Shown piece after piece: positions 1 through 64,000 of a stretch of 64,000 nucleotides of DNA. A program made the translations under genes and the position numbers. The notes beneath the pieces were generated by a model that saw only the letters and a program-made list of their open reading frames with translations, was not told where the DNA came from and made no database searches. The DNA is from Lysobacterales bacterium. GTDB taxonomy: Bacteria; Pseudomonadota; Gammaproteobacteria; Nevskiales; Salinisphaeraceae. The DNA is taken from contig PBAO01000014.1 of the NCBI GenBank assembly GCA_002715985.1, positions 62,362-126,361 of the forward strand. Reading direction: 5' to 3'. The number at the start of each line of letters is the position of its first letter. The stretch's first letter is position 1.

Positions 1-1
1 G

Positions 2-307
2 GGCGGTTCGATCCGTGCGCTGGAATACGGTATTTCACCCGTGATGGCCGCGGTGATGGGCATGATCACCGGTATCGGTGGCGGTATCATGCGCGATGTG
101 CTGATCGCGCGCATGCCGATGGTTCTGGCGCCGACTGAGCTTTATGCGACGCCGGCATTGCTGGGTTCCACGATCGCCGTGATCGGCGTGACATTCGGTT
201 GGCCGTTTGTGCCGACCACCGTCTGTGGCGCGCTATCTTGTTTTTTTGTTCGCTACATGGCGATGCGGCATGGCTGGTGTTTGCCATTGCCCCGCGGTGC
301 GCGATAA
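2..307 (+). CDS. TRIC-type/UPF0126 (YicG-like) membrane protein, C-terminal part (truncated by window start)
   Basis: Open frame from base 2: GGSIRALEYGISPVMAAVMGMITGIGGGIMRDVL; GIGGGxxRD motif typical of the family. Confidence 0.75.
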   Translation, partial: GGSIRALEYGISPVMAAVMGMITGIGGGIMRDVLIARMPMVLAPTELYATPALLGSTIAVIGVTFGWPFVPTTVCGALSCFFVRYMAMRHGWCLPLPRGAR

Positions 308-606
308 GCCGTCGCCGTGAATACGCGGTGACTCAGCCCGAATGATCGACGAGTTGCTTGCGCAACCGGCCGATATGGAGCCGGGCGTTCGGGGTCGGTT
401 GCGGCTTCCTGCCGGGCGCGCGGAAACCTCATCGGTGCCGCATTCGGCAAGTGCCCGTATGGCAAGGCCTTATCAAGGTATCGGCAGCAATACCGAGCCC
501 AGGGCTGCGGTGGGCCGGTCTCAGGACGTGCCCCGCGTGCTCGCCGCCCACTCGGGCTGAGCGAGCCGGCGCTTCTGTGTGCCGGCTGTTCGTTGCGCTT
601 GTTGCG

Positions 607-1893
607 TCAGCCCGTTGTCGCGGCATGGACCTCCGACTCGTGTAGGGCGATACGTTTACGCAGCAGATCGATATGCATGCGGGCGTTGTAGGCATAGCCG
701 CGGTAGGGGAGTGGCAGTTTCAGTGCGGCAATGTGTCGATCCAGTTCGACGAGCTCGGCCTTGAGCTTTCGGAGCGTGTCCGGATCGTCGGTGGCATCGG
801 CTTCGTTGTCGATTTCCCGAATCCGCGCGTAGTGGCGGAACACGCGGTTGCGGATACTCCATTGATACAGGCCCGGCAACGCGCGCAGGAGCGGCAGCAC
901 GAGAAAGACGATCGGCAGCAGCAGTATCGCGAAGCGGCTGATTTGTGCGGTGACCCAATACGGCACGAAACCGTTCAATGGGCTTGGCCCCTCGGCAATC
1001 AGGTCGCGAGCGTAGGCGTTCTGAGGCAGCGAGGTGTTGTCCATCGTGGGAAACTTGTCTTTCGGGGTGATGATGTCACCGGCTGCGTGGACGCGGCGCG
1101 CGGCTTCGACCAGACGATCGACGATGGCCGGGTGAAGATCGGGCTGGCCGACAATGCGGGCGACAAGGCCGAGCAGGGTGACTGGCTTCGGCGGTAGCGG
1201 GGGGTTGAGTCCGAAAGCGCCGGACGGGATATCCACGCGTATGGATTGCGGCATGCGCCGTGACAGAGCCACGGTATGGTCGAGCTGGAGCAGGGCGGTG
1301 TCGGGATCGGCGAGCACGGTCGATAGATAGGGGGCGGCCAGTGGCGCCACGAACAGCGCGATATCCACGCGGCCATCGGCCAGAGCCCGGGCCGCTTCGG
1401 CATCGCCCAGCGGTAGCAGTGTGTTGCTCTTGTCGCCCAAACCGGCGGCTTTGAAGAAAGAGGTTGCCGCGGCCCGCGTCCCCGAGCCGGGCTCCCCGGC
1501 CGCGATACGCAGACCCGACCAGCGCGCCGGATTGGCGGCCACGCCGGCGCCTTCTGTCTGATGGGCAAAGATGAGAAACGGCTCGGTGAATACCGCGCCG
1601 AGTGTTTCGATATCGCGATCCAGCGTGATGCCGCCTTGCAGTAGCCCGGCATCGGCCCGGCCGTTGGCGAGCAGGCGCGCGTTTTCGGCCGAGCCGGCAG
1701 TGGGGATGAGCTTCAGATCAATGTCGTCCTCGGCGAGAATATCGCGATACTGCTCGGCGATCTGCCAGTAGCCGCCGTCTTGAATACCGGCAGCAAAGCG
1801 CACGCTGGAAGGTGGAATGATGCCGCGGCTGAGCCACCACAGGGCGAATGCCGTGATCAACACGGCCAGAACTGTGGCTAGAATCCGAAACAT
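607..1893 (-). CDS. TAXI-family TRAP transporter solute-binding protein with C-terminal membrane segment
   Basis: ORF 607..1911 with likely start MFRILATVL at 1893 behind a GGGGAAACG RBS; FAAGIQDGGYWQIAEQYRDIL and SGLRIAAGEPGSGTR motifs; hydrophobic C-terminal stretch. Confidence 0.8.
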   Translation of the reverse strand: MFRILATVLAVLITAFALWWLSRGIIPPSSVRFAAGIQDGGYWQIAEQYRDILAEDDIDLKLIPTAGSAENARLLANGRADAGLLQGGITLDRDIETLGAVFTEPFLIFAHQTEGAGVAANPARWSGLRIAAGEPGSGTRAAATSFFKAAGLGDKSNTLLPLGDAEAARALADGRVDIALFVAPLAAPYLSTVLADPDTALLQLDHTVALSRRMPQSIRVDIPSGAFGLNPPLPPKPVTLLGLVARIVGQPDLHPAIVDRLVEAARRVHAAGDIITPKDKFPTMDNTSLPQNAYARDLIAEGPSPLNGFVPYWVTAQISRFAILLLPIVFLVLPLLRALPGLYQWSIRNRVFRHYARIREIDNEADATDDPDTLRKLKAELVELDRHIAALKLPLPYRGYAYNARMHIDLLRKRIALHESEVHAATTG

Positions 1894-2168
1894 CGTTTCC
1901 CCTTGAAGCATCCCCAGCCCGCATCAGACCGTGATCGACAGGGCTTTGCAAGTCGCTGATTCTCGGATTGATCGCTTGCATCACGATTTCTTTCGGCGGC
2001 CGGGCCGGGGGTGTGGATGTGTTGTTTCGGGCAGAGCAACACGCACACGACGGTCTGTCGGGTGTGCGGCTTTCGGTCTATGGCCGCCGAGAGACAGCGC
2101 GGCCGCGTTCGGGGCTAACGGGCGCAATCGGTGTTGTCGTATCGTGAGCGGGCTGATGGTTCACGAGG

Positions 2169-2567
2169 GTGACGGTGCGGAAACAGACGTTGGGCCTGGC
2201 GGCGGTCTTATGCGCGATGCTGGTGATTGCCGGTTGCGCGGCCGGGCCGCGCTCCGGCGGTGCCGGTGCGATCTATCAGACCGGCCAAGCCACGTATTAC
2301 GCGGACAAGTTTCGGGGGCGTCGAACAGCCAGCGGCGAGCGTTATCGGCCGTCGCAATTGACGGCCGCCCACCGAGCGTTGCCCTTCGGCAGTCGGGTTC
2401 GCGTGACGAACCGCAACAACGGGCGTTCGGTGACGGTGCGTATCAACGACCGCGGGCCGTATGTCGATGGGCGAATCATCGATCTGTCGAGCACGGCCGC
2501 TCGTCGATTGCGCATGAAGCGCGCCGGCGTGGTGCCGGTCACGCTACGGCTTGTTTCGGCTGACTGA
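2169..2567 (+). CDS. RlpA-like double-psi beta-barrel lipoprotein
   Basis: GTG start; lipobox LVIAGCA; GQATYYADKFRGRRTASGERY, NNGRSVTVRINDRGPYVDGRIIDLSSTAA. Confidence 0.88.
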   Translation: MTVRKQTLGLAAVLCAMLVIAGCAAGPRSGGAGAIYQTGQATYYADKFRGRRTASGERYRPSQLTAAHRALPFGSRVRVTNRNNGRSVTVRINDRGPYVDGRIIDLSSTAARRLRMKRAGVVPVTLRLVSAD

Positions 2568-2923
2568 TCGCGCCCGGGCCTGGCGAGCGGCATCGCTTGT
2601 CCGAGATGCGCCGTGCCGGACAGTGCCGGCATTCGATCATGTGCTCGTCGTACCGAATGGCAGGCCGCGGGGCAGTTCACCGGTCGGCCGGCCGCCGATG
2701 CCAGTGGCCTGACGCTTTGCCCGCCGGGCGTGTCAGAGGGCGGTGTCGATGCTTTTCACGGCCTGTGGCTGTGATGGGCGCGGCATGCTCGCGAGGTTTG
2801 AGTCGGGCCGGTGGCCTATCGGCATGTTGTGATCGTCATCGCCGGGCGCTGACCGAATACGGCATATTGATGCCCTAGGTATTCTCAGCGCTCATCGCGG
2901 CGCTGACCCAGGAGGGGTCGTCG

Positions 2924-4432
2924 ATGACCGATTTGAAGGCGCAGACGCGCCAAGCGCTTTACGAGCGGGCACAGGCGCTGGATGTGCCCGGACGTTCGGC
3001 CATGAGCAAGGACGAACTCGTGGCTGTTCTGGCCGGCCGCGCTGGCGAGCCGGATCCGCCCGACGATTCGGTGCCCCGGGTCGGCTCGCGCGTGGCGGCG
3101 TTTCGGCATCTGGCCGAGCAGGTCGCTCGCGGCGAGTTCGTGCTGCGGCCCCGTGTACTGACCGGCTACGATCGGCGACAGCATGTCCGCCAATGTCTGC
3201 GAGAGGATCACACGACGCGGATCGCTGCCGATGCCGACGATGCCACGGTAAAGTTCAATACGTTGGCGGATTCGCTGTTTTCGTTCTTCCGCGGCACGGC
3301 TTTGCTGTTCTATCGGGATATGGCCGGCGACGATGCATGGATGCCCACGGTGTTGGCACTGGGCGATGTACACCCGGAAAACTTCGGCGTGATGCCGAAT
3401 ATGAACAATGTGCCGATCTTCAGCGTGAACGACTTCGACGAAGCCTACTATGCTCCGTTCACCTGGGACATCAAGCGCGGGGCCACCGGGTTCATGATCG
3501 CGGCCGCCACCGAAGGCGAGCTCTCGGCCAAGCACCAGCGCAAGGTGGTCAAGCACTTCGTGAAAGGCTACGTCGAGGACATGAAGCGTCTGGCGCGCGA
3601 GGGCACCGAGCGGGATGAGGAAATGCGCCTGGACAATGCCCCAAAGCTGATTCGCAAGCTGATCGAGGGCGCCCGGGAAAGCCGGGCCGAGTGGCTGGTC
3701 GAGGATTATCTCAACGAATCGAAGACCGGTTTCCGAGCCACCGACGAACTGGTGCCGATCACTGCCCGGCGCGATGAGTTTCAGGCCATCACCGACCGGC
3801 TGATCAAGGACAACGACATCACCGTGCCGGCGCGTGCCAAGGGCATGCGGGTCAAGGATGTGGCGCTGCGGCGTGGGCAGGGCACGGCCTCGCTGGGGCT
3901 GAACCGCTATTACGTGCTCATCGAAGGCCCACAGGCCGACGGTAGCGATGATCTGATTCTTGAATACAAGCAGGCGCGTCATTCCGCGCTGTCGGGCCTG
4001 GTGCCGCCGTCATCCTATGAAAAGAACACGCGCGGGGCACGCATCAGCCATGCACAGGCCGTCCATCTGGTGCGCGGCGATCGGTTCTATGGCCATATCG
4101 ATTTCGAGGGCCTGAGTTACATGACGCGCGAGCGTGCCCCCTATCGCGACGATATCGATCTGGACGATCTGTCCAAGAGCCAGTGGAAGACCTATGCCGG
4201 CATCTGTGGCCGCGTGCTGGCGCGTGTGCATGCCCTGTCCGATGAATCCGGCAACATCACCCGCGATATCGAGCCCGATATTGTCCAGGCGATGGGCCCG
4301 CCCGAGCTTTTCATCGCCGACATGGTCGAGTTTGCCGAAGAAGCGGGCGCCCGTGTGCGGCGCGACCACGCCCTGTTTCAGGCAGACCACGCCCTCGGCG
4401 CCTTCTCCCGGCTTGATATCGTCCACGTGTGA
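2924..4432 (+). CDS. DUF2252 domain-containing protein
   Basis: 502 aa ORF with FFRGTALLFYRDMAG, GDVHPENFGVM, NDFDEAYYAPFTWDIKR; RBS AGGAGG upstream. Confidence 0.88.
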   Translation: MTDLKAQTRQALYERAQALDVPGRSAMSKDELVAVLAGRAGEPDPPDDSVPRVGSRVAAFRHLAEQVARGEFVLRPRVLTGYDRRQHVRQCLREDHTTRIAADADDATVKFNTLADSLFSFFRGTALLFYRDMAGDDAWMPTVLALGDVHPENFGVMPNMNNVPIFSVNDFDEAYYAPFTWDIKRGATGFMIAAATEGELSAKHQRKVVKHFVKGYVEDMKRLAREGTERDEEMRLDNAPKLIRKLIEGARESRAEWLVEDYLNESKTGFRATDELVPITARRDEFQAITDRLIKDNDITVPARAKGMRVKDVALRRGQGTASLGLNRYYVLIEGPQADGSDDLILEYKQARHSALSGLVPPSSYEKNTRGARISHAQAVHLVRGDRFYGHIDFEGLSYMTRERAPYRDDIDLDDLSKSQWKTYAGICGRVLARVHALSDESGNITRDIEPDIVQAMGPPELFIADMVEFAEEAGARVRRDHALFQADHALGAFSRLDIVHV

Positions 4433-4448
4433 TCGTGACGGCTCGGCC

Positions 4449-4865
4449 ATGACATCGACGCAGCGCCTGGCGCTGGCGTTCGTGTTCGCGTGGTTCTTCT
4501 TGGGCGGTATCGCGCATTTCGTGGCCACCGAGCTCGAGATGACGATCATGCCCGACTGGCTGCCGGCGCATCGTGCGCTGGTGCTGGCCAGTGGCGCGTT
4601 CGAGCTGCTCGGCGCGGCCGGGCTGCTGTGGCGCCGTACACGGGGCTGGGCCGGCTGGGGATTGATCGCACTCACCGTGGCTGTCACGCCGGCCAATATC
4701 GATATGCTGCTGCACGCCCAGACCTTTCCGGGCATTCCGTACTGGGCGCTGGTGTTGCGTCTGCCGTTGCAGCTGGCGCTGATCGTCTGTATCGCGTGGG
4801 CCACGCAGTGCTCGTGCCGCGGCCGGGGCCCGATGGGCAGGCCGCGCGGCGCGTCGCAGCGCTGA
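4449..4865 (+). CDS. DoxX-like small integral membrane protein
   Basis: MTSTQRLALAFVFAWFFLGGIAHF...PDWLPAHRALVLASGAFELLGAAGLL; four hydrophobic segments. Confidence 0.7.
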   Translation: MTSTQRLALAFVFAWFFLGGIAHFVATELEMTIMPDWLPAHRALVLASGAFELLGAAGLLWRRTRGWAGWGLIALTVAVTPANIDMLLHAQTFPGIPYWALVLRLPLQLALIVCIAWATQCSCRGRGPMGRPRGASQR

Positions 4866-5305
4866 TGCCGCAAGCCGGGCCAGGCCACGCAAGCGCCGGG
4901 CAGGCACGGTGGCGCCATGACGCTTTGCACTGCCAGCCGATGCTCCGGGGCTATGCCGCCGCCGGCGTGGCTCCGGGCCAGCGAGCCACAGGCCGGTGAC
5001 GGCCGGCGGTGCTTGGCAGCGTGTCGCTGCCGTCGTTTCATCAGGGTGTGTGGCCTCAGGGCGGCCGCGCGATACGCGTTTGATCTTCGGGCCGATTGCC
5101 CGGCGAGCCCATGAAGCCCACCCCTGCAGCGCCCCGTCACGGCTTCACGCTGTCGAAGCGGTGGGCGGCATGCGGGGCCGACCGGGGCAACGAAGGCTCC
5201 CGCCGACGAGCCGGGCCTGGCGGATACGAAAAAAATGCGCACTTCGTTCGTGTCGGCGCGCGCAAGGCCCTACCATACCCGGGTTACCCGCACAGCCATG
5301 CCTCC

Positions 5306-6502
5306 ATGACCGTACAACCTGCAAAAACCATGTCGGCCGTTCAGTTGATGGGACACGGCGGGCTCGATCAGCTGGTCTATCGCGACGATGTGCCGGTGCC
5401 GACACCGGGCACGGGGCAGGTGCTCGTGGAAGTGAGCGCGACCGCGAAAAACAACACCGATCGCAAGGCCCGCGAAGGGCTGTATCCCACCAAGGACAAG
5501 ACGGATACCACCTCGTTTGCCATCGGCGGCACGCCGAGCCTCACGTTTCCGCGAATACAGGGCGCGGACATCGTGGGTCGTATCGTGGCCTGTGGCCAGG
5601 GGGTTGCACCCGAGCGGGTCGGTGAGCGCGGTCTGGTGGATTTCAATATCTATGCCGGTGAGCGCGACGATATCAATCTCTTGCCGGATTACTACGGCCA
5701 CGGGGCGGACGGTGGCTTTGCCGAGTATGTGGTCGTCCCGGCGGCCCAGTTTCACGAGATTGCCAACACCGATCTGGCCGATGCCGAGCTCGCGGCGCTT
5801 GGCATGTGCTCGTACCAGACGGCCTATCACATGATGACGAGTGCCAATATCGTCGCCGGTGAGCGGGTGCTGGTGACCGGGGCCAGCGGCGGTGTCGGCA
5901 CCGCCCTCATCCAGCTCTGTCGGATCGTCGGGGCCGTGCCGTATGCCTTGTCGACGGCCGACAAGGCCGAGGCGCTGTTGGCACTGGGTGCGGCCCATGT
6001 CTTTGATCGCCACGACACCACGGATTTCGTTTCACAGGTGCGCCAGGCCACCGGCGGCGCGCCGATCGATGCGGTGATGGATCTGGTCGGCGGGGCGTCC
6101 ACACCGCGCTTCATCGAAGCCATGACCTTCGATATGTCACAGCGTGCGACCTATCCACGCCTGTCGATCGCCGGGGCTTCGGAAAACAATGTCTCCGAGC
6201 TGCTCTGGACTGTGATCTATCTCTATCAGGTACAGATATTCGGTGTGTCGCACGGCACGCCGAATGAGGCCCGCCAGCTCGTGACCTGGATTCGTGACGG
6301 TCGGCTCAAGCCAGTACTCCACGGGGCGTTTCGTCTGTCCGAGCTGCACGCCTGCGAGCGATATTTCGTCAGCCGTGGCAGCGCATATCTGGGCAAGATC
6401 GTGGTGGTGCCGGACCGCCAGTGGGCTGCGCACGGCGCGCCTTTTGCAATCGATATTCCGGATGGATTGTCCGCCTCAGACACCACAGGGGCCACCCCAT
6501 GA
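5306..6502 (+). CDS. Zinc-type alcohol dehydrogenase / quinone oxidoreductase family protein
   Basis: MDR fold; VLVTGASGGVGTALIQLCRIVG nucleotide-binding motif; internal start at 5306 preferred over ORF start 5096. Confidence 0.8.
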   Translation: MTVQPAKTMSAVQLMGHGGLDQLVYRDDVPVPTPGTGQVLVEVSATAKNNTDRKAREGLYPTKDKTDTTSFAIGGTPSLTFPRIQGADIVGRIVACGQGVAPERVGERGLVDFNIYAGERDDINLLPDYYGHGADGGFAEYVVVPAAQFHEIANTDLADAELAALGMCSYQTAYHMMTSANIVAGERVLVTGASGGVGTALIQLCRIVGAVPYALSTADKAEALLALGAAHVFDRHDTTDFVSQVRQATGGAPIDAVMDLVGGASTPRFIEAMTFDMSQRATYPRLSIAGASENNVSELLWTVIYLYQVQIFGVSHGTPNEARQLVTWIRDGRLKPVLHGAFRLSELHACERYFVSRGSAYLGKIVVVPDRQWAAHGAPFAIDIPDGLSASDTTGATP

Positions 6503-7539
6503 CCCGACAATACGCCTTGCGCGTGATGGATACCCATGCCGGGGGTGATGTCTCGCGCATCGTTCTGGGCGGCGTCAAAGCCTTGCCCGGCGCCAATGTA
6601 CGCGAGCAGATGGTGTATCTGCGCGATCATGCCGACGGCCTGCGCCGGCTGCTGCTCGAAGAGCCCAACGGTATTCCCGAAATGTCGGTCGATCTGATCG
6701 TGCCGGCCAGCCAGCCGGAGGCCGTGGCCGGCTATGTGATCATGGAGGTGATGGGGTATCCCATCTATTCGGGCTCGAACACGCTGTGTACCGCCACCGC
6801 GGTGCTCGAAGCCGGCCTGGTGGACAAGCGGGAGGGCGAGCAACGTTTCGTGCTCGAGGCCCCGGCCGGCCGGGTCGAGGTCAGTGCCGTCGTCGAAGAC
6901 GATGTCGTGCGCTCGGTGACCTGCGAAGGGCTGCCCAGCTATATCGATACCGTGGATGCCTGCGTCGATGTCCCCGGCGTGGGCCGGGTGATGTATCACG
7001 TGGCCTACAGCGGTGGTTTTTATGCGCTGGTCGATGCCCAGGCGCTGGGTTTTTCGCTCGTGGCCGCCGAGGAGCGACAGCTTGCCGAGACAGCCCATGC
7101 CATTGTGGAGGCGATTCGACGGACACACGCGTTCGTGCACGACACGCTGGGTGATGTCGGCCCTCTGCCATTCCTGCACTTCATGGGGCCGGTGGAAACG
7201 CTGGCGCCCGGCTATCATCGCGCCCGCTCGGCGACCTATGTGCATCCGGGCGTGATCTGTCGCAGTACCACGGGCACCGGCACCTCCGCGCGTCTGGCGC
7301 TCATGAATCATCAGGGACTGATCGAGCCGGGCGATCGTCTGGAGACCGAATCCCTGCGCCATACGCGCTTCATCGGCGAGTTCGTGGCCCGGGAAACGAT
7401 GGGCACACGTCAGGTGGTCAAGAACACGATCACCGGGCGGGCGTATGTCATCGCCGAGACCACGCTCATCGCCAATGCCGACGACCCCATGATCGAGCAC
7501 CTGTGCCTGGATCATGTGATCGAGCCGCGCAGGCGCTAG
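6499..7539 (+). CDS. Proline racemase family protein, probable trans-3-hydroxy-L-proline dehydratase type
   Basis: ATGA overlap with upstream gene; active-site regions SGSNTLCTATAVLE (Ser) and STTGTGTSARLALMNHQG (Thr) instead of the Cys/Cys racemase pair. Confidence 0.8.
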   Translation: MTRQYALRVMDTHAGGDVSRIVLGGVKALPGANVREQMVYLRDHADGLRRLLLEEPNGIPEMSVDLIVPASQPEAVAGYVIMEVMGYPIYSGSNTLCTATAVLEAGLVDKREGEQRFVLEAPAGRVEVSAVVEDDVVRSVTCEGLPSYIDTVDACVDVPGVGRVMYHVAYSGGFYALVDAQALGFSLVAAEERQLAETAHAIVEAIRRTHAFVHDTLGDVGPLPFLHFMGPVETLAPGYHRARSATYVHPGVICRSTTGTGTSARLALMNHQGLIEPGDRLETESLRHTRFIGEFVARETMGTRQVVKNTITGRAYVIAETTLIANADDPMIEHLCLDHVIEPRRR

Positions 7540-7585
7540 TCTGGCGCCATATCTCGGTCGTCGAGCAGAGTCGAAAAGGTAAGCC

Positions 7586-8827
7586 ATGCGTGAACAAGAC
7601 AGCGATGTGATCATTGTCGGCGGCGGGGCCGGCGGGGCTGAACTGGCCGTGCGCCTGGCGCGTGCCGGCTGTGCCCGCGTACGGCTGATCGACCAGGCGG
7701 CCACGCATGTCTGGAAGCCGCGCCTGCACGAGTTGGCCGCCGGGGCGGCCCGCGGTGAGCTGGGCGAGATCCGTTATCGCGATCTCGCCGAGCGCTGGGG
7801 GTTCGTCTTCGAACAGGCCGCCCTTGGTGCGATCGATCCGCAGGAAAAAACCATCACGCTCGCCGCCGGCGACGCCCAGCAGCAGCGTGCCTACCGCGTG
7901 CTCGTGCTGGCGCTCGGCGGCACAACGCCCGATCTGGGCGTGGACGGCGTGACCGAGCACGCGTTCATGCTCGATCGTGCGCCGGACGCCGAGGCGTTGT
8001 ACAAGCGATTCACCCAGGCATTGGACGAGGCGGCCGTCCAGACGCCGCCCCGCCCGGCACGTGTCGTGATTGTCGGCACCGGGCTGACCGGCGTCGAGCT
8101 GGCCAGCTATCTGGCCAGCCACGCGCATGTGGTGGCCAGAGCCGATACAACGCACGCCCAGACGCTGGCGATCCATCTGGTCGAGGCCAGTGCCACGTTC
8201 ATGCCCGGCTTCGACGATGCGCCCACCCGGCGCGGCGTGCGTACGCGGCTGGAGGCGCTGGGTGTCACCGTTCATACCGGCCAGACCATTGCCCGGGTCG
8301 AGGCCGACGGTGTGGTCACCGAGCAGGGCACGCGTCTGGACAGCGATATGACGGTATGGGCTACCGGGCGCGTCGGCCCGCCGCTGGCCGTGCACGACGA
8401 ACGGCTGCCCGCGAACGACAAGCAGCAGTGGCGGGTCGGCAAGACGCTGCAGAGCGTGGCGCACGCCGATATCTTCGCGCTGGGCGATTGTTGTGCGCTC
8501 GAGGATTCGCCCTGGCCGGCCACGGCTCAAGTCGCCAGCCAGCAGGCCGAGCATCTGTCGGCCCAGATCATGGCCTACCTCGACGGCGATACGCCGGCAG
8601 CGTTCGTGTTCCGGGACAAGGGCGTGCTCATGTCGTTCGGTGCCGGTGGCGATCTGGGGCTCGTACGCGGGCCGCGTGGAGATACCCTGCGTATTCACGG
8701 GCATGTCTCGCATGCCGCGTATCGCGCTCTGGAACGCCAGCATCAATGGGTGCTGTTGGGGACGCGGGCCACCGTCGAAGGCGCGGCCGGCGATTTCTTC
8801 GATACGCTGCGTGCCCGATACGTCTGA
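7586..8827 (+). CDS. Type II NADH dehydrogenase-like FAD-dependent oxidoreductase
   Basis: GGGAGGAELAVRLAR FAD motif, VVIVGTGLTGVELASYL NAD motif, IFALGDCCALE. Confidence 0.85.
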   Translation: MREQDSDVIIVGGGAGGAELAVRLARAGCARVRLIDQAATHVWKPRLHELAAGAARGELGEIRYRDLAERWGFVFEQAALGAIDPQEKTITLAAGDAQQQRAYRVLVLALGGTTPDLGVDGVTEHAFMLDRAPDAEALYKRFTQALDEAAVQTPPRPARVVIVGTGLTGVELASYLASHAHVVARADTTHAQTLAIHLVEASATFMPGFDDAPTRRGVRTRLEALGVTVHTGQTIARVEADGVVTEQGTRLDSDMTVWATGRVGPPLAVHDERLPANDKQQWRVGKTLQSVAHADIFALGDCCALEDSPWPATAQVASQQAEHLSAQIMAYLDGDTPAAFVFRDKGVLMSFGAGGDLGLVRGPRGDTLRIHGHVSHAAYRALERQHQWVLLGTRATVEGAAGDFFDTLRARYV

Positions 8828-8918
8828 TCATCGCCGGGTCTTTGCGACAGAGGCCGGCGACCCATGCCGCAGAATTCGCTAACCTGTCGCGTCCTTTTTC
8901 CATCACGCCTCGTTTTCT

Positions 8919-9242
8919 ATGAGTGATAACCGACTCACACCGGCGTTTCGGGCCCGGGCCGATACGCTCATCGATGTACTGAACCGCCAGGCCAATGAGG
9001 TGCCCACCGGGCAGGTCAGTGCTTCGGCCATGTATGCCACGGCGCGTTTCAATGCCTTTCAGGTCGTCGCCACCGTCGAAGACCGCGAACAGCTGGCCGC
9101 GGAACGCGAAAACGCAGTGAACTATTTCACTTCGCAATACCGCAAGATGTTCGAGGATCATCTGGATGAGTGCATGAAGCACTTCGAGCGCTATACCGGC
9201 GGCGACGGCCCCGCCGACGGCCCGACCGACGACAGCGACTGA
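8919..9242 (+). CDS. DUF3144 domain-containing protein
   Basis: ADTLIDVLNRQ...VSASAMYATARFNAFQVV...AVNYFTSQYRKMFEDHLDECM. Confidence 0.75.
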   Translation: MSDNRLTPAFRARADTLIDVLNRQANEVPTGQVSASAMYATARFNAFQVVATVEDREQLAAERENAVNYFTSQYRKMFEDHLDECMKHFERYTGGDGPADGPTDDSD

Positions 9243-9246
9243 CGCA

Positions 9247-10284
9247 GTGGCCGCCGAAACAGGCCCCGCGCCGGCCAGCGGCTCGTTATTTCCCGATACC
9301 GAACCTGCGCCGCCGCCGGAAACCGTGGGCGCTGCACACCAGGACGAAACCACCCATGCACTGGCAGCGCGCCTGCCGGCCAGCGTGCGGCTGGGTACCT
9401 CTTCCTGGAACTTTCCGGGTTGGCAGGGTCTGGTCTGGGACGCACGCTACACAGACAAGATGCTCTCGCAAAAAGGCATTTCTGCATATGCCCGGCACCC
9501 ACTGTTTCGGGCGGTCAGCCTGGATCGTGCGTTTTATCAACCGTTAACGACCGACCAGTATCGCGCCTACGCCGAGGCCGTACCGGCGGATTTTCGGTAC
9601 GTGGTCAAGGCCCCGGCACAGGTAACGGACAGCCTGATTCGGGGCACGGGCGGCAAGGGCCGGGCGATCAACCCCGATTTTCTGAGCCCGGACAAGGCAT
9701 CGAGCCTGTGCGCAGAGCCGGCGGCTGCAGGTCTGGGCACACGCCTGGGCGCACTGGTCTTTCAGTTCAGCCCGCTCGTGCGTGATGCGATCGCCCGGAT
9801 TGATGCGACGATCGATCGCCTGCATGCCTTGTTGACCGCGGTTGCGCGTGTGCGCGAGCACGTACCGGATGCGGTGCTGGCGGTCGAGGTGCGTGACCGC
9901 GAATGGCTGGGCCCGCGGTTCATCGCTGCCCTGGCCGATGCAGGCGCGACGTATTGTCTGGGGCTGCATCCGCGCCTGCCACCGATCGACGAGCAGTTGC
10001 CGATCCTGCGTCGTCTATGGCCCGGGCCGTTCGTCTGCCGCTGGAATCTGAACATCAAGCACGGCGTGCACGGCTATGAGCAAGCCCGCGCCGACTATGC
10101 CCCGTTCGACCGGCTGGTGGATGCTGACCCGGCGACCCGCGAGCAGATCGCGCGGGTCGCCGCGGGCACGGCACAGGCCGGGCAGCCGGTATTCGTGACC
10201 ATCAACAACAAGGCCGAGGGCAGCGCGCCGCGCTCGGTGCACGCGTTGGCCGAACGAGTCGTTGCCCGGCAAGCCCGAGGCTAG
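9247..10284 (+). CDS. DUF72 (YecE-like) domain-containing protein
   Basis: RLGTSSWNFPGWQGLVW, FRYVVKAPAQVT, VFVTINNKAEGSAPRSVHAL. Confidence 0.88.
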   Translation: MAAETGPAPASGSLFPDTEPAPPPETVGAAHQDETTHALAARLPASVRLGTSSWNFPGWQGLVWDARYTDKMLSQKGISAYARHPLFRAVSLDRAFYQPLTTDQYRAYAEAVPADFRYVVKAPAQVTDSLIRGTGGKGRAINPDFLSPDKASSLCAEPAAAGLGTRLGALVFQFSPLVRDAIARIDATIDRLHALLTAVARVREHVPDAVLAVEVRDREWLGPRFIAALADAGATYCLGLHPRLPPIDEQLPILRRLWPGPFVCRWNLNIKHGVHGYEQARADYAPFDRLVDADPATREQIARVAAGTAQAGQPVFVTINNKAEGSAPRSVHALAERVVARQARG

Positions 10285-10402
10285 CGCCCGGCGTCATCGC
10301 AGGGTCATATCAGGCTGTCAGGTTGCGGTGTCGATGGGCCGCTGGGGCTGTTTCGAGGTTATTGGCAGAGCCTATCGAAGCCATCGGTTATCAGTTGTGA
10401 GC

Positions 10403-10426
10403 TAATCTTGACTGATTCAAGTTAAT
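10403..10426. promoter_or_regulatory. Putative FurA/PerR-type operator upstream of the fur-katG operon
   Basis: Imperfect palindrome TAATCTTGA-CTGA-TTCAAGTTA, 20-40 bp upstream of the regulator start. Confidence 0.55.
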
Positions 10427-10446
10427 GCCCAATCATCGGCCTTGCG

Positions 10447-10941
10447 ATGAAAGAGATCGATACCGACATTCGCGTTGCTTTGCGGGATCGTGGCCTTCGA
10501 GTCACGGCACCGCGGCGCGCCATTCTGGAATGGCTGAGCGGGCGTCCGCATGCCACGGTGGACGACGTGCATCGCGGTGTGGCCGACACGCTCGGCGCGA
10601 TCTCGAAACAGGCGGTCTACGACGTCTTATCTGCCTGTGTGGATGTGGAACTTGTGCGTCAGATCAAGCCGGCCGGTCATCCGGCACGGTTTGAGCGTCG
10701 TACCGGTGATAATCATCATCACCTGGTATGTCGTCAATGCAGCCGTATCGTGGATCTGGATTGCGATACCGGGCAGGCCCCGTGTCTGAGCCCGGGTGAC
10801 GGTCACGGATTCATTGTCGATGAGGCAGAGATCGTGTTCTGGGGGCTGTGTGCCAGTTGCCAGCACGAGAATCACGAATCGCCGATTCCGCATACGGCCG
10901 GCGTGCCGGACCGGCAAGACACATCGATCAAAGCGCCTTGA
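10447..10941 (+). CDS. furA: Fur family transcriptional regulator, FurA/peroxide-responsive type
   Basis: LRVTAPRRAILEWLSGRPHATVDDV, SKQAVYDVLSA, GDNHHHLVCRQCSRIVDLDC, EAEIVFWGLCASCQ; 33 bp upstream of katG. Confidence 0.9.
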   Translation: MKEIDTDIRVALRDRGLRVTAPRRAILEWLSGRPHATVDDVHRGVADTLGAISKQAVYDVLSACVDVELVRQIKPAGHPARFERRTGDNHHHLVCRQCSRIVDLDCDTGQAPCLSPGDGHGFIVDEAEIVFWGLCASCQHENHESPIPHTAGVPDRQDTSIKAP

Positions 10942-10974
10942 CGCATCGCGTCGACTCAAACAGGAAGCAAGCAT

Positions 10975-13311
10975 ATGGATGACAAGCAAAGCTCGGACGC
11001 AGCGTTCGAAGAAGTCAAGGTTGGCGGCAAGTGCCCGTTCGCCGGCGACACCGTTGGCGGCGCCGCCGGCTCCGAACCACAGAACGATCATTGGTGGCCG
11101 AACCGCCTCGAGGTCGAGCTGCTGCACCAGAACCCGCGTGAAGCCAACCCCCAGGATCCGGACTTCGATTACGCCGAGGCGTTCAAGAAGCTGGATCTGG
11201 AAGCACTCAAGAAAGACATCAAGGAGCTGCTGGTCAGCTCGGTGGACTGGTGGCCGTCGGATTACGGCAACTACGGCCCGCAGATGATCCGCATGGCCTG
11301 GCACTCGGCCGGCACCTATCGGATCGCCGACGGTCGCGGCGGTGCAGGCGAAGCCATGCAGCGTTTCGCGCCGATCAACAGCTGGTGGGACAACGGCAAC
11401 GTCGATAAGTCGCGTCGTCTGCTGTGGCCCATCAAGCAGAAATACGGCGATGCCATCTCCTGGGCCGACCTGATCGTGCTCACGGGTAACTGCTCGCTGG
11501 AAATCATGAATTTCCCGACCTACGGCTTTGCCGGTGGTCGCATCGACGCCTGGGAGCCGGACAGCCTGACCTATTGGGGCCCGGAATCCTGGTATGGCAA
11601 GAAGATCGAGGACGCCCCGCGCGGCCCGTTCGAGGGCCACCCGGATCAGATGGTCAACCGTGACCTGCGCTGGTCGGGTACCAACGGCGAAGACGACTAC
11701 GATCTGGAAGCGCCGCTGGCGGCCTCGAACTCCAACCTGATCTATGTCGATCCGGAAGGCTCGGCCAAGAAGGGCATCCCGGAAGATTCGGCGCGCGATA
11801 TCCGTATCACGTTCGGCCGCATGGCCATGAACGACGAAGAAACGGTCGCGCTGATTGCCGGCGGTCATGCCTTCGGCAAGTCCCACGGCATGACGCCCCC
11901 GGACGAAATCGGCTATGCCCCGGAAGGCGCGCCGATGGAATCCCAGGGCCTGGGGTGGCATAACCCGCGTGGCAAGGGCAATGCCGAAGACACGATGACC
12001 AACGGCATCGAAGGCTCGTGGATCTCCAACCCCACGTTGTGGGACAGCGAGTATCTCGAGAACCTGTTCAAGTACGAATGGGAACAGACCCGCAGCCCGG
12101 CCGGCGCTCTCCAGTGGCAGCCGACTGATCCGAACGCACGGCGTACGCCGGACGCGCATCTGGAAGGCGTTGATCATCCGTTGATGATGATGACCTCGGA
12201 CATCGCGCTGAAGGTCGATCCGTCCTATCGCAAGATCTGCGAGCGTTTCCTGGAAGACTTCGATTACTTCACCGAAGCCTTCTCCAAGGCCTGGTACAAG
12301 CTCACGCACCGTGACATGGGCCCGCGTGCCCGGTATCTCGGCCCGGAAGTGCCGGAAAAAGAATTCATGTGGCAGGATCCGATTCCGGCCGTGGATTTCG
12401 AGCTGGTCAATGCCGAAGACGTCAAGCATCTGAAGGCCAAGATTCTGGACTCGGGCCTGACGGTTTCCGAGCTGGCCGGCACAGCATGGGCATCGGCCTC
12501 CACGTTCCGTACGTCGGACAAGCGTGGTGGTGCCGACGGCGCGCGTATCCGTCTGGATCCGCAGAAGAACTGGCCGGTCAACAACCCGTCCACGCTGGAC
12601 AAGGTGTTGACCACGCTGGCCGGCATCAAGAACGACTTTGATGGCGCGCAGTCGGGCAAGAAGATCTCGCAGGCCGATCTGATCGTGCTGGCCGGCTGTG
12701 CCGCGGTCGAGAAGGCCGCCAAGGACGCCGGCGTGGATATCCACGTGCCGTTCACCCCGGGGCGTAACGACGCCACGGACGAGCAGACCGACAACCAGGC
12801 TTTCCGCTGGCTGGAGCCGGTCTCCGATGGTTTCCGCAACTTCCATCGCTCGGACATCAACTACAACATCGCCCCGGAGCGTATCTTTCTGGATCGCGCG
12901 GCGCTGTTGGGTCTGTCGGCTCCGGAATGGACGGCCATCGTCGGCGGCCTGCGCGTGTTGGACGTCAACACCGAGGGCCACTACAAGCAGCACGGCGTGT
13001 TCACCGACAAGCCGGGCGTGCTGTCCAACGACTTCTTCCTGAACCTGACTTCGCCCGATTTCGAGTGGAAGAAGGTCGATGAAGAAGGCATGGAGTTCAC
13101 GCTCAATGACCGCAAGTCGGGCGAGACCAAGTTCAAGGCCACCCGGTGCGACCTGATCTTCGGTGCCAACTCGCAGCTGCGTCAGCTGTCCGAGTTCTAT
13201 GCCCAGAAGGGCGGCCAGGAGAAACTGGTCCGTGACTTCGTGGCGGCCTGGAACAAGGTCATGATGCACGATCGCTTCGACGTCGCTGACAAGAACAGCG
13301 CTGCGTTGTAA
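10975..13311 (+). CDS. katG: Bifunctional catalase-peroxidase KatG
   Basis: [52 protein letters not shown]; 778 aa. Confidence 0.97.
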
Positions 13312-13323
13312 GCCGCCGGTCAC

Positions 13324-13348
13324 CGGGCACGATCATTGGTCGTGCCCG
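13324..13348 (+). terminator. Hairpin downstream of katG (first of two)
   Basis: CGGGCACGA-tcattgg-TCGTGCCCG perfect 9 bp stem. Confidence 0.5.
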
Positions 13349-13358
13349 TGTTGAACCG

Positions 13359-13391
13359 ACCCCGTGGCTCGTGCGAGTCACGGGGTTTTTC
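13359..13391 (+). terminator. Rho-independent terminator of katG
   Basis: ACCCCGTGGCTCG-tg-CGAGTCACGGGGTTTTT. Confidence 0.85.
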
Positions 13392-13445
13392 GTGTGTGAC
13401 GTATAAACGGGTGCGGCGCATGCACCCTGTGACAAGGAAACTCTT

Positions 13446-13763
13446 ATGGACGACCCAACCCGTATCGAAGCCGAGGCCGCAGCCTTTCGCGATCTAGTGG
13501 CCCACCTGCAACAACGCACCGACGTACAGAACATCGACTTGATGAACCTGGCTGGTTTTTGCCGAAACTGCTTGTCCAAATGGTATATGGCCGAGCTGGA
13601 CGCCCGCGGCGTGGCCATCGACTATGAAACCGCCCGCGAACGGGTCTATGGCATGCCCTATGACCAGTTCAAGGCGGCATATCAAGAACCGGCTACCGAC
13701 GCTCAGAAAGCGCGCTATGCCGACACCGCCGACCGGCACGCCGATACCTCCGGCGGCCACTAA
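13446..13763 (+). CDS. DUF1244 domain-containing protein
   Basis: FRDLVAHLQQRTDVQNIDLMNLAGFCRNCLSKWYMAELDARG...RVYGMPYDQFKAAYQ. Confidence 0.9.
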   Translation: MDDPTRIEAEAAAFRDLVAHLQQRTDVQNIDLMNLAGFCRNCLSKWYMAELDARGVAIDYETARERVYGMPYDQFKAAYQEPATDAQKARYADTADRHADTSGGH

Positions 13764-13811
13764 GCGCAGGATTGCGCCGCGTCCACGCTGTTGCGCCGGC
13801 GGTCGTCGGAT

Positions 13812-14582
13812 TCAGCCCCAACCGGCATCCACAAAGTATTCATGGGCCGTACACTGCGCGCTGTCGTCGGCGGCTAGAAACAGCACGGTGGGTGCGACGT
13901 GTTCCGGCGCGAGATGCCGCTTGAGACATTGAACGGATGCCAGATGCATCTTGTCCTCCGGCGTGATCCATTTATCGAGCTGGCGCTCGGTGAGAACAGC
14001 GCCGGGAATGACCGTGTTCACGCGGATGGCCGATTCGCCGAGATCCCGCGCCATGGTGCGGGTTAAGCCGTGAACGGCGGCTTTGGCGGTCGTGTAGCCC
14101 GGCATCTCGCCCAGCGCGACCTTCCAGCTGATGGAGCCGAAATTGATAATCGAGCCACCGCCGGCACGCGCCATGCCGGGTGCGGCTGCCTGAATGGCGA
14201 AGAACTGGGGCCGCAAGTTGATGGCCATGCGGTCGTCCCAGTAGTCAGGGGTGACTTCGCGCCAGTCGTGGCGGTCGTCGTTGGCGGCATTGTTGACCAG
14301 TACCCGGATCGGTCCCTGATTGGCCTCGAAATGGTGAATGCTGCGCTGCAGAGCCGCCACGTCGCGGATATCGCAGTGATCGAAGCTCACGCGATAAGCG
14401 CAAGATTCGGCATGCAGGTGGGTTACCAGCGCTTGGCTGGCCGCAGCGTCGATATCGACGAAGTGCACGACTGCCTGCTGGCGGGCGAAGGCAGCGACGA
14501 GCCCGGCACCGATGCCGCTGGCGCCGCCCGTGATGAACACCGGCCGCCCGGCCAGGCTCGGATAAATAGCGAATTGGCTCAT
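13812..14582 (-). CDS. SDR-family sugar 1-dehydrogenase (D-xylose dehydrogenase-like)
   Basis: AIYPSLAGRPVFITGGASGIGAGLVAAFARQ, VNNAANDDRHDW, GGGSIINFGSISWK, YTTAK, HEYFVDAGWG; resembles Caulobacter-type XylB from memory; start MSQFAIYP at 14582. Confidence 0.8.
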   Translation of the reverse strand: MSQFAIYPSLAGRPVFITGGASGIGAGLVAAFARQQAVVHFVDIDAAASQALVTHLHAESCAYRVSFDHCDIRDVAALQRSIHHFEANQGPIRVLVNNAANDDRHDWREVTPDYWDDRMAINLRPQFFAIQAAAPGMARAGGGSIINFGSISWKVALGEMPGYTTAKAAVHGLTRTMARDLGESAIRVNTVIPGAVLTERQLDKWITPEDKMHLASVQCLKRHLAPEHVAPTVLFLAADDSAQCTAHEYFVDAGWG

Positions 14583-14686
14583 GAACGATTCTCGTTGCGA
14601 TAGCAGTTGATACCCACCGGCTGTCACCGTCTTTCGGTTCGCAGCAGCCGATGAGTGATATCCGTCAGCGAGCGCGAGTGCGCCGG

Positions 14687-16105
14687 CTACTCGTAACCCA
14701 TTTCCTCGAGCTCTCGGCCCTTGGTCTCACGGATGAAGAACACGACGAAGATCAACGAGAGCAGAGCACAAACCGCATAGAAGCCGTATGCACCGGCCAG
14801 ACCGACGCCGGCCAGCATGATCGGGAAGGTGAGAGTGATGGCGAAGTTGGCCAACCACTGGCACAGACCGGCTATCGCCAGGCCTGAACCACGTAAGCGG
14901 TTAGGGAACATCTCGCCGAGCATGACCCACATCACCGGGCCCCAGGAGGCGTTGAAGAAGAAGACATAGGCATTCGCCGAGATCAGGGCCAAGAGGCCCA
15001 TGCGGCCGGGCAATGCCAGGCTGCCGTCGACAAGCGCGCCGCTGGCAAAGGCATAGACCATCAGACCCAGGGTCACTGTCATACCGGCCGAACCGACCCA
15101 GAGCAGCGGCTTTCGGCCCACACGATCGATCACCGCGATCGCGGCGAGGCAGGCGAAGATGCTCACTGCGCCGCTGATTACATTGATGAGCAAGGCATCG
15201 TTTTCGGAGAAACCAACTGCCTGCCAGAGCACCGCGCCGTAATAGAACACTACGTTGATGCCCACCAGCTGCTGGAAGACGGCCAGACCGATACCGACCC
15301 AGACCACGCGATACAGGTTGTTGTTCGAGGTATTGACGATATCCAGCAGCCGCGGGCGCCGCGTCAGTGAGAGCGACTGTTCGATCTCTCCCAGACGACG
15401 CTGTGCATCGTCGGCGGCGTGGACTTTCCGGAGCACGTTGTGGGCATCGTCTCGTCGGCCGGCGGCCACGAGATAACGCGGGCTTTCGGGAATGAACATC
15501 AGTGCAACGAGAAAGACGATGGCCGGCAGCAGTTCCATCCAGAACATGCAGCGCCAGGCTTCGTAGCCGAACCACAGCGCTTCGGTGGACGCGCCGGCGA
15601 TATGCGCCAAGACATAGTTGTTGAGAAAAGAGAAGAACAGCCCGCCGATGATGGCGATCTGCTGGACGGTCGCCAGCCGGCCGCGTACAGCCGCCGGGGC
15701 GATTTCGCTGATATAGGCCGGCGACATGACGCTCGCCGCGCCGACCGCCAGCCCACCCAATACGCGATAGACGACGAACATCATGGCCGTACCGGCGACG
15801 CCCGAGCCCCAGGCGCTGATGATGAACAGAACGGCCGAGACAAGCAGCAGTGTGCGGCGGCCGACCAGGTCGGCCAGTCGCCCGGCGAAGAAGGCACCAA
15901 GTGCACAGCCGAGCAACATGGAAGCCACGGCGAAACCGGTGCCGGCGCTGTTGGCGCCGAAGTCCTGCTTGAGGCCGTCGACGGTGCCGTTGATAACGCC
16001 GCTGTCGAAACCAAAAAGAAAACCGCCGATGGCAGCTACGCAACAGGTCACGATGACAACCTGATTGCGTCGGCTGGCCTCGGCGGCCGTGCTTGCATCA
16101 CTCAT
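14687..16105 (-). CDS. Sugar porter family MFS transporter
   Basis: GFDSGVINGT, GRLADLVGRRTLLL, PESPRYLVAAGR, VFQQLVGINVVFYYG, ETKGRELEEM; start MSDAST at 16105. Confidence 0.92.
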   Translation of the reverse strand: MSDASTAAEASRRNQVVIVTCCVAAIGGFLFGFDSGVINGTVDGLKQDFGANSAGTGFAVASMLLGCALGAFFAGRLADLVGRRTLLLVSAVLFIISAWGSGVAGTAMMFVVYRVLGGLAVGAASVMSPAYISEIAPAAVRGRLATVQQIAIIGGLFFSFLNNYVLAHIAGASTEALWFGYEAWRCMFWMELLPAIVFLVALMFIPESPRYLVAAGRRDDAHNVLRKVHAADDAQRRLGEIEQSLSLTRRPRLLDIVNTSNNNLYRVVWVGIGLAVFQQLVGINVVFYYGAVLWQAVGFSENDALLINVISGAVSIFACLAAIAVIDRVGRKPLLWVGSAGMTVTLGLMVYAFASGALVDGSLALPGRMGLLALISANAYVFFFNASWGPVMWVMLGEMFPNRLRGSGLAIAGLCQWLANFAITLTFPIMLAGVGLAGAYGFYAVCALLSLIFVVFFIRETKGRELEEMGYE

Positions 16106-16298
16106 TCGTGTCTCCTCGATTCGGGCCGGACGGGCCGGCGGCTGTATTGTTCGATAAAACCGGGCGCCGTTCGGCAACCGGATAGCCAGCGCGTCGTGGC
16201 ACGCCGACGACTGAATCCACACGTCTGCCGTGCGGCGGTCGACAGCCCGTAGTGTGCGTATCGCCGCGCTGGCCCGAGCGATGCCCAGCCCGGCGAAT

Positions 16299-16330
16299 AA
16301 GTTCAACAATAGTTTTTATAAGTTGGACAT
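16299..16330. promoter_or_regulatory. Two putative GntR/FCD regulator operators upstream of the MFS transporter
   Basis: AAGTTCAACAA (16299..16309; reverse complement TTGTTGAACTT) and AAGTTGGACAT (16320..16330). Confidence 0.45.
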
Positions 16331-16512
16331 TTGTAAGGGAACACTGCTTTGGTCGTAGAGATGGGCAGCGCGTTACAGGCAAAAACGCAAAAGAACAAAG
16401 CCTTTCAGTGCGTTGGTTCCGGGCACGGCTCCGCATTTGCGGAAAAGAAGTATCCGCAACGGGCCGGTTTTCGAGGCAGGAGCGCAGCCGAGCGAACGCC
16501 GGCTGCGATTGA

Positions 16513-17253
16513 TCAGCTGGGCGTCAGATCGTGACTATCGTGCTTGAGGCCGAGCGCAAAGCTCGTGCCCTCAAGTACGGCATAGGCAGCATGAAATGCC
16601 GCGCTGGGCTGGCGTAGACGGATCGCTTCCATCAACTGACGATGGCGCTCCAGGCTTTGATCTGGATCGGTCGCGCTGATGTTGGATTCGACTACGAGCA
16701 GATCGATCGACGGCCGCAGGATATGGGACAGCTGGGCCTAGACGATGTTGTGGGTCGCACGATAGATAGCGACATGGAACGCCACGTCCGATTCGCTGTG
16801 TAGACGTCGGGTTTCGGGCAGCCCGTGTTCGCTCATGTGACGGGCCATGCCCTCGAACGCTTCTTCGATCGCCACCAGATCCCGGGCCGTTGCGTGTTGT
16901 GCCGCCACCATGGCGACCTGGGGCTCGACGCTCAGCCGGAACGACAGGATTTCGCGCTGTATCTCTTGGTTGGGCGCGGCGTAGCGCGATAGCCAGCGCG
17001 TGACCGTTGGATCAAGAATATGCCATTCCGAGACTTCGCGGACACGAGAGCCGTAGCCGGATATTCGTTCGATCAGGCCGGCGTCGACCAGCTGGCCCAG
17101 ATGACGACGCACGACTGTCCGGCTCAAGCCGGATGCGGCGCAGATCTCCATCTCTTTCGGGATGAGGTCGCCCGGCTGGTAGTGCCCGGCAAGAATCTCC
17201 GAGGCCAGCTGCTCGCTGAGATTGTGTTCGGATTTGTGAGCGTGGCGGGGCAT
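16513..17253 (-). pseudogene. GntR family (FCD/FadR subfamily) regulator interrupted by an in-frame TAG at 16738..16740
   Basis: N-terminal wHTH and partial FCD (MPRHAHKSEHNLSEQLASEIL...HVAIYRATHNIV*) continue in the same frame past TAG as AQLSHILRPSIDLLVVESNISATDPDQSLERHRQLMEAIRLRQPSAAFHAAYAVLEGTSFALGLKHDSHDLTPS*. Confidence 0.85.
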
Positions 17254-17286
17254 CGGACTCCTGCTTTTGTGAGATCAGGCACTTAT

Positions 17287-17297
17287 ATGTTGGCCAT
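17287..17297. promoter_or_regulatory. Putative operator upstream of the GntR gene
   Basis: ATGTTGGCCAT, matches motif at 16320 and 17442. Confidence 0.4.
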
Positions 17298-17441
17298 TTT
17301 AACACCGGTTCGAACACGAGCCGCACGATACGCGGGTACGGTCATGATCGATGGCGCCGACGCCCCGGATGGGCAGTGATGCCCGAGCCACCGAACGGCT
17401 TCGCTCACGCGGGCTGTAAGACAAAAGTCGTCCTGACTTAA

Positions 17442-17452
17442 ATGTTGAACAA
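17442..17452. promoter_or_regulatory. Putative operator upstream of the GntP permease
   Basis: ATGTTGAACAA, same motif as above. Confidence 0.45.
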
Positions 17453-17493
17453 AGATTAGCGTATGTTCACTGGCCTGATCTTCATATTGGTTC

Positions 17494-18843
17494 ATGACCG
17501 ACGCCATTTGGCTTCTAGCCGCGGCCGCCTCCGGCATTCTGTTGCTTCTGGTGCTGGTGATGTGGCTGCGCCTGCATGCCTTTGTCTCGTTGCTGCTCGT
17601 CAGTCTGGTCGTGGCCGTCGTTGCCGGCATGCCGTTGTCCGAGGTCGTGGACAATCTCGAGAAAGGCGTGGGCAGTACGCTGGGCTTCGTGGCCACGGTG
17701 GTCGGCCTGGGCGCGATGTTCGGGCGCATGCTCGAAATATCCGGCGGCGTGGATCGGCTGGCCCATACCCTGATTGCCCGGTTCGGCCCGGACCGCGTGC
17801 CCTGGGCGATGTCGGTCACGGGGTTTCTGGTCGCGATCCCGGTGTTTCTGGACGTGGGCTTCATCATCCTCGTGCCGCTGGTATATGCACTATCGCAGCG
17901 GGCTAATCGATCGCTGCTGTTTTACGGCATTCCGCTGTTGGCCGGTCTGGGCGTTACTCATACCTTCATTCCGCCGACGCCAGGCCCGATCGCGGTGGCC
18001 AGCCTGATCCACGCCGATCTCGGCTGGGTGATCATCTTCGGCGTGGTTTGCGGCATGCCGGCTGCGATCATCGCCGGGCCGTTGTTCGGGCGGTTCATCG
18101 CCAGGCGCATCGATGTCCGGGTGCCGGAGACCATGAGCGTGACACCGCCGCGCGAAGATGTTGCGGGCCTGCCGAGCTTCAAGTTGATCGCCTCGATCAT
18201 CCTGCTGCCGTTGATTCTGATCCTGTTCAACACGATGAGCGGCGTACTGCTGGCCGAAGACAATCCGCTGCGTTCGACCCTCGATTTTCTGGGCGACCCG
18301 ATCGTGGCACTGCTGATCACCACACTGGTGGCGTTTTATGCACTGGGCACCTGTCGTGGTCTCACGCGTGAACAGATTCTCAGCACGGCCACGAAGTCGC
18401 TTGAGCCAGCCGGGGTGATCATTCTGGTGACCGGCGCAGGGGGCGCCTTCAAGCAGATGCTGATCGCCTCGGGCGTGGGCGACGTGGTGGGCCATGCCAT
18501 GGCGACGAGCTCGCTTTCACCGTTGCTGCTCGCATTCTTGATCGCTGCCGGGGTTCGGGTCATCCAGGGCTCGGCCACGGTGGCCATGATCACGGCCGCG
18601 GGGCTGATGGCGCCGGTGATCACATCGCTGGAGCTACAGGGGCCGATGCTGGGGTTGATGACTGTCGCCATCGCTTCGGGGGCCACCGTTCTCTCGCACG
18701 TCAACGACTCCGGTTTCTGGTTGGTCAAGCAGTATTTCGGCATGACCGAAAAACAGACGCTCCTGAGCTGGACCGTGGTCGAAACCCTGATCGGGCTCAT
18801 CGGCATCGCGATGGTGATGCTGCTTGACCTGTTTGTTGTCTGA
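17494..18843 (+). CDS. GntP family gluconate/sugar-acid permease
   Basis: 449 aa polytopic; ATVVGLGAMFGRMLEISGG, PPTPGPIAVA, LSHVNDSGFWLVKQYFGMTEKQTLLSWTVVET. Confidence 0.92.
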   Translation: MTDAIWLLAAAASGILLLLVLVMWLRLHAFVSLLLVSLVVAVVAGMPLSEVVDNLEKGVGSTLGFVATVVGLGAMFGRMLEISGGVDRLAHTLIARFGPDRVPWAMSVTGFLVAIPVFLDVGFIILVPLVYALSQRANRSLLFYGIPLLAGLGVTHTFIPPTPGPIAVASLIHADLGWVIIFGVVCGMPAAIIAGPLFGRFIARRIDVRVPETMSVTPPREDVAGLPSFKLIASIILLPLILILFNTMSGVLLAEDNPLRSTLDFLGDPIVALLITTLVAFYALGTCRGLTREQILSTATKSLEPAGVIILVTGAGGAFKQMLIASGVGDVVGHAMATSSLSPLLLAFLIAAGVRVIQGSATVAMITAAGLMAPVITSLELQGPMLGLMTVAIASGATVLSHVNDSGFWLVKQYFGMTEKQTLLSWTVVETLIGLIGIAMVMLLDLFVV

Positions 18844-18891
18844 CACCCGATGCCGCGTTTTGTGTTCGCGTATCCATGAAAGGAGTAGAGC

Positions 18892-19857
18892 ATGCCTTAT
18901 ACCGCTACAGACTGGCCGATTACAGCCGCGCTGTTGCAGTTTCCCGATCACCTGGCGGACGGTCGTCACGTCAACGCTGCCGGCGTCGAGCACTGGGCCG
19001 GCGTTTTCGCCGAAGTGCGTGATGCCGGTTTCGATGACGTCGATCTGTTCGACGGCTGGGTTCGACCGGGCGATCTGAGCGAAGGCCAGATCGAGGATTT
19101 ACGCCAGACGGCCGACGATATCGGCGTCGGCCTGCCGGCGATTTCGGTGGTTCGCAGCAGCGTGATCGATGCCGAGCACGGCGAGGCCAACCTGGCTTAC
19201 AGCCATCGCACCCTCGATGCCGCAGCGGCGCTGGGCGCCAGGGTGGTCTCGGTCGGCTTGCACCAGGCGCTGACCGAGGCTCAGAAGCGCCAGCTCTGGT
19301 TCTGGACGGTCGATGGCTATCGCGACCCGGATGATCGCCAGACGTGGGAGCTGGCCGTCGCGCGACTGCGCGAGCTTGGCAAGCACGCCGAGGACAACGG
19401 CTTGATTCTGTCGCTGGAGATGTACGAAGACACGTATCTCGGCACCGCCGATTCCGCTGTGGCCCTGGTTACCGCAATCGACCATCCGGCCGTGGGCCTG
19501 AACCCGGACATTGGCAACCTCGTGCGCCTGCATCGGCCGATCGAAAGCTGGCAGTCGATGATCGAGAAGACTGCACCCTATGCCAACTATTGGCACGTGA
19601 AGAATTATCAACGCGACGAGGACGTCGCGCGCGACATGTATGTCGCCATGCCGGCGCCGCTGGAGTCGGGGGTGATCAGCTACCGCAAGGCGTTCGAGAT
19701 CGCGATCGCCAACGGCTTTCAGGGCGTGATCTGCTGCGAGCACTACGGCGGTGACGGGCTGTCGGTCTCGGCGTCGAATCAGCGCTATCTACGTGAGCAG
19801 ATCTTGCCGCGCACGCCCGATTACATCCCCGGCAAGAGCCGGGTCCGTCAGAACTGA
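18892..19857 (+). CDS. Sugar phosphate isomerase/epimerase (xylose isomerase-like TIM barrel)
   Basis: DAAAALGARVVSVGLHQ, LILSLEMYEDTYLGT, VGLNPDIGNLVRLH, YWHVKNYQRDE, VICCEHYGGDG. Confidence 0.82.
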   Translation: MPYTATDWPITAALLQFPDHLADGRHVNAAGVEHWAGVFAEVRDAGFDDVDLFDGWVRPGDLSEGQIEDLRQTADDIGVGLPAISVVRSSVIDAEHGEANLAYSHRTLDAAAALGARVVSVGLHQALTEAQKRQLWFWTVDGYRDPDDRQTWELAVARLRELGKHAEDNGLILSLEMYEDTYLGTADSAVALVTAIDHPAVGLNPDIGNLVRLHRPIESWQSMIEKTAPYANYWHVKNYQRDEDVARDMYVAMPAPLESGVISYRKAFEIAIANGFQGVICCEHYGGDGLSVSASNQRYLREQILPRTPDYIPGKSRVRQN

Positions 19858-19877
19858 TATTCGTCAAGGAGCATGTT

Positions 19878-20828
19878 ATGACACGCAAGATCGCCATCAT
19901 CGGCTCGGGGTACATGGGCGGTGGTATCGCTCAGGTCATGGCGTTGGCCGGGGCCGAGGTGCATATCGCTGATGTGTCCTACGAGGTCACACAAGACAAC
20001 CGAAAGCGCCTGCTCGAGGAGGCAGCGGATTTCGCGGCCGATGGCCTATTCCCCAAGGATGCCGTCAAGCGTATCGATGCCCGTGTGAGCGCGGCTCGGG
20101 ATATCGAGACGGCTGTCTGCGACGCGGACTTCATCGAAGAAGCCGTACCGGAGAAAATCGAGATCAAGCACGATGCCTTGCAGCGCATCAGTGCAGCGGC
20201 TCCAGGTCAGGCGATCATCGCTTCCAATACGTCGACCATCTCGATCGCGACACTGTCCGAGGCTGTCGTGGCGCCAGAACGTTTCCTGGGTGTGCATTTC
20301 TCTAATCCGTCGCCGTTCGTGCCGGGTGTCGAGATCATTCCGCATGCCGGCACGCGTCAAGACGTCGTCGATACTGCCTGTGCCATCGTCCACGAGACGG
20401 GCAAGGAGACAGCTGTCGTTTCCGACGTGACCGGCTTTGTGCTCAACCGGCTGCAATATGCGCTATTTCACGAGGCCACCCAACTGTTGGAAGAGGGCGT
20501 GGCCTCGGCCGAGGATATCGATACGCTCGTACGGACGACTTTCGGGTTCCGGCTGCCGTTCTTCGGCCCGTTCGCGATCGCGGATATGGCCGGCCTGGAC
20601 GTCTATAACTTCTGTTATCAGTCGTTGCAATCCGACTTTCCCGAGCGTTTCGCCACGCCGCGCGCGCTCTCCGAACTGGTCGAGCGGGGCAAACTCGGCA
20701 CCAAGAGCGGCGGCGGTTTCACGGATGTGCCGGCCGATAAAATCCCGGAGCTGATCGCTTATCGAAACCGGGCCTATGTTCGGCTGTCCGAGTTGCTGGA
20801 CGAACTCGGCCCGCCGCCGCTGGGATAG
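19878..20828 (+). CDS. 3-hydroxyacyl-CoA dehydrogenase superfamily protein (candidate hydroxy-sugar-acid dehydrogenase)
   Basis: IAIIGSGYMGGGIAQVMALAGAEV, DFIEEAVPEKIEIK, SNTSTISI, FLGVHFSNP, VSDVTGFVLNRLQYALFHEA. Confidence 0.88.
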   Translation: MTRKIAIIGSGYMGGGIAQVMALAGAEVHIADVSYEVTQDNRKRLLEEAADFAADGLFPKDAVKRIDARVSAARDIETAVCDADFIEEAVPEKIEIKHDALQRISAAAPGQAIIASNTSTISIATLSEAVVAPERFLGVHFSNPSPFVPGVEIIPHAGTRQDVVDTACAIVHETGKETAVVSDVTGFVLNRLQYALFHEATQLLEEGVASAEDIDTLVRTTFGFRLPFFGPFAIADMAGLDVYNFCYQSLQSDFPERFATPRALSELVERGKLGTKSGGGFTDVPADKIPELIAYRNRAYVRLSELLDELGPPPLG

Positions 20829-21358
20829 CGCGCGCGGGCGGCATGCTCACGGGGTGCGTGCGGATCGATATGCTGCCGGCGTTCATCGATCGCATGCCCT
20901 TCGCGACGGAGCAGCCAGATCTTGCGATCGAGGCCGCCGGCGTAGCCGGTCAGGGCGCCGCGGCCACCGATGACGCGATGACACGGAATCACGATGGCGA
21001 TAGGGTTGCGCGCGTTGGCCAGGCCCACAGCCCGTGCGGCCCCGGGCTGGCCCAGTGCCGTTGCTATTTCGCCGTAACCTCGGGTCTGGCCGGCCGGAAT
21101 CGTCTGTAACAACGCCCAGACCCGCTTTTGAAACGCGGTGCCGATCGGCGTGAGCGCCAGATCGAACACATCGCGCTGCCCGTTGAAATACGCGCGAAGC
21201 TGTTCGCCGGCCTGGTGGACGGGCGAGCCCGGAGCAGCGTCGACCGTGCCGGCCGGCGGGCCGGGGAGATCGAACGTGATAACACGCACATCGGCATCGC
21301 TGCCAAGAACTTGTAGCGCTCCGAGCGGCGTGGCCAGCGATAAATACTGAGTCGACAT
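20774..21358 (-). CDS. ogt: Methylated-DNA--[protein]-cysteine S-methyltransferase
   Basis: GTAFQKRVWALLQTIPAGQTRGYGEIA, NPIAIVIPCHRVIGGRGALTGYAGGLDRKIWLL. Confidence 0.92.
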   Translation of the reverse strand: MSTQYLSLATPLGALQVLGSDADVRVITFDLPGPPAGTVDAAPGSPVHQAGEQLRAYFNGQRDVFDLALTPIGTAFQKRVWALLQTIPAGQTRGYGEIATALGQPGAARAVGLANARNPIAIVIPCHRVIGGRGALTGYAGGLDRKIWLLRREGHAIDERRQHIDPHAPREHAARARYPSGGGPSSSSNSDSRT

Positions 21359-21480
21359 AAGCGCGCTACCGGCGACGGGCGATAAGCGGAATATACAGTG
21401 CTCCGGACAACGCGATGGTGCCACACGCCGCGCCAACGGTAATATTGATTTCCTGCGGCCGCATGAGCCACATTGTCAGG

Positions 21481-22260
21481 ATGAAGAAAAAAAATATTTT
21501 CAGAGCCGGCGGGCTCATTCTCGTCATGGGCCTGCTTAACCCGACTGTGGCCGTGGCTGCTGACGAGACCCCCACGGTGCGCATTGCCCTGGATCTGCCG
21601 TATGCCCCGATGGAATTCGAACGCCCTGACGGCAGCCTGGCGGGATTCGATATCGCCCTGGGCGATGCGCTGTGCCGGATCGCCGAGCTCGATTGTCGTT
21701 GGGTCGTACAGGCCTGGGAGGGTATCGTGGCGGGCCTGATGGCGCGCAAGTACGACGTGATTCTGTCGGCAATGGCGATCACGCCTGAGCGCCTGCGCCG
21801 GTTTCGTATCGTGGGGCCATATCTCCAGCTGGCGTCGGCCTGGTTCGTGCCGATCGCCAGTGACCTCGACCGTATCGAGCCGGAAACGCTTGCCGGCCAC
21901 ACCCTCGGCGTGCAGCGCGGCACGGTGCATGATCGGTATGTCACCCGGACCTACGGCGAGATTGCGGATATCAAACGGTATCGCTCGGTCATGGACATCC
22001 AGCTCGATCTCGACGCGCATCGCCTGGATGCGGCGTTCGTCACCCGTGTGGTCGGCCAGCACATGTTCAATTCATCGACAGCGCGTTATCGCACGCTTGC
22101 GCCAGCCCAGCCGATCGATCAAGGCATGGGAATCGCGCTGCGAAAAGACGAACCCCGGCTTGCCGAAACGTTTGCCGCGGCACTGGCCGAGTTCCGGAGC
22201 CGCCCGGCTTATGATGCGTTGATTGCCCGCTGGATCGGCGCCGAGCCGGCGGGGCGATAA
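21481..22260 (+). CDS. Periplasmic amino-acid/polyamine-type ABC substrate-binding protein (orphan)
   Basis: Signal peptide; LDLPYAPMEFERPDGSLAGFDIALGDALC, MAITPERLRRF, VQRGTVHDRYV. Confidence 0.85.
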   Translation: MKKKNIFRAGGLILVMGLLNPTVAVAADETPTVRIALDLPYAPMEFERPDGSLAGFDIALGDALCRIAELDCRWVVQAWEGIVAGLMARKYDVILSAMAITPERLRRFRIVGPYLQLASAWFVPIASDLDRIEPETLAGHTLGVQRGTVHDRYVTRTYGEIADIKRYRSVMDIQLDLDAHRLDAAFVTRVVGQHMFNSSTARYRTLAPAQPIDQGMGIALRKDEPRLAETFAAALAEFRSRPAYDALIARWIGAEPAGR

Positions 22261-22281
22261 CGCCGGCCGGCTCGGTGGTGA

Positions 22282-23376
22282 TCACGCCAGCTGGGTCAGC
22301 CAGCCATGGGTATCCGCCGCGCGGCCGTACTGGATATCCAGCAGGTGGGTGCGCAGGCGCTGGCTGATCTCGTTGCCGCCCGGGCTTTCGATGGTCTCGT
22401 TCTCGGTGACGAGCTGGCCGATACTCGTGATCACGGCCGCCGTGCCACAGGCGAAGACCTCCACGATCTCGCCCGAGGCGATGCCATCGCGCCATTCGTC
22501 GATACTGATGGCGCGTTCCTCCGGGGTCAGCCCCAGTTCCGGGGCCAGCGTCAGCACCGAATCGCGCGTTACACCCTCGAGAATGGTGCCGGTCAGCGCC
22601 GGCGTCACCAGCCGCCCGTCGCGATAGACAAAGAACAGGTTCATGCCGCCCAGCTCTTCGACCCATTTGTTCTCGGCTGCGTCCAGGAAAGCGACCTGGT
22701 CACAGCCGCGATCAATGGCTTCCTGCTGGGCCACGAGCGATGAGGCATAGTTGCCACCGGTCTTGGCGAAGCCCGTGCCGCCCGGCGCTGCGCGGTTGTA
22801 GTGCGAGGACAGCCAGATAGAGACCGGCTTGCCTGCACCCTTGAAGTAAGACGCCGCCGGCGAGGCGATCAGGTAATAGTCGACCTCTGTCGCCGGTTTC
22901 ACGCCCAGAAACTTACCGTTGGCGATCATGAACGGGCGCAGATACAGGCTGCACTCCTCGCTGGCATCCTGCGGTGTGGGCACCCAGGCAGTGTCTTTTT
23001 CGACCAGCACTCGAAGTGATTCGATAAACGTTGCGTCATCCAGACGCGGCAGGGCCAACCGGTCGGCCGACTGACGAAACCGCGCGGCATTACGCTCGGG
23101 GCGAAAGCACCAGACCGAGCCGTCGCCGTGTCGATAGGCTTTCAGGCCTTCGAAGATCTCCTGAGCGTAATGCAGGACCGGCGAAGCCGGGTCGAACGTC
23201 AATGGCCCATAGGGACGCAGCTCGGCACCGTGCCAGCCGGCATCGGATGTCCAGCGCACGTGGGCCATGTGATCGGTGAAGTACTGTCCGAACCCGGGGG
23301 CTGAGAGGATCTCGTCGCGCACGTTCGCGGCCGTCGGCGTGATCGTCGGGCGGATATCGAAGGAAGGCGTGTCCAC
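22282..23376 (-). CDS. ilvE: Branched-chain amino acid aminotransferase
   Basis: GPLTFDPASPVLHYAQEIFEGLKAYRHGDGSVWCFRPERN, KTGGNYASSLVAQQEA, VEELGGMNLFFV; probable GTG start (VDTPSFDI). Confidence 0.93.
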   Translation of the reverse strand: MDTPSFDIRPTITPTAANVRDEILSAPGFGQYFTDHMAHVRWTSDAGWHGAELRPYGPLTFDPASPVLHYAQEIFEGLKAYRHGDGSVWCFRPERNAARFRQSADRLALPRLDDATFIESLRVLVEKDTAWVPTPQDASEECSLYLRPFMIANGKFLGVKPATEVDYYLIASPAASYFKGAGKPVSIWLSSHYNRAAPGGTGFAKTGGNYASSLVAQQEAIDRGCDQVAFLDAAENKWVEELGGMNLFFVYRDGRLVTPALTGTILEGVTRDSVLTLAPELGLTPEERAISIDEWRDGIASGEIVEVFACGTAAVITSIGQLVTENETIESPGGNEISQRLRTHLLDIQYGRAADTHGWLTQLA

Positions 23377-23495
23377 TGTGAGCGTCTCCGGTCGGCCGGG
23401 CGGGCCGGCTAAGGCATGAATACGGTGCGCGGCGCATGATAACGAAAGCCGACGGGCAGCGATCGCCGCGAAACTCTGCATGATACAAAAAAGCG

Positions 23496-23921
23496 TTATT
23501 GGCGGCGCCTGAAGCGTCGCGGATAGACCATGCCCTGTGCCTTCGGGGCACTGAACTCGAAGCCGTGGCGCGTATACAGGCGATGCGACTCACCGTCGGC
23601 CATGAGACTGACGAATGCGCTTTCACAGACATTTTCGTCCAGCCAGTTCGTCAGCCGTGTCATCAGTGCGTGGCCGATACCACAGCCCTGTCGCCGAGCG
23701 ACCACGGCAACATCGCAGATCTGAAAGAAACAGCCGCCGTCGCCGATCACCCGGGCCATACCCACCGCACGCTCATCCACGAATGCAATCACGCTGTAGA
23801 GGCTGCCGGCCAGGCCCGCTGCTGCGGCGCACGGCGGGCGATCGGTCATGCCGGCCTCATGGCGTAGACGACGATAGGTGGCGATATCCGGCACGGCCTC
23901 AACGAGCGTCGGCGTGATCAT
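23496..23921 (-). CDS. GNAT family N-acetyltransferase
   Basis: ICDVAVVARRQGCGIGHALMTRLTNWLDE; LYTRHGFEFS. Confidence 0.88.
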   Translation of the reverse strand: MITPTLVEAVPDIATYRRLRHEAGMTDRPPCAAAAGLAGSLYSVIAFVDERAVGMARVIGDGGCFFQICDVAVVARRQGCGIGHALMTRLTNWLDENVCESAFVSLMADGESHRLYTRHGFEFSAPKAQGMVYPRRFRRRQ

Positions 23922-24652
23922 AGGTTGTTCGGGGCAAAGACCGACAAGATGTCAGCCACGGCCGTTGGTGTCGATTGTGCGGCCACCGGGCTGGTGCAGT
24001 GCCCTGCGGGTCTATCCGCAGCGTAGGGCCAAGGCGGCAGCCACGGCCACAGCGCGACGACGGCGCCGACCATCAGCGTGGTTGCGACCGGGCGCCGATA
24101 ATCGAAGAACTTGAGTGCCGTGCCGAACGACCGCTTGAGGCGCGCGCCTTCGAGATCGATCGAAAAACACTCGTCCAGTGCCAGATGAATCAGCATGCCC
24201 AGACACATGGCCCCGCCGTCGATCCAGGCAAGCCGCGGTCCCTGGGCGAAAAAGTGATAGCTCAAGGCGGCGGTGGCTGCCGATATACCGCCGCTGGCCA
24301 GCAGGGAATGCCAGCTTGCCCGGTGACGCGTCGTGAGCCGAAATATCACACTCACGGCATCGCGAATGCCCACGTACAGGCCAAGTGCCACGCACAGCGC
24401 CACAGCCATCGAAAGATAAGCACGGCCAATCGACAGCGCGATGAACGCCGCCACGATCGCCAGCACCGTGAAAATCAAGCGAACCGAACGCGACTTGTCG
24501 GCATCGATGTCCGGCATCACGCCGCCCAGCGCAGTCAACAACACAAGGCTGGGGGCATGCGCCAACGGCCAAAGCCCGATATACAAGCCATAACTGGTCG
24601 CGGCCGCGCCGATGCCGGCGGCAACAGAGATATGCGTACGAAAATTGGCCAC
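23918..24652 (-). CDS. Membrane-bound metal-dependent hydrolase (YdjM/DUF457-like)
   Basis: VANFRTHISVAAGIGAAATSYGLYIG, LGGVMPDIDADKSRSVR, polytopic; GTG start inferred. Confidence 0.7.
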   Translation of the reverse strand: MANFRTHISVAAGIGAAATSYGLYIGLWPLAHAPSLVLLTALGGVMPDIDADKSRSVRLIFTVLAIVAAFIALSIGRAYLSMAVALCVALGLYVGIRDAVSVIFRLTTRHRASWHSLLASGGISAATAALSYHFFAQGPRLAWIDGGAMCLGMLIHLALDECFSIDLEGARLKRSFGTALKFFDYRRPVATTLMVGAVVALWPWLPPWPYAADRPAGHCTSPVAAQSTPTAVADILSVFAPNNL

Positions 24653-24805
24653 TACGGCAAATCTTGTATAAACGTGCAGTCTAGAGCGCCAAAAACCATT
24701 TGCCAACAAGGGATTGGCGATTTCTACGGCCGGCCGAGCCGCCTGGAGGCAATTCGGGCGGGCCCGTATACTCATCGAAACGACCCACACGTGCTGCGAG
24801 GCATC

Positions 24806-25039
24806 ATGTCTGATTCCAAACCGCGCTCAAGCCTTATTGCCTGGGCGGATCGCTGGCTGCTGACGATCTGGACGCCGATTGTGCTGTCGGTCGTGCTCAG
24901 CCCGCTTTTCTGGCTTGCCCGAGACGGCAACCTCATGGCGGGCTATATCGTGACGACCATCATCGAGGTGCTGGGAGCGGCGCTGGTGATAACGCTCGTG
25001 GCAAAGATCTGGCGCGACCAGAGGCGTGCGCGGCGCTGA
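24806..25039 (+). CDS. Small membrane protein, unknown function
   Basis: MSDSKPRSSLIAWADRWLLTIWTPIVLSVVLSPLFWLARDGNLMAGYIVTTIIEVLGAALVITLVAKIWRDQ; two TM segments. Confidence 0.5.
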   Translation: MSDSKPRSSLIAWADRWLLTIWTPIVLSVVLSPLFWLARDGNLMAGYIVTTIIEVLGAALVITLVAKIWRDQRRARR

Positions 25040-25130
25040 ATGACCGGGTGATGTTCACCGGGTCTCGTGTGTTGGCCGAGGCTACGGCCGGCTCATCCAC
25101 GCATGAACAGCGCTGGGGCGGGGGAAGCCG

Positions 25131-25167
25131 TCGAACCTGACTGATGGATTGTGTCGCAGGTTCGAAT
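25131..25167 (-). repeat. T-arm mirror hairpin downstream of tRNA-Arg(TCG)
   Basis: On + strand TCGAACCTG(25131..25139)...TGTCGCAGGTTCGAAT(25152..25167); latter is the exact 16-nt reverse complement of the tRNA T-arm at 25237..25252. Confidence 0.8.
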
Positions 25168-25220
25168 GGGCTTCGACCGGGCGTTTCGACTTCGGAAAGC
25201 CTGAAGACCCGCCTGAATAT

Positions 25221-25297
25221 TGGTGCGCCCGGCAGGATTCGAACCTGCGACACCCGGCTTCGAAGGCCGGTGCTCTATCCAGCTGAGCTACGGGCGC
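25221..25297 (-). tRNA. tRNA-Arg (anticodon TCG)
   Basis: GCGCCCGTAGCTCAGCTGGATAGAGCACCGGCCTTCGAAGCCGGGTGTCGCAGGTTCGAATCCTGCCGGGCGCACCA folds as canonical cloverleaf with encoded CCA. Confidence 0.97.
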
Positions 25298-25369
25298 GAG
25301 ACACACAGTGTATGACAGCGTCCGGCGTGCGTCATCCCTGGATGTCGGCCCGCCGGACGCGCCCGGGGG

Positions 25370-26284
25370 CTACCAGAGGACGCCGTTGACTGGCTCCGGC
25401 ATCTTCGGCGGCTTACGCCCGATACCTTCCATGAGATCGACTTCGATGGTGCAGCACATGGCGTGTAGCGGCAGGTCGTGCGCGGTATTGGCGAAGGGGT
25501 CGACCAAGTCGTCGCCGATGCGCAGTGCCGCCAGAAACATCAGCGCGACGAGTGATGAGCCGATCGGTGTCCAGATGCCCAGATACGGGGCCATACCGAT
25601 TGGCAGGAACACACAGAACACGCGCACGAAAAGCTGCGGAAACAGACGATACTGCATGGGCAGCGGGGTCTTCTTGATCCGCTCCATGCCGCCCTGGGAG
25701 TCGAGGATATCGATGAATATGGCCTCGATACGGTTCTGTTGCATGGTGTCGATATAGCCTTCCCGGCGGGCTTGTTCGACGGCCATTGCAGAGTCGTTCA
25801 TCAGGGCATTGGCGGCGTTGGTGAACTTCAACGCGTGATCGGCGTCGGCCTTGTCGAGCAGTCGTCGTGCCGGCTCTTCCCGATCGGTGCCGCGCAGCTG
25901 GCAGCGCAGCACGTGGACATAGGCACACTGGTTGATAATGACGCGATCCCGCAGTGCCCGCGCGCGCTCGTCCGCGGCGCCGATGAACGACAGGGCACAG
26001 CGGTTGATGTTGCGCGAGGCGTTGATCATCAACCCCCAGAGAATACGGCCTTCCCACCAGCGCGCGTACGCCGAGTTCGATCGAAAGCCCAGAAACAGCG
26101 CAACGACCGTACCGAACAGAGTCAGCGTGGTTTTCGATAGCGCAGAAGACTGGAAATCGGTATAACCTTCGGGCTGTGCAAAGTAGACGATGGTTACCAG
26201 CACGTCCCAAAAAAACATGACAGTCAGCGGCCGCCACAGGTCGGTGAAGATCTGTCTAAATCGAGGGATGGTAGGGATGATCAT
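25370..26284 (-). CDS. Bestrophin-like (UPF0187) anion channel family protein
   Basis: LFGTVVALFLGFRSNSAYARWWEGRILWGLMINASR; PIGSSLVALMFLAALRIGDDLVDPF. Confidence 0.9.
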   Translation of the reverse strand: MIIPTIPRFRQIFTDLWRPLTVMFFWDVLVTIVYFAQPEGYTDFQSSALSKTTLTLFGTVVALFLGFRSNSAYARWWEGRILWGLMINASRNINRCALSFIGAADERARALRDRVIINQCAYVHVLRCQLRGTDREEPARRLLDKADADHALKFTNAANALMNDSAMAVEQARREGYIDTMQQNRIEAIFIDILDSQGGMERIKKTPLPMQYRLFPQLFVRVFCVFLPIGMAPYLGIWTPIGSSLVALMFLAALRIGDDLVDPFANTAHDLPLHAMCCTIEVDLMEGIGRKPPKMPEPVNGVLW

Positions 26285-26476
26285 GGCAATCCTTCGAAAC
26301 GATGGTAATCAAAGCTGCGACTGGCGCAGGCAAATCGTATATCAGTCAAATCATACCGGGTTGTGATTCGGCCGCGTCTGACGGTGACTGCGAGCGGCCG
26401 TGCAATACGCCGATTGTCGCGACTGGTGCGATTCGGTTAGAAAAATGTGTCCGGCAACTTCTTTAGGACGTCATCC

Positions 26477-26953
26477 ATGTCTTTGAATTCTTCGGTCGCG
26501 GCGGTGCTGGCATCGCTTTCTCTACTGGCTGTCGCCACCACGACGAGTTTTGCCCAGGACAAGATCGAAACCGATTACCCGAATGAAACCCGGGCCTCGG
26601 CCGACCACAACATGACCCCGGCCCCGGCCGGAAGTGCCTTGCTGAGCCAGTTGGTGACCGGCTCGTTTGAGCTCGGCGCGCCGGCCAATATCGCCGGTGT
26701 GCTTGATTACTGTAACGACCGGGGGCTGGCCGACAACGCGACGCAGAGGACCGCTGAAGCGCTGATCGAAGCACAAGGCGGGCGCGAAGTTGTCTCGCAG
26801 GAGGCCGGGTTCATCCACGGCCGGAAGGGTATTCTGACCAGTGCCCAGGATCGGCACTTCACGCTCGATAAAGCCGATGACGATACGGCCCGTCGCCTGT
26901 GCGCGCGCATCGGGACCAAGGCGAGCGCGCTATTTCTGAGCGGCACGCCGTAG
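26477..26953 (+). CDS. DUF2501 (YjjA-like) periplasmic protein
   Basis: Signal peptide; GSFELGAPANIAGVLDYCNDRGL. Confidence 0.65.
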   Translation: MSLNSSVAAVLASLSLLAVATTTSFAQDKIETDYPNETRASADHNMTPAPAGSALLSQLVTGSFELGAPANIAGVLDYCNDRGLADNATQRTAEALIEAQGGREVVSQEAGFIHGRKGILTSAQDRHFTLDKADDDTARRLCARIGTKASALFLSGTP

Positions 26954-27085
26954 CAGTGATCGCCGGCCGTCGATCGGTGTTTTCAATCGTCGACGGCCGA
27001 TCAATGAAAAGCGCCGTGATAAGGATTGATCACGGCGGATTTCTGGTACAAAAGACAAGATGTCTTTTCGGATCGGAAAACCGCC

Positions 27086-29419
27086 ATGAGCCAGCGTCTT
27101 GATGCACTGATCGACAGCCAGCACCTACGGCCACTGCTGCCGGTGATCTATATCGCCTGGGCCGATGGCACGCTCGCCAACGAGGAAGGCCAGCGCATCC
27201 GCGAACTGGCCGGGACGATCGGCCCGTTGGGCAGCGATGACGCGCGCGTGCTTGACGAGTGGTTATCGCCACAGGCTGCGCCTTCGGCCACCGAATGTTC
27301 GGTGCTGCGCCGGCGTATTCGCGAACAGGTGCGTCATCGCCAGCCCTCGTTGGCCGCCATGTCAGCGGCCATGAACGGCGCCGACAGCACACAGGTCACG
27401 GATGCCGTCGGGCGCTATGCCAAGGAGCGCAACATCAGCGGCATGGGCGTGTCGTCCGAGATCTTTCAGGATGCCGGCCAGCCGGTCGGCCAGTCGTTCA
27501 ACGAGCAGCCGTCGCGGTTCAATCCGGCCCGTGTTCAGGCCGTGCTTGAAGGCGACTATGCCCATGAATGGCAACAGGTTCGTGACATCCTGGAACACGA
27601 TGTCTTTGCCTACGCCTACGATGAAACCAGCGAGGCCGCGCGTGCGCGGGTGCTGCGCTGGCTGCAACACTTGGCCGAGCATCGCGATATGGCGGCCTCG
27701 GCGCTGCCAGAAAGCGTGGGCGGGCAGGGCAATATGGCCGGCTTCATCCATGTCTTCATGGCGCTTGCCATGTTCGATCTGTCGCTGGTGGTGAAATTCG
27801 GCGTGCAGTTCGGTCTGTTCGGCGGCAGCATTATCTTTCTGGGCAACGACGAGCACCACAAGACCTATCTGCCCGATATCGCTTCGCTGGATCTGCTCGG
27901 CGGGTTTGCCATGACCGAATCCGGCCACGGCTCGAACGTGCAGGAGCTGGAAACCACGGCGACTTACGATCCGGCCACGCAAGAGTTCGTGCTCAATACG
28001 CCCACCATGTCGGCACGCAAGGAGTGGATCGGCAACGCGGCCCGCGACGGCCACGCGGCCACCGTGTTCGCCCAGCTCAACACCGGCGGCGAAAGCTATG
28101 GCGTCCATGCCTTTGTGGTGCCGATTCGTACCGATGACGGCCAGGCCGCGCCCGGCGTGCGTATCGAGGACTGCGGGCCCAAGATGGGCCTGGTCGGCGT
28201 CGATAACGGCCGGCTCTACTTCGACCAGGTTCGTATTCCACGCAAGAACCTGCTCGATCGCTACGCGGTGGTACAACCCGACGGCACCTACGAAAGCCCG
28301 ATCGCCTCGGATAATAAACGGTTCTTCACGATGCTGGGCACGCTCGTGGGCGGGCGCATCAGCGTGGCCTCGGCCTGTGTCACCGCAGCCAAGAAGGCTT
28401 TGACCATCGCCACCCGCTACGGCGCGTTGCGGCGTCAGTTCGGCGGCGACGATGGCAAGGAGCTGCGGGTTCTCGATTATCGAACGCATCAGATGCGTTT
28501 GTTTCCAAAGATCGCCCACACCTATGCCCTGCATTTCGCGATCGAGGATCTGATCGAGCAGTTCCGCAATCGGACCGAGGCCGACTCGCGGCATATCGAA
28601 ACGCTGGCCGCGGGGCTCAAATCAATGGCCTCGTGGGAGGCGATCGATGCCTGCCAGCAGGCACGCGAGTGTTGTGGTGGTCTGGGGTTTCTCTCGGAGA
28701 ACCAGATCGCCACCGTGCGCCGCGATATCGATGTGTTCGCGACATTCGAGGGCGACAACACGGTGCTCATGCAGCTGCTGGCCAAGAACAAGCTGGCCAG
28801 CTATGCCAAGGGCTTTGAACAGAATCTGGTGGCCACCATCGCCAAGGAGCTGGCCGGCAAGGCCCGCACCGAACTGCTCGAGGGCAACCCGGTCATTCAG
28901 CGCAAGACCGACGAAGACCACCTGCGGGATGCCGATTTTCATCTCGAGGTGCTCAAACTGCGGGCGCACAACATGCTGGTCTCGGCCGCACGCCGTATCC
29001 GCAAGCGCATCACCGACGGCATGGAGCCGTTCATCGCGTTCACGGATATCCAGGATCATCTGATGGCCTACGCCAAGGCTGACATGGAGCACCATATCGC
29101 GGTGTGTTTTGCCAAACGCGTGGCCGCGCTCGAGGCGGGGCCCACCCGTGACGCGCTGGAGACCATGCGCCAGTTGGCCGCCGTTGACACGATCTATGCC
29201 GATTCTGCGTGGTATCTCGACCAGGGTTATTTTCAGCCCACTAAACGCAAGGCACTACGACGTCTACGGATAAAGCTGCTCGATGAAATCCGGCCGGATG
29301 CGCTGGGCTACGTCGAGGCTTTCGCGATTCCCGATGGCTGCCTGTCGGCGCCGATCGCCTTCGAGGACTATATCGGCCGCGAGCCGCTCAAGCATGCCGC
29401 GGATGACGGTGTGGCCTGA
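27086..29419 (+). CDS. Acyl-CoA oxidase/dehydrogenase-like flavoprotein with N-terminal TerB-like segment
   Basis: GGFAMTESGHGSNVQELETTATYD, LNTPTMSARKEWIGNAARDGHAATVFAQL, CCGGLGFLSENQIATVRRDIDVFATFEGDNTVLMQLLAK; N-term VIYIAWADGTLANEEGQRIREL. Confidence 0.85.
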   Translation: MSQRLDALIDSQHLRPLLPVIYIAWADGTLANEEGQRIRELAGTIGPLGSDDARVLDEWLSPQAAPSATECSVLRRRIREQVRHRQPSLAAMSAAMNGADSTQVTDAVGRYAKERNISGMGVSSEIFQDAGQPVGQSFNEQPSRFNPARVQAVLEGDYAHEWQQVRDILEHDVFAYAYDETSEAARARVLRWLQHLAEHRDMAASALPESVGGQGNMAGFIHVFMALAMFDLSLVVKFGVQFGLFGGSIIFLGNDEHHKTYLPDIASLDLLGGFAMTESGHGSNVQELETTATYDPATQEFVLNTPTMSARKEWIGNAARDGHAATVFAQLNTGGESYGVHAFVVPIRTDDGQAAPGVRIEDCGPKMGLVGVDNGRLYFDQVRIPRKNLLDRYAVVQPDGTYESPIASDNKRFFTMLGTLVGGRISVASACVTAAKKALTIATRYGALRRQFGGDDGKELRVLDYRTHQMRLFPKIAHTYALHFAIEDLIEQFRNRTEADSRHIETLAAGLKSMASWEAIDACQQARECCGGLGFLSENQIATVRRDIDVFATFEGDNTVLMQLLAKNKLASYAKGFEQNLVATIAKELAGKARTELLEGNPVIQRKTDEDHLRDADFHLEVLKLRAHNMLVSAARRIRKRITDGMEPFIAFTDIQDHLMAYAKADMEHHIAVCFAKRVAALEAGPTRDALETMRQLAAVDTIYADSAWYLDQGYFQPTKRKALRRLRIKLLDEIRPDALGYVEAFAIPDGCLSAPIAFEDYIGREPLKHAADDGVA

Positions 29420-29522
29420 ATGACATCCGGGCTGCGTGCGACGCCGCGGCCCCGTCGGCGCATCCAGGCCGCCACGGCCGGTATATGGTGTGGACCAGGC
29501 TCCCGACATCGAGAAATAACTG

Positions 29523-29777
29523 ATGCGAAACACCGATGACCGCCGCGCGACCTATCACCAGAGTCGCCAAAAGGCACTGGCCCAAGCCGACAGCCGGCTG
29601 GCTGTCGAAGCCGTGCGTCTGCAGGCTGAAGCCGTGGCGGCGGTAACCGACTGGCCCGAGTTCAAAGAGCTTGCCGAGCAAGCGATCCGCAAGGAAGAGG
29701 AACTCGGGGGCCAGGGCAATGGGGATGAGCAATCGCGTATGCCACCGGCCGACATGGGCGATGTGAACCACGAGTAA
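29523..29777 (+). CDS. Hypothetical protein
   Basis: 84 aa ORF MRNTDDRRATYHQSRQKALAQADSRLAVEAVRL; no family recognised. Confidence 0.4.
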   Translation: MRNTDDRRATYHQSRQKALAQADSRLAVEAVRLQAEAVAAVTDWPEFKELAEQAIRKEEELGGQGNGDEQSRMPPADMGDVNHE

Positions 29778-29827
29778 CGGCGCCTGGTATCGTCAAGCGT
29801 GCGTCGTTGACCGGCGCGCTTTCATGA

Positions 29828-30217
29828 TCAGTCGTCCGGAGGGTGCCATTCGGGGCCGAACCCGCCCAGTGTCGGGTGGTACATCTCATCGGCTGTGTGC
29901 TGGGTGAATTCGATGTTCACCCGCTCGGCCGGCAATCCGAGCCGGGCTTCGCACACGACGAGCAGGGCCCGGGCCAATGCGTCTCGCTGTGCCGCCGCAC
30001 GGCCACGGCGGATATCACACATGAGCAGGTTCGCCGGCACCGGTCGGTCATCCACGATACGCCAGAGCCCGGCCGGGCCCAGTTCGCGGATGGCCACGCT
30101 GATACGCCGACGATCCATCTGCATGTGCGTGGCATAGCAGTCGGCCAGTGCACTCGAGAACGCCGCCTTCTCATCGCAAGAGAATGCCCGGCTCGTATCA
30201 AGTTGTAGATAAGGCAT
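29828..30217 (-). CDS. Tautomerase-family protein
   Basis: MPYLQLDTSRAFSCDEKAAFSSALADCYATHMQMDRRRISVAIRELG...ERVNIEFTQHTADEMYH; Met-Pro start characteristic of the superfamily. Confidence 0.7.
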   Translation of the reverse strand: MPYLQLDTSRAFSCDEKAAFSSALADCYATHMQMDRRRISVAIRELGPAGLWRIVDDRPVPANLLMCDIRRGRAAAQRDALARALLVVCEARLGLPAERVNIEFTQHTADEMYHPTLGGFGPEWHPPDD

Positions 30218-30632
30218 AGATCGCGTCACCTTGCAATTGCGCAGTTCGCGCCTGTCCGGGGCTCTGTCGTTGCCGCCGTGCTGTATTTCTTGGCTCGGCA
30301 CATCGCGATAACCCGTCATCGCGTTCGCGAAACGCGATCTGAACAACTCACAAAATCTGTGGATAAAGCCGTGGGTGAATCGTCCTATCGCCTGCCACAC
30401 GGGAGCTCAAGCACGCGTGGTCAATTCTTGGCCAAAGTATCGACACCCTGACGAGGGCGATTACGTCAATACAAGCACGCTGAAAAGATACGCGATTTTT
30501 AGCTTGCCGAATACGCTGATCGCGTGTAAGTCCCGGTCGTGAAAGACCCATTGCGACCATCGGCCTCTACAGCCGGGGCGCACGCGCGGCTAGGCTATGG
30601 TCTTGGAAGAACCAACCACGAAAGGCTATTGC

Positions 30633-31943
30633 ATGCTGCGCTGGCTGTCTCGCCCGGCGGTACGGCTGGTCGAGCGTTACTTGCCCGACCCGTACGTGTT
30701 CGTACTCATCCTCACGCTGGTGGCAGCCGGGGCAGCGGTCGCGGCTACGCCGACGAGTGCTCACGCGGTGCTGCGAATCTGGGGCGACGGCTTCTGGAGC
30801 CTGCTCGCCTTTTCCATGCAGATGCTGCTGGTGTTGATCAGCGGTTTCATGCTGGCGCACTCGCCGCCCGTGGCTCGTCTTCTCGATACGGCCGCGCAAC
30901 GCGTTCACAGCGCTGCGACGGCGATCATCTGCGTCACCCTGGTCTCGTTGGCGGCAAGCTGGCTCAACTGGGGGTTTGGCCTGGTTGTCGGCGCCCTGTT
31001 CGCGAAGGCGCTGGCTCGGCACGTGCGGGTGGATTACCGACTCCTGGTGGCCAGCGCCTATTCGGGGTTCGTCGTCTGGCACGGCGGGCTGGCCGGCTCG
31101 ATCCCCTTGACTATCGCCACCCCGGGACACTTCACCGCCGATAGCATCGGCGTGATCGATACGAGCCGGACTTTGTTCGCCGGCTTCAATCTGGCGATCG
31201 TGGCCGCGCTATTCGTGGTGATGCCGCTGATCAACCGACTGATGCTGCCGCGGGATGATGAATCGGTCATTGCCTCGCGCGAGGCGCTTGCCGAGCCCTC
31301 GCCGAATCCGGTCTCGCCGGCGCGCCCGGCGGAGTATCTGGAGCACAGTCGTCTGCTGGCCGGCTGTGCGGGGCTGGCGGGGCTGGCTTATCTGGCGGAT
31401 TATTTCTTTCTTCGCGGCCAGGGCCTGAATCTCAATGTCGTCAATTTCCTGTTTCTGATGATGGCGATCGTGCTGCACGGCACGCCCTCGCGTCTGCTGG
31501 CCAGCCTGCAGGCCGGGATTCGCGGCGGGGCCGGCATCGTGATTCAGTTTCCGTTTTATGCCGGCATCATGGCGATCATGACGCAGTCGGGCCTGGCGGA
31601 GGCGTTATCCGGCTGGTTTGCTTCGATCGCCACGGCCGACACGCTGGCGTTCTGGTCGTTCATCAGTGCCGGGATCGTGAATCTGTTCGTACCCTCCGGT
31701 GGTGGCCAGTGGGCGGTTCAGGCGCCGGTGATGATTCCCGCGGCCCAGGCGCTGGGCGCAGACATGCCGCGTATCGCCATGGCGATTGCCTGGGGAGATG
31801 CCTGGACGAACCTGCTGCAACCGTTCTGGGCGCTGCCGGTATTGGCCATCGCCGGGTTGAAGGCTGCCGATATCATGGGGTTCTGCCTGATCCAGTTGTT
31901 TGTCACCGGCATCATCATCGCCGCGGGGCTGACATTCTTATGA
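30633..31943 (+). CDS. Short-chain fatty acid transporter family protein (AtoE-like)
   Basis: ERYLPDPYVFVLILTLV, LVSLAASWLNWGFGLVVGALFAK, PSGGGQWAVQAPVMIPAA, WGDAWTNLLQPFWALP. Confidence 0.9.
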   Translation: MLRWLSRPAVRLVERYLPDPYVFVLILTLVAAGAAVAATPTSAHAVLRIWGDGFWSLLAFSMQMLLVLISGFMLAHSPPVARLLDTAAQRVHSAATAIICVTLVSLAASWLNWGFGLVVGALFAKALARHVRVDYRLLVASAYSGFVVWHGGLAGSIPLTIATPGHFTADSIGVIDTSRTLFAGFNLAIVAALFVVMPLINRLMLPRDDESVIASREALAEPSPNPVSPARPAEYLEHSRLLAGCAGLAGLAYLADYFFLRGQGLNLNVVNFLFLMMAIVLHGTPSRLLASLQAGIRGGAGIVIQFPFYAGIMAIMTQSGLAEALSGWFASIATADTLAFWSFISAGIVNLFVPSGGGQWAVQAPVMIPAAQALGADMPRIAMAIAWGDAWTNLLQPFWALPVLAIAGLKAADIMGFCLIQLFVTGIIIAAGLTFL

Positions 31944-32843
31944 GCGCGCACAGTGCATATGGGCCTCGCGCTCGATGCGGGCATTGAACTCTGCCCCCAC
32001 GATCACCGTAACCACGGTCACGTAGGTCAGCGTCAACAGCAGCACCACGCCGGACAGCGAGCCATACATCGCGGTGTAGGAATCCGAGTAGGCCAGAAAC
32101 ACCGAGAACAGGATCGAGGCCACGGTCCAGAACGAGACCACCACACCGGCGCCGATACGCACCCAACGCCAGCGCGGCGGCGGCGCGCGGTCCGGCACCC
32201 AGCGGTACAGAGCCGCCAGGCCGCAGAACAGCATCAGCCCGCCCAGCGTCATGCCGATGGCCCGGGCGAGCTCGCTGAGCGCGAGCGAAGCACCGGCCAC
32301 CTGGGCCCATACGGGCAGGCCGATGGCCAGTAAAGACACGACGAGCAGCCCGCTGATGACCGCCAGCGCCAGGCCGAGCGAACGAAGCAGCGTGCCGCTG
32401 CGTCGCTTAGGCCGGCCGGTCTTGTAAGCGCCGTCCAGGGCAATCATCAGCGCGGCCACCCCCTGCTGAGCACACCAGAGCGCGACCAGCAGGCTGAAGA
32501 TGCCGGCCGCCCAAAGCGTGGAGGTGGAGCGCGAGGTGATCTCCTGCATCTGGCCGATCATCGAAATGACGACGTCGGCCGGCACGAACCCGGCCAAGGC
32601 CTTCATATCGGCCACGACGATACCGGGGTCGGCGAACAGGCCATAGAAAGCCACGAATGCCGATACTGCCGAAAAGATTGCAAACAGCGCCAGGAACGAG
32701 ATCGCCGAAGCATTGACCGTGACCGGTTGATCGCCCATCGAGCGAAACACGGCGATCAGCACATCACGCCATTCGGCCCAGCTGAGCTCGCTGGGCCAGG
32801 GCATGCGGCGGGATTTATCGCCGGGTGGGGCGCGGTGAGACAT
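31938..32843 (-). CDS. YihY/BrkB family inner membrane protein
   Basis: QPVTVNASAISFLALFAIFSAVSAFVAFYGL; SDSYTAMYGSLSGVVLLLTLTYVTVVTVIVGAEFNAR. Confidence 0.88.
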   Translation of the reverse strand: MSHRAPPGDKSRRMPWPSELSWAEWRDVLIAVFRSMGDQPVTVNASAISFLALFAIFSAVSAFVAFYGLFADPGIVVADMKALAGFVPADVVISMIGQMQEITSRSTSTLWAAGIFSLLVALWCAQQGVAALMIALDGAYKTGRPKRRSGTLLRSLGLALAVISGLLVVSLLAIGLPVWAQVAGASLALSELARAIGMTLGGLMLFCGLAALYRWVPDRAPPPRWRWVRIGAGVVVSFWTVASILFSVFLAYSDSYTAMYGSLSGVVLLLTLTYVTVVTVIVGAEFNARIEREAHMHCARS

Positions 32844-32898
32844 TGCGGATCGATCCGTGTTGATAACCGGCCCATGATGCCCGAGGCCGGGCCGAGCA

Positions 32899-33081
32899 TC
32901 ACCAAAGTTCACATGTTTTCGTCTCGGCGATCGGCGCAAGGCCGATCAGGCTGATCGCGACCATGGCCATGACATGAGCGCCGCCCCAGACCGCACCGCC
33001 TGCACACAGCAGGGCTTCGGCGACATGGAGGGCCAGCCACGCTCCGAGGCTGCCAGCCAGGCCATGGGCGATCGGCTGCAT
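32899..33081 (-). CDS. Possible small membrane protein
   Basis: MQPIAHGLAGSLGAWLALHVAEALLCAGGAVWGGAHVMAMVAISLIGLAPIAETKTCELW; hydrophobic, but no family recognised. Confidence 0.25.
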   Translation of the reverse strand: MQPIAHGLAGSLGAWLALHVAEALLCAGGAVWGGAHVMAMVAISLIGLAPIAETKTCELW

Positions 33082-33272
33082 CCGTGCAGCACACATCGAT
33101 CGGCAACAGATCGGGCAGCAACGCGCCCATCGGCGCATGGCTTTAGCCCTCGCCGTCAAAACCCGGGCAAGCAAGACGAACCCTCGCTGATCGAGCCGTT
33201 GTATTCCGCAGCGTTCATGCTAACCTTCGGCAAGGGACGGCGCCGCGTGCGCCACGATTTAAGGGGAGATCC

Positions 33273-34832
33273 GTGAAGAACGCCATTCTGTGGGGGATGG
33301 CTCTGAGTGCACTGTCGTTGCCGGTACAGGCAATGGATGCCGAGAGCCAGAAGAACATGCGCGCCGAGCTCGAAGCGCTCAAGGCGCAGCTCGAAAAGCT
33401 CGAACCGCTGCGTCAGCGGGTAGACGCGCTCGAATCGCGTCTGGCCGACGACACGTCGGGCACAGAGGCCACCAGCCAACAGACCCAGCTTGCCCAGGGC
33501 AGCGCCGAAGCCGGCGATGCCAGCGGGGGCGGGGCCAGCGGCGACGATGAAAAGGCGACCAACGCCAATAACCCCGATGACACCTCGGGCGCCACGAATG
33601 TCGCTGACAACCCGTCCGGGTACAAGGTCGGTACGGTTGCCGGCGTTCAGTTCAAGACGGGCGCCGGCGCGCCGCGCAGCAAGGAGGATGTGCGCGATAT
33701 CGCCAGCGATGTCTACGAAGAAAAACAGTCCAAGACCGTTCAGGTCGGCGGGGCACTGCGCTATAACGCCACCTACGCCGAGTTCAACGACGCCCAGAAG
33801 GACCGGGGCGGTGATATCGGCCTGGATACGTTTCGTATCAATCTGGACGCCGATATCGACGGCCTGTTGTTCTCGGCCGAGTATCGGTTCTACAACACCT
33901 GGCGCGCGCTACACCATGGCTGGGTGGGCTATGAGTTCAACGACAACCAACATATCGAAATCGGGCTGACGCGTGTGCCGTTCGGGATCCTGCCGTACGC
34001 CTCGAACAATTTCTATTTTTCCAGCAATTACTACACCGGCTTCGAAGACGACTACGATATCGGTGTCAAATACGTGGCCACGCCCGGCCAGTGGAATTTC
34101 CAGGCCGCGTTTTTCAAGAACTCGGAAAACAACGGCAACGACCGCTACTCGGTTGATCCGATCGGCATCATGCCGCAGATCAACGACGACGACGGCAACG
34201 CCGTGGCCGCCACGCAGGCCGCAGGGGGGCTGGCCCGTAACAACGTCGTCGACGGCTATGGCCAGTCGGTGCAGGAAACCAACACCACCAACCTACGTGC
34301 GGCTTACAACTGGCAACACGCCAAGGACTACGTCAGTGAGATCGGTGTTTCCGGCCAGTACGGTTTCCTCTACAACGATGCCACCACCGAGTACTACGGC
34401 GACAACCTGGCCGGCGCGCTGCACCTGCACGGCAACTACGGCCCTTGGGAGATCATGCTCGAGGCCGCGCGCTATGAGTATGACCTGGATGGCAACGAGA
34501 ACGTGCTGGGCACCGGGTTCTTCAACAGCAACTACGTGATCTCCACCGAGGCCACAAGCTGGCTGGGTAACGTCAGTTATACCTTCCAGCTGGACTTCGG
34601 CCCGTTCGACAGCCTGGAGGTGTACAACGATTACACCTACGTGGGCAACAAGTCGGGTGGATTGCCCAATACGTGGCAGAACGTCACCGGGGCGGCGCTG
34701 GCCGCGGGCAATCTGTACACCTATTTCGATCTGATTCAGGGCAAGAACGAGCCTTTCGTCAATGGCTCGCTGGTCGGCGATCGGCCCAAGACCCAGACCC
34801 TGTTCAATATCAACATGGGCTATTACTTCTAG
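33273..34832 (+). CDS. Outer-membrane porin with N-terminal coiled coil (DcaP/BBP-type)
   Basis: Signal peptide, coiled-coil MRAELEALKAQLEKLEPLRQRVDALESRL, aromatic-rich beta strands, terminal aromatic residue (NINMGYYF). Confidence 0.75.
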   Translation: MKNAILWGMALSALSLPVQAMDAESQKNMRAELEALKAQLEKLEPLRQRVDALESRLADDTSGTEATSQQTQLAQGSAEAGDASGGGASGDDEKATNANNPDDTSGATNVADNPSGYKVGTVAGVQFKTGAGAPRSKEDVRDIASDVYEEKQSKTVQVGGALRYNATYAEFNDAQKDRGGDIGLDTFRINLDADIDGLLFSAEYRFYNTWRALHHGWVGYEFNDNQHIEIGLTRVPFGILPYASNNFYFSSNYYTGFEDDYDIGVKYVATPGQWNFQAAFFKNSENNGNDRYSVDPIGIMPQINDDDGNAVAATQAAGGLARNNVVDGYGQSVQETNTTNLRAAYNWQHAKDYVSEIGVSGQYGFLYNDATTEYYGDNLAGALHLHGNYGPWEIMLEAARYEYDLDGNENVLGTGFFNSNYVISTEATSWLGNVSYTFQLDFGPFDSLEVYNDYTYVGNKSGGLPNTWQNVTGAALAAGNLYTYFDLIQGKNEPFVNGSLVGDRPKTQTLFNINMGYYF

Positions 34833-34931
34833 GCTGGATGGCCACCGCGCCGGCCTTTAACAGGCCACGCGGTGGTGGGCGCCGATTAATGCGGTAGGCT
34901 CGGCAAATTGTCGTGACGATGACTTGTCCCT

Positions 34932-35930
34932 ATGCCGAGCCCCGAATCCTCTACCGCCGACCGACCACAGACCCTCGATCTCGATGCCGGGGTCATCATC
35001 GAACGCCTGGACAGTTGGGTCGATGGGGCTGTACGGCTGTTGCCGAACATCGTGGTTGCGATCGTGGTGTTCGTGATCTTCATCGGCCTGGCCGCACTGG
35101 CCAAGCGCCTGGTCGTCGGCCAGGGCGCACGGCGCTCGCGCGAGAACCTCGGTGAGGTTCTTGGCGGCTTTCTCAAATGGGCGGTGATGATTCTGGGTTT
35201 TCTTCTCGCCGCGACCATCGTCGTGCCGAGCCTCAACCCGGGCGATCTCATCGCGGGGCTTGGCGTCAGCTCGATCGCGATCGGTTTCGCCTTCAAGGAT
35301 ATTCTGCAGAACTGGCTGGCCGGGCTGCTGATCCTTTTGCGCCAGCCATTCAATATCAATGACCAGATCGAGATCGACGGCTATGAAGGCACCGTTGAGC
35401 GCATCGAGACACGCGCCACGATCATTCGAACCTATGACGGCCAGAATGTCGTCATGCCCAACAGCAGCGTCTATACCAACGCGGTTCTGGTCAAGACCGC
35501 ACACGCCAAGCGCCGCAGCCAGTACGACGTGGGCATCGGCTACGGCGATGATATCGATGCGGCCTGTCAGGCCATTTGCAGGGCCATGGCCGATATCGAT
35601 GAGGTTCAGGCCGAGCCGGCCGCCGAAGCATTCGCCTGGGATCTGGCCGCGAGTTGGACCACGATCCGGGTACGCTGGTGGACCGATAGCCGTCGGGCCG
35701 ACGTGGTGCGCGTGCAATCCAGGGTGATCCGCGCGATAAAGAAAGCGCTCGATGACGCCCATATCGATATGCCTTACCCGACCCAGGTCACGCTCTGGCA
35801 CGATCAGACCGAAGCCGTGGAAGGCGATCGCAGCCGCCAGCGCGAAGGCTGGCCTGCGGATCCGGACCATCCGAGCCAGCCGCGCTGGCGGGCCCAGCGA
35901 GATGAGCGCAGTACGCCGACCCGCGACTGA
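34932..35930 (+). CDS. Small-conductance mechanosensitive channel (MscS) family protein
   Basis: GLGVSSIAIGFAFKDILQNWLAGLLILLRQPFNINDQIEIDGYEGTVERIETRATIIRTYDGQNVVMPNSSVYT. Confidence 0.95.
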   Translation: MPSPESSTADRPQTLDLDAGVIIERLDSWVDGAVRLLPNIVVAIVVFVIFIGLAALAKRLVVGQGARRSRENLGEVLGGFLKWAVMILGFLLAATIVVPSLNPGDLIAGLGVSSIAIGFAFKDILQNWLAGLLILLRQPFNINDQIEIDGYEGTVERIETRATIIRTYDGQNVVMPNSSVYTNAVLVKTAHAKRRSQYDVGIGYGDDIDAACQAICRAMADIDEVQAEPAAEAFAWDLAASWTTIRVRWWTDSRRADVVRVQSRVIRAIKKALDDAHIDMPYPTQVTLWHDQTEAVEGDRSRQREGWPADPDHPSQPRWRAQRDERSTPTRD

Positions 35931-36822
35931 TCGGCGGTTGTTCATCGGGATCGCGGTTGCGCGCTACCGAGCGTTTGCTGTGCTCTGGGGGGTGGCGCTA
36001 GGCCTGGTCGCCTGTGTGGCCCCGCCGGATCAGCGTCTGGCGCAGGCCGGAGCGGATTTCAACGATACCGCGCTATCGGCCGACGACATCCGCGTGGTGG
36101 ATTGGAATATCAAGAAAGCACAGGCCGCGGAATGGACCGGCTCTCGGGGCCGGGCCACCGTCGTGGAACTGTTCCGCGAGGCCGATCTTGTCACGCTCCA
36201 GGAAGTGTGTGCACCGGTTGCCGATGGGTCATTGCGCGAGCGTCTGGCCGCCGCACAGCTGAGCGGCGTGTTCGCGGCCAGTTTTTCGGCGCCTGTTCTG
36301 GGCTGCGGTTCAGGCCGAGCCACCGGTGTGCTTACCGCATCGCGCGTGGCCCCGATTCGGCGCACGGCCCTGGTCAGCCAGCACCGCGAGTTCGGGCTTA
36401 CCCCGAAGATCAGCCTGGCCACAACCTATCCGATCGCCGACCGTAAGCAGCGCCTGCTCGTGATCAATGCCCACCTGCTGAATTTCGAATGGCTCACGCT
36501 CGACGATTACAGCGATCAACTCGCCGCGATCGGCGCAGTTCTGCAAAAACACACGGGACCGATCGTCCTGGCGGGCGACATGAACAGCCGCAATGCGTGG
36601 CGTACCCGTCTGCTCGAGACGATCGTCGATCAAGCCGGCCTCAGGGCCGTGTTCGACGCCAACGATCAGGCCCGAACACGGGCCGTGATCGGCGGCAACA
36701 AGCCGCTCGATCATATTTATTATCGTGGTCTGTCCATCACCACGCCTGGCCGCATCGGCGCCGAGGCGGCCACCGAGGTGTCGGATCACAACAGCCTGTC
36801 CGTGCGGTTTGCTTATCCCTGA
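35902..36822 (+). CDS. Endonuclease/exonuclease/phosphatase family protein (lipoprotein/secreted)
   Basis: VVDWNIKKAQA, DLVTLQEVCAP, PIVLAGDMNSRN, DHIYYRGLS, SDHNSLSVRF; lipobox LGLVACVA; overlaps MscS 3' end by 29 nt. Confidence 0.85.
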   Translation: MSAVRRPATDRRLFIGIAVARYRAFAVLWGVALGLVACVAPPDQRLAQAGADFNDTALSADDIRVVDWNIKKAQAAEWTGSRGRATVVELFREADLVTLQEVCAPVADGSLRERLAAAQLSGVFAASFSAPVLGCGSGRATGVLTASRVAPIRRTALVSQHREFGLTPKISLATTYPIADRKQRLLVINAHLLNFEWLTLDDYSDQLAAIGAVLQKHTGPIVLAGDMNSRNAWRTRLLETIVDQAGLRAVFDANDQARTRAVIGGNKPLDHIYYRGLSITTPGRIGAEAATEVSDHNSLSVRFAYP

Positions 36823-36932
36823 GCTGTCTGCGGGCTGGATTCGGGCGGCTGAGGCTGAACGTGCGATTTGATGTTTGACGTCATACACCCCATAACAAGA
36901 ATGATTCGGCAACGGCTCTGTACCACGCGCTC

Positions 36933-37874
36933 ATGTTCGGTTTTCTGCAAGGATTTTCTTACGGCCTGTTTCTGTCGTGCCTGCCCTGGTTTCTGATTGG
37001 CATGATCGATCCTCGCATGGCCGTGCCAGCGATGCCGCCGACGCGCTGGCGCGCGATCCTGCGGTATGTCTTCGGCCTGCCGTTTCTGGCGTTTGCGCTG
37101 TGGTTGACCTCGCTCTGGGGAGGATTCAACCCGAGTTTCAACGGCTGGGTTCTGGGCCTGTTGGCGATCGCCATCGAGGTGCCGGTCGAGCGGCGCTGGC
37201 GTGGCTGGCTGGCCCGTCGCAAGCAGCGGGCTGATCAGGCCCGTATCGAAGCCGAAGCTCGGGCCGCGCAGGCCGAGCGCGAGCGCGCCGAACGCGAAGC
37301 CGGCACCGCCGAGCTGGATCCGGATCATCCGCCGGTCGATGCCGATAACGTGGTCCAGGCCTTGTGTGCGGCCAAGAAACGCCTGCTCGACGTGCAGCGG
37401 GCGGATCTTGCCGGCCAGGCGGACCGGCTGTATACCCGCTACACGCGCGTACTCGACACGCTGGCGGCCAAGTTCGATGCGCGCGAGCTCACCCACGGGC
37501 GTTCGCGTTCGATGGTCGGCGAGGTCTGCATGGCGGCCGCCGACAATCTGAGCGCGATGCATAGCCTGGCGGCGGGCGTGGTCGGTATCGACACTGCGTA
37601 TGTCCGGCGCCGTCTCGAGCAGACCAAGCATACGAGCCACGCCGACGAACGCGAAGCGTTGAATCAGCGTCTCGCGCTTGTCACCGATACCGAGCGCCGC
37701 CTGGCCGATCTGACCGCCCGCAACGAGGCGGCCATGACCACACTGGACAACGCGGCCGTCGTCATGGGCCGTGTTCAGACCGATCGCCCACAGGCTGCCC
37801 TGGGGGCCGATCAGGCCCTCAACGATCTGCAACGATTTCTCGCCCAGGCCGAGCGTTACGGCCAAAAGAGCTGA
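36933..37874 (+). CDS. XpaC-like (5-bromo-4-chloroindolyl phosphate hydrolysis family) protein
   Basis: Two N-terminal TM segments then helical domain; 2 bp upstream of telA-like gene, the usual XpaC/TelA pairing. Confidence 0.65.
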   Translation: MFGFLQGFSYGLFLSCLPWFLIGMIDPRMAVPAMPPTRWRAILRYVFGLPFLAFALWLTSLWGGFNPSFNGWVLGLLAIAIEVPVERRWRGWLARRKQRADQARIEAEARAAQAERERAEREAGTAELDPDHPPVDADNVVQALCAAKKRLLDVQRADLAGQADRLYTRYTRVLDTLAAKFDARELTHGRSRSMVGEVCMAAADNLSAMHSLAAGVVGIDTAYVRRRLEQTKHTSHADEREALNQRLALVTDTERRLADLTARNEAAMTTLDNAAVVMGRVQTDRPQAALGADQALNDLQRFLAQAERYGQKS

Positions 37875-37876
37875 CC

Positions 37877-39106
37877 ATGAGTGATCCCACCGAACCAGAC
37901 AATCGCACGGCGCCCGCCAGCCCGATCAGCCTGTCGTTGCCCGTCGACGAGATCGAGCGCGATATCGATGCCCAGACCCCGGATCCCGGGCAACAGCAGG
38001 CGAGCGAGCCCGAGCCGGAAGATCCGGAGCTGGCCGCAACGGCCGATACGTTCGTCGCCGATGTGTTGGCCATGGACGATGCGCAGGCCGCGGCCGCACA
38101 TGCCAAGCGCGAGGCCGTGGACGGCATGGGGGCCGAGGTTCAGCGTCAGGCTGCCCATCGCAGTGCAATGCTCCAGACGCCGATCCGTCAGCTGGCCCAG
38201 CACGGCGAGGACGGCGGCCCGGTGGCCAAGGCGTTGACGGATCTGCGTGGACGCATGACCGAGCTCGACCCCAATCGTCACAAGCTGCGGGACTCCGGCC
38301 TGGCTCGCCGCCTGTCCTTCATCCCCGGGGTAGGCGATCGTCTGCATCGCTATTTCCAGAAGTTCGAGACAGCCCAGGAAGCCATCGACGCCATCATTCG
38401 CGATCTCGAATCCGGCAAGGACATGCTCGCGCGGGACAATGTCACCCTGGCCGACGACCAGGACGCCATGCGGGCCACCTTGTCCCAGCTCAAGCGCCAG
38501 ATCGCACTGGGCCAGCTCATCGATCAACGACTGGTCAAGGCCGCGCAGGCTCTGGACAGCGACAACGCCAAACGTCGCTTCATAGAAGAAGAACTCATAT
38601 TCCCCCTGCGCCAGCGCGTGGTCGATCTTCAGCAGCAGCTGGCCGTCAGCCAGCAGGGCGTGCTGGCGCTGGAAGTCGTGATCCGCAATAACCGCGAACT
38701 GATGCGAGGGGTGGATCGCGCGCTCAATGTGACGGTATCCGCCCTGAACGTGGCCGTGACCGTTGCACTGGCGCTTGCCAATCAGCGTCTCGTGCTCGAC
38801 CGGGTCGAATCGTTGAACAAGACCACCTCGGACATGATCGCCGGCACGGCTTCGCAGTTGCGTTCGCAAGGCGTGGATATCCAGAACCGCAGTGCCTCGG
38901 CCATGCTGGATATGGAACAACTGGAAAACGCCTTCGCCGACGTGCTCGGGGCGATCGACGAAGTCTCGCGCTATCGCCGCGAGGCGCTGCCCAAACTCTC
39001 CGAGCAGATCGGCCGGCTTGATTCCATGGCACGCAAAGGCGAGGCGGCCATCGCCGACATGGATCGTGGCAATGCCGCTGCCGATGAAAAAAACGAGACC
39101 CTCTGA
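37877..39106 (+). CDS. TelA/KlaA toxic anion resistance family protein
   Basis: RRLSFIPGVGDRLHRYFQKFETAQEAIDAIIRDLESGKDMLARDNVTLADDQ; LEVVIRNNRELMRGVDRALNVTVSALNVAVTVALAL. Confidence 0.92.
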   Translation: MSDPTEPDNRTAPASPISLSLPVDEIERDIDAQTPDPGQQQASEPEPEDPELAATADTFVADVLAMDDAQAAAAHAKREAVDGMGAEVQRQAAHRSAMLQTPIRQLAQHGEDGGPVAKALTDLRGRMTELDPNRHKLRDSGLARRLSFIPGVGDRLHRYFQKFETAQEAIDAIIRDLESGKDMLARDNVTLADDQDAMRATLSQLKRQIALGQLIDQRLVKAAQALDSDNAKRRFIEEELIFPLRQRVVDLQQQLAVSQQGVLALEVVIRNNRELMRGVDRALNVTVSALNVAVTVALALANQRLVLDRVESLNKTTSDMIAGTASQLRSQGVDIQNRSASAMLDMEQLENAFADVLGAIDEVSRYRREALPKLSEQIGRLDSMARKGEAAIADMDRGNAAADEKNETL

Positions 39107-39176
39107 CCCGGGCCGGTTTCATCACGACTGACCCCGGCACGCGCATGAGATCGGCTGCGTGCACCGGGTGGGGCGA

Positions 39177-39623
39177 TCAGCTCGGACAGCACTTCTTGAA
39201 CTTGCGGCCCGAGCCGCAGGGACAGGCGTCGTTGCGACCGGGGCGCAGACGAGACACGTCCGTGGTGCCGTGCAGATAAAGCCACTGGCCGGCCTCGAGC
39301 ACGAAACGCGAGTCTTCATCGAGCACAGCAAAGCCGGCCGAATCTTGATAGGTGGCCCGAAAGCGTACCGCACCCTCCGCGGGGCCGTGCTCATGCGCGA
39401 CGATCGTGAGGTTGCACCAGCGTATGTCGCCATCGGGCCTCGGATCCGGCGGACAGGTATCGGTATGCCAGCTGGCCTTGAGGAACGCGGTTTCATTGAG
39501 CGCATACGCGCTATAGCGGGCCCGCATCAATGCTTCGGGCGAGGGCGCACGAGCACCGCGATGATACGGCCCGCAACAGGCCTCGTAGGGCAGGCCCGAT
39601 TGACAGGGGCAGGAACCGGTCAT
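39177..39623 (-). CDS. YchJ-family SEC-C motif protein
   Basis: CPCQSGLPYEACCGPYH at N-term and GRNDACPCGSGRKFKKCCPS at C-term; MRARYSAYALNETAFLKASWH. Confidence 0.93.
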   Translation of the reverse strand: MTGSCPCQSGLPYEACCGPYHRGARAPSPEALMRARYSAYALNETAFLKASWHTDTCPPDPRPDGDIRWCNLTIVAHEHGPAEGAVRFRATYQDSAGFAVLDEDSRFVLEAGQWLYLHGTTDVSRLRPGRNDACPCGSGRKFKKCCPS

Positions 39624-39767
39624 GGTCGAAAGCGCATGTGAAGCACGTCACACGATAACAAGCCGACGATGTCCTTGGCAGGACAGCATTCCATGTATTG
39701 TGGGGACGTCGTGTCACGCGGGAACCACGGTTGCCGCCGATGGCATTCAACCCAACAGGTAGTTCGT

Positions 39768-41144
39768 ATGTCGACAAGTATCAAAAGCATCAATCCCGCG
39801 AACGGCCAGGTCGTTCGCGAGTTCCAGACGATTTCCGACGAGGCGCTGGAAAACAAGATTCAGGCGGCTCACCGTGCGTTCGCGCAGTGGCGCACGAAGC
39901 CGATCGAGGAACGCGGCGATATTCTGCGTCGCGTGGGTGACAAGCTGGCCGAGCACAAGGATCGGCTGTGTGCGCTGATGACCGAGGAGATGGGCAAGCC
40001 CATCAACCAGGGGCCGGGCGAGATCGATCTGTGTCAGGCCATCTGTCACTACACCGCCGACAACGCGCCGAGCGAACTGGCCGACGAAGACCGCGAGCTG
40101 GAAGGCGGGCGCGCGGTGGTCAGCCACCAGCCGATCGGCATCATCTTCGGGATCCAGCCCTGGAATTTTCCGTTCTATCAGGTCGTGCGCTATGCCGTGG
40201 CGAATCTGGCCGCCGGTAATGTCGTGCTGCTCAAGCATGCACCCAACGTCTGGGGCTGTGCCGAGGCGCTCGAAGAGATCATGGCCGAGGCGGGCGTGCC
40301 CCAGGATGTCTTCAGCGTGCTCTATATTCAGGATGCCCAGGCCAGCCAGGTCACGGCCCATCCAAGGGTTCGCGGCGTGACCTTCACCGGAAGCGCGGCC
40401 ACGGGCCGCAAGATCGCCGCCGATGCCGGCCAGCATCTGAAAAAGACGGTCCTCGAGCTGGGCAGCAATGATGCCTTTGTCGTATTGGCCGACGCCGATA
40501 TCAAGAAAGCGGTACAGGCCTGCGTGACGGGGCGTATCGTCAACGGCGGCCAGACCTGCGTGGCCGCGAAGCGCTTCATCGTGGTCGATGATATCTACGA
40601 CCAGTTCCGTGATGCCTATCTGGAGCAGATGAAACAGGTCGCGTTCGGTGACCCGGCCGATGAGAACACCCAGCTCGGCCCGCTGGCGCGCGAGGATCTG
40701 CGGGATGACCTGCACAAACAGGTTCAGCAGTCGATCGAAAAGGGGGCGACCTGCCTGGTCGGCGGTGAGGTGCCGGATCGTGCGGGCTATTTCTACCCGG
40801 CGACCGTGCTCGACAACGTCAAACCCGGCATGCCGGCCTACGATGAAGAGCTGTTCGGCCCGGTCGCGGCGCTCATTCGGGCCAAGGACGAGGCCGATGC
40901 CCTTCGTATCGCCAACGATTCGGTGTATGGCCTGGGGGGCGGTATCTTCAGCGAAGACGAGGCGCGCGCCGTACGTCTGGCACGCGACGAGTTCGATACC
41001 GGCATGGTCAGCATCAATGGCTATTACATCGCCCAGCCCAACCTGCCATTCGGCGGCGTGAAGGACAGCGGGTATGGCCGCGAGCACGGGGGCTTCGGCA
41101 TGCGAGAGTTCGTCAACACCAAGTCGTTGATGATCGCGCAGTAG
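39768..41144 (+). CDS. NAD(P)-dependent succinate-semialdehyde dehydrogenase-like aldehyde dehydrogenase
   Basis: GIIFGIQPWNFPFYQVVR, FTGSAATGRKIAADAGQHLKKTVLELGSND, VNGGQTCVAAKRFIV. Confidence 0.93.
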   Translation: MSTSIKSINPANGQVVREFQTISDEALENKIQAAHRAFAQWRTKPIEERGDILRRVGDKLAEHKDRLCALMTEEMGKPINQGPGEIDLCQAICHYTADNAPSELADEDRELEGGRAVVSHQPIGIIFGIQPWNFPFYQVVRYAVANLAAGNVVLLKHAPNVWGCAEALEEIMAEAGVPQDVFSVLYIQDAQASQVTAHPRVRGVTFTGSAATGRKIAADAGQHLKKTVLELGSNDAFVVLADADIKKAVQACVTGRIVNGGQTCVAAKRFIVVDDIYDQFRDAYLEQMKQVAFGDPADENTQLGPLAREDLRDDLHKQVQQSIEKGATCLVGGEVPDRAGYFYPATVLDNVKPGMPAYDEELFGPVAALIRAKDEADALRIANDSVYGLGGGIFSEDEARAVRLARDEFDTGMVSINGYYIAQPNLPFGGVKDSGYGREHGGFGMREFVNTKSLMIAQ

Positions 41145-41305
41145 CCACCAGGACCGTTAGCGTGCACGTCGTGTGTGCGGGCCTGATGCCTGCACACGCG
41201 GCGACGTGCGCGCAGGCCACGCCGTCGGCCCGTCTTGCGATCGCAGCACGGGCGCCACGATTCGCCTGGCCTGACGTATTCAACCAACACCCACCGGAGC
41301 CATCC

Positions 41306-41527
41306 ATGGCTGACAACGAATTCATGTCCAACCCCACCCATGCGAGCGCCGCCAAGATTCAGGACTGTCTGGCCGGCATGACCTACCCGGCGACCAAACA
41401 GGCACTGCTGGATTTTGCCACCCGGCATGAGGCCCCGCTGGACGTGCGCCACACGCTGGAGCTCATTGCCGAGGACGAATACGAAGGCCCGGCGGACGTG
41501 AGCCGGGCCGTGGGCGCCGTGGTCTAG
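41306..41527 (+). CDS. DUF2795 domain-containing protein
   Basis: IQDCLAGMTYPATKQALLDFATRHEAPLDVRHTLELIAEDEYEGPADVSRAVG. Confidence 0.85.
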   Translation: MADNEFMSNPTHASAAKIQDCLAGMTYPATKQALLDFATRHEAPLDVRHTLELIAEDEYEGPADVSRAVGAVV

Positions 41528-41548
41528 CAGACGGCGCGACAGGTTTGC

Positions 41549-43390
41549 TCAGGCGCCGACGAACTGGGCCAGGCGCACGTCGTGTTCGGCGGCGATCATC
41601 TCGGCGGCTTTCTCGCCGATCATCATGGCCGCGGCGTTGGTGTTGCCGCTGACAATATTGGGCATCACGCTGGCGTCAGCCACGCGCAGACCGGCCACAC
41701 CCGAAACCCGCAGCTGTGAGTCGACCACATCACCGATGCGGCAGGTGCTGGTGGGGTGATAGACCGTCCAGGCGTAGTGCAGCGCCAGATCCTCGAGCAG
41801 AGCGTCACTGGGTTCATCGCCGGGCGCGTGGCCGTGTCTGTCTTCCAGAAACGGCGGAAACAGCGGTGCGCCCAGCGCCCGATGATCCGGCCAGTGGGCC
41901 GCGATGGCCAGCACGCGGCGCATGGTCGCGATCATCACCGGCATGTCGTGGTCGTCGCCGAAGTAATTCATGTCGATCGTCGGCGGGGTGCTCGCATCGG
42001 CGCTGGCTAGGGTGATCTCGCCCTCGCTATGTGGCTGCACCGGGTTGGCCAATAGCATGACGGTTTCTGTGTCCTCGCCCAGGCGCTGTTCTACATCGTC
42101 GAAGTACTGTTCGGGATCAACCCGCATGCAGCCGGCCCATAAATCGCGGTTATAGCCCGAGGCAAAGAAACCGATCTGGGCATCATGGCTGTGATGATCA
42201 CCCAGGCCGGTCGAAAACCAGGCGCCGGCATCGTAAAGCGAGGAGGCAATCATGCCTCGGCCCTCGGCGGCCCAGGCCGCGAAACGCCGATCGGCCTCGT
42301 CCTTGATGGCCACGAGTTCGTCAGCCATGTCCGAATCGTCGGCGGGGTCGGCCGGCAGCGGGCCGGCCGGGGCGCGCAGGGCATCGGCGCCGAAAGAGAG
42401 GCCGATCTCGCTCATGGGCACGCCCACATCGGGAGCCGGGAAACACAGCGCGACGTGGACATGGTCTTTCAGATGCTTGCCCACGTGCGGTGAGTCCAGG
42501 CGACAGGTCACGCCGGCTGCGCTGAGCTCATCTTTCGGTCCGATGCCCGACAGCAGCAGAAGATGCGGCGAGCCGATGCTGCCGGCACAGACGATGACCT
42601 CGCGCGCGGCGGTCAGAGTGTGGCGTCGCTCATCGGGCGTGGTGTAAACGATGCCGGTCGCCCGCAGGCCGGCGTCGGTATGCTCGATCAGTATCTGTTC
42701 GACATGGGCGTCGGTGATGATTGTCAGGTTATCGCGTGCCTCGGCTTCGCCTTCGATGAACGCGTGGTACGTACTCGAGCGTTTGCCGTCGCGCGTTGTT
42801 GTCTGAAATAGCGAGACGACCCCTCGGGCGCCGCCGCGCTCGCGGCCGTTGTAGTCGCCGCGGGGCAGGCCGGCGGCCTCGGCCGCATCCACGAACTCGG
42901 CGGCCCCGGGAATGATCGGCGCGCGCACGGACACGCCTAGCGGGCCCTGAGTATTGTGCGCCGCTTCATCAAGAGGGATCGCGGGGCTTGGAACGAGCCC
43001 CTCGGTCTTCTTGAAATAGGGCAGAACATTGTCATAGCTCCAACCCGTGGCCCCGCCGTCGGCCCAGGCATCGAAATCACCGGGGTGGCCGCGGACATAA
43101 GCCATGTAGTTGATCCCCGACGAGCCGCCGAGCATCTTGCCGCGCGGCACCATCATGCGCTCATCGCGCAGGCCTTTGCCGGCTCGCCCGGGGCTGGCGG
43201 TATACATCCAGTCGGTCTCCGGGTTGAGCTGCAGAGCCGAGCAGGCCGCCGGTATCAATTCCTCGGCCGGCGGCTGTCTACCGGCTTCGACGAGCCCGAC
43301 GCGACAGGTGGGGTCCTCCGACAGCCGCGCGGCCACGATGGCCCCGGCCGAGCCGCCGCCGACCACGATGAAATCAAACGTCTGCGACAT
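41549..43390 (-). CDS. GMC family oxidoreductase (choline dehydrogenase-like)
   Basis: FDFIVVGGGSAGAIVAARLSEDP, GSSGINYMAYVRGHPGDFDAWADGGATGWSYDNVLPYFKKTE, YHPTSTCRIGDVVDSQLRVSGVAGLRVADASVMP. Confidence 0.95.
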   Translation of the reverse strand: MSQTFDFIVVGGGSAGAIVAARLSEDPTCRVGLVEAGRQPPAEELIPAACSALQLNPETDWMYTASPGRAGKGLRDERMMVPRGKMLGGSSGINYMAYVRGHPGDFDAWADGGATGWSYDNVLPYFKKTEGLVPSPAIPLDEAAHNTQGPLGVSVRAPIIPGAAEFVDAAEAAGLPRGDYNGRERGGARGVVSLFQTTTRDGKRSSTYHAFIEGEAEARDNLTIITDAHVEQILIEHTDAGLRATGIVYTTPDERRHTLTAAREVIVCAGSIGSPHLLLLSGIGPKDELSAAGVTCRLDSPHVGKHLKDHVHVALCFPAPDVGVPMSEIGLSFGADALRAPAGPLPADPADDSDMADELVAIKDEADRRFAAWAAEGRGMIASSLYDAGAWFSTGLGDHHSHDAQIGFFASGYNRDLWAGCMRVDPEQYFDDVEQRLGEDTETVMLLANPVQPHSEGEITLASADASTPPTIDMNYFGDDHDMPVMIATMRRVLAIAAHWPDHRALGAPLFPPFLEDRHGHAPGDEPSDALLEDLALHYAWTVYHPTSTCRIGDVVDSQLRVSGVAGLRVADASVMPNIVSGNTNAAAMMIGEKAAEMIAAEHDVRLAQFVGA

Positions 43391-43681
43391 ATCTGCTCCT
43401 CGCGGGCCACGGCACCGCTGATTCGACTGCAGCCAGGCAGGGCGGCTGCCGGGGGTGTCCCGATCGAGCGGCCCGCCGGAACGAGATCTTTCACGCTGGC
43501 CGTATCACGTCCGGCGCACAATGAGCAGAAAGGCGTATAGAACACCGGGGCGGCGCCCTCGTCCGGCGCGGCCCAAGCATCTGGTTCGATCGCGCGCACC
43601 GGCCGGCCACGAATCAGGGATTGTCCTGATAGCCAGCCATAGCCGGTGCCCTCAGGCTGGTGGGACACTCAACGCCCCGTC

Positions 43682-44080
43682 ATGGAATCCATGCAGACCG
43701 ATCGTTTTCTCGCCCATATCTACAACGAGTGCCCGCAACTGGATCCGGATGTCGTGCATGAATGCACGCTCATCGTCATTGATGCCCTGTGCGAGCAACT
43801 GCCGGCCGAGCAGGCCCGACGCATGGCCAGCCAGCTGCCCGAAGAGATCGGCGAGGCTGCCGAGAACGGCAGTGCCCGCAGCGATACATCGGCCGTGCCG
43901 ATCTCGCTCGAGGATTTCTATGGCAAGGTCCAGTTCCGTACCGAGCTCAGCAACGAAGACACCCAGCCTTTCGTCAAGGCCGTGCTGCAGACCTTGAACA
44001 CGGCAATGTCTGATTCCGAAAAAGGCCAGGTGGTGCTGGAGCTGCCTTCCGAGCTCGATCAGTTGCTCATCGAGAACTGA
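43682..44080 (+). CDS. DUF2267 domain-containing protein
   Basis: MESMQTDRFLAHIYNECPQLDPDVVHECTLIVIDALCEQLPAEQARRMASQLPEEI. Confidence 0.7.
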   Translation: MESMQTDRFLAHIYNECPQLDPDVVHECTLIVIDALCEQLPAEQARRMASQLPEEIGEAAENGSARSDTSAVPISLEDFYGKVQFRTELSNEDTQPFVKAVLQTLNTAMSDSEKGQVVLELPSELDQLLIEN

Positions 44081-44166
44081 TCGCCTCGTGATCCATCGGT
44101 CCGGGGCTGTTTTGTCCCGGGCCGCACGAGATACCGTCCGCTGACCGTAGCGCTTGTCCACCAGGC

Positions 44167-44539
44167 GTGTGTGCGATATCGCCAGACGCGATCCATGAGC
44201 GATGCCTCACCGATACCGCGCCACCTTGCGCACGGCTCGACGAATGCAAGGCCGAGGCCCGTGCCTGTCTCGATGACTTACACGGCGCCGACATGGCCGT
44301 GGAGCGCGACCGGACTCGTCACGGCCACTTGGCCTGCATGGATGCCATGCAGGCCCGGGCGATAAGCCGGCACGCCCGACAACGCGCCGAGCAACCTCTG
44401 AAACGGATCGCCGTCACCCGCGCGCGGCCAATCGACGATCCCGATCTTGGATATTGCGCCGATTGTGCCGGGTCGATCGCGCCCGCGCGGCTGCGTCATG
44501 CCCCCACCGTCTTGTCTGGGGTTATGCCCGCGACAATGA
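44167..44539 (+). pseudogene. Degenerate TraR/DksA-family C4 zinc-finger gene
   Basis: LDECKAEARACLDDLHGADMAVERDRTRHGHLACMDAMQARAISRHARQRAEQPLKRIAVTRARPIDDPDLGYCADCAGSIAPARLRHAPTVL matches the TraR/DksA pattern but the second Cys pair is absent in frame; next frame gives SCLGLCPRQ* at 44510..44539. Confidence 0.6.
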
Positions 44540-44723
44540 GCACGCCCGGCGCTGAGCGCACGTGCCGGCACAATGCGCGGACAATCCGCATACTGCTTTC
44601 CTGTGCGAAAGCCTCTTTCGTTGCCCTGAAACGCCGTTTGATTGAAAAATAGCGCCTGAAATCAAAAAAACGCGATCGACCGGGAGATGTCGACGGCTTG
44701 CCCGCCGACACCTGACCTCAGCA

Positions 44724-45713
44724 CTAGACCCGAACCACGATCTTGCCGATCTGCTGGTTGGATTCCATGTAGCGATGGGCTCCGACGATGTCCTCAAAAT
44801 CGAAAATCCGATCGATGCGCGGCTTCAACGTACCTGAGGCGAGCCCGTCCACGATGAACGACTTGCCCCGGGCCAGCCGAGCGTCGTCGCCCGTGATCTC
44901 GAACAGTTGATAACCTCGCACGGTCTGTAGCCCGCCCAGCACCGAGAACAAGGGCAAGGGCGTTGCCTCGTCGCTCAGCGCGCCGTAGATGAACAGGATG
45001 CCGTGCTCGGCGGTGGCCTTCGACAGTTCGGCGAACTGTGGCCCACCGGCCGGGTCGAACACCACGCGCGCCCCCTGGTTGTCGGTGAGCTGCATCACCT
45101 CGGCTACGAGATCATCCGTTTCAGTAACGATTACGGCGTAGGCGCCTTCGTCTCTCAGGACATCGGCCTTGTCATGAGTGCGTGTCAGGGCGATCGGGCG
45201 TGCCCCCACGGCGTTGGCGACCTGAATGGCGGCCAGGCCGACGCTGCTGGAGGCCGCCGGAATCAACACGGTTTCGTTCCGGCCGAGGCCCGCGATATCG
45301 ATCAGCGCGCCCCAGGCGGTCATGAACTGCATCCAGCTGCCGGCGGCCTCGATCCAATCCAGATGCGCCGGGTGTTTGACCACGGCCCGGGCCGGGGCCA
45401 GCACGAGATCGCCATAGAGGGCGTATTCATCGAACTGGAATGCGGGGATCACGCTTACCGCATCGCCCGGCGCGAACTCGGTGATGTCCGGTCCCACGGA
45501 CTCGATTTCACCGGCCGCTTCGTAACCCAGGCCCTGGGGAAAGTCGGGCTGCAGCAGATATTGTCCGGACCGGAACATCACCTCGGCCCGGTTGATCCCC
45601 AGCGCTTTCGTGCGGATACGAACCTCGCCGGGCGCAGGGTCCGCCACATCCACCGTATCGATCCGCAGAACCTCGGGGCCGCCTTCTTCATCGAACCGAA
45701 CTGCCCGTGCCAT
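44724..45713 (-). CDS. Zinc-dependent alcohol dehydrogenase family protein / quinone oxidoreductase
   Basis: MARAVRFDEEGGPEVLRID, LGYEAAGEIESVGPDI, VLIPAASSSVGLAAIQVANAVGARPIALTRT. Confidence 0.92.
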   Translation of the reverse strand: MARAVRFDEEGGPEVLRIDTVDVADPAPGEVRIRTKALGINRAEVMFRSGQYLLQPDFPQGLGYEAAGEIESVGPDITEFAPGDAVSVIPAFQFDEYALYGDLVLAPARAVVKHPAHLDWIEAAGSWMQFMTAWGALIDIAGLGRNETVLIPAASSSVGLAAIQVANAVGARPIALTRTHDKADVLRDEGAYAVIVTETDDLVAEVMQLTDNQGARVVFDPAGGPQFAELSKATAEHGILFIYGALSDEATPLPLFSVLGGLQTVRGYQLFEITGDDARLARGKSFIVDGLASGTLKPRIDRIFDFEDIVGAHRYMESNQQIGKIVVRV

Positions 45714-45912
45714 GTCGTTCTCTGCCAAAAAGTTGTATGCCGCGATGCTAACAAAGGGTCACCGCCGCGGGGTTCTTTGGCATGCCGATCGTGAAGACCG
45801 AACGGCCATATCCGTAATTACACGCAAATTGAGCCGCCAACTCTTGAAAAAGCCGTTTCGTGCCAAACTTCTCTCGAAATCGAACACAATCGACAGTCAG
45901 TCAAAGAGCATT

Positions 45913-47070
45913 ATGGCCAACGATAAAGACACCGCGCAGGAAACCCACGCACCGATGCTGCAATGGCGGGATATCGCCAAGCTCATCCAGGCGGACGAGA
46001 CGCCGTGCGTGAGCATCTATGTGCCGACCACGCCGGTGTCGAGCCATCGCGAAGAGATGCGCATCGCCTACAAGGATCAAATCAAGAAGATTCAGGCGGT
46101 TCTCGACGAGCGCGAGATGGACAAGTACGAGCGCGATGCGCTCATCGAGCAGCTGGAAACCGTTGGCACGGTTGAGGCGTTCTGGACCCACCAGCAGTAT
46201 GGCCTGGCGGTTTTCGTTTCCGGCAGCCGTTTCATGGTGCGGCGCATGATGACCGCGCCGCAAGAGGCCATGGGTATCGTCGCTGATTCCTTCCATCTGC
46301 GCCCGGCGCTTCGGGCCACCTCCAACTGGATGCAGTACCAGGTGCTGTGCGTGAGTCTTCATGGCGTCGCGCTGTATGACTGCAACCAGAACGCGATGGT
46401 CGAGGTCGATCTGAACAACGACGTGCCGAGCGACATGGGCGATGCCCTGGGGCGGACCGAGCACGGCAGCAACAGCAAGGAATCCGACCAGGCCAAGAAC
46501 GACAGCGGTGATCTCAAGCATTACTTCACTGCGGTGGATCGGGCCATCAACGACCATCACAACGGCCGCACGACGCGTCCGCTGGTGCTGGCAGCGGTGT
46601 CCGAGTATCAGGGCCTGTATCGCGAGATCAGCGAAAATCCGAATCTGGTCGCCGAAGGCGTGAATCAGGAGCCCTTCGAGGCCATCCGTGAAGGCAAGCT
46701 GGGCGATTTATCCTGGGCGGTTGCCAAGAAAGCCACCGAAGCCAGCATCAACCAGCTGGTCGAGCGCTATAACGAACGCTCGGCCCACGGCGAGGGCGAA
46801 GACGACGTCGCACAGATCGCTTATGCCGCGACGATCGGTCAGGTCGAGTCGTTGTTGTTGGACGAGACGGCCCGTATCGAGGGCACGGTGGACGATAACG
46901 GGGCCGTGCAGTACGGCGAAGCCGGCGATACGCATACCGATGACGTGCTCGACGCCATCGCGGCCCACGTGATCCGGGCCGACGGCGATATCCATTACCT
47001 GCCGGCCAGCCAGATGCCGGGCGACGGTACAGCCGCGGCCATCCTGCGCTTCGCGATGGAGCCGGCCTGA
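45913..47070 (+). CDS. baeRF family (bacterial archaeo-eukaryotic release factor-like) protein
   Basis: PCVSIYVPTTPVSSHREEMRIAYKDQIKKI, QYGLAVFVSGSRF, LALVAAVSEYQGLYRE-type motif (LVLAAVSEYQGLYREIS), C-terminal AAAILRF. Confidence 0.75.
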   Translation: MANDKDTAQETHAPMLQWRDIAKLIQADETPCVSIYVPTTPVSSHREEMRIAYKDQIKKIQAVLDEREMDKYERDALIEQLETVGTVEAFWTHQQYGLAVFVSGSRFMVRRMMTAPQEAMGIVADSFHLRPALRATSNWMQYQVLCVSLHGVALYDCNQNAMVEVDLNNDVPSDMGDALGRTEHGSNSKESDQAKNDSGDLKHYFTAVDRAINDHHNGRTTRPLVLAAVSEYQGLYREISENPNLVAEGVNQEPFEAIREGKLGDLSWAVAKKATEASINQLVERYNERSAHGEGEDDVAQIAYAATIGQVESLLLDETARIEGTVDDNGAVQYGEAGDTHTDDVLDAIAAHVIRADGDIHYLPASQMPGDGTAAAILRFAMEPA

Positions 47071-47076
47071 TCCGGA

Positions 47077-47100
47077 GTCGTGCCCGTCAACGGGCACGAC
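47077..47100. repeat. Perfect 10-bp hairpin after baeRF gene
   Basis: GTCGTGCCCG-tcaa-CGGGCACGAC. Confidence 0.7.
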
Positions 47101-47112
47101 ATCGAATAGATC

Positions 47113-47157
47113 ACGACAATGGCGCGGTCGTACTCGTGACGATCGCGCCATTGTCGT
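47113..47157. repeat. Long 18-bp-arm inverted repeat
   Basis: ACGACAATGGCGCGGTCG...CGATCGCGCCATTGTCGT; one G/A difference between arms. Confidence 0.7.
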
Positions 47158-47436
47158 CCAGCCGGCGGGGGTTCAGGCAGCGGTTTCTGTTGAAGCCGCA
47201 GCGCCTGACCGGCCGGCACACAAGTGTGGCCGCGATAGACATGTTCGAGCCGCGGTCGCCGTGCAGGCAAAGACCGGTAGTGCCCCGGTCACTGCCCGCG
47301 CCACAAGCATTGCTGGCCCTCCATCGCAATGATCCCGCGCCGCGCTTGCCCGGCTGTGGTTCGCTTCGAAACTGAACAAGGCATGTGGCTGGGCATGATG
47401 GCCTTGCACCTTGTCCGATAGACCGTGGTCAGAACC

Positions 47437-47469
47437 CAAAACGCCGGCATCAGTCGATACCGGCGTTTT
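47437..47469 (-). terminator. Bidirectional Rho-independent terminator between baeRF region and fdhA
   Basis: AAAACGCCGGcATCagtcGATaCCGGCGTTTT with A and T tracts on both sides. Confidence 0.8.
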
Positions 47470-47496
47470 CCTTGCGCGCTTCGGGCTTTTCAACGA

Positions 47497-48684
47497 TCAG
47501 GCGAGTGCGCCGTGCGGATCAATCACGAACTTCTTGGCCGCGCCGTCATCGAAGGCAGCATAGCCGCCGGGCGCTTCGTCCAGGCTGATGGTCTGCACGT
47601 TGACCGCCTTGCCGATCGCCACCTTGTCGTGAAGAATCGCCTGCATGAGTTGGCGGTGATAACGCATTGCCGGGGTCTGTCCGGTATGAAACGACATGGC
47701 CTTGGCCCAGCCCAGGCCGAATTTCATCGAGAGATTGCCCTGTTTGGCGTCGTCCGACGTGGCCCCCGGGTCCTCGGTCACATACAGGCCGGGAATACCG
47801 ACGCGTCCGCCGGCCTGCACGACTTCCATCGCTGCATTGAGCACCGTGGCCGGGGCTTCCTGGCCGTGATTGTGGCCGTGGCAGTTGGCCTCGAAGCCCA
47901 CGGCATCGACCGCGCAATCGACTTCCGGCACGCCCAGAACGGACTCGATCAGCTCGGGCATGGTGGCGTCCTGGCGTAGATCGATCGTTTCGCAGCCAAA
48001 GCTCTTGGCCTGCTCCAGACGCTGCGGGATCATATCGCCGACAATCACGCAGGCCGCGCCGAGCAGCTGCGCCGAACAGGCCGCGGCCAGGCCCACCGGG
48101 CCGGCCCCGGCGATATAGACCGTTGAGCCCGGCCCGACGCCAGCGGTGACACAGCCATGGAACCCGGTCGGAAAGATATCCGAAAGCATGGTCAGGTCCA
48201 GAATCTTCTCCATGGCCTGTTCCTTGTCGGGAAAGACAAGGAGCTGGAAGTCGGCATAGGGCACCATCACATATTCGGCCTGACCCCCGACCCAGCCGCC
48301 CATGTCGACATAGCCGTAGGCACCGCCCGGCCGGTCGTCATTGACGTGCAGACAGATATGCGTGTCGCCCCGCTTGCAGTTGCGACACCGCCCGCAGGCC
48401 ACGTTGAAGGGAACAGAGACGATATCGCCGACCTTGATGAACTCGACGTCACGCCCGCACTCGATCACCTCGCCGGTGATCTCGTGGCCCAGCACCATGC
48501 CGGTCGGCGCGGTGGTACGCCCGCGCACCATATGCTGATCGCTGCCACAGATATTGGTCGTGACGACCTTGAGAATCACGCCGTGCTGACACGACCGCCG
48601 ACCGAGCGCCAACTCGGGAAAATCAATGGCCTCTACAGCCACCTCGCCCTTGCCACGAAACACCACACCACGATTGGAAGACAT
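47497..48684 (-). CDS. fdhA: Glutathione-independent formaldehyde dehydrogenase
   Basis: NRGVVFRGKGEVAVEAIDFPEL, TNICGSDQHMVRGRTTAPTGMVLGHEITGEVIE, CGRCRNCKRGDTHICLHVNDDRPGGAYGYVDMGGW. Confidence 0.95.
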   Translation of the reverse strand: MSSNRGVVFRGKGEVAVEAIDFPELALGRRSCQHGVILKVVTTNICGSDQHMVRGRTTAPTGMVLGHEITGEVIECGRDVEFIKVGDIVSVPFNVACGRCRNCKRGDTHICLHVNDDRPGGAYGYVDMGGWVGGQAEYVMVPYADFQLLVFPDKEQAMEKILDLTMLSDIFPTGFHGCVTAGVGPGSTVYIAGAGPVGLAAACSAQLLGAACVIVGDMIPQRLEQAKSFGCETIDLRQDATMPELIESVLGVPEVDCAVDAVGFEANCHGHNHGQEAPATVLNAAMEVVQAGGRVGIPGLYVTEDPGATSDDAKQGNLSMKFGLGWAKAMSFHTGQTPAMRYHRQLMQAILHDKVAIGKAVNVQTISLDEAPGGYAAFDDGAAKKFVIDPHGALA

Positions 48685-48935
48685 AACGGCTCTCGCCTTG
48701 GGACATGTATATCCAAACTACGCGGTTAGCGGCTGGCCCGCTGTGATGCTTTTGGTTGAGACCATCTGCGGACACTCATGATCACGAAACAATCGATCCG
48801 GCATGGCGCTCGTCGTCGCGGATCGGCACGAGACGGTCGGCTCCCGGGGCAGGTGACGGCATCGATACGGTGAAGTGCACACAGAGAATGCGAGTTCAGT
48901 TATCGTAGCCGTGTTGCAGACAACAAGGATTCATC

Positions 48936-49166
48936 ATGTTGGAAAAGTTTCGTATCAAAGAGCATATGGAAGTCACCGATGCCGACGGCGAGCACGTGGG
49001 CACGGTCGACAAGGTCGAGGACGAGAAGATCAAGCTGACCAAGACGGACAGCTCTGACGAACAGCATCACTACCTGGATCTGGACGACGTCGATCGTCTG
49101 GAAGATAACCGGGTATATCTGAAAAAAGGTGCCAATATTCCCGGTGGAAGTGGCGCCAATACCTAA
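48936..49166 (+). CDS. DUF2171 domain-containing protein
   Basis: KEHMEVTDADGEHVGTVDKVEDEKIKLTKTDSSDEQHHYLDLDDVDRLEDNRVYL. Confidence 0.88.
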   Translation: MLEKFRIKEHMEVTDADGEHVGTVDKVEDEKIKLTKTDSSDEQHHYLDLDDVDRLEDNRVYLKKGANIPGGSGANT

Positions 49167-49199
49167 GACGTTCCCCGGGCGGATCAACGCCTAGGATCG

Positions 49200-49236
49200 T
49201 AAAAAGCCCCTGGCTCATGCCAGGGGCTTTTTTTTC
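49200..49236 (+). terminator. Bidirectional Rho-independent terminator
   Basis: AAAAAGCCCCTGGC-tcat-GCCAGGGGCTTTTTTTT. Confidence 0.95.
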
Positions 49237-49519
49237 GGCACGCGAACGCCGGCGGCCTCCCGCGTCGTCATGCGCTGCCCGAAACGTCGATCGAGACCGA
49301 TCGCGCCATCGCTGTCGTTCCCGCGGTTGCGGAGTGGCCGAGCCGACAGCGACCCGCGAGGGAAAACGACGAGCTGCGCTGATGACAGGACGTGGCTCGA
49401 CAACAAGAGATCGCAATCAGAATGAAGATTCGCGCCCGTGCGCCGGCCGTCATGGCGTTGCTCTTTCTGGGGCTTCTCGTGTCTCGGCCATGCCGCCAGC
49501 CGAGATCGACGATACCCGG

Positions 49520-49584
49520 GCTATGCCGCGTCTTGTCGCAAGAAAGCGCTTGGCGTGGACTTGCATGACACGGCAACAGGCCCT
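49520..49584 (+). repeat. Diverged copy of the edge of the palindromic element at 61093..61157 (opposite orientation)
   Basis: Ungapped hand alignment of 49520..49584 with reverse complement of 61093..61157: 52 of 65 positions identical. Confidence 0.75.
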
Positions 49585-49754
49585 GGCAAGCCCGGTTGTG
49601 CCGAGACCATCGGAAAGGCCGCAGCCGTGGTCTCGAGCTCGATATCACAGGGCATTGTCCGGCCCGCCGCGAGCGTTGACCGCCGGGCCACGGGCGTTGT
49701 TCTGAGACGATCGTCGTCGAGCCGGCCCGGAGGGATCGGACAGCGGGCGTGTCT

Positions 49755-51623
49755 TCAGCTCGGGCCAGAGGGGTCGGTCGCGATCAAGGCGGCCAGGTGG
49801 CTCGTGCGGGTCACACCGTGGGCCACGGCCTGGCGTATGGATTGTCGATTGGCGTGAATCGACAGATGTGCCCGAGCCCGGGTGAGCCCGGTGTAGACAA
49901 GCTCGCGGCTCAGCACGGGCACGTCCGGGGCAGGCAGAACCATCGTCACGGTTTCGAACTCCGAGCCCTGGCTCTTGTGAATCGTCATCGCGTAGACGGT
50001 GTCATGCGCGGGCAAGGCGCTTGGCAGCAGCGCACGTAGCCCGTCGTTGCCCGCGAACCACACGCGGATCATGCCGTTGCCGTCGGCGAGCGCGATGCCG
50101 ATATCGCCGTTGTAGAGCCCGGTTCGGTAGTCGTTGCGACGAATCATGACCGGGCGGCCGTGATACCACGTCTGGCTGGGCGCAAAGTCGAAGTGCCGGG
50201 CCAGGCGTTCGGTGATGCCGGCGTTGAGAACCCGGCTCCCCGCCGGGCCTTCATGCACTGCCGTAAGGATGATCTGTCGCTCGAGTTCGGCGACCGCCAG
50301 CGCGGGATCGGTGATCGTCTGAAAACGGGCATAATCGTCGGCGACGGCATCCATGAGCGGCGCCAGACCGTGCTCATCGACATGTTCGTGATAGACCAGA
50401 TCGGCGTGGCCGGCGTTCAGCAACGCATCGGTCGTTTCCAAATCGCCGGCGTTGACCGCGGCCGCGAGCTGGCCGATCGTGCTGTCGGCGTTGAAGCGTC
50501 GGCTGGTCTGCAGGGTGATCACGTGATCGGCCAAGGGATGGGTGGGCGACGCCGAACGCTCGGTGAGCAGCCCCGGAGCTGCGGCGTGCTGCGCTGCGGT
50601 AAAGCGATTGACGCCGGCCGCCCCGCAGAGCTCGGCCAGGACGGCGCCGGATTCGACCGAGGCCAGCTGATAGCGATCCCCCAGAAGAATGAGACGCGCA
50701 TCGTGGCGTACGGCCTCGGCCAGCTTGGCCATCATGGGCAGGTCGACCATCGATGCCTCATCGACGATGACCACGTCGTAGGGCAGAGGATTGTCGGCGT
50801 CGAAACGTGCGTGCGTGCTCGTCCCGTTCAAGCCGAGCAGGCGGTGCAGGGTACGCGCAGTCTCGGGGATATGCCGGGCGATCGCGGTCTCGTCGAACGT
50901 ACCGTCGGCGCCCATCTCGGCCAGACCGCTGCGAACGGAATCCAGCATCCGGGCCGCTGCCTTGCCCGTGGGAGCGGCCAGTGCGATGAGCGGCGGGGTA
51001 TGGCACCGGCTCAGAGCGGCTTCGATGAGCACGCGCAACAGGCGCACGATGGTATAGGTCTTGCCGGTGCCGGGCCCACCGGAGACGACCGTGAAATGAT
51101 GACGCAGAGCCGCAAAGGCAGCCACCGCCTGCCAGTTGGTGGCCGTCGGGTTGGCCGGGTCGACGGGGAACAGGCCGTTGCCGGGAAGCAAGGCCGCGAC
51201 ATCGACCGGCTCGGGCGCCGTGGCCATCAACTCGCGCAGGCGCGCCGCCAGGCGTGTTTCGTAAGCATGATAGCGCTGTAGATACAGCCGGTCCCGGTCG
51301 AGGATCAGCGGGCAGGTCTGGCCCGGCTCGCCCACCAGCGTGCTGGCCGCCAGCGCCGGCCGCAGTTCGGCCTGGTTGTCTGCACTCATCAGCGCCGTGG
51401 GGATATGGCGCAGGTCGAGACAGGTATGGCCCTGGGCCACCGCCCAGCTCGCCAGGGCGAACGCACGTGCGACCCGCCGGTCCGCGCCATGGCGTCGTGC
51501 CCAGTGGGCGAGTGCGATATCCAGATCGGACAGGCTGACCTCGTCGCCGGCCGCGGTGTCGGTCTCGAGCGATGGGCTCATGCCCGGCGTGGTAGATTGA
51601 GCGCCCATGGATGCGTCGCTCAT
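49755..51623 (-). CDS. recD: Exodeoxyribonuclease V alpha subunit
   Basis: VVSGGPGTGKTYTIVRLLRVL, VIVDEASMVDLPMMAKL, LGDRYQLASVESGAVL, AMTIHKSQGSEFETV; 4-nt overlap with recB. Confidence 0.96.
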   Translation of the reverse strand: MSDASMGAQSTTPGMSPSLETDTAAGDEVSLSDLDIALAHWARRHGADRRVARAFALASWAVAQGHTCLDLRHIPTALMSADNQAELRPALAASTLVGEPGQTCPLILDRDRLYLQRYHAYETRLAARLRELMATAPEPVDVAALLPGNGLFPVDPANPTATNWQAVAAFAALRHHFTVVSGGPGTGKTYTIVRLLRVLIEAALSRCHTPPLIALAAPTGKAAARMLDSVRSGLAEMGADGTFDETAIARHIPETARTLHRLLGLNGTSTHARFDADNPLPYDVVIVDEASMVDLPMMAKLAEAVRHDARLILLGDRYQLASVESGAVLAELCGAAGVNRFTAAQHAAAPGLLTERSASPTHPLADHVITLQTSRRFNADSTIGQLAAAVNAGDLETTDALLNAGHADLVYHEHVDEHGLAPLMDAVADDYARFQTITDPALAVAELERQIILTAVHEGPAGSRVLNAGITERLARHFDFAPSQTWYHGRPVMIRRNDYRTGLYNGDIGIALADGNGMIRVWFAGNDGLRALLPSALPAHDTVYAMTIHKSQGSEFETVTMVLPAPDVPVLSRELVYTGLTRARAHLSIHANRQSIRQAVAHGVTRTSHLAALIATDPSGPS

Positions 51624-54600
51624 GGCGTCTGCGCGATGTCGTCGAACAGCGCATCGAGTGCATTGATCAGCACGATATCGGGCATGTCGAGGTACACACC
51701 GGCCGTGCTCCGACCGTCCAAGGCCCGCACGAACAGATACTGTACGCCGCCCAGATGGAGGGCCGGATCATAGTCCGGCAGACAACGCCCGAGGTGGCGA
51801 TGCAGGGCCACGGTATAGATCAGGTATTGCAGGTCATAGTGAGAGCGGGTGATCGCGCGTTGCAGGGCCGGGCCATCGTAATCGGCCGGGGTATCGCCCA
51901 GCCGATTGGTCTTGTAATCAAGAATATAAAAGCGCCCGTCGCGCTCGACCACCAGATCGATGAAGCCTTGCATGAGGCCATAGAGCGTCTGTGCCGGGTG
52001 CCCGCCAAGCGCGGCCCCCAGATAGCCGTGGGCACGCAGGGTATCGATGAGCGTGCCCAGGCGCTGACCGCGCAGGCGCAGCATGAACTCCATTTCGGTG
52101 AGCATGTTCGCGCCCGCCAGGCCGGCCAGCGGGCCGATCGAGGGCAGCGGGGTGTGCAGAGTGCGCGCCACGAGATCGGCAGTCTGGATGATTCGGATAT
52201 CGCTGCGATCCTCGGGAATCAGGCCGCCGGCACGCAGCTTTTTATACACCGCCTCGATCTCGCACCCGCGCGGCGCAGCCCCCGGCGGATGCCACGTTGA
52301 CTCATGATCGTTGATGTCGCGTGTCTCGCTGTTGAGCGCATCTTCCAGCAGATCGTGCACGGCACTGCCAAAGCGCACGCCGCCCAGGCGTGGATCGATG
52401 TCGGCGAGCAGGGCCTGGCGCTCGGTGTCCGCGGCATGCGGGGTCTCGGCCACTGCCGGGGCTTCATCCTCGGCGCCGGGTGCCGGTAGGTCGTATGCTG
52501 TGGTTTCGGCCTTTGCATGCGCCAGGCGCGAGAAACTGTAGCTCGACCAGCGCAGCCGGCGCGCGGGGAGATCGTGGCGTGCCTGGCCCTGCGGCACGGC
52601 CTCGCTCGAGCGATCCAGCGAGCTGATCGGCGTCGGTGCGTCGATATCCAGTGTTTCATGGACGACAGCGCCGCCGGCGGCCCGGGTCAGACGCGCCAGG
52701 GCCTGGCCGTCTACGGCGCCATCTCGATAGAGCAGATCGGCCAGTGCGCCGTCCACGCCCTTGGAATCATCCGGCTCGCGCCAGCCGACGAACACGGCCT
52801 GTTCGGCGCGCGTCAGGGCAACGTAGAGCAGGCGCAGGGTCTCCGAGCGAGCCTCGAGCCGAGCCTGGGCTGCGTTGTCACCGTTGCCGATCATGTCGAT
52901 CATCGCCGGGCGTGCGCCGTCGATCTCCGGGTGGAAAACGAACGGCGGCACGTCCGGGCGCCGGTCGCCGTGGCTCTGGCCCAGCCAGAGCGCAAACGGC
53001 AGGAAGACAATCGGGTATTGCAGGCCCTTGGCGGCATGAATCGTGCTGATACGCACGAGATCGGCATCGGTTTCCAGGCGCAGCTGGCTTTCGTCCTCGT
53101 TGCCGAGCGTGCCGGCCTCGGCGGCCGCGATCTGAGCGGCCAGCCAGTGCACGAGACTGTCCATGCCGTAGCAGGTGGTCTCGGCCTCGGCCAGCAGCTC
53201 GGCCAGCTGCAGATAATTGCTCATTCGGCGCTCGCCGTCGGTGAGCGCGAGAATCCCGGGGGCGGCTGCGATGAACAACGACTCCAGTGCGCTCAAGACG
53301 CCGCGACGCTGCCAGGCCACGAACAACTCGTGGAATCGCTCGATGGCGCTCTGCAGGGCTGCATCGTCGTCGGCCATCTCGATCAGATCAGCCAGGCGCT
53401 TACCGATCAGGCCCGTCGGCTGGGCCGCGCGTACGGCCAGCGGATCGTCCGGGTGGGCCATGGCGGCCAGCACACGCTTCAAGTCATCGGCCTCGGCGCT
53501 CGCATAGACGGATTGGCGCTGCTGGCAGACCGCACGCACCCCGGCGGCTCCGAGAGCCGTCTGCATGGCCTCGGCCTGGCTGTGGCTGTTGACCAGCACC
53601 GCGATATCGCGCGCGGCCACTGCTTGCACGGTGCCATCCGCGTATTGCCAGTGCGTGCCGTGGCCGGCCAGCAGATCGGCGATTCGGCTGACCGTTTCAG
53701 CGATCAGGCGAGCGCGGTCTGCTTGTTTGTTGGGGTTGCGTGTCTTGCCGTTCTTCTGGGTGTGGACCCCGCCGATGAGTTCCCAGACGCTCATCGCCGG
53801 CAGCGGGGTATCGTCGCCTGTCACCAGTCGACGATCACCGGCCGTGCGGCCCGCGGCCACGCTCGGAAAATCGATCGACTCGATCACGAAAGGGGCGGCG
53901 CCGGGCAGCGTGTACAGCGCGGCGATGCTGTCGAGTACGCCCTGGGTCGAACGAAAGTTGGTCGTCAGCGTATAGCGCGCCGGCCCGGCCGCACGGGCCG
54001 CGGCCAGGTAGGCATAGATATCGCCGCCGCGAAAGCCATAGATCGCCTGCTTCGGATCACCGATGAGCAGCAGCGCGCCGGTCTCGCGTGGGCGGGCCAG
54101 ATAGATCTCGTGCAGGCTGGCGTACTGGAGCGGGTCCGTATCCTGGAACTCGTCGACCAGCGCATAGGGCCAGCGCGCGTGCAGTGCATCGGCCAGATTC
54201 GGCCCGGTATGCGGATCCAGCAGGCTGTCATGCAGGGCCACGATCAGGTCATCGTAGCTGTACTGACGGCGTTCGTTCTTGCGGGTGGCCGCGCGGGCGC
54301 TGATGCGTGCGGCGGCTTTCTCGATCATGACCAGCCGCGCCAGTGGCTGTAGCTCGGCCAGAATCGGTAACGCCTCGAGTGCCTCCAGCGGTTCGGCAAG
54401 CGCCTGATGCTTGGCAGCCTTCTTGAAGGCCGCGCTCGGTGAAGCCAGGGCCGCCACCCAGCTCGGCAGCGCCGGCAGCCGGCCGTCGGCCAGCGCAGCG
54501 GTGATCTGTGTATCGAGTGCGGCCACCCTGGCCGGGATATCCGGTTCATCGGCCAGCCCGGCATAGAGGGCATGGCTTTTGAGCAGGGCATCTGCCTCGA

Positions 54601-55366
54601 CCGCGTTCTGCAGCGTGGCGGCCAGGGGGGAAGCAGTGCCCGGCCAGTGTCGGGCCAGCGATTCCAGTCGCTGGCTGATCCGCTCGTGATCGATACCGGC
54701 GATCGTGACGTGCGGGCGGAAAAACACCGGAGCGAGCGTGGCATAGAGTGCCTCCGGGCTGGCCCAGATATTCAGCACGGCTTCGCCGTCGTCCCCGTTG
54801 GCGAAGACCTGCTCGCGCCAGTAGTCGTGCGTGGCCTCGCGATAGATCGTCGAATCGTCCACGGCCTCGCCGCGGTCAAAGGCCAGCGCGGATTCGAACG
54901 CGTTTTCTGTCGCGGCCCGCTGGGCAAAGCCGTGGATGGTCACGATGGTGGCTTCGTCGATACGCCCGGCGGCATCGGCCAAGCGGCGTGCCACGGTGGT
55001 CGACGATTCGACGGCCGCTGCCAGCACACCCTGGGTGAAACAGTGTTCGGCATTGGCCGGATCCGCCAGGCTCGGCTCGTGAGCGATACGGGCCGCGTCA
55101 ACCAGACGGGCCCGGATACGCTCGCGCAGCTCCTGGGTGGCCGCGCGGGTGAAGGTCATGACCAGAATATCGCGCACCGACGCCTGGCGTTCGACGATCA
55201 GGCGCAGATACAGCCCGGCCAGGCTGAAGGTCTTGCCCGTACCGGCACTGGCCTCGATCAGACGCAGGCCGGACAGCGTTAGCGTGCCCGCATCGAATAC
55301 CCGTGCGGTCATCGTGCCGTTGTCCGGGCCGGCTTGTCGCTGATTCGAAGGCTCATTGTCGCCCAT
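51620..55366 (-). CDS. recB: Exodeoxyribonuclease V beta subunit
   Basis: IEASAGTGKTFSLAGLYLRL, MTFTRAATQELRERIR, ALVDEFQDTDPLQ, GDPKQAIYGFRGGDIYAYL, nuclease motif FYILDYKTNRLGD. Confidence 0.97.
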   Translation of the reverse strand: MGDNEPSNQRQAGPDNGTMTARVFDAGTLTLSGLRLIEASAGTGKTFSLAGLYLRLIVERQASVRDILVMTFTRAATQELRERIRARLVDAARIAHEPSLADPANAEHCFTQGVLAAAVESSTTVARRLADAAGRIDEATIVTIHGFAQRAATENAFESALAFDRGEAVDDSTIYREATHDYWREQVFANGDDGEAVLNIWASPEALYATLAPVFFRPHVTIAGIDHERISQRLESLARHWPGTASPLAATLQNAVEADALLKSHALYAGLADEPDIPARVAALDTQITAALADGRLPALPSWVAALASPSAAFKKAAKHQALAEPLEALEALPILAELQPLARLVMIEKAAARISARAATRKNERRQYSYDDLIVALHDSLLDPHTGPNLADALHARWPYALVDEFQDTDPLQYASLHEIYLARPRETGALLLIGDPKQAIYGFRGGDIYAYLAAARAAGPARYTLTTNFRSTQGVLDSIAALYTLPGAAPFVIESIDFPSVAAGRTAGDRRLVTGDDTPLPAMSVWELIGGVHTQKNGKTRNPNKQADRARLIAETVSRIADLLAGHGTHWQYADGTVQAVAARDIAVLVNSHSQAEAMQTALGAAGVRAVCQQRQSVYASAEADDLKRVLAAMAHPDDPLAVRAAQPTGLIGKRLADLIEMADDDAALQSAIERFHELFVAWQRRGVLSALESLFIAAAPGILALTDGERRMSNYLQLAELLAEAETTCYGMDSLVHWLAAQIAAAEAGTLGNEDESQLRLETDADLVRISTIHAAKGLQYPIVFLPFALWLGQSHGDRRPDVPPFVFHPEIDGARPAMIDMIGNGDNAAQARLEARSETLRLLYVALTRAEQAVFVGWREPDDSKGVDGALADLLYRDGAVDGQALARLTRAAGGAVVHETLDIDAPTPISSLDRSSEAVPQGQARHDLPARRLRWSSYSFSRLAHAKAETTAYDLPAPGAEDEAPAVAETPHAADTERQALLADIDPRLGGVRFGSAVHDLLEDALNSETRDINDHESTWHPPGAAPRGCEIEAVYKKLRAGGLIPEDRSDIRIIQTADLVARTLHTPLPSIGPLAGLAGANMLTEMEFMLRLRGQRLGTLIDTLRAHGYLGAALGGHPAQTLYGLMQGFIDLVVERDGRFYILDYKTNRLGDTPADYDGPALQRAITRSHYDLQYLIYTVALHRHLGRCLPDYDPALHLGGVQYLFVRALDGRSTAGVYLDMPDIVLINALDALFDDIAQTP

Positions 55367-55432
55367 CCCGGCATCACGTCCATCGCGCCTGTCTGGCCAC
55401 TGGGCATTGTGGGTGCATGATTCGGGCGCCGC

Positions 55433-56506
55433 TCAATTCGAGGCCCATTCTTCTGCTTGATCGCGAGCGCGCGAGATGATGTCGCGCGCGCTTTCGAGTG
55501 TTTCGCGTTCGGCGGCATCGGGGCGCTCGCTGCGCTGGCGATCGACTCGGCACAGAGTGGCGATATACGGATAGTGATCCGAGCCAAAGGCCCGGCCGCG
55601 CTCGAGCTCGAGCGCGGCAAAGCCGGCCTCGTAGAAGACATGATCCAGCGGCCAGGCCATCCACCAGGATTTGGCGTCATAGGTGGGTAGATAACCATAG
55701 CCATGGCGCGGATCAACCAGTCGAGCAACGTCTTGCATCATCGCCACGGCGTCCTCCCAGGGCACCGCGTTGAAATCCCCGGCGACAACACCGGGCCGGT
55801 CATGATCGCGCAGCAGAAAAGCCGCCCGCATGAGCACGGCATCCCGCCCGAGCGCCGACTGCGAGGGATGGGGTGGGCGAGGGTGAATACCCAGAAAATC
55901 AAAGACTTCGCCGGTGGGCAGCTGCACACCGGTCACGATCTGTGGCGTGTCCTGACCGGCCAGATGCTCGATATGCGGGTTATCCAGCGGCAGACGCGAA
56001 TACAGCGCGATCCCGAAGTAAGAGCCTGTCGGGTGAATGACGGTATGCGGCATCCGGTTCTTCAGCGGGGCCAGTGCCCGGGTCCATTTCTGATCGACTT
56101 CCAGGGCAAGAAACACATCCGGATCCGCGGCGCGGACCTGATCGATCAGCCGGCTGTCGGGATTATTGGACAGCCGAACATTGGCCACCATGACCTTGAA
56201 GCGATGATCGACCGGGCAGCTATCGCTGGCCAGGTCGGTGCCCGTGGGCAGATAGGGCAACAGCACAAAGGCTTGATAGCCCAGTACACCAGCAGTGATC
56301 GTGGCCGCCGTCGTCGCCGGTGTCCGGTAACGCCGGGTGAAAAACAAAAAGCCGATCAACACCACCACTAGGCCGATGCTGGTCTGCAGGCGCGGGAAAT
56401 CGGCCACCCGAACCCACCACAGATCGGTGGGAATGATGGGCAGCAGGCTGCCCAACCAGAGGGTCACGGCTGCCGCCAGCAGTAGATAGAACAACGCGAT
56501 TTTCAT
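55433..56506 (-). CDS. Membrane-anchored endonuclease/exonuclease/phosphatase family protein
   Basis: N-terminal TM helices; VMVANVRLSNNPDSRLIDQVRAADPDVFLALEVDQKW, PGVVAGDFNAVPWEDAV, PLDHVFYEAGF, GSDHYPYIATL. Confidence 0.9.
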   Translation of the reverse strand: MKIALFYLLLAAAVTLWLGSLLPIIPTDLWWVRVADFPRLQTSIGLVVVLIGFLFFTRRYRTPATTAATITAGVLGYQAFVLLPYLPTGTDLASDSCPVDHRFKVMVANVRLSNNPDSRLIDQVRAADPDVFLALEVDQKWTRALAPLKNRMPHTVIHPTGSYFGIALYSRLPLDNPHIEHLAGQDTPQIVTGVQLPTGEVFDFLGIHPRPPHPSQSALGRDAVLMRAAFLLRDHDRPGVVAGDFNAVPWEDAVAMMQDVARLVDPRHGYGYLPTYDAKSWWMAWPLDHVFYEAGFAALELERGRAFGSDHYPYIATLCRVDRQRSERPDAAERETLESARDIISRARDQAEEWASN

Positions 56507-56584
56507 GAAGATCCAGGTTGGACGGGCCGCCCGCCACGATCCGCGCACCGTATAGCCTCGATGCGCCGACGCATAGGCGTGTGA

Positions 56585-59500
56585 TTACAGAGCCTGTGCC
56601 TGCAGGAGCGCGTTCATCGGCCCGGTGATTCGCTCGATTGTGTCAATGAAGATACTGGTATCGGCGCTCTCGCCCAGCGGTGCGTCGGCCGGGCCCAGCA
56701 GCAGTGCGACATACGGATCACGCAGCAGGTGATGCGCGCGACGATCGCCGGCGCGAAAACGAAACGACAGATTCTCGAAGGCCTTGGTCTGGGTTGGATT
56801 ATAGGCATCGGCCAGATCGGGATGAAAACACTGGGCGCGGCGCTGGCCGCAGCGATAGATCTCGACCAGGCGCGTCAGATTCTCGCGAGCCTGGGTCGGC
56901 GTCACGTCGGCTTGGAAACATGCGCCGGCCAGGGCCTTGTTGTCCGGATCGAATCCGGCGATCGCAAGCGTAGCGGTATGCCCGGCCGCCACCAGCGCCA
57001 GATAATCGATCCAGGCCCGCAGGCGATGACGGGTCTTGAGCTTGTTGGGCACGAGCCGGCACAGCGTGTCTGCGGCCAGGCCCTCGATCCGCCCGGTCAG
57101 GCGCAGGCCGGCGATATCGTCGAGCCGGATATCCACGCTTTCGGGCGTGGCCCGCGTCTGCCAGTCTCGCGCCAGCGGCAAGAGCGTGTTCACCGCCTCG
57201 GCCTGTTCGGCATAGCGGGCCGCAGCCAGTGGCGGGGGCGGCAGACTGCCGCGGGCGATCTCCAGCGCGCTCGGCGACGTCGCCAGGGCCTGCTGGGCAT
57301 GGGCCTCGGCCGTGGCCAGAAGACGGCGGCGCAGGCCGGCGGCCGCCAGCGGCGACAGATCCAGCGGTTCTTCATCCAGCGGCGAGGCCGGGCCGGCATC
57401 CAGATCCAGCTGTAGCCGATCACGAAAGAACGCCCGCGCGGGATGGTCGAAAAACCGTTTCAGTGTGGCCACATCGAGTGCCTCGATCGGCTCGGCCGGC
57501 GCTTCGATCGTCGGGGCGTCGGTCGTCTCGGCCGGGCCCATGAACGCATCGGACTCGTGGCGAGGCCCATGCGCGGCGCGACTGGCCGCGCGCCATGCCC
57601 CGGCATAAGTGAAGATCCGGCTGTCGCCGATATCCGCTGCCGGCCGGAAATAGCGGGCCGAAAACGGCTGCATGGGCTGACGATGGATCAGACGCGCATG
57701 AACGTCGCGTGGCGGCTCATCGCGAAAATAGGCCTGGTGGATGAAGTCCAGCGTCTCGCCGACCAGTGGCGAGGGCGGCAAGGCCTCGCCGGTGCGAATG
57801 TCCTGGCCGATATAACTGATATAGAACTGATCGCGTGCGGCGGTCAGTGCCTGCAGAAACAGCAGCCGATCGTCATCGCGGACATTGCGATCCCCGAGAT
57901 ACGGCGCCGCGGACATGACGTTGAACGCCCGCGTGCTGTCCTGGCGTGGAAAGGCCGTATCGTTCATGCCCAGCACACAGACCACATGAAAAGGCACCGC
58001 CCGCAGTGGCACCATGCCGCAGAAGGTGATGCCGCCGGCCAGAAACGGCTGACGATCGGCCACGCTGTCCAGCCGGGCGCGCAGGTCATCGCGTACCGCG
58101 TTCCACGACAGACGCCGATCGGCGGCCAGCGGTTTCTCGGCGGTGCAGGCCTCGGCTCGGTCCAGACACGCGAATACACCGCGCAGCGCGTCCAGGGCGC
58201 GTTGCTCATCGGGCGCATCGGGGCCGGGTGCGATCATCTGATCGACGAGATTGTTCAGCCTTGTCTGCCACTGGCCGGGCGTGGCGGGCACTGTCAGGGC
58301 ATCAGCGAAGCGGGCCAGCGTGTCCTCGAAGCGCCAGAGCTTGCCGAGGGCGGCGGTGATGCCGCCTTCCAGATCCGACCAGGGGGCGACGCCGTCGATC
58401 AGCGTTTCATCATCCGCTTGGGCCACGCCGAGCAGCAGCCGGTCCAGTCCGAAGCGCCAGCTGTTCTGGTCATAGTCGCCGGCGCCCATCTCGGCGCGAT
58501 GATCGCCGTCGCGGCCCCAGCGGATACCGGCGGCTTCGATCCAGCGGGCCAGCGCAGCAAGCTCGGTTTCATCCAGACGAAACCGCCGGGCGACAGCCGG
58601 CACCGATAATAGATCCATCAGCTGGCTGGCCTGCCAGCGCGATAGCGGCAGATCCAGCAGATCGGCCACGCAGCCCACGATCGGGTGGGCCGCCGAGCGG
58701 GCGCGATCCGCCAGGCCGAACGGCAGATAGCGGTCGGCCGAGGCGCCGCCGAACACAGCCTGAATCGCCGGGGTATAAGCCGCCACATCGGGCAGCATGA
58801 CGATGATATCGCGCGGGGCAAGCCGCGCCGCCGGCTCGATCTCCCCGGCGGCCACACGGGCATCGTCGCGAGCCAGGCGATCGAGCAGCTGATCCTGGAG
58901 CACCTGAATCTCGCGCAGGCGGCTATGACAGGCGTGCACCTCGAACGAGATATCGGCCCGGTCCATGCCCTGGCGGCTGTGGCGATACGCCAGCGTGACG
59001 ATATCGCGCTGGATACGGTGCAACAGCGAATCGTCGGCGGGGCATGTATAGGCCATGGCCTCGCCCAGCTCCGGCTCGATCATGCCGGTGAATTCGTCCG
59101 AGTAGAGCAGACGCAGGGTATCGCGTGCCATGCGCCCCAGTCTCGAAAGCAACGGATGGTCGGCCTCGATGGCGGCCTCGCCGGGCAACAGATCGCACGC
59201 GTCGGGCATATCGGTGCTAGGCAGCTCCAGGGCGACACGGTGGGCGGTGATGTCCCCCCAGTAAGCCTCGCTGGGGTTGGGCAAGAGAAAATGCACGTCG
59301 ATATGCGTGGCCAGCGCATAGAGAAACCGCAGATGATCCGGCGGCACCGCCACCAGGCCAAAACAATAGAGATCGGCCGGGCAGCGGGCGATGACTTTCG
59401 CATGAAACGCGGTGTCGTGATCATCGCCCAGCCGTGCGATGAAACGTCGCAATGCCGCCGCGCGATGATCACTGCCCAGCCGGTGGGGGCGGGTGAGCCA

Positions 59501-59998
59501 GTGCCAGACCCGTGCCTGCCAGCGCCCGGGCGCGGTTGCCGGTATCTCGCCGGCTTCCCAGCGGGCCAGCATATCGGCGCGGTAATACAGGTATTCATCA
59601 AAGACATCGGCCAGCTGGCGCGCCAGCTGATAGCGGCGTACCTCGACGACGGGCCGGCCCAGATAATCAGCCACCTCGGGCACGTCGCGCGCAATCTCGG
59701 GCAGCGCGGCATAGAGATGCCAGGGCAGGCAGTCGTTCTGGAAGTGATGACCGTCGGTATCGGCCTCGGGCAGCACGCTGCCCAACAGGCGCCAGATGAA
59801 CTCGCCGGGCAGCTCGCCGGCGATGTTGGCCGCGATGCCTTCACTCTCGGCCAGCTGGATCCGCAGCCAGCGCCCGATGCCGGCGTTGGGCGCCAGCACC
59901 GTATCGCGCGCCAGCGGCGAAACCCGCCGGCGTGAGCGAAGCACGGCAAACAGATCGGCCAGGCGCGACAGATCGTTGTGATGATAAAGATAGAACAT
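56585..59998 (-). CDS. recC: Exodeoxyribonuclease V gamma subunit
   Basis: MFYLYHHNDLSRLADLFAVL, APNAGIGRWLRIQLAESEGIAANI, VPFHVVCVLGMNDTAFPRQDS, GDRNVRDDDRLLFLQALTAARDQFYISYIGQD. Confidence 0.97.
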   Translation of the reverse strand: MFYLYHHNDLSRLADLFAVLRSRRRVSPLARDTVLAPNAGIGRWLRIQLAESEGIAANIAGELPGEFIWRLLGSVLPEADTDGHHFQNDCLPWHLYAALPEIARDVPEVADYLGRPVVEVRRYQLARQLADVFDEYLYYRADMLARWEAGEIPATAPGRWQARVWHWLTRPHRLGSDHRAAALRRFIARLGDDHDTAFHAKVIARCPADLYCFGLVAVPPDHLRFLYALATHIDVHFLLPNPSEAYWGDITAHRVALELPSTDMPDACDLLPGEAAIEADHPLLSRLGRMARDTLRLLYSDEFTGMIEPELGEAMAYTCPADDSLLHRIQRDIVTLAYRHSRQGMDRADISFEVHACHSRLREIQVLQDQLLDRLARDDARVAAGEIEPAARLAPRDIIVMLPDVAAYTPAIQAVFGGASADRYLPFGLADRARSAAHPIVGCVADLLDLPLSRWQASQLMDLLSVPAVARRFRLDETELAALARWIEAAGIRWGRDGDHRAEMGAGDYDQNSWRFGLDRLLLGVAQADDETLIDGVAPWSDLEGGITAALGKLWRFEDTLARFADALTVPATPGQWQTRLNNLVDQMIAPGPDAPDEQRALDALRGVFACLDRAEACTAEKPLAADRRLSWNAVRDDLRARLDSVADRQPFLAGGITFCGMVPLRAVPFHVVCVLGMNDTAFPRQDSTRAFNVMSAAPYLGDRNVRDDDRLLFLQALTAARDQFYISYIGQDIRTGEALPPSPLVGETLDFIHQAYFRDEPPRDVHARLIHRQPMQPFSARYFRPAADIGDSRIFTYAGAWRAASRAAHGPRHESDAFMGPAETTDAPTIEAPAEPIEALDVATLKRFFDHPARAFFRDRLQLDLDAGPASPLDEEPLDLSPLAAAGLRRRLLATAEAHAQQALATSPSALEIARGSLPPPPLAAARYAEQAEAVNTLLPLARDWQTRATPESVDIRLDDIAGLRLTGRIEGLAADTLCRLVPNKLKTRHRLRAWIDYLALVAAGHTATLAIAGFDPDNKALAGACFQADVTPTQARENLTRLVEIYRCGQRRAQCFHPDLADAYNPTQTKAFENLSFRFRAGDRRAHHLLRDPYVALLLGPADAPLGESADTSIFIDTIERITGPMNALLQAQAL

Positions 59999-60037
59999 GC
60001 AACCGCAGCCTCGGGCGGGTCGATGGCGGCCCGGAAG

Positions 60038-60847
60038 CTAACCGGCCGGTGAAACGATCACGCTGGATGCCTTGAACAGGGCCGTGGCCGTATCGCCTTC
60101 GGCCAGAGCCAGCGCATCGGCGGATTCACGCGTGATGGTGGCCGCCAGATGGGCACCGCCGGGCAGGCGCAAAGTGAGCTCGCTGGCCACCGTATCGCGG
60201 CTGATCCGGGCCACCGTGCCGACCAGCCGATTGCGACTGGATAACCGGGCGCCTGACAGATCGCCCGCGGCCACGATCAGCCAGCTGGCCTTGACCAGTG
60301 CGGTGACGGTCACGCCGACCTCCAGGCCCAGATTATCGGCGCTGGCCTCGGTGATCACGGCCACCAGCGTATCGCCGCCGGCTACCTTGATCGTGACCTC
60401 CGCATTCACGCTTGATCGCTTGAGGCCCGTCACACGGCCGACCAGTTGATTCCGGGCACTGCTTTGCATGGCCAGGCGCTCCATCAGGTTGACATCGTGG
60501 CCGGACAATGCGGTCACCCGGCGATTGAGCTGTTCGAGAAAGCGTTGCTGCTCGGCCTCGGCGGCGCGATAGGTTCGTACCAGCGTTGCCGCGCGCTCGG
60601 TCAACGTCGTGCCGCCGCCGCGTACGCCGCCCGTGCTGCGACACACCAACGGCGTGTCGGCCAGGTTGTTGATCGCGTTGATGGCATCCCACGCGCCCTT
60701 GTAACTCAGCCCGACCTGCTTGGCTGCTTGTGTCAACGAGCCGGTTGCGCCGATGGCCTCGAGCAGGGCGATACGGCGCGCACCGATCCCCCCGCTGCGC
60801 GGACCAATCTGCAGATGGCTGTCGAAATGAGACGCATCGTCGGGCAT
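60038..60847 (-). CDS. modE: ModE-type molybdate-responsive regulator (LysR-type wHTH + two TOBE/MOP domains)
   Basis: RIALLEAIGATGSLTQAAKQVGLSYKGAWDAINAINNLADTPLVCRSTGGVRGGGTTLTERA; two SARNQLVG/SSRNRLVG mop repeats. Confidence 0.93.
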   Translation of the reverse strand: MPDDASHFDSHLQIGPRSGGIGARRIALLEAIGATGSLTQAAKQVGLSYKGAWDAINAINNLADTPLVCRSTGGVRGGGTTLTERAATLVRTYRAAEAEQQRFLEQLNRRVTALSGHDVNLMERLAMQSSARNQLVGRVTGLKRSSVNAEVTIKVAGGDTLVAVITEASADNLGLEVGVTVTALVKASWLIVAAGDLSGARLSSRNRLVGTVARISRDTVASELTLRLPGGAHLAATITRESADALALAEGDTATALFKASSVIVSPAG

Positions 60848-60922
60848 GGCAGCGAAAAAGCTCTTCGGCAGTGAAACAGGCGGTCGTTTTCGGTGAGACC
60901 TTACGTTAGCCTATGGCACGTT

Positions 60923-60999
60923 GTCCTCGTAGCTCAGCAGGATAGAGCAGCCGCCTCCTAAGCGGCAGGTCGCAGGTTCGACTCCTGCCGGGGACACCA
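60923..60999 (+). tRNA. tRNA-Arg (anticodon CCT)
   Basis: GTCCTCGTAGCTCAGCAGGATAGAGCAGCCGCCTCCTAAGCGGCAGGTCGCAGGTTCGACTCCTGCCGGGGACACCA; canonical cloverleaf with CCA. Confidence 0.97.
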
Positions 61000-61080
61000 T
61001 TCCATAGCATGGTCGCAGGCCGTGCTATGGAATGGTTTTCGATAGATGTCGAACCTGCGACATGGAAAATACAGGTTCGA
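60981..61080 (+). repeat. Direct repeat copy 1: last 19 nt of tRNA-Arg(CCT), palindrome, T-arm mirror hairpin
   Basis: ACTCCTGCCGGGGACACCATTCCATAGCATGGTCGCAGGCCGTGCTATGGAATGGTTTTCGATAGATGTCGAACCTGCG...ACAGGTTCGA. Confidence 0.93.
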
Positions 61081-61093
61081 CGGCGTGGCGCTA

Positions 61094-61360
61094 GGGCGTG
61101 TTGCGGTTTCATAGGCGTCCGCGCCAAGCGCTGTTTTGCGGCAAGGCGAGGCATAGCTCACGCCGCGCAGTCATTCTGCGCCACTGGGCTAGAACGCTGT
61201 ATTGCCGCAAAACAGCGTTTGGCCCGAAGGGTTGGGCCGCAAATCGTGCCCTGCAGCTTTACGAGTCTTGATCGTGGCACGCCACGATGCTTCAACTCGC
61301 GCCTTGCAGGACGCGATTTGCGGTCTCCAATGCGGACGCATATGAAACCGCAACACGTCC
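61094..61360. other. Multi-stem palindromic element between the tRNA-end direct repeats (MITE-like or structured RNA)
   Basis: Outer arms 61094..61122/61332..61360 (27/29 complementary); inner arms 61124..61144/61202..61222 (20/21) and 61237..61255/61305..61323 (17/19); small hairpins 61165..61181, 61221..61238, 61271..61288. Confidence 0.8.
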
Positions 61361-61421
61361 TCGCCACGACGAACAGTCGCGCAAGCGACTGGCCCGAAGG
61401 GTGAGGCGCGAAGCGCCGAAT

Positions 61422-61520
61422 ACTCCTGCCGGGGACACCATTCCATAGCACGGTCGCAGGCCGTGCTATGGAATGGTTTTCGATAGATGTCGAACCTGCG
61501 TCACGAAATTACAGGTTCGA
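61422..61520 (+). repeat. Direct repeat copy 2: partial tRNA-Arg 3' end, palindrome, T-arm mirror hairpin
   Basis: ACTCCTGCCGGGGACACCATTCCATAGCACGGTCGCAGGCCGTGCTATGGAATGGTTTTCGATAGATGTCGAACCTGCG...ACAGGTTCGA, 441 bp after copy 1, one substitution in first ~79 nt. Confidence 0.93.
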
Positions 61521-61524
61521 TGAC

Positions 61525-62412
61525 TTATTCCGGGCCAAGCACGGCGTTGAGCACGGTCGCCAGACGGCGGCCACCGCGCTGGAGCTGTACCTTGGCATAA
61601 GGCCAGGTTGCCTTCTGATACGCGCTGGACCAGTCCGGCGCCCGGGGCGTTTCGGGCAACAGGCCGTACGCCACCGCGCGTGCCAGGCGATGGGATTGGT
61701 GGGTCCAGGCCACAACGGTATCGCGGCGTTGCAGCGCCCGCAGGCCGCGGGTCCATTGCCGGGCAGCAGCGGGCCGGATCTCGGCATCCAGGCTGCGGGC
61801 GGCTGCCCGCACGGCGGTATGGTCGATCGGGTCATCGACCCGGGGGTGCAGGCTCAGCGCACGCTCGATGATCGTGCTGTCCCAGATACGGTGCAGATTG
61901 GTGGCGTGGCCGAAGTAGGTCAGCGGGGTGTCGTTGCCGCCGCGGTCGTCGCGATCGGCGGCGTGCAGGGGCTGATGCAGATCCCCGATGAGGTGTACCA
62001 CGAACTTTAGCGCGGCCTCGCGCGAGCGCGGCGTGGCGTCTGTGTCGTCGAGCACGCGGATATGACGTATCAGCTGGAGGACCAGGCAGTTGCGCGCCGC
62101 GCAATCGCGTGTGGCCTTGAAACCGTCGGCGGACACGGGGATATCCGCGTAGTGCCAGGGGCGGGTGTTGGGATGATCGCCTCGAATGGCATCGGCCCAG
62201 GAGGCGATTTCATCCAGATGTCGCGCGCCGTCCTGTTTCAGGAGTCGGGCAACATGGGCACGGGCGGTCGGATTCAGGTGAACTTCGGCGATATCGGCAA
62301 CGATGGCATGGCCGACCGGCCCCCAGGCCAGCGCGGGCGAAGCCAGCAGCATCGCCAGGCCCAAGGCGAAGACGGCGCGTGATACGCGATAAAGAGGCCG
62401 GGTATCGATCAT
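61525..62412 (-). CDS. S1/P1 nuclease family protein
   Basis: LAWGPVGHAIVADIAEVHLNPTARAHVARLL, ASWADAIRGDHPNTRPWHYADIP, VHLIGDLHQPLHAADRDDRGGNDTPLTYFGHATNLHRIWDS. Confidence 0.95.
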   Translation of the reverse strand: MIDTRPLYRVSRAVFALGLAMLLASPALAWGPVGHAIVADIAEVHLNPTARAHVARLLKQDGARHLDEIASWADAIRGDHPNTRPWHYADIPVSADGFKATRDCAARNCLVLQLIRHIRVLDDTDATPRSREAALKFVVHLIGDLHQPLHAADRDDRGGNDTPLTYFGHATNLHRIWDSTIIERALSLHPRVDDPIDHTAVRAAARSLDAEIRPAAARQWTRGLRALQRRDTVVAWTHQSHRLARAVAYGLLPETPRAPDWSSAYQKATWPYAKVQLQRGGRRLATVLNAVLGPE

Positions 62413-62462
62413 GGGTTCTGCCGGTGATGAAAAACGCAGGCCGGGCCCTATCGCATGGGCCT

Positions 62463-64000
62463 CTAGGCCTCCCCGGGGGGCGATCGGGTGGCCGCTCGGG
62501 CTTCGTGGGCCGCCCGATACGCGCCGACATCGATCTCGGCCCGGATACTCGATGGGTCATCCAGCGAGCGTTTGATTGAAAAGCCGAGCCGTTTGGCCAG
62601 CTCGAGCATCGGTCGGTTATGCGACAGGATATCGCCGTAGACGGTCGCGATATCGCGTGCCCAGGCCTGGCGCAGCAGACAATCCAGCAGATGCCGGCCG
62701 AGTCCCACCCCGGTATGGCTGTGATGCACCAGCACAGCGAATTCGGCCTCGCGCCCGTCGGGGTCGGCGATGATCGTGCCCATCGCGGCCAGGCCGGCAT
62801 CGTCATCGGCCGGGCTGATCACGAGTGACACTTCGCGGTCGTAGTCGACCTGGGTGATACGGGCGGCCATGTCGTGCGAGAAATGGCGGATGTAGGTGAA
62901 AAACCGCAGCCGGATCTCTTCCGGGGAGAGACTGGCCAGCAGATCGAGCACCAGCGGCTCGTCCGAGGGGCGGATCGCGCGCACGATATAGGTGTGCGTG
63001 TCGGCCAGGGTCACGCGATGACGCATCCGGGCCGGATAGGGCGCCATGGCCAGGCGCCGGCGCTCGGCCATCGGGGTCTGGGTGATCTCGACCAGCGTAT
63101 CGGTCGGCGTATGCAGGCGTCCGTGGGGGCCGATCGCCAGATGGAGATCCAGCCGCGCGATCCGGGCCAGATCGACCACCAGCTTGGACAGGCGCACCAG
63201 CGCTCGGGCCAGCGCTTCAACGGCCTCGGTGGTCGCCACCAGACGCCCGGCACTGGCGCCTTCGAGCATGCGCCGGGCCAGAAGCGTATCCAGCGGGGCA
63301 AAGCCATACGCCGGCGGCACCCCCAGCGTTTCGTCGGTCACGCGCATGACCATGCCGAGCTCGCTGTGTGCCACGACCTCGATACGGACCTGCATCGACG
63401 GATCAGCCCCGCGCTGCCCGCTTTCGGCGCCCAGGATCCCGTAGTCGGCCAGCAGCTCGGCGGTGTCGTCGCCGGACAGCCATTCCACGCCGTCGGCAGC
63501 CAGCACCGACAGCCGATGGCGCAGGTTCTCCACGTCCGCGGCCACCGAGGGGTCCGGTGGTGGGGTGGCCGTCAACAGCTCGCGGGTCGCCTGGTATCGC
63601 TTGCGATACTGGATCGCCCGGGCCGCTTCATCGACCGAGGCGAAGGTGGCCAGACGGGCCGCCGCGGCCTGGGAGCGGGCCGGCAACGCGGTCTGCAGCC
63701 CCAGCCATACGGTCATCAAGCGTCGGTCCAGGCCGGCATCGGCAATCGCTTGAACCATCGGCTCGTGAGGGTGCCCGGCCACGGGGCTGTGTACCAGCAG
63801 CACGCCATCCCGCTTGCTGTTGGCCAGTGCGGCACGAAGCACATCGACGGTTTCCTGGATGTTCGAACCGGCCAGGTCGATACCGGCCGGTGTGTCGTGC
63901 GCCCGTGGGGCGATATCGGCCAGCGCGGTGGCCATTTCGCTTCCCGGCCGGGCCGCAGCGAGTGATTTGCGGCGCAGCGCATCGTTGGCCAGGGCACACA
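62463..64000 (-). CDS. Acyl-CoA synthetase (NDP-forming)/GNAT bifunctional protein (PatZ-like), C-terminal part truncated by window end
   Basis: Frame open to the window end (CALANDALRRKSLAAARPGSEMATALADIAP); GNAT RAIRPSDEPLVLDLLASLSPEEIRLRFFTYIRHFSHDMAARITQVDYDREVSLV. Confidence 0.9.
   Translation of the reverse strand, partial: CALANDALRRKSLAAARPGSEMATALADIAPRAHDTPAGIDLAGSNIQETVDVLRAALANSKRDGVLLVHSPVAGHPHEPMVQAIADAGLDRRLMTVWLGLQTALPARSQAAAARLATFASVDEAARAIQYRKRYQATRELLTATPPPDPSVAADVENLRHRLSVLAADGVEWLSGDDTAELLADYGILGAESGQRGADPSMQVRIEVVAHSELGMVMRVTDETLGVPPAYGFAPLDTLLARRMLEGASAGRLVATTEAVEALARALVRLSKLVVDLARIARLDLHLAIGPHGRLHTPTDTLVEITQTPMAERRRLAMAPYPARMRHRVTLADTHTYIVRAIRPSDEPLVLDLLASLSPEEIRLRFFTYIRHFSHDMAARITQVDYDREVSLVISPADDDAGLAAMGTIIADPDGREAEFAVLVHHSHTGVGLGRHLLDCLLRQAWARDIATVYGDILSHNRPMLELAKRLGFSIKRSLDDPSSIRAEIDVGAYRAAHEARAATRSPPGEA

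Follow-up and report, generated by a model that had tools for sequence, protein, structure and literature searches.

tRNA-linked repeats (TLRs) were described in Escherichia coli nearly 50 years ago, in 1978, and most of them, those linked to rrn excepted, still lack a settled function. They comprise rtT in tyrT-tyrV, the argVYZQ spacers and rrA, rrB and rrF (Egan and Landy 1978; Rudd 1999, via PMC8144298). The defining feature of E. coli TLRs is a copied stretch of 18–19 bp (PMC8144298). The rrn TLRs, located between two terminators, arise by read-through and subsequent processing and are bound by Hfq and CsrA; RrB is the product of T1 read-through followed by processing (PMC8144298). Transcription of rtT and its processing to a small RNA have also been reported, and an early claim linking rtT to the stringent response was later withdrawn (PMC8144298). 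Elsewhere, RtT RNA is reported to be up-regulated at 10 °C in Thioalkalivibrio (PMC8092127) and has been detected on Northern blots in Actinobacillus (PMC4986893).

Layout of the two tRNA-Arg loci

The window analysed here (the whole stretch of 64,000 nt) contains a repeat directly after tRNA-Arg(CCT) that we assign to this class with near certainty, and related arms after tRNA-Arg(TCG). The features of the two loci are listed below, with coordinates in the window.

60923–60999, forward strand: host tRNA-Arg(CCT) (ARAGORN), with the 5′ half of its T-arm at 60969–60982
60981–61080, forward strand: copy 1 of a 100-bp direct repeat (95% identity to 61422–61520), comprising the tRNA from T-loop to 3′ end, terminator, mirror and forward arm
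60996–61039, forward strand: terminator-like hairpin with a 19-bp stem that includes the CCA end, then TTTT (fold −34.6 kcal/mol, z −7.7)
61047–61062, forward strand: mirror M, TGTCGAACCTGCGACA, antisense to the host T-arm (exact 14-nt reverse complement)
61072–61080, forward strand: forward arm F, CAGGTTCGA, pairing partner of M (from sequence and fold)
61081–61093, forward strand: left part of core E (start of hairpin 1), placed by alignment to the uninterrupted S. japonica unit (L074)
61094–61360, no strand assigned: MITE-like insertion with inverted ends GGRCGTGTTGCGGTTTCATA, within hairpin 1 of E and outside the unit proper, multi-copy in the genome
61361–61422, forward strand: remainder of core E, with the right arm of hairpin 1, hairpin 2, GGCCCGAAGGGTGAG, hairpin 4 and GAATA (R2 model, 43.9 bits)
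61423–61440, forward strand: copied tRNA positions 59–76, CTCCTGCCGGGGACACCA, identical to 60982–60999
61422–61520, forward strand: copy 2 (terminal) of the 100-bp block, with tRNA 3′ end, terminator, mirror (61488–61503) and forward arm (61512–61520)
25221–25297, reverse strand: host tRNA-Arg(TCG) (ARAGORN)
25131–25167, reverse strand: mirror (25167–25152) and forward arm (25139–25131) at the TCG gene, with no core E after them

The initial annotation had noted that GTCGCAGGTTCGAC, at 60969–60982, recurs after tRNA-Arg(CCT) as its exact 14-nt reverse complement at 61048–61061, 48 nt past the CCA end at 60999, and that a second arm, CAGGTTCGAC at 61072–61081, forms a hairpin with this mirror. 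Its strings and coordinates are exact, ARAGORN confirms the tRNAs, and the second arm is the exact complement of GTCGAACCTG. Mirror and forward arm are present at both loci, as claimed, but the mirror is only the left edge of the unit, and the layout as first drawn was incomplete: it missed the tandem copy at 61422–61520, the hairpin core E, and the MITE-like insertion that hides the repeat. Core E, about 75 nt long with multiple hairpins, lies between the two 100-bp copies and is split here by the 267-bp insertion; at the orthologous S. japonica locus (L074) it is uninterrupted. The insertion itself (61094–61360) has 43 BLAST matches in the genome, several of them near full length, at 73–88% identity, and no clear target duplication was seen around it.

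The mirror at tRNA-Arg(CCT) is located past a strong terminator-like hairpin, which was folded together with its flanking bases. A consensus terminator scan of this region of the window gave no match because the scan needs 5 T, whereas the folded hairpin has 4 T. At the tRNA-Arg(TCG) locus there is no R2 match to core E, and the S. japonica counterpart carries three complete units. We infer that the tRNA-Arg(TCG) locus is best read as an array that has shrunk to zero units, leaving a mirror-only remnant.

Near-matches to the mirror number 6 in the window, compared with a mean of 0.6 in shuffled sequences, which never reach 6. A genome-wide scan, which the initial annotation had put forward as a possible refutation, pointed in the opposite direction: across the 2.37-Mb assembly it returned the exact mirror-plus-arm pattern at the two reported loci only. 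Covariance-model matches in the same genome at E < 0.01 all adjoin tRNAs, following Arg-CCT, TCG, CCG, ACG, TCT and Tyr genes.

Assignment to the TLR/RtT class

In an exact-pattern scan of one genome per species, the layout also appeared in Salinisphaera, Wenzhouxiangella, Sedimenticola, Ectothiorhodospiraceae, Aquisalimonas and Sinimarinibacterium, often with 2–3 units at a spacing of 175–190 bp. Because the units resemble the tyrT repeats of E. coli, this likeness was tested with a covariance model (R1) built from 13 units, none of them enterobacterial; R2 is a core-only model. R1 finds all four E. coli rtT copies at 42–45 bits, and also the argVYZQ spacers and the rrnB T1–T2 spacer, and R2 agrees. 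As a model without enterobacterial sequences recovers the rtT, argVYZQ and rrnB copies, we identify the element as a TLR (Rfam RtT, RF00391), and membership of the window element in this class appears almost certain. In the window, R2 matches the core remainder at 61361–61422 with 43.9 bits (E 5e-7) and R1 with 48.6 bits. The element lies directly 3′ of a stable RNA gene on the same strand, its 3′ 18–19 bp are identical to the 3′ end of the upstream gene (61423–61440 equals 60982–60999), and its hairpin core E is common with the E. coli members according to R1 and R2, which had no E. coli training sequences. The recurring element proposed initially is indeed tied to tRNA genes, but it falls in a known class and its two occurrences are not independent inventions. 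Independent invention at two tRNA genes is ruled out, as both loci belong to one family; they are separate arrays of that one ancient family.

R1 at E ≤ 1e-5 finds 119/369 gammaproteobacteria, and RF00391 reaches its cut-off in 24 genomes (gammaproteobacterial draw of the same size, 369, and the same settings). At this genome's tRNA-Tyr copy RF00391 scores 57.7 bits, above its cut-off, and at the window's Arg-CCT copy it scores 27.3 bits, below the gathering score of 45 bits; the Rfam RtT model covers part of the family only. A second class of the phylum also has E, after Ser and Gln tRNAs and tmRNA. The breadth of the family, its 58/59 junction, its tmRNA hosts and its host-tracking mirror are undescribed in the literature that we searched, which sources such as Rudd 1999 may extend, and a search for repeats downstream of tRNAs in other bacteria returned nothing relevant.

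A Mycobacterium match (L051) has no tRNA at its locus and was taken as chance, and an Erythrobacter locus (L065) was set aside for its different layout. The latter shows, near 7605–7900, 114-bp tandem fragments of the tRNA-Pro T-arm region beside the intact gene. In a Gemmatimonadota MAG (L061, 179–1100) the same layout follows tRNA-Arg(CCG), with a core that R2 does not recognise; this array is either a distant relative or an analogue.

Unit architecture

The unit consists of tRNA positions 59–76, a spacer that often holds a terminator, the T-arm mirror and GGTTCGA, and E joins it to the next copy. Unit junctions fall in the T-loop, between A58 and base 59, with E preceded by ...GGTTCGA and followed by the 18-nt copy of tRNA positions 59–76. 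The order within E is hairpin 1, AAC, hairpin 2, GGCCCGAAGGGTGAG, hairpin 4, and GAATA or similar. In helices 1 and 2 of E, compensatory change greatly exceeds that in the shuffled and slid controls, subject to the tool's caveat about relatedness.

Terminator-like hairpins are found in the spacers between tRNA and mirror at Arg-ACG (13/13), Arg-CCG (14/17), Gln-CTG (8/8) and Ser-GCT (6/7), compared with 13/297 shuffles. They are absent from Tyr (0/11) and Gln-TTG (0/9) spacers, occur in 1/11 Arg-TCT spacers, and are also lacking in most Arg-TCG spacers, so that a terminator is not a universal part of the unit. At Tyr and several Arg-TCT loci, more tRNAs lie downstream.

Mean unit identity is 0.83 within an array, 0.73 between units of the same tRNA in other species, and 0.68 between units of other tRNAs in the same genome. 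Identity that is highest within arrays is expected if recombination homogenises and resizes them. The number of units differs between species, and two of 14 genus genomes have almost no arrays. Change of array copy number by recombination between the direct repeats is supported and, in our judgement, reasonably likely.

Association with host RNA genes

Within the genus, hosts comprise all five tRNA-Arg types, Tyr and both Gln types, and outside Salinisphaera they also include Ser, Lys and tmRNA. Matches without a detected tRNA lie at the edges of contigs or extracted segments, or beside decayed or E-split tRNA copies. Coordinate comparison placed 106/106 R2 matches in Salinisphaera inside R1 arrays; with no off-array R2 matches, a freely mobile E is ruled out in this genus.

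Matches between the copied 3′ end and its own tRNA extend over 13–17 nt in most groups and over 10 nt in Gln-CTG, compared with 5–8 nt for other tRNAs. The mirror of Arg and Ser units is antisense to its host's T-arm and fits its own tRNA better than others. The inverted copy had also been said to carry the T-loop base of its own tRNA, and this generalizes: the mirror base opposite position 59 is C in 16/16 units with C59 hosts and A in 100/108 units with A59 hosts (uncorrected for shared ancestry). The C59 hosts are Arg-CCT and Arg-CCG of Salinisphaera and Arg-CCT of Wenzhouxiangella, and one G59 host mismatches at base 59 in both its units. Tyr and Gln-TTG units resemble E. coli tyrT in that their 5′ arm is instead the complement of the acceptor/T 3′ strand.

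Several further loci were recorded. At L221 and L223, E follows tmRNA, confirmed by Rfam, and copies the tmRNA 3′ end; a TLR after tmRNA was not found in the literature searched. At L235 and L238, E precedes copied 3′ ends for which no Rfam family reaches its gathering score; they might mark so far unrecognised stable RNAs. At L231 (~1400–1580, minus strand), near a lysine riboswitch, the E core is directly followed by a sequence that resembles an ERIC repeat. In one gammaproteobacterium (G617; L222, L239–L245), E-like cores of 45–66 bits sit inside a larger interspersed repeat, with no tRNA.

Possible function and alternative explanations

The reading that we consider probable, chiefly for its identity and architecture, is a TLR/RtT array with a tandem 3′-end-plus-terminator cassette whose copy number changes by recombination. 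That the array works at the RNA level as such a cassette is a more tentative proposal, argued from architecture and from analogy with E. coli. Under this model, arrays would grow and shrink through recombination of the direct repeats, and zero units would leave a mirror-only remnant. RNA polymerase that passes the first terminator would produce a read-through RNA in which the mirror may pair with the forward arm or with the tRNA T-arm and in which E may fold; downstream of E would come a second copy of the host 3′ processing end and a second terminator. The likely outcome would be a clean end of tRNA transcription together with a small stable by-product RNA, as with E. coli rtT and RrB. The T-arm could be drawn into a 14-bp helix with the mirror, or the mirror could pair locally with the forward arm. 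The predicted fold of the read-through RNA has the former, a 14-bp helix that absorbs the T-arm and encloses the terminator hairpin (−80.9 kcal/mol, z −8.2), which is weak evidence because the program misfolds even the bare tRNA.

The array could also be a DNA-level phenomenon, in which E, a small mobile or recombination element, would target T-loops, the 18-nt duplication of the tRNA 3′ end would be the footprint of a T-loop crossover like that of tRNA-targeted integration, and the mirror would belong to the recombination site. We keep this rival, although we judge it unlikely, because E sits exactly between A58 and base 59, because E splits near-complete upstream tRNA copies in the T-loop beside an intact gene (L057, 4990–5139; L122; L129), and because E-like cores are dispersed away from tRNAs in G617. 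However, all of the 106 core matches in Salinisphaera are in tRNA-linked arrays, the units are too short to hold an integrase gene and no linked one was seen, and the strong compensatory change in E together with the E. coli transcripts favours RNA, although folding of single-stranded DNA is also possible. An RNA-level alternative gives the mirror a more active role: in the read-through RNA it would capture the 5′ half of the T-arm, unfold the tRNA, and mark or block faulty transcripts. The fit of the mirror to its own tRNA, including a base 59 that follows the host (16/16 and 100/108), and the predicted loss of the T-arm to the 14-bp helix both point this way, but descent or gene conversion could also maintain the match, and the fold comes from a program that misfolds the bare tRNA. 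Moreover, many loci make the mirror only past a terminator, an already folded tRNA would be hard to open, and Tyr and Gln-TTG units have a different 5′ arm, which together leave this antisense role quite doubtful.

Alternatively, the arrays might have no function and be neutral leftovers of tandem duplications at tRNA genes. Variable copy number, decaying arrays and remnants such as the window's own tRNA-Arg(TCG) locus would fit this explanation, as would the genus genomes nearly without arrays (2/14) and the withdrawn stringent-response claim for rtT (PMC8144298). Yet without selection both the hairpin pairing and the match to the host would be lost, whereas structure and host match are kept across many gammaproteobacterial genera and a second class, and we regard neutrality as improbable. 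In a broader RNA-level reading, TLRs would be one ancient, widespread RNA element, joined to the 3′ ends of many stable RNAs (tRNA, tmRNA, 5S) and kept complementary to its own host tRNA, so that a read-through RNA would sense or correct failed 3′-end formation of that tRNA; we consider this reading speculative and unlikely.

The mirrored tRNA piece of this Salinisphaera-like bacterium is the visible edge of a known, poorly understood repeat class that is widespread after Arg, Ser, Gln, Tyr and tmRNA genes and whose members reproduce parts of their own host RNA to the base. The comparative set is deep: hundreds of units come from many genera of gammaproteobacteria and from another class in the phylum, and they show a junction fixed at T-loop 58/59, a hairpin core with covariation, and a mirror arm that varies with the host tRNA. 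Together these open function to tests by covariation and, in culturable strains, by array deletion.

Comparison with known systems

As in the att-site duplications of tRNA-integrating elements, the tRNA 3′ end is duplicated from the T-loop on. Unlike those duplications, the arrays have no integrase, a unit of ~185 bp, a structured conserved core, and a presence after 5S rRNA (in E. coli); the duplicated units, at 175–190 bp, are too small to contain an integrase gene. The overall layout is common with RF00391, whose model scores this genome's tRNA-Tyr copy above its cut-off but the window's tRNA-Arg copies below it (27.3 bits). Hosts here are mainly tRNA-Arg, Gln, Tyr and Ser, which differs from E. 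coli TLRs, and Arg and Ser units carry a 14–16-nt mirror of the host T-arm, whereas the arm is short in E. coli tyrT and argVYZQ has a 3′-strand mirror instead. With the E. coli TLRs the arrays share their position directly 3′ of a stable RNA gene, a 3′ end that copies the last 18–19 nt of that gene, tandem units, and the same hairpin core with CCCGAAGGG, and, in the case of the rrnB TLR, a placement between two terminators.
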